From contig JAFUWD010000014.1 of NCBI GenBank assembly GCA_017483645.1, forward strand, positions 1 through 42,637: a stretch of DNA of 42,637 nt. The letters run 5' to 3'. Under the pieces are notes generated by a model. It saw only the letters and a list, made by a program, of their open reading frames with translations, searched no databases and was not told the origin of the DNA. Within the stretch, counting starts at the first letter, position 1. Each line of letters begins with the position of its first letter. Positions 1 to 42,637 of this stretch are shown in pieces. The position numbers and the translations under genes are program-made. This DNA is from Muribaculaceae bacterium. GTDB taxonomy: Bacteria > Bacteroidota > Bacteroidia > Bacteroidales > Muribaculaceae.

Positions 1-46
1 CAATAGGCAATATATAGCCCAACAGTTTTTTATAAGCGTTTTCCAT
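1..46 (-). CDS. N-terminal fragment of an unidentified protein, possibly a transposase
   Basis: An ATG at 46-44 opens a frame that runs off the left edge of the window and reads MENAYKKLLGYILPI. A Bacteroidota-type promoter lies just upstream at 69-101, which supports a real gene start. Fifteen residues are too few for identification. The opening resembles the first residues of short N-terminal regions of some Bacteroidales transposases as I remember them, but this is only a hint. If correct, it would mean that the window begins inside an insertion sequence, matching the transposase tail at the right end. Confidence 0.4.
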   Translation of the reverse strand, partial: MENAYKKLLGYILPI

Positions 47-68
47 ATCCTCTGCGTTTTTGAACACG

Positions 69-101
69 CAAAGGTACAGTTTTTTGCTCTAACCGATGCA
101 A
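69..101 (-). promoter_or_regulatory. Promoter of the leftward partial gene
   Basis: On the minus strand TTGC (98-101) and TACCTTTG (69-76) are separated by 21 nt, matching the Bacteroidota -33/-7 pattern TTTG and TAnnTTTG. The ATG of the partial gene follows 22 nt downstream. Confidence 0.5.
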
Positions 102-205
102 TAAATAAAATTTAACACACATATTTTTGCAGGTGGCCCTAAAAATCTCGATTTATAAATCAGAAAAGATAAAAACTGAGTCAAATGCCGTGATATAGAT
201 AGAAC

Positions 206-246
206 AAAAACGAGGGACATCCATCAGGGCGCCCCTCGGTCATTTT
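206..246 (-). terminator. Terminator after the TolB-like gene
   Basis: CGAGGG (211-216) pairs with CCCTCG (233-238), with G-U pairs extending the stem inward. On the minus strand a run of five T follows (206-210), and on the plus strand TTTTTTT follows at 243-249, so it could act in both directions. Confidence 0.6.
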
Positions 247-263
247 TTTGTTGTGGCAGGAAA

Positions 264-1244
264 TTACTCGTCGAGTTTGAATCGCCAGATTTGGTAATTC
301 TCCTTCTTGTTGCCACGGTCGCTCACGAAGTAGACAAACCCATCTTGGCTCCAGTAAGGTTGTCCGTCGTAGGATTTGTTGACGGTGAGTTGCACCAGAT
401 TGTTGCCATCAATGTCGATGATGTAAAGGTCGGTGTCCTTCTTGTCCTTCTTGTATGCATCGAAGATGATGTGCTTGCCGTCAGGGCTCCAGCAGGGGTT
501 GAAAGCAAAGCCTTTCTTGGCATCGGTGATTTGCACCTGGTTGCTACCGTCGAGGTCCATGGTCCAGATGGAGCAGCTCTTGGCGTCGGACGAATATTTC
601 ACATAGGCAATGCTCTTGCCGTCGGGGCTGAAGCGTGGTGTGTAACCACCCGAGAGCAGCACATTCTCGCCGGTTTTGAGGTTGCGCAGCCACACTTCAC
701 TGTGCTCCACAGCCACAGTGGTTCCACCAAAGCCAAAAAGCGACCAGAAATTCAGTTTCTTGTAGAAAGAGTAGGACTGTTTGTCGTAGATAAGGAATTG
801 TCCATCGGGGCTGAAGCAAGGATGTCCTTCAAAAGCGTCGGGCGACTCGGTGATGGCCTGCAAGGTTTTACCCTTGGTGTTGTTCATCATGAAAATGTCA
901 CTTGTGGCGCTGCCCTCATTCTGGCATCGGAAAGCGATTTTGTCGAGTACTTCGCTGTAGGCGGGAGCCCAGTTGAAGTTTTTGCCACTGGTCTTCTGGC
1001 TCATGGCCGTGGAGAAGACATTGTCCTTCTTGTAAATGTTCCAAAACTTTTTGTTTTCGCGGGCGGCAAAAAACAAGTTCAGACCCATATTGCCTCCATA
1101 GGGATTCATACAGGGTTCTTCGTTGTCAGTCACCTTGGTCAGTGTCATCAAGTTCTCGCCGCTGGTGGTGATTTCAAAGTTTTTTCCAGCCCAGCAGGTG
1201 AGTGTCGCACACGCGACAAGCGTCAGGGATAATACTTTTCTCAT
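264..1244 (-). CDS. Secreted TolB-like beta-propeller protein (PD40 repeats)
   Basis: The 326-residue product opens with a signal peptide (MRKVLSLTLVACATLTCWAG). The rest carries repeated WD40-like PD40 units of the TolB type, visible as SPDGQFLIYD, SPDGKSIAYVKY, SPDGKHIIFD and a final SQDGFVYFVSD, spaced about 45 residues apart. Such propellers usually bind proteins or peptidoglycan-associated partners in the periplasm, and no catalytic domain is seen. The start at 1244 is preferred over an in-frame ATG at 1295, because the latter would put 17 residues before the signal peptide and overlaps the -7 box. It stands alone, with its own promoter at 1293-1318 and a terminator at 206-246. It could also be the propeller half of a PD40 protein family without peptidase activity. 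The exact role is unknown. Confidence 0.8.
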   Translation of the reverse strand: MRKVLSLTLVACATLTCWAGKNFEITTSGENLMTLTKVTDNEEPCMNPYGGNMGLNLFFAARENKKFWNIYKKDNVFSTAMSQKTSGKNFNWAPAYSEVLDKIAFRCQNEGSATSDIFMMNNTKGKTLQAITESPDAFEGHPCFSPDGQFLIYDKQSYSFYKKLNFWSLFGFGGTTVAVEHSEVWLRNLKTGENVLLSGGYTPRFSPDGKSIAYVKYSSDAKSCSIWTMDLDGSNQVQITDAKKGFAFNPCWSPDGKHIIFDAYKKDKKDTDLYIIDIDGNNLVQLTVNKSYDGQPYWSQDGFVYFVSDRGNKKENYQIWRFKLDE

Positions 1245-1292
1245 ATAGTTTGATTTTATTAAATTATTAGTCGTAGAGTGAGATAGTTTTTG

Positions 1293-1318
1293 CAAAGATA
1301 ATGATATTTTTTTAAACA
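1293..1318 (-). promoter_or_regulatory. Promoter of the TolB-like gene
   Basis: The minus strand carries TATCTTTG (1293-1300), a perfect -7 box. The -33 element is weak (a T-rich GTTTA near 1311-1318). The box lies 49 nt before the chosen ATG and supports the start at 1244. Confidence 0.55.
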
Positions 1319-1336
1319 GGGGATTTCTATTGTGAT

Positions 1337-1675
1337 TTATTGCTGCATTGAGTCGAAGGCCTGTTGCAATTCTTTGAGTTGCGCACGGATGCCTTTGAGC
1401 CTGTCAACCACCTCAAACCGCTTGTCCACTCCGTCGCGGTTGGCGCGGATTTGTGCCTGCGCCGCTTCCAGTTTGATGCCCTTGTCCTTGACCAGATAGT
1501 GGATTTTTTTGATGGTCTCGATGTCGGCCGGCGTGTAGAAGCGCGTGCCTTTGTCGTTGCGTTTGGGCTTGAGGATGGTCAGCTGCGATTCCCAGAAGCG
1601 AAGGGTCGTCACAGGAATTCCCAGAATTTGGGCCACATCGCCAATGCGGTAGTATTTTTTGTCAAACTCTTGCAT
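1337..1675 (-). CDS. MerR-family transcriptional regulator, short form
   Basis: A 112-residue protein with an N-terminal winged helix-turn-helix of the MerR type: YYRIGDVAQILGIPVTTLRF at residues 8-27, then WE, the wing (RNDKGTRFYTPADIETIKKI) and a helix that leads to a coiled-coil region (about 75-112, rich in R, K, Q and L). There is no C-terminal effector-binding domain and no metal-binding cysteine. This short form is common in Bacteroidetes and has no assigned signal. It starts 21 nt after the stop of ftsH on the same strand, so it is probably the last gene of the rsfS-ftsH operon. Its target is unknown. Confidence 0.88.
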   Translation of the reverse strand: MQEFDKKYYRIGDVAQILGIPVTTLRFWESQLTILKPKRNDKGTRFYTPADIETIKKIHYLVKDKGIKLEAAQAQIRANRDGVDKRFEVVDRLKGIRAQLKELQQAFDSMQQ

Positions 1676-1696
1676 GGTGGGCTTGAAAATTAGTTG

Positions 1697-3706
1697 TTAG
1701 TGGGTGAATGTGGGCGGAAACTCAATGCCGCTATCGTAGTTGCCTTCGTCGTTGTCGGTTTTCTCTTTGTCGCCTGCATCCATGAGTTCTTCATTTCTCG
1801 ATTTCCACTGGCGCGGGCCGAAGATGCGCATCGCGTCCTCGGTGTAGATGACCTCGCGCTGTTGCAGCAAGTCGGCAAGCTCATGATGACCGTTGGTGTA
1901 GAGGGTGAGCAGCTCACGGGCGCGCTCATATTGCGAGTCGATGATTTTCTGCACCTCGTTGTCGATGGCGCGGGCACGTTCCTCACTATACGGCTTGGTG
2001 AATCCGTATGTCGACTGGTCGGCGTCGTAGTAGGAGATGTTGGGCAGTTGGTCGCTCATGCCGTAGTAGGTGACCATGGCGTAGGCGATGCGTGTGGAGC
2101 GTTCCAGGTCGTTCAGAGCGCCGGTGTCGATAAATCCCAGGAACATCTCTTCGGCCACACGGCCTGCCAGCAGCGAGCAAATCTTGTCGAGCAACGCCTG
2201 CTTGGGCTCGATTTGGCGCTCTTCGGGAAGATACCAAGCGGCTCCCAATGCTTTGCCGCGCGGCACGATGGTGACCTTGATGAGCGGGTCGGCGTACTGC
2301 AGATGCCAGCTCACTGTGGCATGTCCTGCCTCGTGCACGGCAATGGAGCGCCGTTCCTCGTCGGTGATGACTTTCGACCGTTTTTCCAGACCGCCGATAA
2401 TGCGGTCCACGGCATCCATGAAATCCTGGCGCTGAACAGCTTGTTTCTTGCGGCGTGCGGCAATCAGGGCGGCCTCGTTGCACACGTTGGCAATGTCGGC
2501 GCCCGAGAATCCGGGAGTTTGACGCGCCAGCAGGTCAAGGTCGACGCTGCCGTCGGTCTTCACATCGCGCAGATGGACAGCGAAAATTTCCTTGCGGTCG
2601 CTCAATTCGGGCAATTCCACATAGATTTGGCGGTCGAAGCGTCCTGCGCGAAGCAGTGCTTTGTCCAGAATGTCGGCACGGTTGGTGGCGGCCAGAATAA
2701 TCACGCCGCTGTTGCTGCCAAAGCCGTCCATCTCGGTGAGTAGCTGGTTGAGCGTGCTCTCGCGTTCATCGTTGCCACCCATGTTGGGGTTCTTGCCGCG
2801 TGCACGTCCCACGGCGTCGATTTCGTCGATGAAGACGATGCATGGGCTTTTCTCTTTAGCCTGGCGGAACAGGTCGCGGACACGCGATGCGCCCACGCCC
2901 ACAAACATTTCCACAAAGTCGGAGCCCGACATGGAAAAGAACGGCACGTTGGCCTCGCCGGCAACAGCCTTGGCAAGCAGCGTCTTGCCGGTTCCCGGAG
3001 GGCCTACGAGCAATGCTCCTTTGGGGATTTTTCCACCCAGTTCGGTGTAGTGCTGTGGGTTCTTCAAGAAGTCGACAATCTCGGCCACCTCCACTTTGGC
3101 CTCGGCCAAACCAGCCACATCTTTGAATGTGACCTTGTTCTTGTCGTTCTGGTCGAAAAGAGTTGCTTTGGAGCGGCCCACGTTGAAGATGCCGCCCATT
3201 CCGCCTCCGCCGTTGCCCATGCGGCGCATCATGAAGAAATAGAAGGCAATGAGCAGCAAGAAAGGTCCAAAGTACCAAAAGATGTTGCCCAGGTCACTGC
3301 CTTTTTCGTAGGCCACTTCGCCCTTGAACGTGCCGGCTTGCCGCCATTGTTCCACTTTCTCCTCCAGTTTGTCGGTCGAGGGAATTTGTGTTTCGATGCG
3401 TGCCTTGGCACTCTTGGAAATTTGGCCTTGCAACTGCCCCTTGAACACCACGTTGGCAAGCGAGTCAGTGAGTAGGCCCTGTGCCTCGTTGCTGTTGGTG
3501 ATAACGGTGATTTTGGTCACACCGCCTTTGTTGACCCATGTTTCAAACTCCGACCAGCTCACTTTTTGTGCCAGTGAGTTGTCATTGAGGGCATAGGTGC
3601 CAATAAGGACGAGGAGAATCAGGCCATACATCCAGAAGATGTTGAACTTGAACCCCTTGGGCGATTTGTTGCTGCCGGTTTTGTTATTGTTGTTGTTTGT
3701 TGCCAT
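1697..3706 (-). CDS. ftsH: ATP-dependent zinc metalloprotease FtsH
   Basis: The 669-residue membrane-anchored AAA+ protease degrades misassembled membrane proteins and selected cytosolic regulators. Two membrane segments (about residues 23-40 and 142-160) flank a periplasmic domain. A Gly-rich linker follows. The AAA domain has Walker A GPPGTGKT (235-242), Walker [13 protein letters not shown] (289-300) and the second region of homology ending in AGRFDR. The zinc site HEAGH lies at 458-462. The N-terminus is Asn-rich ([11 protein letters not shown]) and the C-terminus after the protease domain is acidic, as usual in Bacteroidetes. It starts 30 nt after rsfS, with which it probably forms an operon, and is followed by a merR gene. 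The length fits the family. Confidence 0.98.
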
Positions 3707-3736
3707 GTGATTTTAATTGACTGTCTGCTGTGGGGC

Positions 3737-4096
3737 TTAGTCCAGGTCGGGTATCTCACTCACCTTGGCATCGGCCCACAATTGTTCCAGATTATAGCGC
3801 TCGCGGAACTCGGGCAGGAAGATATGTACATAAATCGTGCCATAATCGATGACTATCCATTGCGAGTTTTGATAACCGTCGTAGTTGAACGGCCTCACTC
3901 CGATGGTTTTCTCCACATATTCGCGCACGCTGTCGGCCACGGCATCAACTTGAATGGGCGTGTTGCCCTCGGCGATGACAAATCCCTGAGCAGCTGCGTA
4001 TTCAATGTCGCTCAAATCTACGGTGGTGATGTGGTGTCCTTTCTTTTCCTGGATACCTTCGATGATGGTGTTGACTAATTTTTCGTTTTCTGTCAT
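3737..4096 (-). CDS. rsfS: Ribosome silencing factor RsfS (Iojap/YbeB)
   Basis: The 119-residue protein covers the whole RsfS/Iojap domain. Recognisable parts are the N-terminal helix with IIEGIQEKKGHHITTVDLSD, the central IQVDAVADSVREYVE segment, and the conserved core WIVIDYGTIYVHIFLPEFRE near the C-terminus. Family members bind ribosomal protein L14 on the 50S subunit and block joining of the subunits under starvation. It is the first gene of an apparent rsfS-ftsH-merR operon. Its promoter lies back to back with that of the DUF3127 gene at 4127-4218. Confidence 0.95.
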   Translation of the reverse strand: MTENEKLVNTIIEGIQEKKGHHITTVDLSDIEYAAAQGFVIAEGNTPIQVDAVADSVREYVEKTIGVRPFNYDGYQNSQWIVIDYGTIYVHIFLPEFRERYNLEQLWADAKVSEIPDLD

Positions 4097-4126
4097 ATCA
4101 AGTTTTTAATAATGTGTACTGAAAGG

Positions 4127-4156
4127 CAAAGTTAATAATTTATTCTCAATGCGCAA
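4127..4156 (-). promoter_or_regulatory. Promoter of the rsfS-ftsH-merR operon
   Basis: Minus strand: TAACTTTG (4127-4134) with a TTG element (4154-4156) 19 nt upstream. The rsfS ATG lies 30 nt downstream of the -7 box. Confidence 0.6.
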
Positions 4157-4186
4157 CCAAACGCTGTCATTTTTACAACAAAAAGA

Positions 4187-4218
4187 TTTGTGGCCAATGA
4201 CATTTTTTACTAATTTTG
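4187..4218 (+). promoter_or_regulatory. Promoter of the DUF3127 gene
   Basis: TTTG (4187-4190), a 20 nt spacer, and TAATTTTG (4211-4218) match the Bacteroidota consensus at both boxes. The gene starts 40 nt downstream. Confidence 0.75.
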
Positions 4219-4258
4219 CACTCAATAGCAATCTAACAAAAAACGACAAACATTCATT

Positions 4259-4678
4259 ATGGAAGTAACAGGAAAAATTATCCAGAAGCTGGACCCTGTG
4301 AGCGGAACGTCCAAGTCTGGAACACAGTGGAGTAAACAAGAATATGTGCTTGAGACCATTGGTGACGCCTATCCCAAGAAAGTGTTTTTTGACTTTTTTG
4401 GAGAGCGCGCTCAGCAATACTCGTGGATTGAGGTGGGGCAGGAGATCACGCTCAGCTTTGACATTGAGAGCCGGGAGTACAATGGTCGTTGGTACACCAA
4501 TATTCGCGGCTGGAAGGCCGAGCGTTATGTGCCTGCTGCCGCACAGCAGGCTGCGCCCGCTGCCGAGCCTCCCTATCAGGCTGCCCCTGCAGCACCTGCT
4601 CCGGCTCCTGCTGCCCCCGCTGCCGACGCATTGCCCGATTTCAACCGTTCGAGCGAGGACGACGAGTTGCCCTTCTGA
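4259..4678 (+). CDS. DUF3127 OB-fold protein with SSB-like C-terminal tip
   Basis: The 139-residue protein has an N-terminal DUF3127-type domain (about 1-92: VTGKIIQKLDPVSGTSKSGT, then WSKQEYVLET, VFFDFFGE and a final WYTNIRGWKAERY). This fold resembles single-strand DNA-binding OB domains. A low-complexity Ala/Pro linker (about 93-125) leads to an acidic end, SEDDELPF. Bacterial SSB has the same layout: OB domain, flexible linker and a tip such as DDDIPF that recruits repair and replication proteins. Binding to DNA is not proven for the family. It is monocistronic, with a strong promoter at 4187-4218 and a terminator at 4711-4748. Confidence 0.85.
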   Translation: MEVTGKIIQKLDPVSGTSKSGTQWSKQEYVLETIGDAYPKKVFFDFFGERAQQYSWIEVGQEITLSFDIESREYNGRWYTNIRGWKAERYVPAAAQQAAPAAEPPYQAAPAAPAPAPAAPAADALPDFNRSSEDDELPF

Positions 4679-4710
4679 CAAACGCATCACATTTACTTTG
4701 TGTAGATATA

Positions 4711-4748
4711 AAAACCGCCCATTGTGCCATTGGCCAATGGGCGGTTTT
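4711..4748. terminator. Bidirectional terminator between DUF3127 and lpd
   Basis: AAAACCGCCCATTG (4711-4724) pairs with CCAATGGGCGGTTTT further on, with T or A runs at both ends. It serves the converging DUF3127 gene and the glycine cleavage operon. Confidence 0.85.
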
Positions 4749-4764
4749 GTGATGATGGCAGGTG

Positions 4765-6105
4765 TCAGAATTGGCGTGCCACCGCTTGCAGCACTTCGCC
4801 CAGGGTGGGGTGCCCGTGGATGGCGCTTGCCATCGCATCGACAGTGGCTCCGCAACACATGGTCGTGGCTACTTCCTGAATCAAGTCGGCCGCATGGGCG
4901 CCGCAAATGTGGCAACCCACGATTTTGCGTGTTGCCGAGTCGACAATCATTTTCACCAGACCGTCGGTTTCACCCATAGCCAAAGCCTTGCCGTTGCTGC
5001 GGAAGAATGCTTTTTTCACATCCACCGTCAGGCCCTGCTCGGCGCATTGTTCCTCGGTGAGGCCCACCATGGCAAGCTCAGGAGTGGTGAAAACGGCGCT
5101 GGGTATGATGCTGAGGTCGATGTCGCAAGGCTTGCCCAAGATGTGATTCAGGGCCACCATGCCCTGCGCCGATGCGGCATGAGCCAGCATACACAGGCCG
5201 TTCACGTCGCCAATGGCGTAGATGCCTGGTTCGCGTGTCTGCATATGCTCGTCAACAGCGATACCGCGACGCGTGACCTCCACAGCGGTGTGCTCCAATC
5301 CCGGGGGCAGCACAGGCTGCCTGCCAACCGACAGCAGCACAGCGTCGGCCATGACCGTAGTTTCCTTGCCCTTGGTCTCGTAAGCGACGGCAATGCCGTC
5401 GTCGCCCTTGGCAAGTGACTTCACCGCGGCTTGTGTCACAATTTTCACGCCCCGCTTGCTCATGACGCTGCGCAGTCGCTTGGCAATATCCTTGTCGAAG
5501 GGGGGCAGAATTTCCTTGCAGTATTCCACCACAGTGACGTCCACGCCATAAGCGGAGATTATTCCGGCAAACTCCATGCCGATTACTCCACCGCCCACTA
5601 CGCACAACCTGCCTGGCAAGGTGGTGGTGGCCAGCAATTCGTCGCTGCTGATGGCCAAATCGGCTCCCTCAATGGGAAGCCCACGGGGTGCCGAACCGGT
5701 GGCAATGACCACGTGGCTGGCGGTGAGCGTGTCGTCACCTACGCCGATGGTGTGTGCATCGACAAACCGCGCCTCGCCTTGCACCACCGTGATGCCGCCC
5801 TGCTGCATGAGCATCGCCACGCCATCGCGCAGCTGGCTCACCACCTGGTCCTTGCGTGCCACCGCGGCGGCATAGTCCACTGTGACGTCGCCTGTGGAAA
5901 CACCCCAGGCTTGCGCGTCACGCACGGTGCTCACTACCTCGGCACTGCGACACAGGGCCTTGGTGGGGATGCAGCCGCGATTCAGGCATGTGCCGCCCAG
6001 GTGGTCGCGTTCCACCAGAGCCACTTTCAAGCCTGCCGCGGCAGCCGCGGCGGCCATTTCGTAGCCGCCGGGTCCACCGCCGATGATGATCAGGTCGTAG
6101 GTCAT
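4765..6105 (-). CDS. lpdA: Dihydrolipoyl dehydrogenase (L-protein of glycine cleavage)
   Basis: The 446-residue flavoprotein reoxidises dihydrolipoyl groups using NAD+. The FAD site GGGPGGYEMAAAAAAAG lies at residues 9-25. The redox disulfide is C40-LNRG-C45 in GGTCLNRGCIPTKAL, and a second dinucleotide site is CVVGGGVIGMEFAGI. The catalytic HGHPTLGE motif is near the C-terminus. Its start overlaps the stop of gcvPB by 4 nt, so the two are translationally coupled. Being last in the gcv operon, it most likely serves GcvH rather than a 2-oxoacid dehydrogenase complex. Confidence 0.97.
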   Translation of the reverse strand: MTYDLIIIGGGPGGYEMAAAAAAAGLKVALVERDHLGGTCLNRGCIPTKALCRSAEVVSTVRDAQAWGVSTGDVTVDYAAAVARKDQVVSQLRDGVAMLMQQGGITVVQGEARFVDAHTIGVGDDTLTASHVVIATGSAPRGLPIEGADLAISSDELLATTTLPGRLCVVGGGVIGMEFAGIISAYGVDVTVVEYCKEILPPFDKDIAKRLRSVMSKRGVKIVTQAAVKSLAKGDDGIAVAYETKGKETTVMADAVLLSVGRQPVLPPGLEHTAVEVTRRGIAVDEHMQTREPGIYAIGDVNGLCMLAHAASAQGMVALNHILGKPCDIDLSIIPSAVFTTPELAMVGLTEEQCAEQGLTVDVKKAFFRSNGKALAMGETDGLVKMIVDSATRKIVGCHICGAHAADLIQEVATTMCCGATVDAMASAIHGHPTLGEVLQAVARQF

Positions 6106-7568
6106 TGTGCCAGCTCTTTAAAGGTGACAATGGGGTGCAGGGCCGCCTGCGTGTCGTCGAGACGGCGCACGGGGGTGTGGTGCGGGGCTTCTTTCACCAC
6201 GTCGGGGGTGGTGGCAGCCTCTTGGGCAATGCGGCGCATCACCTCGATGAAAGCATCGAGTGTTTCACGGCTCTCATTCTCAGTTGGCTCAATCATCAAA
6301 GCCTGATGGAAGAGCAACGGGAAATAAATGGTGGGAGCGTGGAAACCGTTGTCGAGCAAGCGCTTGGCCACGTCGAGCGTGGTGACGCCTGTGCTCTTGT
6401 CTTTCAGCCCGTCGAACACAAACTCGTGCTTGCACACACCCTCGATGGGAAGTTCATAGCAGTCCTTGAGCGATTCCTTCACATAGTTGGCGTTGAGTGT
6501 GGCCAGCGGCCCCACCATCTTCAGCTGTTCATTGCCCAGCGTGAGGATGTAGGCCAGGGCGCGCATGATAACGCCGAAGTTGCCTAAAAAGCCCGAAATC
6601 GACCCCAGCGACTCGTCGGTGAAGAGGATGTCGTAGTTTCCGGCCTCGTCCATCGTGACGCGAGGATTGGGAAGGAACTGCTCCAGGCCGGCGCGCACGC
6701 CCACCGGGCCGCTGCCGGGTCCTCCTCCACCATGAGGGGTGGAAAAAGTTTTATGCAGGTTGATGTGCATGATGTCGAATCCCAAATCGCCCGGGCGGCA
6801 ACGGCCCAGCAACGGATTGAGGTTGGCGCCATCGTAATACATCAGTCCTCCGCACTCATGCACCAGCGAGGCAATCTGGCCGATGCGCTGCTCAAAGATG
6901 CCCAGCGTGTTGGGGTTGGTCATCATCATGCCGGCCACGGTGTCGTCGAGCAAGGGTTTGAGGTCGTCGACATCCACTGTGCCGTCGGGCAGGCTCTTCA
7001 CTTGCACCACTTCCAAACCGCATACGGCGGCGCTGGCGGGGTTGGTGCCGTGGGCGCTGTCGGGAACAATGATTTTCTTGCGTTTCTCGTCACCGCGGCT
7101 CATGTGGTAGCTGCGCATCATCATCAGGCCTGTGAGCTCGCCGTGTGCTCCGGCAAAGGGGTTGAGTGTGAACTCACTCATGCCGGCTATCTCCGACAGG
7201 CACTCTTGCAAGGTGTAGTACACAGCCAGTGCGCCCTGCACGCTGTCGATGGGCTGCCAGGGGTGCAGGCCAGTGAAGTCGCGATGAGAGGCAATTTCCT
7301 CGTTGATTTTGGGGTTATACTTCATCGTGCACGACCCCAGCGGATAGAAGCCCGTGTCCACGCCAAAATTGTTGTTGCTCATGTTGGTGTAGTGGCGAAC
7401 CACAGTCAGCTCGTCCACTTGGGGCAGGGCTGGAGCGTCGTCGCGCAGCAAGTGTGCAGGCATTGACTCCAGGCTGTATTCACTCAACTCATTGTCGGGA
7501 AGAGTGTATCCACAACGGCCTTCTTGCGATAACTCAAAAATGAGTTTTCCGTAATATGTGTTGTTCAT
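6102..7568 (-). CDS. gcvPB: Glycine dehydrogenase (decarboxylating) subunit 2
   Basis: The 488-residue pyridoxal phosphate subunit of the split P-protein decarboxylates glycine and passes the aminomethyl group to lipoyl-GcvH. The PLP lysine is K273 in NLHKTFSTPHGGGGPG. Other family marks are YPLGSCTMKYNPK (75-87), DSAHGTNPAS (170-179) and the Gly-rich GPGSGPVG. It follows gcvPA by 21 nt and overlaps lpd by 4 nt. Subunit 1 is encoded separately, so the enzyme is the two-subunit type rather than the fused single chain of about 950 residues. Confidence 0.98.
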   Translation of the reverse strand: MNNTYYGKLIFELSQEGRCGYTLPDNELSEYSLESMPAHLLRDDAPALPQVDELTVVRHYTNMSNNNFGVDTGFYPLGSCTMKYNPKINEEIASHRDFTGLHPWQPIDSVQGALAVYYTLQECLSEIAGMSEFTLNPFAGAHGELTGLMMMRSYHMSRGDEKRKKIIVPDSAHGTNPASAAVCGLEVVQVKSLPDGTVDVDDLKPLLDDTVAGMMMTNPNTLGIFEQRIGQIASLVHECGGLMYYDGANLNPLLGRCRPGDLGFDIMHINLHKTFSTPHGGGGPGSGPVGVRAGLEQFLPNPRVTMDEAGNYDILFTDESLGSISGFLGNFGVIMRALAYILTLGNEQLKMVGPLATLNANYVKESLKDCYELPIEGVCKHEFVFDGLKDKSTGVTTLDVAKRLLDNGFHAPTIYFPLLFHQALMIEPTENESRETLDAFIEVMRRIAQEAATTPDVVKEAPHHTPVRRLDDTQAALHPIVTFKELAQ

Positions 7569-7589
7569 ATCGTTTCTCCTCCTTCGGGT

Positions 7590-8912
7590 TTAATGGGTTA
7601 AAATGTCGACCAGGTTGTCAATCTCTTCACGCGTGCGCATCTCGGTGACACACAGCAGCAGCGTGTCGGAGCCCACGCGCACACCGGCATGGATGCCATC
7701 TTGAGCGCACTCTTGCTGCAGTGCGTCGATGTCGAGCTCGGTGCGCACGACAAATTCGTTGAGGAACGGCTTGTCGGGATAGGCCAGTGACCACTTGCCA
7801 CTCTTCACCAGTTGGTCGGCGAGATAGTGCGCTCCGCTGTAGCCCATCTCGTTCACCTGCCGCAATCCCCGGCTTCCCATCAGAGCCATATACATGGTCA
7901 CATACAGGGCCATCAAGCTCTGGTTGGAGCAGATGTTGCTGGTGGCTTTTTCGCGGCGGATGTGCTGCTCGCGTGCCTGCAAGGTGAGTACAAATGTGCG
8001 CTTGCCGTCGACATCGGTCGTGGCACCCACAATGCGCCCCGGCATCTTGCGGATGAGTTTTTTGCTGGTGCACAGGAATCCCAGTCCGGGGCCGCCAAAG
8101 TTCATGGGAATGCCCAGGCTCTGGCCGTCGCCTACCGCGATGTCGGCACCCCATTCGCCGGGTGTCTTGAGCACACCCAGTGTGCTGGCGACGCAAGTGG
8201 TGATGAACAACGCCTTGTTGGCGTGGCAAATATCGGCCCAGCCGGTGTAGTCCTCCACGATGCCGAAGAAGTTGGGGATGGCCACAATCACGCCGGCCAC
8301 GTCGGGCTGTGCCACCTTTTGCTCGAAATCGGCGCGTGATGTCACGCCGCCTTCTTGCTCAATGACTTCAACGGTCACGCCATGAAACTTGGCATAAGTC
8401 TCGATGACACGCACCATCATGGGGTTGAGGGTTGCGCTGAGCAAGATGCGGTTGCGCTTTTTCCCGGCCGCCACAGCCATCATCATGGCTTCGGCGGTGG
8501 CTGTGGCGCCGTCGTACATCGATGCGTTCGACACCTCCATGCCCGTGAGTTCGGCCATCATGCTTTGGAACTCAAAAATGTATTGAAGGGTACCTTGTGA
8601 GATTTCGGCTTGATATGGAGTGTAGCTGGTGAGAAATTCACTGCGGCGCAGCATGTCCTGCACCACCGAGGGCGAATAATGGTCGTAGGTGCCTGCGCCG
8701 GCAAAGCAGGTGAGCGTGTGGTTCAGCGAGCCTAATGTGTCGAAGAACCGCCGCAGCTCCACCTCGCTCATGGCAGGCGGAAGGTCGTAGTCGCGATGAA
8801 ATTGCAGTTCATCGGGGATGTCGGTGTACAGGTCGTCGAGCGAGCGAAGGCCGCAACGCTGCAACATGGCCTGCACATCGGCATCGGTGTGCGGAAAATA
8901 TTTGTAGGTCAT
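7590..8912 (-). CDS. gcvPA: Glycine dehydrogenase (decarboxylating) subunit 1
   Basis: The 440-residue partner subunit of GcvPB has the same fold but no PLP lysine. Family marks are YTPYQAEISQGTLQYIFEFQ, SNASMYDGATATAEA, and FGGPGLGFLCTSKKLIRKMP. The start at 8912 (MTYKYFPHT) fits the usual MxYxPxT opening of the family, while a GTG at 8939 would add nine residues and overlap the gcvH stop by 4 nt. It lies 23 nt after gcvH and 21 nt before gcvPB. Confidence 0.97.
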   Translation of the reverse strand: MTYKYFPHTDADVQAMLQRCGLRSLDDLYTDIPDELQFHRDYDLPPAMSEVELRRFFDTLGSLNHTLTCFAGAGTYDHYSPSVVQDMLRRSEFLTSYTPYQAEISQGTLQYIFEFQSMMAELTGMEVSNASMYDGATATAEAMMMAVAAGKKRNRILLSATLNPMMVRVIETYAKFHGVTVEVIEQEGGVTSRADFEQKVAQPDVAGVIVAIPNFFGIVEDYTGWADICHANKALFITTCVASTLGVLKTPGEWGADIAVGDGQSLGIPMNFGGPGLGFLCTSKKLIRKMPGRIVGATTDVDGKRTFVLTLQAREQHIRREKATSNICSNQSLMALYVTMYMALMGSRGLRQVNEMGYSGAHYLADQLVKSGKWSLAYPDKPFLNEFVVRTELDIDALQQECAQDGIHAGVRVGSDTLLLCVTEMRTREEIDNLVDILTH

Positions 8913-8935
8913 TTCTGCTGAAATCTGTAAGCCAA

Positions 8936-9316
8936 TCACTCGCCAATGAAGGCTTTGTAACTCTCGGCGGTCATCAGGTTGTCGAGTTCGCCGGGGTCGC
9001 TCAGTTGAACCTTGATAATCCAGTTCTCGAAGGCATCTTTGTTGATGAGTCCGGGTTCGTCCTCGAGTGCGGCGTTGGCCTCGACCACGGTGCCGCTCAC
9101 CGGCGAAATGAGGTCGCTGGCAGCTTTCACGCTCTCCACAGCTCCAAATTCCTCGCCGGCTGCCACTTCGTCGTCCTCTTCGGGCATGTCCACATAGACC
9201 ACATTGCCCAGCTCATGCTGTGCGAAATCGGTGATGCCGATGTAACCGAACTCACCTTCCACTCTCACATACTCATGACTCTCGCTGTAATAGAGTCCTT
9301 CCAGAATTTTACTCAT
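8936..9316 (-). CDS. gcvH: Glycine cleavage system H protein
   Basis: The 126-residue lipoyl carrier shuttles the aminomethyl group between P-, T- and L-proteins. The lipoylated lysine is K64 in AVESVKAASDLISPVSG. The N-terminus (YYSESHEYVRVEG, then GYIGITDFAQHELG) is typical, and the length is standard. The gene lies between gcvT and gcvPA. The lipoate ligase gene at the head of the operon probably charges this protein. Confidence 0.98.
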   Translation of the reverse strand: MSKILEGLYYSESHEYVRVEGEFGYIGITDFAQHELGNVVYVDMPEEDDEVAAGEEFGAVESVKAASDLISPVSGTVVEANAALEDEPGLINKDAFENWIIKVQLSDPGELDNLMTAESYKAFIGE

Positions 9317-9371
9317 AATTGTATATGTTTTAATTGGTTTTGAATTTTTCTTGTTTTAAGTTGCTTACTTA

Positions 9372-10466
9372 TTACTTTTTATAGGATTTTTTATAAAAGC
9401 GTTTTTTCACCACCACTGCCGGGAACACTTTTTTGCGGATGCGCACGTTCAGCTCGGTGTCGAGTGCGCCCGCCTCGCGGTCCACCAGTGCAACGGCAAG
9501 GCTCTTGTCGACCGAGATGCCTCGGTAACCGGTGGTGACGTAACCCACCACGCGGTCGCCTTGCAGCACATCGTAGCCGTGGCGTGCGATAGCTTTGTCC
9601 TTCAACTCCAGACCCACCAGCTTTTTGGGGCTGCCCTCGGCTTTTTGCTTGGCGCAGGCTTCCTTGCCGATGAAGTCACATTCTTTGTCGAGTTTCACAA
9701 ACATGCCCAATGTGGCGGTGATGGGCGAAATTTCGGCGCTGAGTTCATCGCCGTAGAGCGGCAATCCAACCTCGAAGCGCAAGGTGTCACGGCATCCCAG
9801 CCCGCACGGCTGGACACCGACTGCTATCAGCTGGTCCCACATGGTGCGAATGGTGTCGTGCGACGCATAAATCTCAAAGCCGTCCTCGCCTGTGTATCCC
9901 GTGCGGCTCACAATCACGCAGTCGCCGTCCACCTCCACCGTTTTGAAGGAATAAAACACCAGGTCGGCCACATCGAGGTGCAGAACGCGTGCCACGGTGT
10001 CTTCCGAATCTGGCCCTTGCACAGCCAACTGGCCGTAATGCTCGCTCTCATTGACCACAATGACATTGAATTGTGCGGCATGCTCCTGAATCCATTCCAC
10101 GTCCTTGTCGATGTTGGCGGCATTGATGACCAGGAAAAACTCGGTGCTGCTCACTTTGTACACCAGCAGGTCGTCGACGGTGCCTCCGTCGGGGTAGAGC
10201 ATCATGCCGTACAGGATTTTGCCACATTCGAGGGGAGCCACGTCGTTGGTGAAAATATAGTTGACAAAACGCTCGGCTTCGGGGCCGGTGACACGTACTT
10301 CGCCCATGTGCGACACATCGAACACACCCACTTGGTTGCGCACCGCGTTGTGTTCCTCAACGATGCCGGCATACTGGATGGGCATGTCAAAACCGCCAAA
10401 AGGGCTCATCAGCGCGCCCAGGGCAACGTGCTTGTCATGAAGACAGGTTTCTTTAAATTCGTTCAT
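9372..10466 (-). CDS. gcvT: Aminomethyltransferase (T-protein of glycine cleavage)
   Basis: The 364-residue enzyme transfers the methylene group from GcvH to tetrahydrofolate and releases ammonia. Visible family motifs are [42 protein letters not shown] and [14 protein letters not shown], plus a C-terminal barrel domain with GYVTTGYRG. The C-terminus is basic ([11 protein letters not shown]). It starts 12 nt after lplA and ends 55 nt before gcvH, the widest gap of the operon. Confidence 0.98.
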
Positions 10467-10478
10467 ACTCTCAATGGT

Positions 10479-11456
10479 TTATGGGTTAATCAATAAGTTA
10501 ATAAATTGTTCGTTGTTCAGATTCAGCACAATGTCACTCATGTTTACGTCGGCCAGTGCCCGGGTGATGGCCTCGCGAGTGAGCGCTACGCCTTGCAGAC
10601 GCTCCAGCACTTGCCGGTCAAGGTCGGCCAGCACAAAAAAGTCGCCGGCCATATCCATGTGCCGAATCACATTGTGACTCACCTCCATGTTCACCGTGAA
10701 CTCACCCGCACCTTCCAAACGTGCATGGCGCTTGACGTTGCAGCGTGGATTGTGCCCATAGATGAATTCCGGCTTGAGATAGCCTGCGGCCATGTGCTCA
10801 ATCTGCTCCACATCGGCTTGTGTAAGGTGCATTTCGCCCGAGCACAGCGCTTGCCGCGCATGGGCTTTGAAATCCTCGATGCTCAGTGTGATGTGCTGGC
10901 ACAGCGTGGTGATGCGGCTTGGAACGCTGGAAACGCCTTTCGACTCCAGTTTTGCGCGCGACGGCGTGATGGCTTGCATCATGTGGGCCATGTCGGTGTC
11001 GTAGAGCATGGTGCCATGCACAATGTTGTGGCCGGGCAGGTGGTAGAAGGCATTGCCGCTCACTTTAAGGCCGTCAATCAGAATGTCGTTACGACCATTG
11101 TCGGTGGCGTTCAGCCCTAACTGCCTGAGCATGGCCACCACGGCTTGCGTGTAGCGCGAATAGGTTTGAGCCACGTTGTCACCTGCGGTGATGTAGCTGA
11201 ACATGATGTTGGAGCGGTCGGCATATACACATCCGCCCCCGCTCTTGCGACGGTACACGGCAATGCTGTGCTCACGGCAATAATCCAGATTGACTTCGTT
11301 GTCGATGAGCTGATTGCGGCCAAAAATCACGGTGGGTTCCACCTGCCACATGAAGAAAATGTCGTCACTGCCCATGATGTGTGCCGCGTATTCCTCCATT
11401 GCCAGATAGAACGGAAGAATGTGGGCCGATTCGTCGGGTAGTTTAAGGTATTTCAT
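10479..11456 (-). CDS. lplA: Lipoate-protein ligase A
   Basis: The 325-residue enzyme activates lipoate with ATP and attaches it to carrier lysines. The lipoate pocket RRKSGGGCVYAD lies at 69-80 and the catalytic lysine is K131 in DGLKVSGNAFY. A C-terminal accessory domain (about 245-325) is present, so this should be a full ligase able to use free lipoate. It is the first gene of the gcv operon, only 12 nt before gcvT, which points to GcvH as its main target and to lipoate scavenging. Confidence 0.95.
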   Translation of the reverse strand: MKYLKLPDESAHILPFYLAMEEYAAHIMGSDDIFFMWQVEPTVIFGRNQLIDNEVNLDYCREHSIAVYRRKSGGGCVYADRSNIMFSYITAGDNVAQTYSRYTQAVVAMLRQLGLNATDNGRNDILIDGLKVSGNAFYHLPGHNIVHGTMLYDTDMAHMMQAITPSRAKLESKGVSSVPSRITTLCQHITLSIEDFKAHARQALCSGEMHLTQADVEQIEHMAAGYLKPEFIYGHNPRCNVKRHARLEGAGEFTVNMEVSHNVIRHMDMAGDFFVLADLDRQVLERLQGVALTREAITRALADVNMSDIVLNLNNEQFINLLINP

Positions 11457-11475
11457 GCCACGGTGGTTAATAGGG

Positions 11476-11506
11476 CGAAATTAAGCATTTTTTCTCAATT
11501 GTGCAA
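11476..11506 (-). promoter_or_regulatory. Promoter of the lplA-gcv operon
   Basis: Minus strand: TTGC (11503-11506), 19 nt, TAATTTCG (11476-11483), one mismatch from the -7 consensus. The leader before the lplA ATG is only about 15-20 nt, so there is no room for a glycine riboswitch. Confidence 0.5.
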
Positions 11507-11558
11507 TATCCGGGCACTATTTCCTAACTGGCATTCCTGTCAAAACGTAGAATATTGG

Positions 11559-12551
11559 CTATCGGGGTTTCGAGTGCATGAAATGGGCGGTGCGGCGGGC
11601 GATGTTGTCGCGCAAAAGATCACGGTAGAGCCAAATCTCACGGGAATGATAGCAGCCTTCTTTGCCAATCAAGGGCAGCACATAGTCGTAGCCGGTGAAC
11701 CCGTCGACCAGCAGCAGCCGTGTAGTCGGGTCGAGGTGGACGGTGAGCGTGTCGGACGTCTGTTCGGCCGGTGGCAGCAGGGGTGACGGCACGGTAACGA
11801 GAGTGGCCGGTGTGGCATCCGTGCGCCAGTTTACCGGGTTGATGGCGAATGCGTTATCTTTTCCCATGATACTGCAGCTGGTGTCGCGCACCGAGTTGTA
11901 GCAGATGGTGACTCCGATGTCGTCGGGGCCAGTGGCAGCAATGATGCGTTTGGATGCAGCCACCATCTGCGGAGTGATGGAACATCCAAGGGCGTAGACC
12001 GCCACCAAGCGGCCATAGGTGTCATCGTCCATTTCGCTGAGCAGTTGCAAGGCAATCATGGCTCCTTGGCTGAATCCGGGCAGCACAAACGGCCTGCCCC
12101 TGTTGAAATGTTCCAGATAATACTTGAGGGCGCGGCGGGCATCGTCGGTGGCGACTGTCAGACGCAAGGCGGTGCTGTCGCCGGCAAACGACTGCAGCGA
12201 GCACTGGCGGTAGTAGGGCGCATAAAAGTTGAGCGTTCCGCTTATCAATGTGTCCACCCCCACCATTTCAGCGTGCAGCGGGAGCCTGGTACTGTCGTTA
12301 TAAGTGTCGGCATAGTGGCAGATATTGCCGTCGGGCAGGGCGTAGTCGCCAGTCTCGGTCGAGATGATGTAGAACACGTCGGCCGAAGCCTGGCGGTCGC
12401 TCACATACCACTGGGTGCTGTCGCTGTAATCGGGCGAGAGGGGCATGGTGCCGGCTGGTTGTGCCTTGTAGTTGCTCCTGCACTGTGCCGTGAGGAGTAC
12501 AATGACACAAAAGCCGGCTACTTTGATTATACTTTGCATAGCAGAGGTCAT
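11559..12551 (-). CDS. DUF3089 alpha/beta-hydrolase-like exported protein
   Basis: The 330-residue protein looks like a DUF3089 member, a serine hydrolase-like family of unknown substrate. The nucleophile elbow is G-F-S161-Q-G in PFVLPGFSQGAMIALQLL. The family-like N-terminal part includes ADVFYIISTE and the YAPYYRQ segment. The N-terminus is a signal sequence ending in LLTAQC; C24 could be a lipoprotein cysteine, but Q at -1 is atypical. The ATG overlaps the stop of the C10 protease gene as ATGA, so translation is probably coupled and the two products may act together outside the cytoplasm. Confidence 0.82.
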   Translation of the reverse strand: MTSAMQSIIKVAGFCVIVLLTAQCRSNYKAQPAGTMPLSPDYSDSTQWYVSDRQASADVFYIISTETGDYALPDGNICHYADTYNDSTRLPLHAEMVGVDTLISGTLNFYAPYYRQCSLQSFAGDSTALRLTVATDDARRALKYYLEHFNRGRPFVLPGFSQGAMIALQLLSEMDDDTYGRLVAVYALGCSITPQMVAASKRIIAATGPDDIGVTICYNSVRDTSCSIMGKDNAFAINPVNWRTDATPATLVTVPSPLLPPAEQTSDTLTVHLDPTTRLLLVDGFTGYDYVLPLIGKEGCYHSREIWLYRDLLRDNIARRTAHFMHSKPR

Positions 12552-14983
12552 TCTTCTTTTTCTAAAAGTATGGTAATCAGTTTGGTGATATCGGCAACGC
12601 CGGTTTCATGGTCATTGTTCACATCACTGCGCACGTTGGCTTTCTGCGTCAACACTAAGTTCACCAGCATGGTCACGTCGGCGATGCTAATTTCTCCGTC
12701 GCTGTTCACATCGCCCTCTTCGTAGAAGGGTAAGACCTCAAACCTGATTTGGCTGCCCCAAATAGAGTAGCTGGTGGGCCGGTCCACGCGCCGCAGACAC
12801 AGTTTGTACACGACACCAGGGGTGCCTTCAAAGGGGCTTTGAATGTTGACCGTGGCGCTTCCGCCTGCAGGAATGTGCACCGTCGGGCCGTCGGCATGGT
12901 AAAGAACCGATGTCACTGCATCGTCGAGAACCATGTAGGGGATAGAACCAACGAAGTCGCCCTGGCCGGTGTTGGAGATTACCGCTTGGCCTTTAATCTG
13001 GCCTTGAGGCATTTTGTAGCTTTCAATGGTCAGGGGAGTGGTGATGGCAAGATTGTAGTTGGCGCTTGACAGCACCTTCAGCTTTTTGGCGTCGCACATC
13101 ATCGCGTTGTTGCGGTCCACAACCAGCAGCTGGTAATCACCCGGTTCGGTGGGCGCTGAAAATGACCCCTTGGTGATTACGTCGTCGCCCGCTGCCACGT
13201 CGATGCGCTGACCTTGCTCGTAACTGATTTGCTGTCCGTTTTTCAGCACCACATAATTCACCACATCGTAGTATTCCTTGTCGTCATTGTTGTGGACGTA
13301 AGCGGTCACTTCAACGGTGTTGCCGGTTCCCACTGTTTCAGGATAGTCGAGGCGGGTGACCAGCAGGTTCCCGTCGGTGATTTCGGGGGCGTCAAAGTAC
13401 ATCACACCGTTTGACACCCTGGCATTGATGTAGCCGTTGTTGAGCGAACTGTGGTTGTATGGGATGTATTCGGTCATGCCGAAACTGGGGACGCAATACA
13501 TTATCCATAACTGATAATTGCCGTCGGCCAGTGAGGTCGATGGCGTGTAGCGGATGCACGATGTGCTGTTCACATCCAGTGTGGTGAATCGGTAGCTGCT
13601 GCCAACCGTCAATGAATAGTAGCGCCTGTTGTTTTCGTTGAATGGTTCCACATCTTGGCCGTTCTCATCGGTTAAATAGGGAAGTATGTATACGTTAACC
13701 TTAGGATAGAAGCCATTGCCAGCCACAGTGAGGCGGTCGAGAATAAGGGCTGCCGTGCTGCCCAATGTCACATGGTCGACTCCCGCCTTGAACGTTTCGA
13801 TGGTCAATTCCACCGATTTTTCGGGTGCGGCGGCCCCATTATCGGGCTGGATACCCACAATCATTTCCTGTCCATTGTTATAACCTCCCTCGTAAGAACC
13901 GATGCCTTGTGTTTTGGGATTCAACGCAGTGACGAGGAAGTATCCGTTGCTGCTGCCGCCCCATCCCCAGTTGATGTGATAATAGCCGTTGGCGTCGCAT
14001 CCGTCGAACACAAAAGCGTGCCCTCCGGTGCTGGTGTAGCCCGAATAGAGTACGGGACGACCATTCTGCAACTCGGTGTCGATAGTCGACTGCCACTCGG
14101 TGATGGACATCATGGCTCGTTTGACGTATCGCATGTCCTTGCTATAGCCGAAATAGTTCCGTAGTGCCTCCATTGAGCTGTAGAGACTCATGCCGCTCGC
14201 GGCCCCGTATTTCATCTCGCCCGATACTCCCACATGGTACATCAGTGTGGCCACAGCGTTGGCCTGGATGTCATTGTAGCCATTGGAGTATTCATCGAGC
14301 ATGTCGCCCCAGTGGTAAGTGGTGCTGCCAAAGTCGGCACTCAGGGTTTGATTGTTGCCCGAGTTGTTCACGTTGCAGGTGTAGGAGTGTGTTCCGGTGC
14401 CTTTGTTCGGCCAGCGGTAGTAGTACATGATTTGTGCGGTAGCGGTTGCCACACACCCTGTGACGCTGCGCTTGGTGCCGTTTCCGTCGGTGTAAGTGGG
14501 GCACAGGTCGTTGTAGGGCGCATTCTGATTCCAGTTGCTGGTGAGCAGTGGCCTAATCACCTGTGAACGAGCTTGGCGTGCCGGTGCCTTGCCGGCCGAG
14601 GGTTGCTGGCGCATGAGCTGCATCTCTTGCCGATAGACATCGAGCATGTATTGCAGGCCATCGGGGACATCAGCGGGGTCGAAGGAACCCTTGTCGCTGT
14701 AGCCCAGCACTGCGGGTGCCAGGTCGTCGCCAGCCACAATCACATAGCCTGCGTCCTCACCTGTATTGAACACATACAAGTCGGCGTTTTCGGGGTTTTC
14801 GGCCGACCGTGCGGTGAGCGCCAGAGAGGGAGTCGGTGCATGGCCGGGTGCATAATGACGAGTGGAGTGTTCAAGCATGTGCTGGGATGCTATGATGCGG
14901 GCGCGGTCACGGCTTACAGGTGCGGCGATTGCCACTTGTGAAATGGCCCAAATGACAGTGAGACAAAAGATGATGTGTTTCAT
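12548..14983 (-). CDS. Secreted C10 (streptopain-like) cysteine protease with dockerin-like C-terminus
   Basis: The 811-residue protein opens with a signal peptide (cut near residue 20) and a propeptide that includes YVFNTGEDAGYVIVAGDD (70-87). The peptidase domain follows: catalytic C177 in SVTGCVATATAQIMYYY, catalytic H322 in GGHAFVFDG, and the INWGWGG motif at 337-343. About 340 residues of beta-rich domains come next. The end carries two calcium-loop, dockerin-like repeats (GDVNSDGEISIADVTMLVN and SDVNNDHETGVADITKLI). Streptopain relatives in Bacteroidales are secreted and can cleave host or bacterial proteins; the target here is unknown. It is the first gene of a two-gene unit with DUF3089. 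Confidence 0.93.
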   Translation of the reverse strand: MKHIIFCLTVIWAISQVAIAAPVSRDRARIIASQHMLEHSTRHYAPGHAPTPSLALTARSAENPENADLYVFNTGEDAGYVIVAGDDLAPAVLGYSDKGSFDPADVPDGLQYMLDVYRQEMQLMRQQPSAGKAPARQARSQVIRPLLTSNWNQNAPYNDLCPTYTDGNGTKRSVTGCVATATAQIMYYYRWPNKGTGTHSYTCNVNNSGNNQTLSADFGSTTYHWGDMLDEYSNGYNDIQANAVATLMYHVGVSGEMKYGAASGMSLYSSMEALRNYFGYSKDMRYVKRAMMSITEWQSTIDTELQNGRPVLYSGYTSTGGHAFVFDGCDANGYYHINWGWGGSSNGYFLVTALNPKTQGIGSYEGGYNNGQEMIVGIQPDNGAAAPEKSVELTIETFKAGVDHVTLGSTAALILDRLTVAGNGFYPKVNVYILPYLTDENGQDVEPFNENNRRYYSLTVGSSYRFTTLDVNSTSCIRYTPSTSLADGNYQLWIMYCVPSFGMTEYIPYNHSSLNNGYINARVSNGVMYFDAPEITDGNLLVTRLDYPETVGTGNTVEVTAYVHNNDDKEYYDVVNYVVLKNGQQISYEQGQRIDVAAGDDVITKGSFSAPTEPGDYQLLVVDRNNAMMCDAKKLKVLSSANYNLAITTPLTIESYKMPQGQIKGQAVISNTGQGDFVGSIPYMVLDDAVTSVLYHADGPTVHIPAGGSATVNIQSPFEGTPGVVYKLCLRRVDRPTSYSIWGSQIRFEVLPFYEEGDVNSDGEISIADVTMLVNLVLTQKANVRSDVNNDHETGVADITKLITILLEKEE

Positions 14984-15020
14984 GAGATTGGGAGATTAGT
15001 TTCTGGTGGTAAAATTAGTG

Positions 15021-15028
15021 CAAAGTAA
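15021..15028 (-). promoter_or_regulatory. Possible -7 box of the C10 protease gene
   Basis: The minus strand reads TTACTTTG, one mismatch from TAnnTTTG, 37 nt before the ATG. I see no good -33 element, so the call is weak. Confidence 0.3.
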
Positions 15029-15079
15029 GTAATAATCAAAATTATTTTGTGTTTTTCTCAGCGACATAGGTGTAGATGG

Positions 15080-15128
15080 TAGAATAAATCAAGCCGCCTG
15101 GAGTAGTGCTTTTCTCGGGCGGCTTGAT
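15080..15128 (-). terminator. Terminator after the GDPD gene
   Basis: ATCAAGCCGCC (15088-15098) pairs perfectly with GGCGGCTTGAT (15118-15128). On the minus strand a T-rich stretch (TTTATTCT) follows, just downstream of the gene that ends at 15151. Confidence 0.75.
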
Positions 15129-15150
15129 GATATCATGAAGGTTTTATGTG

Positions 15151-17079
15151 TCAACGAATCACCTTCGTGGCACTTGTGGTGCCATTGTCGTAGCGTGTGA
15201 CCACGATGTTCACACCGCTGTGAGGCTGGGCTGATGCCTGACCCAGGATGTTGTAGTAGGTCTTGCTCACTTCCTTGCCCGCTTGTGTGCCGATGGTCGT
15301 CTCGCTGATGGCGGTGTAAGGCTGGTCGAGATAGAGTTGATAGGCGGCATAGCCATTACCCATGCAGTACTCATAGAGCATCACATGTGTGTCGTCGAGC
15401 TTCTCGGTGCGGAAGAACGCTCCCACCGAAGGGTTGGCGCCGTAGCCACCGTTGCCCATCGGGTCGACGGTGAGGATGGGCTCGGCCTTGGCGGTCATGT
15501 CTTTGATGGTGAATCCTCCGTTGTAGTTGGAACCTGATGAATAGAGGAAAAGCTCATGTCCGTCCATCGTGAAATAAGCGCCGCCAACACTCGAGTTGCG
15601 GTTGGGAGGCGTGGTGCTGGCTGAGCCTGTCACATAGCTGCCCTTGTCGCCGTTGTCATATAGATAGTAGCCGTTGTTGCGCACTTGATAGATGAACTTG
15701 TTGGGGTTGTTGTCAATGGGATAAACCACTCCGGCGGTGGAGCCGGCAATCGACAATGTTTTGCTGGCAGTGACCTCAACCAACTTGCCCTCGGCGATTT
15801 TCACCACGTTCACCACATTCTGGGTGTTGGGGAAGAAATAAACGTAGCCACCTTCTTTGGAGAACACATCGCCGCTGGCGCTGATGAAGTGCACGCGTCC
15901 AGGGTTAAGCAGCTCGAAGTTCACTTCCACAGGTGTGATGCCGCCATACTGGTAGAGCACCATTTTGTTGGGTGAGTTCTGGGTCGCACCGTCGTTACGC
16001 AGAATCAGGTTGCCTGCATCGTCGCAAGTCACGCCCTGGCTGGTTCCGCCCGAAATACCGCTGTCTTGCTCTCCGTCGGCATCAAAAGCCAGCAGGGTAG
16101 AGGTGCGGTAGTCGTTGGGGTAGAAAATACCGCCGCACATGGCTGCCATTTGAGCGGTGTTGTATTTCGACTCATCGGTAAGTCCTGAAGGGAAATTCTC
16201 AGGAAGGTTGCCGCGGAAGCGGCTGTACTTAAAAACCGTGTCGCACTTCAGTTCCAGCGGTTGAACCGGTTCCACGACGGCATCCCAGTCGATGTCCTCC
16301 AACTCGGGCATTGCGCTTGCCATGAGCGAGTTGCAAGTCATCATCTTCACGCCCATGGCGCCGATTGACTTGTAGCTGGCTTCGGTGTCGACTACCCAGC
16401 AAGCCACATCCAGTCCCAGGTTGTGGAATTTCTTGACCGTGTAGATGTCGAAGTTGCCCGTGGAGATGCTGGGCTGCAGGTTCCACTGCTTGCACCACTG
16501 TTCGTTGTCTTTCCAGTTGGCGTTGCACAGCCACTGGCACTTCAGGGCAGGGTAATTGGTTCTCACATACTCCAGCGAGTTTTTCATTGATGTGAGGATG
16601 ACCGCTTTGTCGGTGAGTCCTTTTTGCTCAATCAACGCAGCAAGGCCCGGGAAATTGCTCATGTCGTTGTTGTTGATGCCGGTGGTCCACTTGAGCTCAA
16701 TCACTGGGAACACGCCTTTTTCAACGCAAATGTCGAGATATTCAGCCACAGTGCAGATTTTGCCGGTGTAGGTGACACCGCTGCGAGTTTGTGTGTAGTT
16801 TTCGGCTTGCAGCTGCACCAATGTGGCGTTGGCAACGGTGAGGTTGCCACCCACGCGCTCGGTTGTCTCGTCGTGGCTGATGACATACTGCTTGTCGCTG
16901 GTGACACGCACGTCGCACTCCAGTCCGTCGTAGCCATAATACTCCACACCGTTGCGATAAGCCTCAACGGTGTTCTCCACGCCTCGGTTGCATCCGCGGT
17001 GCCCCACAAACAGGGGCTTCCATGCACTGGCTTGCGACACGGCAGCCAGGCAAAGCATCAAGGTAAAGATTTTTTTCAT
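15151..17079 (-). CDS. Secreted glycerophosphodiester phosphodiesterase-family protein with long beta-rich C-terminal region
   Basis: The 642-residue protein has a signal peptide (residues 1-19) and a GDPD domain (about 22-262) that normally hydrolyses glycerophosphodiesters. The catalytic set is intact: H27-R28-G, E35, E54 and D56 (GLECDVRVT), H69 (ISHDE), E128 and K130 (VIELKW). About 340 residues (270-610) follow that look like a beta-propeller or similar repeated sheet fold, with no family that I recognise. The last 30 residues (YNILGQ, then GVNIVVTRYDNGTTSATKVI) resemble the type IX secretion sorting tail. It is a single gene, with its promoter at 17128-17159 and a terminator at 15080-15128. 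Confidence 0.88.
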   Translation of the reverse strand: MKKIFTLMLCLAAVSQASAWKPLFVGHRGCNRGVENTVEAYRNGVEYYGYDGLECDVRVTSDKQYVISHDETTERVGGNLTVANATLVQLQAENYTQTRSGVTYTGKICTVAEYLDICVEKGVFPVIELKWTTGINNNDMSNFPGLAALIEQKGLTDKAVILTSMKNSLEYVRTNYPALKCQWLCNANWKDNEQWCKQWNLQPSISTGNFDIYTVKKFHNLGLDVACWVVDTEASYKSIGAMGVKMMTCNSLMASAMPELEDIDWDAVVEPVQPLELKCDTVFKYSRFRGNLPENFPSGLTDESKYNTAQMAAMCGGIFYPNDYRTSTLLAFDADGEQDSGISGGTSQGVTCDDAGNLILRNDGATQNSPNKMVLYQYGGITPVEVNFELLNPGRVHFISASGDVFSKEGGYVYFFPNTQNVVNVVKIAEGKLVEVTASKTLSIAGSTAGVVYPIDNNPNKFIYQVRNNGYYLYDNGDKGSYVTGSASTTPPNRNSSVGGAYFTMDGHELFLYSSGSNYNGGFTIKDMTAKAEPILTVDPMGNGGYGANPSVGAFFRTEKLDDTHVMLYEYCMGNGYAAYQLYLDQPYTAISETTIGTQAGKEVSKTYYNILGQASAQPHSGVNIVVTRYDNGTTSATKVIR

Positions 17080-17127
17080 GTTAGTTTCGGTTTACGTTAA
17101 TAAAAAAGAATGATTGATTCAATACCG

Positions 17128-17159
17128 CAAATATACAAAACTCAAAGTGAAAAATCAAG
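17128..17159 (-). promoter_or_regulatory. Promoter of the GDPD gene
   Basis: Minus strand: CTTG (17156-17159), 20 nt, TATATTTG (17128-17135). The ATG at 17079 lies 48 nt downstream. Confidence 0.65.
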
Positions 17160-17273
17160 ATTTTTTAATGATTTTTTGTGGTGATTTAAGCGTGGATTTT
17201 TTCAAATGTGAGCTGTTATCGCCGACAGAATCATTGCTTTTGCTCGTCGCTTTCGGAAAATGTGGTAAAAGAG

Positions 17274-17305
17274 TTTCGGCAAGAAAAAATAAATCAGTAA
17301 CTTTG
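17274..17305 (+). promoter_or_regulatory. Promoter of the YgiQ-family gene
   Basis: TTTC (17274-17277), 20 nt, TAACTTTG (17298-17305). The ATG at 17312 begins only 6 nt after the -7 box, so the transcript may have almost no leader. Confidence 0.65.
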
Positions 17306-17311
17306 CAAACG

Positions 17312-19186
17312 ATGCAAAAACCTTCGCAACAACGAAGCCACAAGGTGCAGGGACAATGGTTGCCGACCACTCGCAAGGAGATGGATTATCTGGGGTGGGA
17401 ACAGGCTGATGTAATCCTGTTCACCGGAGATGCCTACATCGACCACCCGTCGATGGGCACCGCTGTCATTGGCCGTGTGCTGGAGGCGCATGGCTACAAG
17501 GTGGCCATCGTGCCCCAACCCAACTGGCGTGACGACCTGCGCGATTTCCGCAAGTTGGGCCGGCCACGATTGTTTTTCGGTGTAAGTGCAGGTGCTATGG
17601 ATTCGATGGTTAACCACTACACCGCTGCCCGTCGCCGGCGCAGTGACGATGCCTACACTCCCGATGGCCGTCCAGGCGCTCGCCCCGACTATCCCACCAT
17701 AGTATATAGTGACATCCTCAAGAAGTTGTGGCCCGATGTGCCTGTGGTTGCTGGAGGTATCGAGGCATCGATGCGGCGTCTGGCACATTATGATTATTGG
17801 CAGGATTGCATCAAACCATCCATTTTGGTTGGGTGTCGTGCCGACGTTTTGGTATATGGCATGGGCGAGAAACCCAATATACAGATTGCCGCGGCCTTGG
17901 CTTCGGGACAGACCATCGACCAAATTACTGACGTGCCGCAAACGGTGGTGCGCCGTCCCTTGCACGAAATGCCTTCCGCCACTACGTCGACCGACATCGT
18001 GCTTCACAGTTATGAAGAGTGCCTCGCCTCAAAGCGCTCCCATGCGGCCAATTTCAAAGTGATTGAGGAAGAGAGTAATTTGTGGCATGGCCACAATCTG
18101 TGGCAGGCCACTGGCGACGTGGCTGTGAAGGTGAATCGCACCAATGAGCCGATGACGACCGAGGAAATCGACGCGGCGTTCGACCTTCCCTACACGCGTC
18201 TGCCACATCCACGCTACCAAGGCAAGCGCATTCCTGCCTATGAGATGATTCGCCACTCGGTGTGCATGCACAGGGGGTGTTTCGGCGGGTGTGCGTTCTG
18301 CACTATCAGCGCTCACCAGGGGAAATTCATAGCGTCGCGCAGCAAAGAGTCGATTTTGCGCGAAGTGAAGCAAGTGACACGCATGGCCGACTTCAAGGGC
18401 TATATTTCTGACTTGGGCGGCCCCAGCGCCAACATGTACGCCATGCACGGGCGCGACCTCACCTTGTGCCAGCGTTGCCGCCGGCCATCCTGCCTGCATC
18501 CCAAGCCTTGCCCCAATCTCAACACCGACCATAGCGCACTGCTCGAAATCTATCATGCAGTCGATGCGTTGCCGGAAGTGAAAAAATCGTTCGTTGGCAG
18601 CGGTGTGCGCTATGACTTGTCGATGCACCGCACTGGCGATGAGCGGGTGGACCGTGCCAATGCTCAATACAACGAGGAACTGATTCGCTTCCACGTTTCG
18701 GGGCGGCTTAAAGTGGCTCCCGAGCATACCAGCGACCGCTTGCTCATGCTCATGCGCAAGCCGTCGTTCGACTTGTTCAGACGCTTCAAGGCGCTATTCG
18801 ACCGATTGAATGAACGTTATGGCCTGCGCCAGCAAATTATACCATATTTTATTTCGTCGCACCCAGGATGCACCGAGGAAGACATGGCCGAACTGGCAGC
18901 CATCACACGCGAGCTCGATTTCCATTTGGAGCAGGTACAGGACTTCACTCCCACGCCCATGACGGTGAGCACCGAGACTTATTGCACCGGACTGGCGCCC
19001 TATACTCTGCAATCGGTCTATTCGGCCCACGACAAGCAGGAGAAACTGGCTCAGCGCAAATTTTTCTTCTGGTACGACAAAGCCTATAAACGCGACATCG
19101 AGGCTTCGTTGCGCCGTTTGCACCGCCCCGATTTGATGAAACGCCTTTACGGCTCCATGGCTCCCCATAAAAAGCCCTTTAAATAA
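17312..19186 (+). CDS. YgiQ family (UPF0313) radical SAM protein
   Basis: The 624-residue protein has the YgiQ layout. The N-terminal domain (residues 1-200) contains LPTTRKEMDYLGWEQADVIL and TGDAYIDHPSMG. A radical SAM domain has the cluster ligands C323-x3-C327-x2-C330 in HRGCFGGCAFCTIS. The C-terminal part includes FVGSGVRYDL, VAPEHTSDR and VQDFTPTPMTVSTETYCTG. The reaction is unknown. The start at 17312 is chosen because it follows a promoter directly and matches the family N-terminus; the frame stays open upstream to 17114, but that part is promoter DNA. No terminator is evident after it. Confidence 0.95.
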   Translation: MQKPSQQRSHKVQGQWLPTTRKEMDYLGWEQADVILFTGDAYIDHPSMGTAVIGRVLEAHGYKVAIVPQPNWRDDLRDFRKLGRPRLFFGVSAGAMDSMVNHYTAARRRRSDDAYTPDGRPGARPDYPTIVYSDILKKLWPDVPVVAGGIEASMRRLAHYDYWQDCIKPSILVGCRADVLVYGMGEKPNIQIAAALASGQTIDQITDVPQTVVRRPLHEMPSATTSTDIVLHSYEECLASKRSHAANFKVIEEESNLWHGHNLWQATGDVAVKVNRTNEPMTTEEIDAAFDLPYTRLPHPRYQGKRIPAYEMIRHSVCMHRGCFGGCAFCTISAHQGKFIASRSKESILREVKQVTRMADFKGYISDLGGPSANMYAMHGRDLTLCQRCRRPSCLHPKPCPNLNTDHSALLEIYHAVDALPEVKKSFVGSGVRYDLSMHRTGDERVDRANAQYNEELIRFHVSGRLKVAPEHTSDRLLMLMRKPSFDLFRRFKALFDRLNERYGLRQQIIPYFISSHPGCTEEDMAELAAITRELDFHLEQVQDFTPTPMTVSTETYCTGLAPYTLQSVYSAHDKQEKLAQRKFFFWYDKAYKRDIEASLRRLHRPDLMKRLYGSMAPHKKPFK

Positions 19187-19303
19187 TCTTAATATGGCTT
19201 AAATTGAGCCGGGCTTGAACATTGGCTGTTCCGAAAACGGCAAAATAACACAAAAAAAGGGCAAAAAGTCACATTTTTTTATTTATGTTAAGATATTATT
19301 TTG

Positions 19304-19311
19304 TAATTTTG
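19304..19311 (+). promoter_or_regulatory. -7 box before the serine palmitoyltransferase gene
   Basis: TAATTTTG matches the -7 consensus. The -33 region is only T-rich (TTTA at 19282-19285). The start codon lies 35 nt downstream. Confidence 0.55.
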
Positions 19312-19346
19312 CAAACTGATAAAATCACAACGCAACGTATAACCTC

Positions 19347-20534
19347 ATGAAGTTATTACAAGAAAAGTTAGCGAAATACCAAGTGCCGCAGCAGGCCAAG
19401 GCAGCCGGCATCTATCCCTATTTCCGTGCCATCTCCAGTGAGCAAGACACTGAAGTGATTATCAAAGGGAAGAAGGTGCTGATGTTTGGTTCCAATTGTT
19501 ATAGCGGCCTGGTGAATCATCCCAAAATTAAGCAAGCTGCCATCGAAGCCACTAAGAAATACGGCACGGGCTGTGCGGGTTCGCCTTTCCTGAATGGCAC
19601 GCTTGACATTCACAAGCAACTGGAGCGTCGCCTTGCCGATTATGTGGGTAAAGAGGACGCCATGATTTACAGCACCGGTTTCGGAGTGAATCTGGGTGTG
19701 GTGTCGACGCTCACGAGCCGTGAGGACTATATCCTGTGGGATGAGCAAGACCATGCATCTATTATCGAGGGCAGGCGCTTGTCGTTCTCCAATTCGCTTA
19801 AGTACAAGCACAACGATATGGACTCGCTGGAGAAACAGCTCCAAAAGTGCGAGCCCGACCGAGTGAAACTCATTGTCACCGACGGTGTTTTCTCGATGGA
19901 GGGCGATGTGTGCAAGCTGCCTGAAATCGTTGACTTGGCACGTAAGTACAAGGCCAGCATCATGGTTGACGAAGCTCACGGAATCGGTGTGTTCGGCCGT
20001 GGCGGCCGAGGCGTTTGCGACCACTTTGGCTTGGCCGACGAGGTGGACCTTATCATGGGCACGTTCAGCAAGTCGTTTGCCTCGCTGGGTGGTTTCATCG
20101 CCACCGACGAAGTGATTACCAACTATCTGCGTCATCACTCGCGCAGTTATATTTTCACGGCGAGCATCACCCCGGCGTCTACGGCCGCTGTAGGCGCTGC
20201 GCTCGACATCATGGAGAGCGAGCCCGAGCGGCAGCAGCACTTGTGGGACATCACTCGCTATGCGCTCAACGGTTTCCGTGAGATGGGATGCGAGATTGGT
20301 GCCACTGAGACACCTATTATCCCGCTATTCATCCGTGATAACAACAAGACGTTTGCCATCACCCGCGACCTGCTCGAAGAAGGCATCTTTGTCAATCCTG
20401 TGGTGTCGCCGGCAGTAGCACCTACCGACACACTTATCCGTTTCAGCCTGATGGCTACCCACACCAAGGAGCAGGTGACCACGGCATTGGAGAAAATCCA
20501 AAAGGTATTCCGCAACTACGGCCTCATCCCCTGA
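19347..20534 (+). CDS. spt: Serine palmitoyltransferase (alpha-oxoamine synthase family)
   Basis: The 395-residue PLP enzyme condenses L-serine with a long-chain acyl-CoA to 3-ketosphinganine, the first step of sphingolipid synthesis. K242 in GTFSKSFASLGG is the PLP lysine and DEAH (208-211) is the cofactor-binding motif. LLQEKLAKY, LMFGSNCYSGL, GTGCAGSPFLNGTLD, LKYKHNDM and GRGVCDHFGL agree with the Bacteroides enzyme as I remember it. Glycine C-acetyltransferase (kbl) is the close alternative in this superfamily, but the N-terminus and the LKYKHND motif favour Spt. The gene is single, with a terminator at 20561-20608. Confidence 0.88.
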   Translation: MKLLQEKLAKYQVPQQAKAAGIYPYFRAISSEQDTEVIIKGKKVLMFGSNCYSGLVNHPKIKQAAIEATKKYGTGCAGSPFLNGTLDIHKQLERRLADYVGKEDAMIYSTGFGVNLGVVSTLTSREDYILWDEQDHASIIEGRRLSFSNSLKYKHNDMDSLEKQLQKCEPDRVKLIVTDGVFSMEGDVCKLPEIVDLARKYKASIMVDEAHGIGVFGRGGRGVCDHFGLADEVDLIMGTFSKSFASLGGFIATDEVITNYLRHHSRSYIFTASITPASTAAVGAALDIMESEPERQQHLWDITRYALNGFREMGCEIGATETPIIPLFIRDNNKTFAITRDLLEEGIFVNPVVSPAVAPTDTLIRFSLMATHTKEQVTTALEKIQKVFRNYGLIP

Positions 20535-20560
20535 GAAATTATACCTTAATATAATACTAA

Positions 20561-20608
20561 CAAGGCATCTTGCCGGCATTGTCGCCGCAAGATGCCTTGT
20601 TGGTTTTT
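20561..20608 (+). terminator. Terminator after spt
   Basis: CAAGGCATCTTGC (20561-20573) pairs perfectly with GCAAGATGCCTTG (20587-20599), followed by TTGGTTTTT. The rest of the 315-nt gap (20535-20849) is AT-rich and holds only the promoter of the next gene. Confidence 0.9.
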
Positions 20609-20766
20609 CGCGCTTTCTTCATCGTGCCTGTGTGCTTGTCACTTGTTTTCTTCTGCCCATGACATGTTGTGGGTGGTAATAAAAAAGTTTGAAGTAGGGT
20701 GTTTTTTCTTTTATAAATACTTGCATAGAATATTTTTTTTGCTTGGTCAAAAAAAAATTGCCAAAA

Positions 20767-20799
20767 TTGCTTGCTTAATGATTTTTATTACTAATTTCG
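20767..20799 (+). promoter_or_regulatory. Promoter of the pRiA4b ORF-3-like gene
   Basis: TTGC (20767-20770), 21 nt, TAATTTCG (20792-20799). The gene starts 50 nt downstream, giving a short AT-rich leader. Confidence 0.5.
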
Positions 20800-20849
20800 C
20801 AGTGTGATACAATAGAACATTCATTAAACAGACACGATACAATTTTATT

Positions 20850-21395
20850 ATGGTTTACAAATTTCTTGTAGGATCGGAAGAGGCTGAGAATTTTAAACTT
20901 GAAATCGCCATCGACTCAGAGGACACTTTTTTGCGCTTGCGAAATGCTATCCTCGATGCGGCCGGGTATTCCAAGGACCAGATGGATTCGTTCTACATCT
21001 GTGACGACGACTGGGTGAAAGAGAAGGAAGTAACTTTTGTTGACATGGGAACCGACAGCGACGAAGATATTTGGCTCATGGACGAGACACCGCTCGCCGA
21101 GCTGATTGAGGACGAAGGGCAAAAACTCAAATTTGTGTTCGATTATGTCACCGAGCGCTATTTCTTCATGAAACTGAGCGAGGCAATTCCCGGCAAAACG
21201 CTCCACGACCCCCTGTGCCAGCGTAAGGAGGGAAAGGCACCGAAGGAGAGCGTCGACTTCGAGACGTTCAGCCCGGCTGCGGTGAAGATAGTGGACACAT
21301 CTATCGACGATCTGGATGCCGAGTTCTATGGTGAAGATGAGTTCGACGAAGAGGAAATCAGTGACTTCGGTGAGCTTGAAGACGGCATCCAATGA
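20850..21395 (+). CDS. Plasmid pRiA4b ORF-3 family protein (IS1096 TnpR-like fold)
   Basis: The 181-residue acidic protein fits the pRiA4b ORF-3 family. It shows the usual start (YKFLVGSEEAENFKLEIAID), the LRLRNAILDAAGYSKDQMDSFY segment, and the core LMDETPLAELIEDEGQKLKF with VFDYVTERYFFMKL. The C-terminal third is very acidic (AEFYGEDEFDEEEISDFGEL). The biochemical role is unknown, and the link to transposons is only by family name; no transposase lies beside it. It is flanked by its own promoter and a strong terminator, so it is an independent unit. Confidence 0.85.
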   Translation: MVYKFLVGSEEAENFKLEIAIDSEDTFLRLRNAILDAAGYSKDQMDSFYICDDDWVKEKEVTFVDMGTDSDEDIWLMDETPLAELIEDEGQKLKFVFDYVTERYFFMKLSEAIPGKTLHDPLCQRKEGKAPKESVDFETFSPAAVKIVDTSIDDLDAEFYGEDEFDEEEISDFGELEDGIQ

Positions 21396-21440
21396 CGCTG
21401 CCGGCCAGAGTTAAGAAATCAACTGTTATTCAAATAACAA

Positions 21441-21486
21441 CAATCATGGCGGCCGCTTCTCTATCTGAGGGCGGCCGCCATGATTG
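21441..21486. terminator. Bidirectional terminator with a 16-bp perfect stem
   Basis: CAATCATGGCGGCCGC (21441-21456) pairs perfectly with GCGGCCGCCATGATTG (21471-21486); TAATTTTC follows. It lies between the converging pRiA4b ORF-3-like and META-domain genes. Confidence 0.85.
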
Positions 21487-21512
21487 TAATTTTCAAGGAT
21501 TGATGGAGTGGC

Positions 21513-22367
21513 TCAACGGGTCAGGGTGGTGCGGTCGAGCACCAGCACAATGCGTCCCTTGTGGTCAAGCAGTGCCACCTGCGCATCGTTGATGCGCTTG
21601 CAGCTCTCGGTCTGTTCCAGCGCCACGAGAATGGCGGTCTCGGTAGTCATGTCGTCGCACACGTTGCCTGTGGTGTGGATGTCCTCGAACTGGATGGCAT
21701 AGTCCTTGCTGGCGTCGATGTGGATGGCTCCGTTGATGATGTTGCAGCCGGTATTGCCGTGAATTGTCTGCATGGTGGCATCAATCACCATTCTAACGTT
21801 TTTGTCGAGGACACTCACGCCATCGGCCTCACGCACTATCCACACTCCGTTCATCAGGTCTAAATTGTGGTGTTTCAGCACCATGATTACTTGACCCTTG
21901 TTGTTCATCAAGTTCAGATACTCGATGTTGTACTGCGTGCTCATGGTCATGCGGTGAACCTCGGAAAGGGCTTTCAGTATGTCGCGCTCACGCGTGGCGC
22001 TGTGGCAACTGCGCTCGGTGGTCACAAAGTCCATGAAACTGATGTTGGCTCCAGTTTGCTGGAAACGTCCGTTCAAGTCGTTGCAGCCCGTGCTGCCGTA
22101 AACCTTGAAATTGGTGAAGTCCAGATACAGGTAGGCGCGGTCGGGCGTTGAGACCGGTTTCTTGCGCAGTGTCACGATGTCCCACTCGCCCTCCAGTTGC
22201 TTTTTGGCATTGGTGATGGTAACCGGAGTCATGGGTTGCTCCACGGGCTGAGTTTTGTCGATGCTCACCTCGGTTTTGGCATATTTTTTTTGTTTCTTCT
22301 TGCCGTGCATGGTGGCCGGACACAATGTTAGGGCCGCCACAAGGCTCAGGATGATGATATTCTTCAT
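21513..22367 (-). CDS. Exported protein with two META (HslJ-like) domains
   Basis: The 284-residue protein has a signal peptide (MKNIIILSLVAALTLCPAT) and a short basic segment (GKKKQKKYAK). Two META domains follow, each with the family signature: GSTGCNDLNGRF in the first and GNTGCNIINGA in the second. Each also carries a later Cys (ERSCHSATRER and GNVCDDMTTE). META proteins such as HslJ are outer-envelope proteins linked to heat or antibiotic stress, but their action is unknown. The start at 22367 is preferred over an ATG 63 nt upstream, since only this one places the signal peptide at the N-terminus and the upstream one overlaps the promoter. Confidence 0.88.
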   Translation of the reverse strand: MKNIIILSLVAALTLCPATMHGKKKQKKYAKTEVSIDKTQPVEQPMTPVTITNAKKQLEGEWDIVTLRKKPVSTPDRAYLYLDFTNFKVYGSTGCNDLNGRFQQTGANISFMDFVTTERSCHSATRERDILKALSEVHRMTMSTQYNIEYLNLMNNKGQVIMVLKHHNLDLMNGVWIVREADGVSVLDKNVRMVIDATMQTIHGNTGCNIINGAIHIDASKDYAIQFEDIHTTGNVCDDMTTETAILVALEQTESCKRINDAQVALLDHKGRIVLVLDRTTLTR

Positions 22368-22399
22368 GTATAAATAGGTGTCAATGATAAATAAACCTT

Positions 22400-22431
22400 C
22401 AAATTTCGCTATTTTTCTTAAATGATGCAAA
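22400..22431 (-). promoter_or_regulatory. Promoter of the META-domain gene
   Basis: Minus strand: TTTG (22428-22431), 20 nt, GAAATTTG (22400-22407). The -7 box has one mismatch in its first position. Confidence 0.55.
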
Positions 22432-22434
22432 TTG

Positions 22435-22468
22435 TTTCGGTACTTTTAAGTTTTTATAGTTATTTTTG
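22435..22468 (+). promoter_or_regulatory. Promoter of the TPR gene
   Basis: TATTTTTG (22461-22468) is a perfect -7 box; TTTC (22435-22438) is a possible -33 with a long 22-nt spacer. It lies back to back with the META promoter. Confidence 0.5.
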
Positions 22469-22490
22469 TTTCCCTTTCTTAATGGATTGA

Positions 22491-24566
22491 ATGAAGATGA
22501 AGGTGAAAAATAGAGTGATGAGCGTCGTGGCGATGATGGCCTTGGCGTGTGCTGCCGCATGGGCGCAAATCAACACCGACCAGGTGATAGCTATCGGGCG
22601 TAACGCACTCTACTTTGAGGATTACATCCTTTCCATCCAGTATTTCAATCAGGTAATCAAGGCCAAGCCGTTCCTTGCTGAGCCTTATTTCTACCGGGCT
22701 GTGGCAAAAATAAACCTTGAGGACTATAACGGCGCCGAGCAGGATGCCACCCTGGCCATTGAGCGCAACCCCTTTATCGTGGATGCCTATCAGGTGCGCG
22801 GTGTGGCGCGTCAAAATCGTCGCGACTTTGCCGGTGCGGTGGCCGACTACGCCGAGGGCCTCCGGCTCATGCCCGAGGAAAAAGTGTTCATGATGAATTC
22901 GGCCGTGTGCTATGGTGAGCTGCACGATTACGATGCCGCTCTGAAGGCCTACGACCGCCTGCTTGCCATCGACCCGCACAACGACCGTGCGCAGCTGGGG
23001 CTGGCCCACCTGTATCTGATGCGCAAAGACACTGTCGAAGCGCTCAAGCATATTGATCGTTCATTGGAATTGTCGAAAAACAATGCAGGAGCTTATGTGA
23101 TGAGAGCTGCAATCGTGACTCGCACACGCAACGACTACGAGCAGGCTCTCGCCGACATGGACGAGGCCATCAAACTCGAACCCCTTCAGGCGGGATATTT
23201 CATTAACCGGGCATTCATCAAGTACAACCTCGACGACTATTTCGGGGCTATGGCCGACTATGATTACGCTGTGGGGCTGAACCCAGCAAGTATCGAGGCG
23301 CATTTCAACCGCGGCTTGCTGCTGGCCGAGGTGGGGGAGAACAACAAAGCCATCACCGACTTTAGCTATGTGTTGCAAAGCGACCCTCACAACTTCATGG
23401 CACTCTATAACCGCGCCATGCTTTACTTCCGCACCGGGCAGTACCGTCATGCTGTGCGCGACTACGATGAGGTTCTGAAAAAATACCCCAATTTCGAGGC
23501 CGGCTTCATGGCGCGAGGCGAGGCGAAACGCCGCATGGGCGACGCGCGCGGCAGCAATGCCGACTATGAGCACGCCTTGTCGCTGTTCAAGCGCAAGAAG
23601 ACACACGTTTCCGACTTCAATCCGGCCGAGATAGAAGTGAATGCGGCGATCCGCAAACGTGAGCAGCAAGAACTCACTGGCCAGGCCGAACCTGAGACCG
23701 AGGAGGAAATCATGAATCGCTTCAACACGTTGCTCACCGTGGCGCCCGAGAATCCAATCAAGCCCGAATATGCCAATAAGCAGCGAGGTCGCATTCAGAA
23801 CACCAACGTGGAGATTGAACCCGAGCCCATGATGATGCTCACCTATTATCCGCGTGACAACAAGCTCAACGGCAAGACGTACTACATGCGCGAGATAACC
23901 GAGCTCAATGAGTCGCGACTCCTGCCGGCCACCCTGGCCCTGGTGAGCGGTGAGCAACGCCTCAATGAAGACGAGATTAAACGCCACTTTGCAAGCATTG
24001 AGTACTACGACGGCCTTTTGGCCACGGCGAAGCCTCGTTCGGTCGACTATTTTGCCCGGGGAATGGACTACCTGCTGGTGAAAAATCCCGCTGCGGCGCT
24101 GGCCGACGCTGACCGTGCCATCGCCATGAGCCCCAAGTTTGCCATGGCCTATTTGCTGCGTGCCTGTGCTCACTACATGCTCTACCAGATGGGGCATAAC
24201 ACCGTGGCTGGCGACGGCGATCCGTTGGCCGACGTGCAGGCGCGTGCCATGTTGCGGCAGCGTGAGGACGCCGCAGCCTTGCAACTGGTGCTCGACGACA
24301 TCGATGCCATGCTGGAGCTGTCGCCAAAGAATGTGTATGCCTACTACGACAAGGGTAACGCCTGTATGCTTCAGACCGACTACACCAGTGCCATCAGTTG
24401 CTACACGAAGGCCATTGAGCTCAAGCCCGACCTGGGGGAGGCCTATTACAATCGCGGGCTGATGTACCTCAGGCTGGGCAACAAAGAGCGCGGTGTGGCC
24501 GACCTCAGCCAGGCCGGTGAGCTGGGCATCCTGCCCAGCTACAATGTGCTCAAACGCATGCAATGA
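22491..24566 (+). CDS. Exported tetratricopeptide repeat protein
   Basis: The 691-residue protein has a signal peptide (MKMKVKNRVMSVVAMMALAC through AWA, then QINTDQ). TPR units span most of the length: at least nine consecutive 34-residue repeats from about residue 30 to 380 (for example AEPYFYRAVAKINLEDYNGA and EAHFNRGLLLAEVGENNKAI). A non-TPR spacer with acidic segments follows, and two or three more units close the protein (NVYAYYDKGNACMLQTDYTS and EAYYNRGLMYLRLGNKERGV). It should be a periplasmic scaffold, and no enzyme domain is seen. The spacer (about 390-500) holds PKPEYANKQRGR-like linkers of unknown role. Partners cannot be named from the context. Confidence 0.9.
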   Translation: MKMKVKNRVMSVVAMMALACAAAWAQINTDQVIAIGRNALYFEDYILSIQYFNQVIKAKPFLAEPYFYRAVAKINLEDYNGAEQDATLAIERNPFIVDAYQVRGVARQNRRDFAGAVADYAEGLRLMPEEKVFMMNSAVCYGELHDYDAALKAYDRLLAIDPHNDRAQLGLAHLYLMRKDTVEALKHIDRSLELSKNNAGAYVMRAAIVTRTRNDYEQALADMDEAIKLEPLQAGYFINRAFIKYNLDDYFGAMADYDYAVGLNPASIEAHFNRGLLLAEVGENNKAITDFSYVLQSDPHNFMALYNRAMLYFRTGQYRHAVRDYDEVLKKYPNFEAGFMARGEAKRRMGDARGSNADYEHALSLFKRKKTHVSDFNPAEIEVNAAIRKREQQELTGQAEPETEEEIMNRFNTLLTVAPENPIKPEYANKQRGRIQNTNVEIEPEPMMMLTYYPRDNKLNGKTYYMREITELNESRLLPATLALVSGEQRLNEDEIKRHFASIEYYDGLLATAKPRSVDYFARGMDYLLVKNPAAALADADRAIAMSPKFAMAYLLRACAHYMLYQMGHNTVAGDGDPLADVQARAMLRQREDAAALQLVLDDIDAMLELSPKNVYAYYDKGNACMLQTDYTSAISCYTKAIELKPDLGEAYYNRGLMYLRLGNKERGVADLSQAGELGILPSYNVLKRMQ

Positions 24567-24628
24567 CATTTGCCGAAATGCCCATTCAAATAAATGAGGC
24601 AATTCGCTTAACTTGCACTATTTTTTAT

Positions 24629-24636
24629 TATCTTTG
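24629..24636 (+). promoter_or_regulatory. -7 box of the thrS operon
   Basis: TATCTTTG is a perfect -7 box 67 nt before thrS. The -33 element is poor (TTCG at 24603-24606). The leader of about 60 nt shows no T-box, as expected for this phylum. Confidence 0.6.
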
Positions 24637-24703
24637 CGGGTGATTTACAAACCGACGTTGTGTTGTTGTAGGACACGGCGCAATACAATTTATATTAAGC
24701 ATT

Positions 24704-26644
24704 ATGATTAACATTACTTTTCCTGACGGAAACGTGAAGCAATTTGAGAGCGGAATCACCCCCTATCAGATTGCCGAGAGCATCAGCGCCGGGCTGGCTC
24801 GTAACATCCTGGCTGCTAAGTTGAACGACGAGGAATGGGATGTTTCCCGTCCTGTCACTACCGATGGTACCATCCAGTTCTTCAAGTGGGAAGACCCTGA
24901 AGGCAAACACGCCTTCTGGCACACCAGTGCCCACTTGCTGGCCGAGGCTCTTCAAGAGTTGTACCCGGGTGTGCAATTCGGTATCGGCCCCGCCATTGAG
25001 AACGGGTTTTATTACGACATCGACCCGGGTGAGCACCAAATCACCAGCGCCGACTTCGACAAAATTGAGAAAAAGATGGCCGAACTCGTAGCCCGCAAAG
25101 AGGCCGTGGTGCGTAGCAACATCAGCAAGGCCGACGCGCTGAAGTTTTTCGGCGACGGAGGACAGACACTCAAATGCGAGCTCATCAGCGAGCTTGAGGA
25201 CGGACATATCTCCACATATACACAAGGCCGGTTCACCGACCTGTGCCGCGGCCCGCACATCCCGAGCACCGAGCCCATCAAAGCAGTGAAAATCCTGTCG
25301 CTGGCCGGAGCCTACTGGCGTGGCGACGAGAAGCGCCCGCAGCTGGTGCGCGTGTACGGCATTTCCTTCCCCAAGAAGAAGATGCTCGACGAGTATCTGG
25401 TGATGCTTGAGGAGGCCAAGAAACGCGACCACCGCAAGATTGGCAAGGAGATGGAGCTGTTCGCCTTCTCACAGAATGTGGGTGCTGGCCTGCCGCTGTG
25501 GCTGCCCAAGGGTGCGGCCCTGCGCAATCGCCTGCAGGACTTCTTGGCTAAGATTCAGAAGAAGTACGGCTACCAGCAAGTGGTGACTCCGCACATCGGC
25601 AACAAGATGCTTTATGTCACCAGCGGACATTACGCCAAATACGGCAAGGATTCGTTCCAGCCCATTCATACGCCCGAAGAGGGAGAAGAATACCTGCTCA
25701 AACCCATGAACTGCCCGCACCACTGCGAGATTTACCGCACGGCGCCGCGCAGCTACCGCGACTTGCCGTTGCGCTTTGCCGAGTTCGGCACGGTCTACCG
25801 CTATGAGCAGAGCGGTGAACTTCATGGGCTCACTCGCGTGCGCTGCTTCTGTCAGGACGACGCGCACTTGTTCTGCACGCCCGACCAGCTGAAACAGGAA
25901 TTTTTGGGTGTGATGGACATCATTTCGTTCATCTTCAGTATCTTTGGATTTGATTACGAGGCGCAAATCTCACTGCGTGACCCCAGCCATCCAGAAAAAT
26001 ATGTGGGCAGTGACGAGAATTGGGAGAAAGCCGAGCGCGCCATTATCGAGGCTTGCGAGGAAAAGGGGCTCAAAGCCCGTCAGGAAACCGGTGAGGCGGC
26101 TTTCTACGGCCCCAAGCTCGACTTTATGGTGAAGGACGCCCTGGGCCGCCGCTGGCAGCTGGGCACCATCCAGGTCGATTACAACCTGCCCGAGCGCTTC
26201 GGGCTGGAATACACCGGCGCCGACAACCTCAAGCACCGTCCGGTGATGATTCACCGTGCGCCCTTTGGCTCGCTGGAGCGCTTCATCGCCGTGCTGCTCG
26301 AGCACACCGCAGGCAAGCTGCCGCTGTGGCTCGTTCCCGACCAGTGCGTGGTGCTGCCCATCAGCGAGAAATACAATGACTATGCTCACCGCGTGATGAA
26401 CGAGCTCAACGCCCTCGACGTGCGTGCCACCATTGACGAGCGCAACGAGAAAATCGGGCGCAAAATCCGTGATAATGAGCTCAAACGCATCCCCTATCTG
26501 CTCATCGTGGGCGAAAAAGAAGAGGCTTCGGGCGAAGTTTCTGTAAGAAAACAGGGCGAAGGTGATAAAGGTTCGAAAAAAATTGCTATCTTTGCAGCCG
26601 AAATAAATGACGAAGTGGCCCGGATGACGAATTTTAATGTCTGA
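24704..26644 (+). CDS. thrS: Threonyl-tRNA synthetase
   Basis: The 646-residue class II synthetase charges tRNA-Thr. It has an N-terminal TGS domain (1-62) and an editing domain with HTSAH (73-77) and the later CRGPH motif. The catalytic core contains C337 in [10 protein letters not shown] as a zinc ligand, and a motif 2 region around [19 protein letters not shown]-terminal anticodon-binding domain is also present. Length and domain order are standard. It heads the thrS-infC-rpmI-rplT cluster and ends 43 nt before infC. Confidence 0.99.
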
Positions 26645-26687
26645 TGGGGCTACATTGTCGTGTACTGATAACTATTAAAATTACTTG

Positions 26688-27344
26688 ATGGAGAAAAAAC
26701 CATTTTGGAGCGGACCCAAGCGTCCGGCAGGGCCTCCGGGACCTCGCCCCAAGCGCGACCGCAACCAGCCCGCGGGCAAGAAAGACAAAGACACGCATGC
26801 CGTGAACGATCAAATCAGGGCACGGGAAGTGCGCCTCGTGGGCGATAATGTGACCGAGGGAATTTATCCCTTGTCGCAGGCACTCAAAATTGCCGATGAG
26901 TTGGAGCTCGACCTCATTGAGATTGCGCCCCAAGCCCAGCCGCCGGTGTGCCGTGTGATGGACTACCAGAAGTTCCAGTTCCAGCAGCGCAAACGCCTCA
27001 AGGAACAAAAGGCCAAGTCGACCAAGATTGTGGTGAAGGAGATTCGTTTCGGACCACAGACCGACGACCATGACTACAACTTCAAGCTCAAGCACGCCAT
27101 CGCGTTCCTCAAGGAGGGTGCCAAAGTGAAGAGTTACGTCTTTTTCAAGGGACGTTCGATCCTCTTCAAGGAGCAAGGTGAGGTGTTGCTGCTCAGGTTT
27201 GCCAACGACCTGGAGGACTACGGCAAGGTGGAGCAGATGCCTGTGCTCGAGGGCAAGCGCATGACCATCATGATCTCGCCCAAAAAGCCCGGACAGGCCA
27301 AGAAGAAGGATGAGGCGCCCGCAGCGCCGGCCGGTGACAAGTGA
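26688..27344 (+). CDS. infC: Translation initiation factor IF-3
   Basis: The 218-residue protein binds the 30S subunit and controls start-codon choice. It has the IF3 N-domain ([20 protein letters not shown]), the linker with [18 protein letters not shown], and the C-domain ([20 protein letters not shown] through [10 protein letters not shown]). A basic, Pro-rich N-terminal extension ([20 protein letters not shown]) is longer than in E. coli. A TTG stands directly before the ATG, so either could be used. Many infC genes start with rare codons for autoregulation, so this doublet is worth noting. It lies in the thrS cluster. Confidence 0.97.
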
Positions 27345-27403
27345 CCTTCGGCGCGGGCACGTTATCAGTGCACGAAAGCGCATAGAAAGAGAAAAAAAGG
27401 GGC

Positions 27404-27425
27404 ATCAGGCTTGTAAGTGCCTGGT
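27404..27425 (+). promoter_or_regulatory. Hairpin between infC and rpmI, possible ribosomal-protein leader
   Basis: ATCAGGC (27404-27410) pairs with GCCTGGT (27419-27425) around an 8-nt loop. No T-run follows directly, so it is not a typical terminator. In other phyla the L20 protein represses this operon through RNA structure in this gap; a role here is inference. Confidence 0.35.
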
Positions 27426-27464
27426 CCTCGATTAGTTAATAATTTTTTTAAACAAATTTACAAA

Positions 27465-27659
27465 ATGCCAAAAGTTAAGACTAATTCCGGTGCCAAAAAA
27501 AGGTTTACCTTTACCGGAACAGGGAAGATTAAAAGAAAACATGCTTACAAGAGTCACATCTTGACCAAGAAGAGCAAAAAGCGTAAGAGAAACCTCACCC
27601 ATGTGAGCATCGTCGACAAGGCTAACCTGAATCAGGTGCGCACGCTGCTGGTGAAGTAA
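27465..27659 (+). CDS. rpmI: 50S ribosomal protein L35
   Basis: The 64-residue basic protein begins [20 protein letters not shown] and has [20 protein letters not shown] in the middle, which is diagnostic for L35. The ATG at 27465 gives the standard start; an in-frame start 48 nt upstream would add residues that no L35 has. It sits between infC and rplT. Confidence 0.98.
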
Positions 27660-27724
27660 TTCGAGCCAACCAACGTTTTCAACAAATTTTAATCTTTAAG
27701 AGATTTTTATCATTTTTATTAACC

Positions 27725-27763
27725 GGATGCGTAGCTCAAAGCGCGACTTCGCCGCTCACATCC
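27725..27763 (+). promoter_or_regulatory. Hairpin in front of rplT
   Basis: GGATG (27725-27729) pairs with CATCC (27759-27763), and AGCG (27740-27743) with CGCT (27753-27756) inside it. The structure ends 16 nt before the rplT ATG. It could take part in L20 autoregulation, but this is inference. Confidence 0.35.
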
Positions 27764-27779
27764 AAAACAATTTAAAAAA

Positions 27780-28130
27780 ATGCCAAGATCAGTAAATCAC
27801 GTAGCTTCACGAGCTAAACGAAAGAAAATCTTAAAACTTACACGCGGTTACTTCGGAGCACGCAAAAACGTGTGGACCGTTGCCATGAACACTTGGGAGA
27901 AAGGTTTGACTTATGCCTATGCCGACCGTAAGAAGAAAAAACGCAACTTCCGCGCTCTCTGGATTCAGCGTATCAATGCCGCTGCACGTCTCGAGGACCT
28001 CTCTTACAGCAAGCTCATGGGTCTTATCCACAAGGCTGGTATCGAGATTAACCGCAAGGTGCTCGCCGACCTGGCCATGAACAATCCCGAGGCCTTCAAG
28101 GCTATCGTGGAGAAGGCCAAGAACGCCTGA
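27780..28130 (+). CDS. rplT: 50S ribosomal protein L20
   Basis: The 116-residue protein has the full L20 sequence: [20 protein letters not shown], then [39 protein letters not shown] and a C-terminal [14 protein letters not shown] segment. L20 is an early assembly protein of the 50S subunit and represses its own operon in several bacteria. It is the last gene of the cluster, followed by a terminator at 28147-28212. Confidence 0.99.
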
Positions 28131-28146
28131 AGCCCCGATGTGAAAA

Positions 28147-28212
28147 CTGCGCATGGTTGCGCAGACTAATCGCAAAAGCGGACCCCGCAATAGCAAGGGG
28201 TCCGCTTTTTTA
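28147..28212 (+). terminator. Terminator of the thrS-infC-rpmI-rplT operon
   Basis: A first hairpin, CTGCGC (28147-28152) with GCGCAG (28159-28164), precedes a strong one: AAAAGCGGACCCC (28174-28186) with GGGGTCCGCTTTT (28197-28209) and a T-run to 28212. Confidence 0.9.
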
Positions 28213-28228
28213 AGTATCGGCCCGATGG

Positions 28229-28260
28229 TTTGTTGATTTGCGAGGAAATTGCTATCTTTG
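28229..28260 (+). promoter_or_regulatory. Promoter of the TMEM43-like gene
   Basis: TTTG (28229-28232), exactly 20 nt, and TATCTTTG (28253-28260): a perfect match to the Bacteroidota consensus. The gene starts 46 nt downstream. Confidence 0.8.
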
Positions 28261-28306
28261 TGACAATCACTTGGAAACACAAACCGACTTTAATGATTAA
28301 GGAATT

Positions 28307-29488
28307 ATGTTCGGCTTTTTGAAAAAGGCGGCAGGCGTGGTGATAACAGTGTCGGCCATAGCACTGCTGGCGTGGAACGAGAGTCATTCGTTTCACGCAC
28401 ACAATTTGTTTGCTGAGGCGGCTTCCAAACTCATCATCGTGGACGACACCACCACAGTGGACCCCACCAACGAAGGGCGTTTGCTGTTTATGAATGTGTG
28501 GGCACATATTGGAGATGACGCGGTGGACCCGCTCTACGGCATCGGTGGGCAATACCTCTCGGTGGAGCGGCAAGTGCAGTATTATCAGTGGCATGAGAAG
28601 GCTGTTGTGACCCGTGCAAGGACGTCCCACGGTACCCGCACATCGTCCACAACCTACGAGTATCATCGCGCTTGGAGTGACAAAGTCATCGATCCTGCCA
28701 AGTTCTCGGGTTCCCGGGCGCGCGATTATGATAACACGCCTGTTGTGCAAATAGAGCCGCTCAAGACTTATTCGCACGGTGCCAAGCTTGGCCCTTACCT
28801 GATGGCCGTTGAACTCATTGACAGCATGCCGTCGCTCAACAGCGATGTGACAGGCAATGGCGGCCTTCGAAATCTGCGGCTCGCCGTGGCCCTCGACTCC
28901 ACCTCACAAGGCGGCAGCATACCCACCCACCAGGAGGGTGACATCATCTACTACGGCAACGACCCGGCCAAGCCCACCGTGGGCGATGTGCGCGTGAAGT
29001 TCGTATACCGTGTGCCGTCCAAGGTGTGGGTGCTGGCACAGGCTCACTCCGACAGCATTCGACCTTTTGTGGGTTCGGAAAATTATTGGCTCACTTATTC
29101 GCGCGTCAACACCCAGCAGTTCGACCCTCGGGAGGAGATTGAGGACGAAACGTGGGGATTCGATGTGCTGGTGTGGGTGTTGCGTGTGATAGGGTGGTTG
29201 CTTATGGTGTGGGGAATCAGGTGGTCGCTCGGAATCATCACATCGCTGTTGGCCGGTGTGCCCGTGGTGGGGATGGTGGCAACTGCTGCCGCCTCGCTGG
29301 TAAGCTGGGTTTTGGGCACGGTGATGAGTGTGCTGGTGATAGCACTCTCCTTCCTGGTGATTCGCCCCGTAGTGAGCTTGTGCCTGCTGGGTGTGTTGGC
29401 CATAGTGGCTTTGGCCTGCTGGCATGTGCACCGCTCGCACAAAGCCCGGTCCAATCGTCCGTTGCCCCCGCCGTTGCCCCCACAATAA
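28307..29488 (+). CDS. TMEM43-family membrane protein
   Basis: The 393-residue protein fits the TMEM43/LUMA family. It has one N-terminal membrane segment (about 6-23, followed by WNESHSFHAHNLFAEA), then a large extracytoplasmic domain of about 260 residues. Family-like parts are GRLLFMNVW, YYQWHEKAVVTR and VGDVRVKFVYRVP. Three or four membrane segments follow near the end (about 288-375). The tail is Arg- and Pro-rich (NRPLPPPLPPQ). The function in bacteria is unknown. It has its own consensus promoter and lies between rplT and the noncoding RNA. No terminator is seen right after it. Confidence 0.82.
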   Translation: MFGFLKKAAGVVITVSAIALLAWNESHSFHAHNLFAEAASKLIIVDDTTTVDPTNEGRLLFMNVWAHIGDDAVDPLYGIGGQYLSVERQVQYYQWHEKAVVTRARTSHGTRTSSTTYEYHRAWSDKVIDPAKFSGSRARDYDNTPVVQIEPLKTYSHGAKLGPYLMAVELIDSMPSLNSDVTGNGGLRNLRLAVALDSTSQGGSIPTHQEGDIIYYGNDPAKPTVGDVRVKFVYRVPSKVWVLAQAHSDSIRPFVGSENYWLTYSRVNTQQFDPREEIEDETWGFDVLVWVLRVIGWLLMVWGIRWSLGIITSLLAGVPVVGMVATAAASLVSWVLGTVMSVLVIALSFLVIRPVVSLCLLGVLAIVALACWHVHRSHKARSNRPLPPPLPPQ

Positions 29489-29542
29489 CCATAAAATTGT
29501 AACAAAAAAGTGGCGGGACAACTGAAAAAAGTGGTGTGACGC

Positions 29543-29573
29543 CTTGTGATGTCACGATAATTTTGTATCTTTG
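29543..29573 (+). promoter_or_regulatory. Promoter of the noncoding RNA
   Basis: CTTG (29543-29546), 19 nt, TATCTTTG (29566-29573). The -7 box is perfect. No gene starts near it, which points to an RNA product. Confidence 0.7.
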
Positions 29574-29579
29574 TGCTGA

Positions 29580-29828
29580 CGAAAGTTCTTTGAAATATTG
29601 TCCACATCAAAGTAGATTGGGATACTCTTCAATTTTTATATGAAATGCCGAGACAAGCATTGCACTCAATGGCGGGCCTCGACCGAAAGGTGCAGCCATG
29701 TGCTGCCAGAGGATTACAAAGATGCGATGCCCTCAAAACTTGTTTTTATCGGAGTTTCATCACATCCTTTGATGTGGATTCTTATAGTGGGGTGCTTCAC
29801 ATTGCTGTGAGGCACCCTTTGTTTTTTG
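29580..29828 (+). ncRNA. Structured noncoding RNA, candidate Bacteroidales-1 RNA
   Basis: A roughly 250-nt transcription unit lies in a 389-nt gap (29489-29877) with no convincing gene. It has its own promoter (29543-29573) and a strong terminator (29790-29828). Nested long-range pairs fold it into one long hairpin: TCCACATCAAAG (29601-29612) with CTTTGATGTGGA (29767-29778); ATGAAA (29640-29645) with TTTCAT (29755-29760); CCGA (29648-29651) with TCGG (29749-29752); ACAAG (29653-29657) with CTTGT (29739-29743). Small hairpins fill the top: CATTG/CAATG (29658-29671), ACC-GAAA-GGT (29682-29691) and GCAGC/GCTGC (29692-29706). From memory, the Bacteroidales-1 motif has a Bacteroidota promoter at its 5' end, terminators at its 3' end, and often lies downstream of the L20 gene. 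All three hold here, with rplT one gene upstream. A 6S-type RNA is the main alternative. The 5' end is inferred from the promoter. Confidence 0.7.
29790..29828 (+). terminator. Terminator of the noncoding RNA
   Basis: GGGTGCTTCAC (29790-29800) pairs with GTGAGGCACCC (29807-29817) with one G-U pair, followed by TTTGTTTTTTG. Its tail overlaps the -33 box of the next promoter. Confidence 0.85.
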
Positions 29829-29848
29829 TGCGAAAATAGTTAACTTTG
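29818..29848 (+). promoter_or_regulatory. Promoter of the DUF1599 gene
   Basis: TTTG (29818-29821), 19 nt, TAACTTTG (29841-29848). A GTG inside the -7 box is in frame with the gene but cannot be the start if this promoter is used; the ATG at 29878 is. Confidence 0.75.
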
Positions 29849-29877
29849 TGGCTCAAACTAATTCAGAACAAACTACG

Positions 29878-30429
29878 ATGAACAATACCAGCGAGCAATT
29901 TGATCAAGTGGTGGCGCGGTGCCGCGGCCTGTATAAGATGAAAATGCAGGACTACGGTCCCTCGTGGCGCATCTTGCGCCCCAGCTCGCTCACCGACCAG
30001 ATTTTTATCAAGGCCAAGCGCATCCGTACGCTCGAAATCAACGGGCAGAGCCGTGTGGACGAGGACATTTGGGGTGAGTTTGTAGGAATTATCAATTATG
30101 GTATCATCGGGCTGATTCAGCTCGACTATGGTTACACCGACGTGGTGGACATGACGCGCGAGCGTGCCCTGGAGCTTTATGACCACTACATGGAGCAGAC
30201 CAAGGCGCTGATGATGGCTAAAAACACCGACTATGGCGAGGCGTGGCGCGACATGCGTATCTCGAGCTATACCGACTTGATTTTGTCAAAGATTCAGCGC
30301 ACCAAGGAAATAGAGAACCACGATGGCCATACGTTGGTGAGTGAGGGTATTGCCGCCAACTATCAGGATATGATTAACTACGCCGTGTTCGCCCTTATCA
30401 AGCACGACGAGAACAGCGAGGCACAGTGA
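29878..30429 (+). CDS. DUF1599 domain-containing protein (two copies of the domain)
   Basis: The 183-residue protein carries two copies of the DUF1599 module, a fold seen in proteins linked to nucleotide modification. The first copy reads YKMKMQDYGPSWRILRPSSL with SLTDQIFIKAKRIRTLE; the second reads MMAKNTDYGEAWRDMRISSY with SYTDLILSKIQRTKEIE. The conserved DYG, W, LR/MR and K-R/Q-I pattern repeats at the same spacing. The activity is unknown. The next gene begins within its last codons (GTGA overlap), so the two are coupled. DUF1599 and the BT_3928-type gene usually travel with tpiA in Bacteroides as I recall. Confidence 0.88.
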   Translation: MNNTSEQFDQVVARCRGLYKMKMQDYGPSWRILRPSSLTDQIFIKAKRIRTLEINGQSRVDEDIWGEFVGIINYGIIGLIQLDYGYTDVVDMTRERALELYDHYMEQTKALMMAKNTDYGEAWRDMRISSYTDLILSKIQRTKEIENHDGHTLVSEGIAANYQDMINYAVFALIKHDENSEAQ

Positions 30430-31724
30430 GCGCAACGGCCAGTCAACGGCGATGGAATATCACGCTGCCCATGGTGGTGACACTGCTTGTGCGCCTCACC
30501 GTGGGCGGGGTGTTTATTTTCTCGGGTTTTGTCAAGGCCGTTGACCCGTGGGGGACATATTACAAGGTGAGCGAATACCTGCTTGCCATGGGGCTCACCG
30601 AGATGGTGTCGCTGTCGCTGTTCACGGCCATGGCGCTGCCTGTGTTGGAGATGATGCTGGGCGTGCTGCTGGCTGTGGGAGCCTACCGGCGGACGGCACC
30701 ATGGCTCATGCTGGTGTTCATGCTGGTGATGACCCCTGTCACGCTGTGGCTGGCCATCACCAATGCCGTACCCGACTGCGGGTGCTTCGGCGATGTGCTG
30801 CACCTGAGCAACTGGGCCACTTTTGGCAAGAACTTGCTGCTGCTGGCAGGGGTGATTTACCTGATAATGTTCAACCGCCAGCTGCCGTCGATTTATGGAC
30901 CCGCGGTGCAGTGGGTGGTGGCTGCTCTGGTGTTTGTGTATGTCATGCTGCTTGCTATCAACAGCTACTTTGGGCAGCCGCTCATTGATTTCCGTCCCTA
31001 CAAGGTGGGAACCCGTCTGACATCGGCCGCGGCATCCGCAGCCAGCGTGGACGCTGACGACTATGTGTTTGTCTACGAGAAAAACGGAGAGCAACGTGAG
31101 TTCACTATTGATGACGCTCCCGACGAGGGCGAGGGGTGGACTTTCGTAGACCGGCGGTTGGTGAAAAAGCATGAGGCTGCAGCCGATTCGGTGCCGGCTC
31201 ATTCCATCGCAATCCGTGACAACGGGCTTGATGTGAGTGATGCGGTGCTCGACGCCGGTGGCGACCAACTGCTGTTTTTGTTTCCCGACCTTCCCGAGGT
31301 GAGTGTGCCTCAGACGTTTTTGCTCAACAATCTGACCGACTTTGCACGGGAACGAGGCGCTGCGGTATATGGACTGACATCGGCCACTGAGCAACAGATG
31401 GATGAGTGGGAGGATATTGCCATGTCATCTTATCCGCTTTATACGGCCGACGATACCGAAATCAAAATGCTGGCACGAGGCAATCCTGCGGTGGTCTATG
31501 TGCAGAAGGGCATCATCCGCTGGAAGCGCACTCTTACTTCTCTTGAGCCCTCCAAGTTGCGAAAGCCCGATCAAACACTTCTGTCGCTCAACGATGATGA
31601 CGATGACAACTACGTTATGAACACTTTCTACTTCTTGATGGTGAGTTTGGCATTATTGCTGGTGGTGAACAGAACTCATGTGCTGGTGTTAAGCGCTTGG
31701 CGTCAGTGGCGTAAGGCCAAGTGA
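30426..31724 (+). CDS. BT_3928-type DoxX/MauE-like membrane protein
   Basis: The 432-residue protein has an N-terminal DoxX/MauE-like domain of four or more membrane segments (residues about 15-210): VGGVFIFSGFVKAVDPWGTY at 26-45 and the cysteine motif DCGCFGD with C118 and C120. The second half resembles a thioredoxin-like domain without CxxC (FLFPDLPEVSVPQTFLLNNL), and a last membrane segment lies near the end (FYFLMVSLALLLVV). It may support thiol redox work in the envelope, which is inferred from the MauE relation. The start is a GTG that overlaps the DUF1599 stop as GTGA. Its 3' end overlaps the converging acyltransferase gene by 22 nt. Confidence 0.85.
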   Translation: MSATASQRRWNITLPMVVTLLVRLTVGGVFIFSGFVKAVDPWGTYYKVSEYLLAMGLTEMVSLSLFTAMALPVLEMMLGVLLAVGAYRRTAPWLMLVFMLVMTPVTLWLAITNAVPDCGCFGDVLHLSNWATFGKNLLLLAGVIYLIMFNRQLPSIYGPAVQWVVAALVFVYVMLLAINSYFGQPLIDFRPYKVGTRLTSAAASAASVDADDYVFVYEKNGEQREFTIDDAPDEGEGWTFVDRRLVKKHEAAADSVPAHSIAIRDNGLDVSDAVLDAGGDQLLFLFPDLPEVSVPQTFLLNNLTDFARERGAAVYGLTSATEQQMDEWEDIAMSSYPLYTADDTEIKMLARGNPAVVYVQKGIIRWKRTLTSLEPSKLRKPDQTLLSLNDDDDDNYVMNTFYFLMVSLALLLVVNRTHVLVLSAWRQWRKAK

Positions 31725-32815
31725 GACAAGCGGCGGCGCAACGGTAGGTCGTAGCACTTCTTCAGCACCCACGCCAGCCCGATGCTCACCAGCGGCACGC
31801 ACACCGCCACAGGCCACACACGGCCCAGCACCTCGATGGGCACGAGGTCGCCATGAAAACCAATATGGGCGTAAAACAGATACATCAACGGATAATGGAC
31901 GGCGTAGAGCGGATAGCTCAAGTCGCCCAGCATGCGGCTCACACGCTCGGTGACAGAGCCGCAATGTGCCTCTGACGCCCCCACCCACACCAACGCCGGG
32001 AACAGGAACAAGACGCAGGCCGCATCATAGGCACCATTGCACCAAGCGGGCATGGCTGGCAGCGCCAGCGGCAGACATGCCACCGCCACAATAAGTGCCG
32101 CGCACTTCCAGAAGGCGTGACGCACTGTCGTAGGGCGGAACACACGCGCCATGAGCATTCCCATGGAGTAGGGGAACAGCATGCGCACCATGCCGGTCCA
32201 CAGGCCGCCGTCGACCATCGACCACCCCACGCCTAAAAATCCGTCGTGAAGCGATATGGCCGTGAGAGCTATGGCCAGCAGGGCCGTGACGACTGCCAGC
32301 GCGCGGGTGGACAGTCGCCGCAGCAACAACGCATAGAGAATGTTGCCTATGTATTCAAAAAACAGCGACCAGTTGGGGCCGTTCAGGGGAAATAACTCGC
32401 CGTTTCCGCGAACATCGGCACATGCACCCACAGGCAGTGGCAGCATGAACATGTTGAGCAGCAAGGCCAGCATCACCATTGATGTGGCCACCTGCTGTCC
32501 CGTCCAGGTGACCCCTCCCTGAATGAAAAAGCACACCATGCCCAGCACCGCTCCGGCAATAACCATGGGGTGCAAGCGGATGAGCCGTCGCACAAAGAAT
32601 TGTCGTGTCGTGAGCCCCTGGCTCCATCGATCGTCGTAGGCATAGCCGATGACAAATCCCGAAAGCACAAAAAAGAAATCAACCGACAGGTAGCCATGAG
32701 GCAGGGGTGTCCAGTCGAAACACTCAAAAACGTGGTACACAATCACCACCAACGCGGCTACACCGCGCAGCCCGTCGAGGATGTGATAATGGGGTTTTGT
32801 CTGAAAAGAAGCCAT
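31703..32815 (-). CDS. Membrane acyltransferase (acyltransferase 3/OafA family)
   Basis: The 370-residue integral membrane protein has about ten hydrophobic segments. Its N-terminus carries the acyltransferase-3 signature: HILDGLRGVAALVVIVYHVF (residues about 10-29), then YLSVDFFFVLSGFVIGYAY and FFVRRLIRLHPM. The family moves acetyl or other acyl groups onto sugars of surface glycans or antibiotics; the substrate cannot be read from the sequence. The start at 32815 is set by a perfect promoter at 32824-32855; an in-frame ATG farther upstream (32860) lies beyond that promoter. No glycan biosynthesis genes flank it. Confidence 0.92.
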   Translation of the reverse strand: MASFQTKPHYHILDGLRGVAALVVIVYHVFECFDWTPLPHGYLSVDFFFVLSGFVIGYAYDDRWSQGLTTRQFFVRRLIRLHPMVIAGAVLGMVCFFIQGGVTWTGQQVATSMVMLALLLNMFMLPLPVGACADVRGNGELFPLNGPNWSLFFEYIGNILYALLLRRLSTRALAVVTALLAIALTAISLHDGFLGVGWSMVDGGLWTGMVRMLFPYSMGMLMARVFRPTTVRHAFWKCAALIVAVACLPLALPAMPAWCNGAYDAACVLFLFPALVWVGASEAHCGSVTERVSRMLGDLSYPLYAVHYPLMYLFYAHIGFHGDLVPIEVLGRVWPVAVCVPLVSIGLAWVLKKCYDLPLRRRLSHLALRH

Positions 32816-32823
32816 AACTTGTG

Positions 32824-32855
32824 CAAAGTTAACCATCAGTGCCCATTTTTGCAAA
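32824..32855 (-). promoter_or_regulatory. Promoter of the acyltransferase gene
   Basis: Minus strand: TTTG (32852-32855), 20 nt, TAACTTTG (32824-32831). The ATG begins 8 nt after the -7 box, so the leader is very short or absent. Confidence 0.75.
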
Positions 32856-32871
32856 ACCAAGTGTCATTTCT

Positions 32872-32912
32872 ATAAAAAAGAGTGCCGGCGTGACATTGCA
32901 CGCCGGCACTCT
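32872..32912 (-). terminator. Terminator after the two-module secreted protein gene
   Basis: GAGTGCCGGCGTG (32880-32892) pairs perfectly with CACGCCGGCACTC (32899-32911). On the minus strand TTTTTTAT follows. It ends the GH16 unit. Confidence 0.9.
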
Positions 32913-32948
32913 CAAGTCATTTCTGATAATGGTCTGATGTGAGCGAAA

Positions 32949-34442
32949 TTACTTCACAAATTTCTGACCGTTTTGAATCACGATGCCACGGTAGTCGGCA
33001 TTGACCCGCTGCCCCATCACATTAAACATGGGTTGGGCAAAATCAAGACCCTTCTTAGCGGTCGAGATTTCGCTGACACCGGTGGGAAGTGGTGTCACAA
33101 AGTAGGCGTTGCCCACGATGAACGATTCGGTTCCGTCGCCGTTGGCAAAGCCGTCGACCTGTCCTGCGGCACCCTCGGCCACCACTTTGCTCACATATTT
33201 CATTTGCCACATCTGTGCCATATTCAGCCCTTTGTCAATAAGGTCTTGAACGGGAATCTCAATGGCGTTCCACTGTCTGCCGGTGAGAGATACCTGTGCG
33301 CCCTTCTCGGGGGCATTGCGGGTGATGGGCACGAAAGCCAGAGTCATGTCCTGCATGGGATAGATGTCGTAGTGCAGGGTGGTGAAGTCGGTGGCATCCA
33401 CATCGGCAAATTGCGAGCCGAAATAGTGGAAATTGCTAATCATATAGCCGTCCTTGCCCTGGATGTTGATGCTGTTGCCGCTGCCGCCGCCCCAGCTGTC
33501 GAAGAAATAACCGTCGGCATTGCCGATGTAGGGCGAGAACAAGCTCAGGTAATCACCTTTAACGGGTTCGGGAATAGCGGGAATTTCCTCGGTGGTGAAT
33601 TGCACGCGAGTGGCCTCCGACGTGTTGTCTTTCTCGTCGGCAGCAACCACGTTCATGGTGTAGGCTGTTCCAGTGGCCAGGCCGGTGAGGTCGAGTGTCA
33701 CTTCGGCTCCATTGGCTGCAGTTTTGCGCCACACATTGCCAGTGGCGGGGTCGGTCACGGTGAAGTAGATGTTCGCGCTCACGTTGTCGGTAGCCTTGAG
33801 CGTGAGTGTGGCACTGGTGGCGGTCACAGCGCCCACTTGGGCGGTGACAATCACTGGTGCTTCATCGTCGTCGTACTGAGCGGCCTCCTTGTAGAAGTAC
33901 ACGTTGCCCACGACAAAGGTCTCGGTGCCGTTGCCGTTGGCAAAGCCGTCGGGCTGTCCTACGGCGCCCTCGGCGACTACCTTGCTCACATATTTAATTT
34001 GGAATACATTGGCCATGTTGGCGCCTTTGTCCATGTAGGCCAAGACCGACAGGTCGAATGAGTTCCATTGTCCGCCGGTGAGTGACTGCTGGATGCCCTT
34101 CTCGGCTGCGCCGGTGATGGGCACGATGGCCAGGGTCATATCCTGCATGGGATAGATGTCGAAGTGCAGGTAGTCCATTGCCGTGGCGTCGATGGCCGAG
34201 AAACCCGAGCCAAAATAGGCGAAGTTGCTGATTTGGTAGGCTTGCTTGCCCTGGACGTCGATGATTTGTCCGGCACCACCGCCCCAGCTGTCGAAGGCAT
34301 AACCGTCGGCATTGCCCAAAGCTGCCGAATAGACGGTTTGATAATTGGTGACATCAGGCACTGGGATAGCGCCGATTTCTTGAGCGTTTGCAGTCCATGC
34401 TCCAGCGAGCAAGAGGGCTGCCATGATAATGGTTTTCTTCAT
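32949..34442 (-). CDS. Secreted protein with two homologous beta-sandwich modules and type IX-like tail
   Basis: The 497-residue protein has a signal peptide (1-20). Two homologous modules of about 150 residues (36-185 and 300-449) share GNADGYxFDSWGGGxG, YxISNFxYFGSxF, DIYPMQDMTLAxVPIT, a QWN segment and KYVSKVVAEGAxGQxDGFAN. A fibronectin type III-like domain (about 195-285) lies between them. The end (PMFNVMGQRVNADYRGIVIQ, then NGQKFVK) resembles a short type IX sorting tail. No catalytic residues are obvious. The modules look like carbohydrate-binding beta-sandwiches, which is inferred from their shape and their place 48 nt after the GH16 gene, with which it probably forms an operon. Confidence 0.8.
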   Translation of the reverse strand: MKKTIIMAALLLAGAWTANAQEIGAIPVPDVTNYQTVYSAALGNADGYAFDSWGGGAGQIIDVQGKQAYQISNFAYFGSGFSAIDATAMDYLHFDIYPMQDMTLAIVPITGAAEKGIQQSLTGGQWNSFDLSVLAYMDKGANMANVFQIKYVSKVVAEGAVGQPDGFANGNGTETFVVGNVYFYKEAAQYDDDEAPVIVTAQVGAVTATSATLTLKATDNVSANIYFTVTDPATGNVWRKTAANGAEVTLDLTGLATGTAYTMNVVAADEKDNTSEATRVQFTTEEIPAIPEPVKGDYLSLFSPYIGNADGYFFDSWGGGSGNSINIQGKDGYMISNFHYFGSQFADVDATDFTTLHYDIYPMQDMTLAFVPITRNAPEKGAQVSLTGRQWNAIEIPVQDLIDKGLNMAQMWQMKYVSKVVAEGAAGQVDGFANGDGTESFIVGNAYFVTPLPTGVSEISTAKKGLDFAQPMFNVMGQRVNADYRGIVIQNGQKFVK

Positions 34443-34490
34443 TGTTTTGATAGGTTTTTAATGAATGGTTAATGTATTGTGTTATAAAAA

Positions 34491-37400
34491 TCATTGTTCT
34501 ATAATGATGTTGACCAGCGCTGTGACATCGGCTACTGAGATTTCATTGTCTTTGTTCACGTCGGCCGTGGGGAAATCGGCTATAGCGGGAGTTTCATTTT
34601 CCAGAATGATGTTGACCAGCGCTGTGATATCGGCCACCGAAATTTCACCGTCCTTGTTCACGTCGCCCGTCAGCATGGTGGGGGGCACAGCGCCCTTGCG
34701 ATAGAAGAACACCGCGTCGAGATTCACGTTCACACCCTGATTGCCGCCGCTGAGCAAGGCGATGGCATTGTCGAGTTGGTTGGCTGCATTGTCAAAAAGC
34801 GGATTGGCAAACTCCAGGAGCTTGCTCACGGGGATGTCGAAATTGTACCACTTCCCGTCGCGATAGAAGTCGCCCAGCAAGCCGTAGAGGGTTCCGTTGT
34901 CGTTGAAGGCCGTCTGACCCAGTGAGAATTTGGCGTTTCCCGCCCAGACTGAATGCGTTACATGCTGGTTGTCGTTGCTCTTGATGGCGAAGTGCAGGTA
35001 GTAGGTGTCGTCAATCATCGACAAGTCCTTGCCGGTACCTGTTCCACCTGTCGAGGCGAAACCCATGCCCGACCATGCCCCGTTTGCCACTGTCACCGAG
35101 GTGTACTCCTCCTCGTAGCCCATGGAGTTCACTCCTTGGCTGGTGTTGCTTTGATAGGTACCCTCCCAGATGTAGAGGAAATTGTTCACGTCGTCGGGAC
35201 GATAGTCGGCCAAAGTCTGCTCCTTGATTTGCGTGGCTTCTTCCTGACCCAGAGCGATGAGCACATAGTCGGTGCCAGCGGCAAAGTCGAATGTGGGTTG
35301 CCCTTCGTTGTCGAGGGCCGGGCTTCCGTAGCGGCCCAGCACGGGGTCAATGTCTTCGTTCGAGCCGTCATCGCTGTGGCGCTTGTAGAAGAACACGTTG
35401 TCGAATTGCAGCTCGGTACCCGTGGCACCTCCGCTCAGGAACGAAATCACATTGCCACGGAAGGCATTCTGTCCGCCATCGTCGGCAAACATTTCCCCGT
35501 AGAGTGAACGCAGCTCCTCCAGTGGAATGTCGAAGCTGTACCACTGCCCGTCGCGACGGTAATCACCCAGCATGATGGGTCCCGATGAGCTGTTACCAAT
35601 CACAAATTGAGCGCTGCCCACGCCCACGGTGTGGCTGGCATGGCGCACCACATCGTTGCCTTTCATGGCAAAGTGCAGATAGTAGCCGTCCTCAGATAGC
35701 ATCGACAAATCTTTACCACGGGCCGTGCCGGCGGCATTGGTCGAGGCATAGCCCAACCCCGACCATCCCACGGAGTTCACCACAAAGTGGTTGTACCCCT
35801 CGTCGAGCCCGAAGGAGTTGTGGCCTTCGCTGTCGACGCTGGTGTAGGTGTTTTCCCAGATGTAGAGGAAGTTGTCCACTTCATCCACGCTATAATCGGC
35901 GCGAATGTTGTCGCCCATTTGGTCGATGACGCCCTGGCTTGCACCAATCACCACATAGTCGTAGCCGTCGGCAAAATCGAAGGTCGACTGACCCTCGTCA
36001 TCGAGCGAGCGTTGCGCGTACTTCCCAATTTCGGTGGTGGTGTCGTCGGCGGGCGGATTGGTGTCGATTTCAGAATTCTTGTAGAAGAACACATTGTCGA
36101 ATTGCAACTCAGCTCCGGCAATGCCGCCGCTCAGGAAATAGAGCACATTGTCCTTCAGGTTGTCGGCATTGGTGTAGAGCGGGTCGCTCAGGCTCTTGAG
36201 CACCGACACCGGGATGTCGAACGAGCACCAGCGGCCGTCGCGCTTGAAGTCGCCCAGCACGGGCAGCACCTTGCCGTTGTCGTTAAAGGGCGCCGCGCCT
36301 ATTGTGAATGCCGCCGCACCCACCGCCACGGCGTGTGCCGTGTGCATCAGCGCATCGGTGCCGCGCATGGCAAAGTGCAGGATGTAGCCCTCTTCATCGA
36401 GCATCGTCATGTCCTTTCCGTGGGCGGTGCCGGTTGGGTCGGTCGAGGCATAGCCCAATCCCGACCAGCCTGCGGAGTTCACCACAAAGCGGTTGTACCC
36501 CTCGTCGAGACCGAAGGAGTTGACCCCCTCGCTCGGTTTGCTGGTGTAGGTGTTTTCCCAAATGTAGAGGAAATTATTCGTGTCGTCCACACTGTAGTCG
36601 GCGCGGATGCGGTCGCCCATCTGGTCAATTACTCCCTGGCTGGCGCCAATCACCACAAAGTCGCTGGCATTGGTGAAATCGAAAGTTGACCGACCGTCAT
36701 CATCGAGCGACAGGCTGCCATAGTGGCCCAACTGGGTGGTGGTGTCCTCCTCAACCTCACCGGTGCCGTTGTCGCCCTCGCTGCCGTCGGGAGTGAAATA
36801 GTTCTTATCGTTGGTTTTTTGATACACGCGCACATAGTCCACCTCCATAGTTTGCTCGCCACTATTCAAAGCCGTGATGCCGGCGGGGTCGAGAATGCCG
36901 GGGATGTTTCCACCCACTGCCACGTTCAGCAGCAGGAAAAACTGCTTGTGGAAGTAGTTTCCGGCCGAATTCTGCTGCGATGCGTCGTTGATATTCATCT
37001 CAAAATAAGGCTCGGTGTCTTCATCGAGGTACATCGAGATTTTCTGTTCGTCCCACATCATGGTGTAAGTGTGAAACTGTCCGTCTTGCAGGCTGTAGCT
37101 GGCTGTGGTGGTGCGTGAGTACATGGGGTGCTGACCGTCTTGATAGGGCCCCCAGTGCAGCGCGCTCACAAAAAAGCGATCTTGCGTGCCCTCGGTGATG
37201 CCTTGTCTGCCACCGGCCTCCAGCACATCGATTTCACCGCAGTAGGGCCAGCTCGTGCCCGAATCCAGGTCATTGCCCATGAGCCAGAAGGCCGGCCATA
37301 GGCCGTTGGCAGTGCGAGGCAGCTTGATGCTTGCCTGCACCATGCCATGCTTGAACGCCACCTTGCCCATGGTGTTGATGCGTCCCGAGGTGAACGACTT

Positions 37401-37673
37401 GCCGCCATAGCTCTGGCGCCGTGCGGTGATAACCAGGTGGCCGTTGGCAACACTCACGTTGCTGGGCAGGTAGTATTGCAATTCCTGGTTGCCGCCGCCA
37501 TCACCGTTCGATTCGGCGTTCCACACGCGCGAGTCGAGTGCTGTGCCGTTGAACTCGTCGGCAAACACCTGCTCATAGCCATCGGGGACTGCTGGCTGTG
37601 CATTTGCGGCCAGTCCCAGGCTCAGAGTGGTGACCAGAGCCAACACTTTTTGGGTTAAGGAAATGTGTGTCAT
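34491..37673 (-). CDS. Secreted GH16 endo-beta-glucanase with three internal repeats and dockerin-like end
   Basis: The 1060-residue protein has a signal peptide (about 1-25) and a GH16 domain (about 30-286) that cleaves beta-1,3 or mixed-linkage glucans. The catalytic motif is E147-I-D149-V-L-E152 in PYCGEIDVLEAGG. Family marks include FADEFNG, LPRTANGLWPAFWLMGND and the C-terminal MEVDYVRVYQK. Three homologous modules of about 215 residues follow (315-532, 549-764, 779-992), then two dockerin-like calcium loops (1003-1060: GDVNKDGEISVADITALVN and ADVNKDNEISVADVTALVN). The start at 37673 places the signal peptide first; the frame extends upstream to 37799, but those residues lack signal features. 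No SusC/SusD pair lies nearby. The exact glucan is unknown; laminarin is a guess from the motif. Confidence 0.92.
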   Translation of the reverse strand: MTHISLTQKVLALVTTLSLGLAANAQPAVPDGYEQVFADEFNGTALDSRVWNAESNGDGGGNQELQYYLPSNVSVANGHLVITARRQSYGGKSFTSGRINTMGKVAFKHGMVQASIKLPRTANGLWPAFWLMGNDLDSGTSWPYCGEIDVLEAGGRQGITEGTQDRFFVSALHWGPYQDGQHPMYSRTTTASYSLQDGQFHTYTMMWDEQKISMYLDEDTEPYFEMNINDASQQNSAGNYFHKQFFLLLNVAVGGNIPGILDPAGITALNSGEQTMEVDYVRVYQKTNDKNYFTPDGSEGDNGTGEVEEDTTTQLGHYGSLSLDDDGRSTFDFTNASDFVVIGASQGVIDQMGDRIRADYSVDDTNNFLYIWENTYTSKPSEGVNSFGLDEGYNRFVVNSAGWSGLGYASTDPTGTAHGKDMTMLDEEGYILHFAMRGTDALMHTAHAVAVGAAAFTIGAAPFNDNGKVLPVLGDFKRDGRWCSFDIPVSVLKSLSDPLYTNADNLKDNVLYFLSGGIAGAELQFDNVFFYKNSEIDTNPPADDTTTEIGKYAQRSLDDEGQSTFDFADGYDYVVIGASQGVIDQMGDNIRADYSVDEVDNFLYIWENTYTSVDSEGHNSFGLDEGYNHFVVNSVGWSGLGYASTNAAGTARGKDLSMLSEDGYYLHFAMKGNDVVRHASHTVGVGSAQFVIGNSSSGPIMLGDYRRDGQWYSFDIPLEELRSLYGEMFADDGGQNAFRGNVISFLSGGATGTELQFDNVFFYKRHSDDGSNEDIDPVLGRYGSPALDNEGQPTFDFAAGTDYVLIALGQEEATQIKEQTLADYRPDDVNNFLYIWEGTYQSNTSQGVNSMGYEEEYTSVTVANGAWSGMGFASTGGTGTGKDLSMIDDTYYLHFAIKSNDNQHVTHSVWAGNAKFSLGQTAFNDNGTLYGLLGDFYRDGKWYNFDIPVSKLLEFANPLFDNAANQLDNAIALLSGGNQGVNVNLDAVFFYRKGAVPPTMLTGDVNKDGEISVADITALVNIILENETPAIADFPTADVNKDNEISVADVTALVNIIIEQ
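34698..36731 (-). repeat. Three tandem modules of about 215 residues inside the GH16 protein
   Basis: Module copies lie at 36078-36731, 35382-36029 and 34698-35339. Shared marks are STFDF, VIGASQGVIDQMGD (diverged in copy 3), DxxNNFLYIWExTYxS, GWSGLGYAST (GWSGMGFAST-like in copy 3), YYLHFAMKG, GDFxRDGxWxSFDIP, FLSGG and FDNVFFYK. Copies 1 and 2 are closest. I do not recognise the family; a carbohydrate-binding role is inferred. Confidence 0.85.
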
Positions 37674-37835
37674 AGTTTTTGGGTTGTTAAGGTGTGGATA
37701 AAACGCAAGCCCGATGAGACGCGTGCAGACAATCCTCTTCCAGCTTCCACTTGTGGTGAGCGTAAGACTGCCGACGTGTTGATAGATTTCCAGATACAAA
37801 TTTCATCGAATTCGCATAAATAGATAGATAACTTA

Positions 37836-37843
37836 CAAAGATA
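37836..37843 (-). promoter_or_regulatory. -7 box of the GH16 unit
   Basis: The minus strand reads TATCTTTG, a perfect -7 box, 162 nt before the GH16 ATG. The -33 element is poor, which fits a promoter that needs an activator. The leader would be about 155 nt long. Confidence 0.45.
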
Positions 37844-38008
37844 CAATTAAATTCGAAATAAACCATCACCATCCTCCGAAAACTGTCAAAAAACATCCTT
37901 ACATATAGTCTGCCTTAAAGTTTGCTCCTGATTCTCCAATTTTGTAAAGGTGGTGTGTGAACTGATGAACAAAATGTTTTGTAATGTATGGCCAGGGTTG
38001 TGAATAGT
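37844..38008. other. Intergenic stretch between the divergent GH16 and tpiA promoters
   Basis: The whole gap between the two genes is 37674-38083. Outside the two promoters and the GH16 leader this part is AT-rich. I see no gene, no clear hairpin and no repeat in it. An activator site for the GH16 unit could lie here. Confidence 0.4.
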
Positions 38009-38040
38009 TTTGTGGAATTAGTAATTATTTTGTATTTTTG
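38009..38040 (+). promoter_or_regulatory. Promoter of tpiA
   Basis: TTTG (38009-38012), 20 nt, TATTTTTG (38033-38040): both boxes match the consensus. The gene starts 43 nt downstream. Confidence 0.75.
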
Positions 38041-38083
38041 TGGTCGGAAATGAAAACAAACTTTTTAATTTAAATTTCAGACA

Positions 38084-38842
38084 ATGAGAAAGAATATTGT
38101 TGCCGGGAACTGGAAGATGAACACGACTGTTCCCGAGGGTGTGAAACTTGCCGAGGAAGTGAATGCTGCGGTGAACGCCGCTGGCGACCTGAAGTGTGAT
38201 GTGGTGGTGGGCGTGCCCTTCACGCATCTCACCGCTGTGAAGGCTGTGCTGGATGGCGGCAAGGTGGGCCTGGCTGCCGAAAACTGCGCGGCAAAGGCCA
38301 GCGGTGCTTATACTGGCGAGGTGAGCGCTGCCATGGTGGCGTCGACGGGGGCTCACTATGTGATTCTGGGTCACAGTGAACGCCGTGAGTACTTCTGTGA
38401 GAGCAATGAGATGCTGAAGGAGAAAGTTGACCTGGCTTTGGCCAATGGCCTGAAGGTGATTTTCTGCTGTGGCGAGAGCCTGGAGCTGCGCGAGGCAGGG
38501 AACTATGCCGACTTCATCGCTGCCGAAATCAGCGAGTCGCTCTTCCATCTCACGGCTGAGCAATGGGCCGACATCGTGATTGCCTACGAGCCTATCTGGG
38601 CCATCGGCACAGGTAAGACGGCGACGAGCGACCAAGCCCAGGAAGTGCATGCCATGATTCGCAAGCTGATTGCCGGCAAATATGGTGAGAAGCTGGCCGA
38701 CGACACGACCATCCTGTACGGTGGCAGCTGCAAGCCGAGCAACGCGCCCGAACTGTTTGCCAAGCCCGACATCGACGGCGGGCTCATTGGCGGTGCATCG
38801 CTCAAGGCAGCCGACTTCATGGGCATCGTCACCGCTTTCTGA
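38084..38842 (+). CDS. tpiA: Triose-phosphate isomerase
   Basis: The 252-residue glycolytic enzyme interconverts dihydroxyacetone phosphate and glyceraldehyde 3-phosphate. Active-site residues are K11 (NWKMN), H97 (GHSERR) and E169 ([13 protein letters not shown]), and the phosphate-binding [13 protein letters not shown] and GGLIGGASL are near the end. The length is standard. In Bacteroides, as I recall, it lies directly after DUF1599 and the BT_3928-type gene; here the acyltransferase and GH16 unit separate them. A terminator-like hairpin follows at 38887-38939. Confidence 0.99.
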
Positions 38843-38886
38843 AACGGAGCGGGGCTATACAACCTGACGTGAAAACGAATTATTAG

Positions 38887-38939
38887 ACATGCTTGCGGCC
38901 TTCAGTTGGATAGTGACGACGGGTCGCAAGCACGTTTTT
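38887..38939 (+). terminator. Terminator or attenuator between tpiA and psuK
   Basis: GCTTGCG (38891-38897) pairs with CGCAAGC (38925-38931), extended outward with one mismatch, followed by TTTTT (38935-38939). It ends only 11 nt before the psuK ATG, and I see no promoter after it. Confidence 0.6.
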
Positions 38940-38950
38940 CAAGACAGGAT

Positions 38951-39865
38951 ATGACTATGAGCAGCAAAGCGACTATGGTGACCGTGGTGGGCGGGGTTAA
39001 CATCGACATCTCGGCCGCGCTGGCATCGGCGTTTGTTCATGGCGACAGCATCCCCGGCCATGTGGCAATGGGCTATGGCGGGGTGGCGCGGAACATGGCG
39101 CACAACTTGCTGTTGCTGGGGCACACGGTGCGGCTGGTAACGCTATTTGGCGGCGACGCATTCGGCACGATGTGCCGCCAGGAGTGCTTGCGGCTGGGAA
39201 TGGACCTGTCGCTGGCTGAGAGCCGCGAGGACTTGCGCAACGGGCTGTATATGTGTGTGAACGACCAGTCGGGCGACATGATTGTGGCCGTGGCCGACAC
39301 CGACATCATAGAGCAACTGTCGCCCGAGTTTCTGGCCGCGCGCATCGACGCGCTGAACGCCTCGGCAGCAGTTGTGGCCGACGCCAATCTGAGCACCGCC
39401 GCATTAGCCTATCTCATGGATCACTGCCGTGTGCCGCTCATGGTAGACGCTGTGAGCACTGCAAAAGCCGCGCGCGTAGTGGCAGCCCTCGACGAAAAGC
39501 CGACGCGCCACCTGCACATGCTCAAACTCAACCGTATCGAGGCGCTTTCCGCCACCGCCACCAGCAGTGTTGAGCAAGCCGCGCAGTCTTTGTTGGCGCG
39601 CGGAGTGGGGCAGGTGTGCGTGACGTTGGGTGCGGGTGGGGTGCTGTGTTGCGACGAGCGGCACATGGTCTATTATCCGTCGCAGCCCGTGGATGTGGTT
39701 AATACCACAGGGGCCGGCGACGCCTTCTTGGCGGCCGTGGCTCATGCGCAGCTGGCCGGCGTTTCTTTTCCACAACTGGCCATCTATGCGCAGCGCGTGG
39801 CACGTGCCACCCTGGCCGTGGAGCAATCGGTCAACCCCGAAATTATGAATATTTCTTTCACTTAA
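38951..39865 (+). CDS. psuK: PfkB-family carbohydrate kinase, probable pseudouridine kinase
   Basis: The 304-residue PfkB kinase has the N-terminal TVVGGVNIDISA, the sugar-site GYGGVARNMAHNLLLLG, and the C-terminal signature NTTGAGDAFLAA with the catalytic Asp. The gene ends 10 nt before psuG, so it most likely phosphorylates pseudouridine to pseudouridine 5'-phosphate for PsuG. PfkB sequences alone do not fix the substrate, so the assignment rests on the neighbour and on the overall likeness to PsuK. The start is the ATG at 38951 or 38957; a TTG at 38906 lies inside the terminator hairpin. Confidence 0.85.
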   Translation: MTMSSKATMVTVVGGVNIDISAALASAFVHGDSIPGHVAMGYGGVARNMAHNLLLLGHTVRLVTLFGGDAFGTMCRQECLRLGMDLSLAESREDLRNGLYMCVNDQSGDMIVAVADTDIIEQLSPEFLAARIDALNASAAVVADANLSTAALAYLMDHCRVPLMVDAVSTAKAARVVAALDEKPTRHLHMLKLNRIEALSATATSSVEQAAQSLLARGVGQVCVTLGAGGVLCCDERHMVYYPSQPVDVVNTTGAGDAFLAAVAHAQLAGVSFPQLAIYAQRVARATLAVEQSVNPEIMNISFT

Positions 39866-39875
39866 CCCTTCTATC

Positions 39876-40793
39876 ATGAATCAATATCTGTCAATCTCGC
39901 CACAGGTGCAGCAAGCGTTGCAGCAGGGACAGCCCGTTGTGGCTCTGGAATCGACCATCATTTCGCATGGCATGCCTTATCCGCAAAATGTGCAGACGGC
40001 AATGCGCGTGGAGCAAACCATTCGCGACAACGGTGCCGTGCCGGCCACGATAGCCATCATTGGCGGCCGTCTCAAGGCAGGCTGCACACCCGATGAAATT
40101 GAATACCTGGGTCGCCAGGGACAAGCCGTTACAAAGGCTTCGCGGCGCGACCTGCCCGTGCTCGTGGCACGCGGCCTCGATGGTGCCACCACAGTTACCA
40201 CCACCATGATAATTGCTGCCATGGCCGGCATCAAGGTGTTTGCAACGGGAGGAATAGGCGGCGTGCACCGCGGTGCCGAAACCACCATGGACATTTCGGC
40301 CGACCTCGAAGAGTTGGCGCAGACGCCCGTGATGGTGATATGCGCTGGAGCCAAGTCGATTCTTGACCTGGGACTTACGCTCGAATACCTTGAAACAAAA
40401 GGCGTGCCCGTGATTGGTTACGGCACCGATGAACTGCCTGCATTCTACACACGCACCAGTGGGCACAAGGTGGACTACCGTATCGACACCCCCGAGGATT
40501 TGGCCCAGGCCTTCGTCGCCAAGATGGCTATGGGGCTGAAAGGTGGCATGCTGGTCACTAATCCCATCCCCGAGCAATACTCCATGCCGCACGAAGTGAT
40601 TGACAAGGCCATCGATCAGGCCATCGCCGAGGCCATGGAGCAGGGCGTCAAGGGCAAGCAGACCACGCCCTTCCTGCTGGCACGAGTCAAGGAACTCACT
40701 GGAGGCGACAGCCTGGATGCCAACATCCAGCTTGTGCTCAACAATGCACGGCTGGCAGCCCTCACAGCACGGGCCATTGCCACGCTGCAGTGA
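39876..40793 (+). CDS. psuG: Pseudouridine-5'-phosphate glycosidase
   Basis: The 305-residue enzyme splits the C-C bond of pseudouridine 5'-phosphate to uracil and ribose 5-phosphate, allowing salvage from RNA turnover. Family marks are VVALESTIISHGMPYPQN with E25, ATIAIIGGRLKAG, FATGGIGGVHRGAE, and CAGAKSILDLGLTLEYLE with K160 as the likely Schiff-base lysine. The C-terminus has LTGGDSLDANIQLVLNNARL. The length is standard. It follows psuK by 10 nt. Confidence 0.97.
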   Translation: MNQYLSISPQVQQALQQGQPVVALESTIISHGMPYPQNVQTAMRVEQTIRDNGAVPATIAIIGGRLKAGCTPDEIEYLGRQGQAVTKASRRDLPVLVARGLDGATTVTTTMIIAAMAGIKVFATGGIGGVHRGAETTMDISADLEELAQTPVMVICAGAKSILDLGLTLEYLETKGVPVIGYGTDELPAFYTRTSGHKVDYRIDTPEDLAQAFVAKMAMGLKGGMLVTNPIPEQYSMPHEVIDKAIDQAIAEAMEQGVKGKQTTPFLLARVKELTGGDSLDANIQLVLNNARLAALTARAIATLQ

Positions 40794-40869
40794 GCTGTAA
40801 CATAGGGCGAGAACGGCACCGGAATGCAAAAAAACAATTGTTTATGCATTGCAATTCACCGATTTGCAC

Positions 40870-40877
40870 TATCTTTG
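40870..40877 (+). promoter_or_regulatory. -7 box of the SPOR-folE unit
   Basis: TATCTTTG is a perfect -7 box 34 nt before the SPOR gene. The best -33 candidate (TTGC at 40849-40852) is 17 nt away, slightly too close. Confidence 0.55.
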
Positions 40878-40911
40878 CAGGCGAGTTAAAACAATTAAAG
40901 TAGAATTACTC

Positions 40912-41487
40912 ATGTTGATACATCATCTCACAAGGCGGATGCTCATGATGGCGGCCACCACTGTCGTGGCGCTGATGGTTGTGGCTCAGAAGCCCGACAT
41001 CGTGACACATATCACAGCCGGCGGGCAGGTGACGGTGGAGGCTCCACAAGGACTCACCACCCGCTCAAATGAAGCCGCCAAGGCGTCGAAAAACGACGAC
41101 AACGGTGACGATGAGACCGACAAAGATAAGGACAAAGAAAAAGACAAGAAAAGTGAGGATGCCAACCGCCAGGTGAAGCGCACCCACACCACCCAGCAGA
41201 CCCTGCAGTCGCGTGGAGTGGGCTATCGCATCCAGGCTTACAGCGACAACAATCCCAGCACCGGCAAGACCAACGTGCAACAGCGCGCCCGCGCCATTGC
41301 CATGCGTTTCCCTCAATACCGTTCTTATATCTCCTACAACGCACCGGCATGGCGACTCAGAATAGGAGATTTTAAGAACCAGGCCGACGCACAGGCGGCG
41401 CTGTCGCGCATCCGTAGCGTCTTTCCGCAATTTGCGCGCGAGATGAGCGTCGTGCGCGACAAAGTTAATGTTTGGAGTAATGATTAA
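40912..41487 (+). CDS. SPOR domain-containing exported protein
   Basis: The 191-residue protein has a signal peptide or N-terminal membrane anchor (MLIHHLTRRMLMMAATTVVA) and a linker. A highly charged segment of D, K and E follows (about residues 60-90). The C-terminal SPOR domain (about 100-188) includes GVGYRIQAYSDNNPSTGKTN and WRLRIGDFKNQADAQAALSR. SPOR domains bind denuded peptidoglycan glycan strands at division sites. The start is the ATG at 40912; farther upstream the frame runs into the promoter. It overlaps folE by a few nucleotides. Confidence 0.9.
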   Translation: MLIHHLTRRMLMMAATTVVALMVVAQKPDIVTHITAGGQVTVEAPQGLTTRSNEAAKASKNDDNGDDETDKDKDKEKDKKSEDANRQVKRTHTTQQTLQSRGVGYRIQAYSDNNPSTGKTNVQQRARAIAMRFPQYRSYISYNAPAWRLRIGDFKNQADAQAALSRIRSVFPQFAREMSVVRDKVNVWSND

Positions 41488-42073
41488 GAAATTCTTTGAT
41501 AAAGACGACCAGCAACTCATCGCCAAGCTGGCCGAGCACTACCGAGCCATCATTGAGCTCATAGGCGAAGACCCCGACCGCGAAGGACTTCTCAAAACAC
41601 CCGAGAGAGCGGCCAAAGCCCTAATCGAGAACACCATGGGTTACTCCCAGGACGCCGAGGCCGTGGTGCGTAGCGCCATTTTCGAGCACCCAGGAAGCGA
41701 AATTGTTGTGGTCAAGGACATTGAGTTTTACTCGCTGTGCGAGCACCACATTCTTCCTTTCTTCGGAACCGTTTCCATCGGATACATACCCGATGGGAGC
41801 ATCGTAGGCCTGAGCAAACTGGCACGCGTGGTCGAGACCTATGCACGGCGCCTGCAGGTGCAAGAACGCATGACCGACGAGATTTGCCAGCTGCTCACTC
41901 GTGTGCTCTCGTCGCAAGGCGTCATTGTGGTGGCCAAGGCACAGCATATGTGCATGATGATGCGCGGTGTGGAGAAACAGCACTCGGCCACAGTCACCAT
42001 GCAGTACAGCGGTGCATTTCAGGATGTTAATATGAGAGCCGAATTCTTCAGAATGCTCGAAGCACAAAAATAA
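41480..42073 (+). CDS. folE: GTP cyclohydrolase I
   Basis: The 197-residue enzyme opens the GTP ring to form 7,8-dihydroneopterin triphosphate, the first step of folate synthesis. The zinc ligands are C87 and H90 in LCEHHILPFFG and C158 in KAQHMCMMMRGVEKQ. GEDPDREGLLKTPERAAKAL and GLSKLARVVETYARRLQVQE are standard. The ATG at 41480 overlaps the SPOR stop by 8 nt; another in-frame ATG at 41468 would add four residues. Folate from this path supplies the tetrahydrofolate used by GcvT. Confidence 0.97.
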   Translation: MIKKFFDKDDQQLIAKLAEHYRAIIELIGEDPDREGLLKTPERAAKALIENTMGYSQDAEAVVRSAIFEHPGSEIVVVKDIEFYSLCEHHILPFFGTVSIGYIPDGSIVGLSKLARVVETYARRLQVQERMTDEICQLLTRVLSSQGVIVVAKAQHMCMMMRGVEKQHSATVTMQYSGAFQDVNMRAEFFRMLEAQK

Positions 42074-42095
42074 ATTGATTTTTTTCGGCAAAAAT

Positions 42096-42126
42096 TTTGC
42101 CAGTTCCACAAATAGCACTATCTTTG
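42096..42126 (+). promoter_or_regulatory. Promoter of the tRNA genes
   Basis: TTTG (42096-42099), 19 nt, TATCTTTG (42119-42126). The first tRNA starts 32 nt downstream. Confidence 0.75.
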
Positions 42127-42158
42127 TACCCGCAATAAGGTGAACCACCTTTGCGAAT

Positions 42159-42231
42159 GCGACAATAGCTCAGTTGGTAGAGCGCGACCTTGCCAAGGTC
42201 GAGGTCGCGGGTCCGAGTCCCGTTTGTCGCT
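42159..42231 (+). tRNA. tRNA-Gly (GCC)
   Basis: A 73-nt cloverleaf with acceptor GCGACAA/TTGTCGC, D-arm AGCTCAGTTGGTAGAGC, anticodon loop TTGCCAA (anticodon GCC at 42192-42194) and T-loop GGTCCGAGTCC. CCA is not encoded. The discriminator base is T. Confidence 0.97.
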
Positions 42232-42245
42232 CAACATGATGAATT

Positions 42246-42329
42246 GTCCAGGTGGTGGAATTGGTAGACACGCTACTTTGAGGGGGTAGTGGCCGTAGGG
42301 CTGTGTGAGTTCGAATCTCATCTTGGACA
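42246..42329 (+). tRNA. tRNA-Leu (GAG)
   Basis: An 84-nt class II tRNA with acceptor GTCCAGG/CTTGGAC (one G-U pair), anticodon loop TTGAGGG (anticodon GAG at 42280-42282), a long variable arm, and T-arm GAGTTCGAATCTC. The discriminator is A and CCA is not encoded. It follows tRNA-Gly by 14 nt, so both come from one transcript. Confidence 0.95.
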
Positions 42330-42338
42330 CTAAATTTT

Positions 42339-42370
42339 GCGAGTCGCTGAATTTCAGCGACTCGCTTGTC
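42339..42370 (+). terminator. Terminator of the tRNA operon
   Basis: GCGAGTCGCTGA (42339-42350) pairs perfectly with TCAGCGACTCGC (42354-42365) around a 3-nt loop, followed by TTGTC. It lies 9 nt after tRNA-Leu. Confidence 0.8.
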
Positions 42371-42466
42371 TTATACCCCTATTTCAGCACCGGTTTCCTG
42401 ACTTCGGCACTTTTTTCTGCCATCAGATAGCAGCCATTGAATATCAGTAAGTTATCCTAAACATGT

Positions 42467-42486
42467 GGGTGACGCAGGGTGACGCA
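42467..42486. repeat. Tandem direct repeat of 10 bp
   Basis: GGGTGACGCA occurs twice in a row (42467-42476 and 42477-42486) in the gene-free stretch between the tRNA terminator and the IS66-like end. The meaning is unknown. Confidence 0.6.
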
Positions 42487-42537
42487 AGCAAAATAATGTA
42501 ACCATCCGAAATAAGCCGTATGGTGCTTAGGTAGAAC

Positions 42538-42565
42538 AAGCCGAACTCTGATCAGAGTTCGGCTT
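42538..42565. terminator. 28-bp perfect palindrome over the transposase stop
   Basis: AAGCCGAACTCTGA (42538-42551) is followed directly by its exact inverse TCAGAGTTCGGCTT (42552-42565). It covers the stop codon of the transposase and could act as its terminator. Confidence 0.55.
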
Positions 42566-42637
42566 TGCAGTTGTATGGCAGCAGTGCCACGAGTTTGTCT
42601 TCGTCCATGTCGGGTCTTATCCTTTCCAGAGCGTATG
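42552..42637 (-). CDS. C-terminal end of an IS66-like transposase
   Basis: Only the last 27 residues are present. They read YALERIRPDMDEDKLVALLP and then YNCKAEL before a TGA. The segment ending in a LLP-Y-N-C-K pattern resembles the C-terminal element of IS66 transposases, where an ELLPxxW-type end is common. The fragment is short, so the family is probable rather than certain. The gene continues beyond the right edge. Confidence 0.5.
   Translation of the reverse strand, partial: YALERIRPDMDEDKLVALLPYNCKAEL

Follow-up and report, generated by a model that had tools for sequence, protein, structure and literature searches.

The Bacteroidales-1 RNA in the analyzed window, i.e. the 42,637-nucleotide contig JAFUWD010000014.1 of a Muribaculaceae bacterium (assembly GCA_017483645.1), is best explained as the product of a stand-alone Bacteroidales 6S RNA gene, acting as a polymerase decoy that is released by pRNA synthesis. 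We put the probability of this reading at about 0.88; it is favored by the places that Bacteroidales-1 has in common with 6S-Flavo, by the architecture of the RNA and by the finding of one match in nearly every genome of the family. 6S RNA governs polymerase availability in many bacteria; its Bacteroidota forms are divided between two Rfam families, both with an incomplete structure. The region itself was confirmed as a member of an already catalogued RNA family, ordinary in kind, and its 6S assignment is not new either, as the Rfam entry text for RF01693 reads "Bacteroidales-1 6S-Bacteroidales RNA suggested". What is new here is the covariation support for the closing helix P1 and the second conserved helix P2, evidence that ties two Bacteroidota families together by homology, a helix proposed as collapse helix, and a mismatch in P2 that extends throughout one genus.

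By searching the whole window at gathering scores, we found the Bacteroidales-1 model (RF01693) once, together with two tRNAs and no other Rfam match. The Bacteroidales-1 match covers model positions 1-179 in full (Table 1), thereby bearing out the family assignment made in a preliminary description of this DNA from its letters alone. That description had also noted a resemblance to 6S RNA and proposed a search with 6S models, the outcome of which was divided: RF01685 (6S-Flavo) matches in related loci but not in the window genome, and RF00013 (general 6S) gave no match at E<=1 in 10 genomes. RF00013 did match 6 of 14 control genomes, Bacillus subtilis among those matched.

Table 1. Features of the 6S-like RNA locus and its neighbors, in window coordinates.
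Feature	Position	Strand	Basis
rplT (ribosomal protein L20)	27780..28130	+	Pfam PF00453
TMEM43-family gene between rplT and RNA	28307..29488	+	Pfam PF07787
-33 box TTG of RNA promoter	29544..29546	+	sequence; TTG-N18-22-TAnnTTTG in relatives
-7 box TATCTTTG of RNA promoter	29566..29573	+	sequence; TAnnTTTG upstream in relatives
Predicted transcript, ~245 nt	29580..29825	+	ends placed from promoter and terminator
Bacteroidales-1 (RF01693) match	29600..29785	+	105 bits, gathering cut-off 60, E 1.8e-16
Closing helix P1, 5' strand	29601..29612	+	perfect 12 bp; covariation
Helix P2 (helix A), 5' strand GAUACUC, presumed pRNA template	29621..29627	+	template role presumed
Helix B (collapse-helix candidate), 5' strand in distal 5' bubble	29640..29651	+	predicted ground state
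Apical arm with two small hairpins (limits approximate)	29656..29731	+	fold; covariation
Central bubble 3' strand, starts CUCAAA	29732..29751	+	conservation
Helix B, 3' strand	29749..29760	+	predicted fold, weak covariation
Helix P2, 3' strand GAGUUUC, common to helix B	29752..29758	+	covariation, sequence
Closing helix P1, 3' strand	29767..29778	+	perfect 12 bp; covariation
Intrinsic terminator, 13-bp stem and T-run	29789..29828	+	terminator scan; counts in 61 loci
DUF1599 gene downstream of RNA	29878..30429	+	Pfam PF07659

The 6S-Flavo model was run on 29 genomes with RF01693 matches, 12 of which matched at E<=1. Eleven of these 12 matches lay inside the RF01693 match, while in one genome (G040) the RF01685 match was found on another contig than the RF01693 match. 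Only one genome (G257) exceeded the 6S-Flavo cut-off, with 96.8 bits, and RF01693 scored 38.3 bits at the same place. The remaining 17 genomes, that of the window included, had no RF01685 match at E<=1, and the window RNA is therefore not filed as a 6S-Flavo member, even though related loci match both models. That two separate models fall on the same 150-200 bases, in genomes measuring 2-5 million bases, argues strongly for homology between Bacteroidales-1 and 6S-Flavo, and the common places thus join the two Bacteroidota 6S families.

The window RNA has the shape of the 6S functional class, i.e. a rod of about 200 nt with a closing stem, a central bubble and an apical arm. The minimum-energy fold of positions 29580-29828 reaches -81.4 kcal/mol, compared to -62.06 (sd 4.44) for shuffled sequences (z -4.36, 0 of 200 as good). 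As the minus strand folds equally well against its own shuffles (z -5.28, 0 of 200), the fold alone does not set the strand, which was instead taken as plus from the promoter, the terminator and the Rfam match. The nested long-range stems and the three small hairpins described previously are all present in this fold, the 12-bp pair of P1 being exact, and a search for inverted repeats in 29490-29900 returned, at the settings used, a single repeat with arms 29601-29627 and 29752-29778. The asymmetric internal loop (29613-29639 against 29761-29766) also appears in the fold, but it contains the 5' strand of P2.

Compensatory changes in relatives, suggested earlier as a check, were found. In alignment A1, comprising 58 sequences (L055, L059, L060 and L062-L064 excluded), P1, P2 and the apical arm together were paired in 94.7% of cells, with double changes in 23 out of 30 pairs; none of 500 shuffles equaled this on any of five measures, and slid partners paired in only 36-50%. 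P1 alone was paired in 97.1%, with double changes in eight of nine tested pairs (0 of 500 shuffles as good on three measures, 22 and 20 on the remaining two), and in helices 3 and 4 of the apical arm all 14 pairs had double changes. P2 is nearly invariant in A1 (98.0% paired, one covarying pair); out of 500 shuffles, 0, 326, 0, 71 and 10 equaled it on the respective measures. It is better supported by its variable end, where 55 of 84 cells at positions 7-8 pair, against 39.5 (sd 3.8) with permuted arms and 0 of 5000 permutations as high, in a test on 81 sequences with 42 distinct arm pairs that takes no account of relatedness and in which three 5' arms (L055, L071 and L108) were misread. The addition of position 9 weakened the result (33 of 5000 as high). 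Furthermore, the six columns CTCAAA at the start of the 3' bubble strand were invariant in the 58 aligned sequences.

The RNA is nearly universal in the family. Among the 226 genomes sampled, all at least 90% complete except for the window's own (79% complete, one copy), which was added, 215 had one RF01693 match each; a first draw had given 56 out of 59. At E<=0.001, matches were found in 36 of 149 genomes of the order (27 above the cut-off) and in six of 247 genomes of a phylum sample (three above it), and three weak matches fall in other orders of the same class. A covariance model built with both P1 and P2 (R1) matched 60 of the 149 genomes of the order, i.e. all 36 found by RF01693 and 24 more, leaving 89 without a match; these counts are to be read with many of the 36 having been used to build R1, with no control genomes and with rough E-values. 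Nine of the 24 extra places were read, and all contain both strands, AAACUC as well as G(A/G)GUUU. Five antisense matches were excluded from set A2. The 11 family genomes lacking an RF01693 match, together with three others, were also negative with R1, and seven genomes (90-98% complete) yielded no copy by RF01693, R1 or an exact pattern. Absence was recorded for seven of 49 genomes in the window's genus vs. four of the 177 other family genomes; it may be due to assembly gaps or to real loss.

The strongest competing explanation is that of a structured Bacteroidales-1 sRNA that looks like 6S RNA but has another job, e.g. regulating by base-pairing or sequestering a protein other than RNA polymerase. 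Such an RNA would account for the silence of RF00013, and it agrees with a 6S role that, for this organism, is read from sequence, as well as with the 2010 description, which in its accessible part states no function for Bacteroidales-1 (Weinberg et al. 2010, PMC2864571). It fits poorly with the places common to 6S-Flavo, with a rod and bubble that combine conserved bubble strands with covarying arms, and with the near-universal single match in the family. In addition, a 6S RNA and two classes of pRNA have been reported from dRNA-seq in Bacteroides thetaiotaomicron (PMC7366714), and for Flavobacterium psychrophilum a 6S RNA is listed with the known RNAs that were detected there (PMC9723704). 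We consider another job improbable, and the resemblance to 6S RNA noted at the outset has gained in substance through the co-located RF01685 matches, the covarying rod and bubble, and the published 6S RNA with its pRNAs.

As a 6S RNA, the rod formed by P1, P2, the open central bubble and the apical arm would resemble an open promoter. It would bind RNA polymerase carrying the main sigma factor and keep the polymerase off promoters as growth slows. When nucleotides return, the polymerase would use the 5' side of both bubble and P2 as the template for a short pRNA, antisense to the P2 5' strand and presumably starting near GAGUUUCCC (GAGUAUCCC in the window's genus). This synthesis would open P2, allowing the freed GAGUUUC strand to pair with the distal 5' bubble as helix B, whereupon the bubble would collapse and the polymerase be released. 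For this organism, we infer the polymerase binding, the template and start of the pRNA, the growth-phase timing and the part of helix B as release form. A more specific kind of promoter mimicry was looked for, by scanning the bubble strands of 64 sequences for the reverse complement of TAnnTTTG, and set aside as a guess only. The best offset on the 5' strand averaged 3.97 of six matches (four full matches) and that on the 3' strand 3.65. A different offset on the 5' strand, which is conserved, came to 3.78, and the best offset was not the same in the divergent group.

The RNA appears to be bounded by signals of its own, as was expected of Bacteroidales-1. Upstream, the consensus promoter of the preliminary description was recovered as TTG and TATCTTTG with a 19-nt spacer, boxes that we take to be of the Bacteroidota type TTG/TAnnTTTG; the sigma-70 promoter scan used on the region was not designed for this type. 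Another box, TAATTTTG at 29558-29565, overlaps the upstream side of the -7 box. Of 61 related loci (L055, L060 and L062-L064 excluded), 57 have TAnnTTTG in the 90 nt upstream (mean of dinucleotide shuffles 4.5), and 50 have TTG-N18-22-TAnnTTTG (0.4). Downstream, the strong terminator consists of a 13-bp stem (29789-29818) and a T-run, against a background of four terminator-like sites in 2 kb where 2.3 are expected, and a terminator follows within 80 nt of the RNA match in 32 of the 61 loci (shuffles 5.9). In three loci from other orders of the same class (L062-L064), the closing helix passes straight into a T-run and may, judging from the letters, double as terminator; no TAnnTTTG was found in the 75 nt upstream of these. 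Two 16-nt direct repeats, AAAAAAGTGGCGGGAC and AAAAAAGTGGTGTGAC, lie 21 nt apart at 29504-29540, just upstream of the RNA promoter, and could be a regulator site or due to chance.

With its promoter, its terminator, no conserved reading frame and one match per genome, the RNA gives the impression of an independent gene. Its position between same-strand genes would also allow a riboswitch-like element acting in cis on a neighboring gene, as its leader or trailer, and the table of the 2010 paper, in the part accessible, enters cis-regulation of Bacteroidales-1 as '?' (PMC2864571). Such an element would not be expected to have a promoter before it and a terminator after it, nor neighbors that vary among loci, and the DUF1599 gene downstream has boxes of its own, TTG-N19-TAACTTTG, at 29819-29848, starting inside the T-run of the RNA terminator; this explanation is accordingly very improbable. 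A small protein gene is harder still to believe, since the 64-codon ORF at 29645-29839, although also 64 codons long in the closest relative (L231) and provided with its ATG in 64 of 64 genus records by a search pattern that required those letters, runs from that ATG for anything between 3 and 90 codons in the nine genus relatives read and varies along with the helices, in keeping with the earlier impression of some 250 nt devoid of a convincing gene.

The RNA is preceded in the window by thrS, infC, rpmI, rplT and a TMEM43-family gene, and followed by the DUF1599 gene and a MauE/DoxX gene. The earlier statement that the RNA often follows the L20 gene held in part. In the window, rplT is located 1.5 kb from the RNA with one gene between. 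Of 64 genus records, selected by the P2 allele described below, 19 have it upstream in the same orientation at up to 750 nt and six farther away; in the other 39 it was not found within the available flanks. In a wider set it fell inside the fetched flank (<=1.5 kb) in 11 of 66 loci. L20 was found near the RNA in a minority of loci. The DUF1599 gene is downstream in nine of the 64 records. The TMEM43-like gene had been correctly recognized, and among the 64 records it was seen to separate rplT from the RNA only in L231, the neighbors of which are 96-100% identical to those of the window, except for TMEM43 itself (77%). As this gene has its own TTG-N20-TATCTTTG at 28230-28260 and follows what, judged by eye, resembles a terminator hairpin downstream of rplT (28180-28212), it has the appearance of having been inserted in this lineage. 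Farther away, the minus strand at 34491-37799 encodes a large, secreted-looking protein that matches glycosyl hydrolase 16 and has a C-terminal dockerin type I domain.

Returning to the RNA itself, its GAGUUUC strand can pair either with the 5' strand of P2 or with the distal 5' bubble as helix B (AUGAAAUGCCGA in the window), the two helices thus competing for the P2 3' strand. Among 63 sequences (L055, L058 and L060 excluded), the predicted energy was lower with P2 in 27 and with helix B in 26, and the gap between the two was at most 2 kcal/mol in 45 and at most 3 kcal/mol in 56. For the window RNA, folding predicts helix B as the ground state (probability 0.99), and in three sequences from the same class its probability is 0.00. 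On A1, helix B was paired in 90.6% of cells with one covarying pair, and its covariation is weak, 31 and 64 of 500 shuffles equaling it in covarying cells and score, respectively. Helix B is consequently put forward as a candidate for the collapse helix, or release form, on the strength of folding predictions. No description of a collapse helix in Bacteroidota, or of the RNA of the window's genus, was found in the literature searched, as far as the accessible texts go.

The window's genus, probably Candidatus Sodaliphilus, carries a change in P2. Its 5' strand reads GAUACUC in the window and GAAACUC in the family. RF01693 matched 42 genomes of the genus, the window's included. Thirty of these were read whole, and all 30 have GAUACUC with GGAGUUUC kept in the 3' strand, i.e. 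without compensation, so that P2 has a U·U mismatch (29623/29756) at its middle. The other 12 were checked by a pattern covering the 5' strand and gave one RNA-like match each, all with GGGATACTC, any further matches lacking RNA context. All 32 family loci outside the genus have GAAACUC, and a scan of named genomes returned 64 records with the GAUACUC allele, two of them Candidatus Sodaliphilus. Being fixed in one genus, the change offers a natural comparison for how 6S RNA lets polymerase go.

Predicted pairing was compared inside and outside the genus. In 66 distinct genus sequences, most of them from records selected by the allele (L204 and L206 were left out, their 3' strand being missed by the pattern), the mean probability was 0.27 for P2 and 0.52 for helix B, compared to 0.49 and 0.44 in 32 other family members. 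The drop in P2 gave p 0.0015 and the rise in helix B, which is not clear, p 0.30, both values being too small since the sequences are related; P2 was still ahead of helix B in 25 of the 66 and in 16 of the 32. A predicted tilt of the genus towards helix B is thereby half supported. Swapping the letter in silico led to P2 0.89 and helix B 0.11 in the genus, and to P2 0.04 and helix B 0.83 outside it, so that other parts of the RNA may have changed in the genus as well, keeping the two predicted states in balance. It is conceivable, if more apt to be wrong than right, that the release switch has been re-tuned in this genus: the mismatch would weaken P2 and leave the collapse helix intact, the free RNA would lie near or in the collapsed state, and release would take place with shorter pRNAs or sooner than in relatives.

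Compared to known systems, the window gene is a full member of Bacteroidales-1, differing from the Rfam consensus, where P1 and P2 are both unpaired, in that both helices are paired here with covariation, and from the rest of the family in the GAUACUC of its genus. Bacteroidales-1 and 6S-Flavo have the same places in 11 genomes and, according to alignments at four loci, the AAACUC strand, the CUGU...GGAGUUU strand and the bubble in common; the apical arm of 6S-Flavo is shorter and different. The 6S RNA of B. thetaiotaomicron (PMC7366714) comes from the same order and is likewise a single RNA with pRNAs, its identity with the RF01693 locus being assumed. The 6S-1 RNA of B. subtilis, a species matched by RF00013 unlike the Bacteroidales-1 genomes searched, shows a competition of P2 with a "central bubble collapse helix" similar to that of P2 with helix B, and a stabilized collapse helix together with a weakened P2 made its release more effective, as far as the accessible part of that study shows (PMC8876501). 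In the window RNA it is the collapsed form that is the predicted ground state, and the genus, should its switch indeed be re-tuned, would be a natural counterpart of those B. subtilis 6S-1 mutants.
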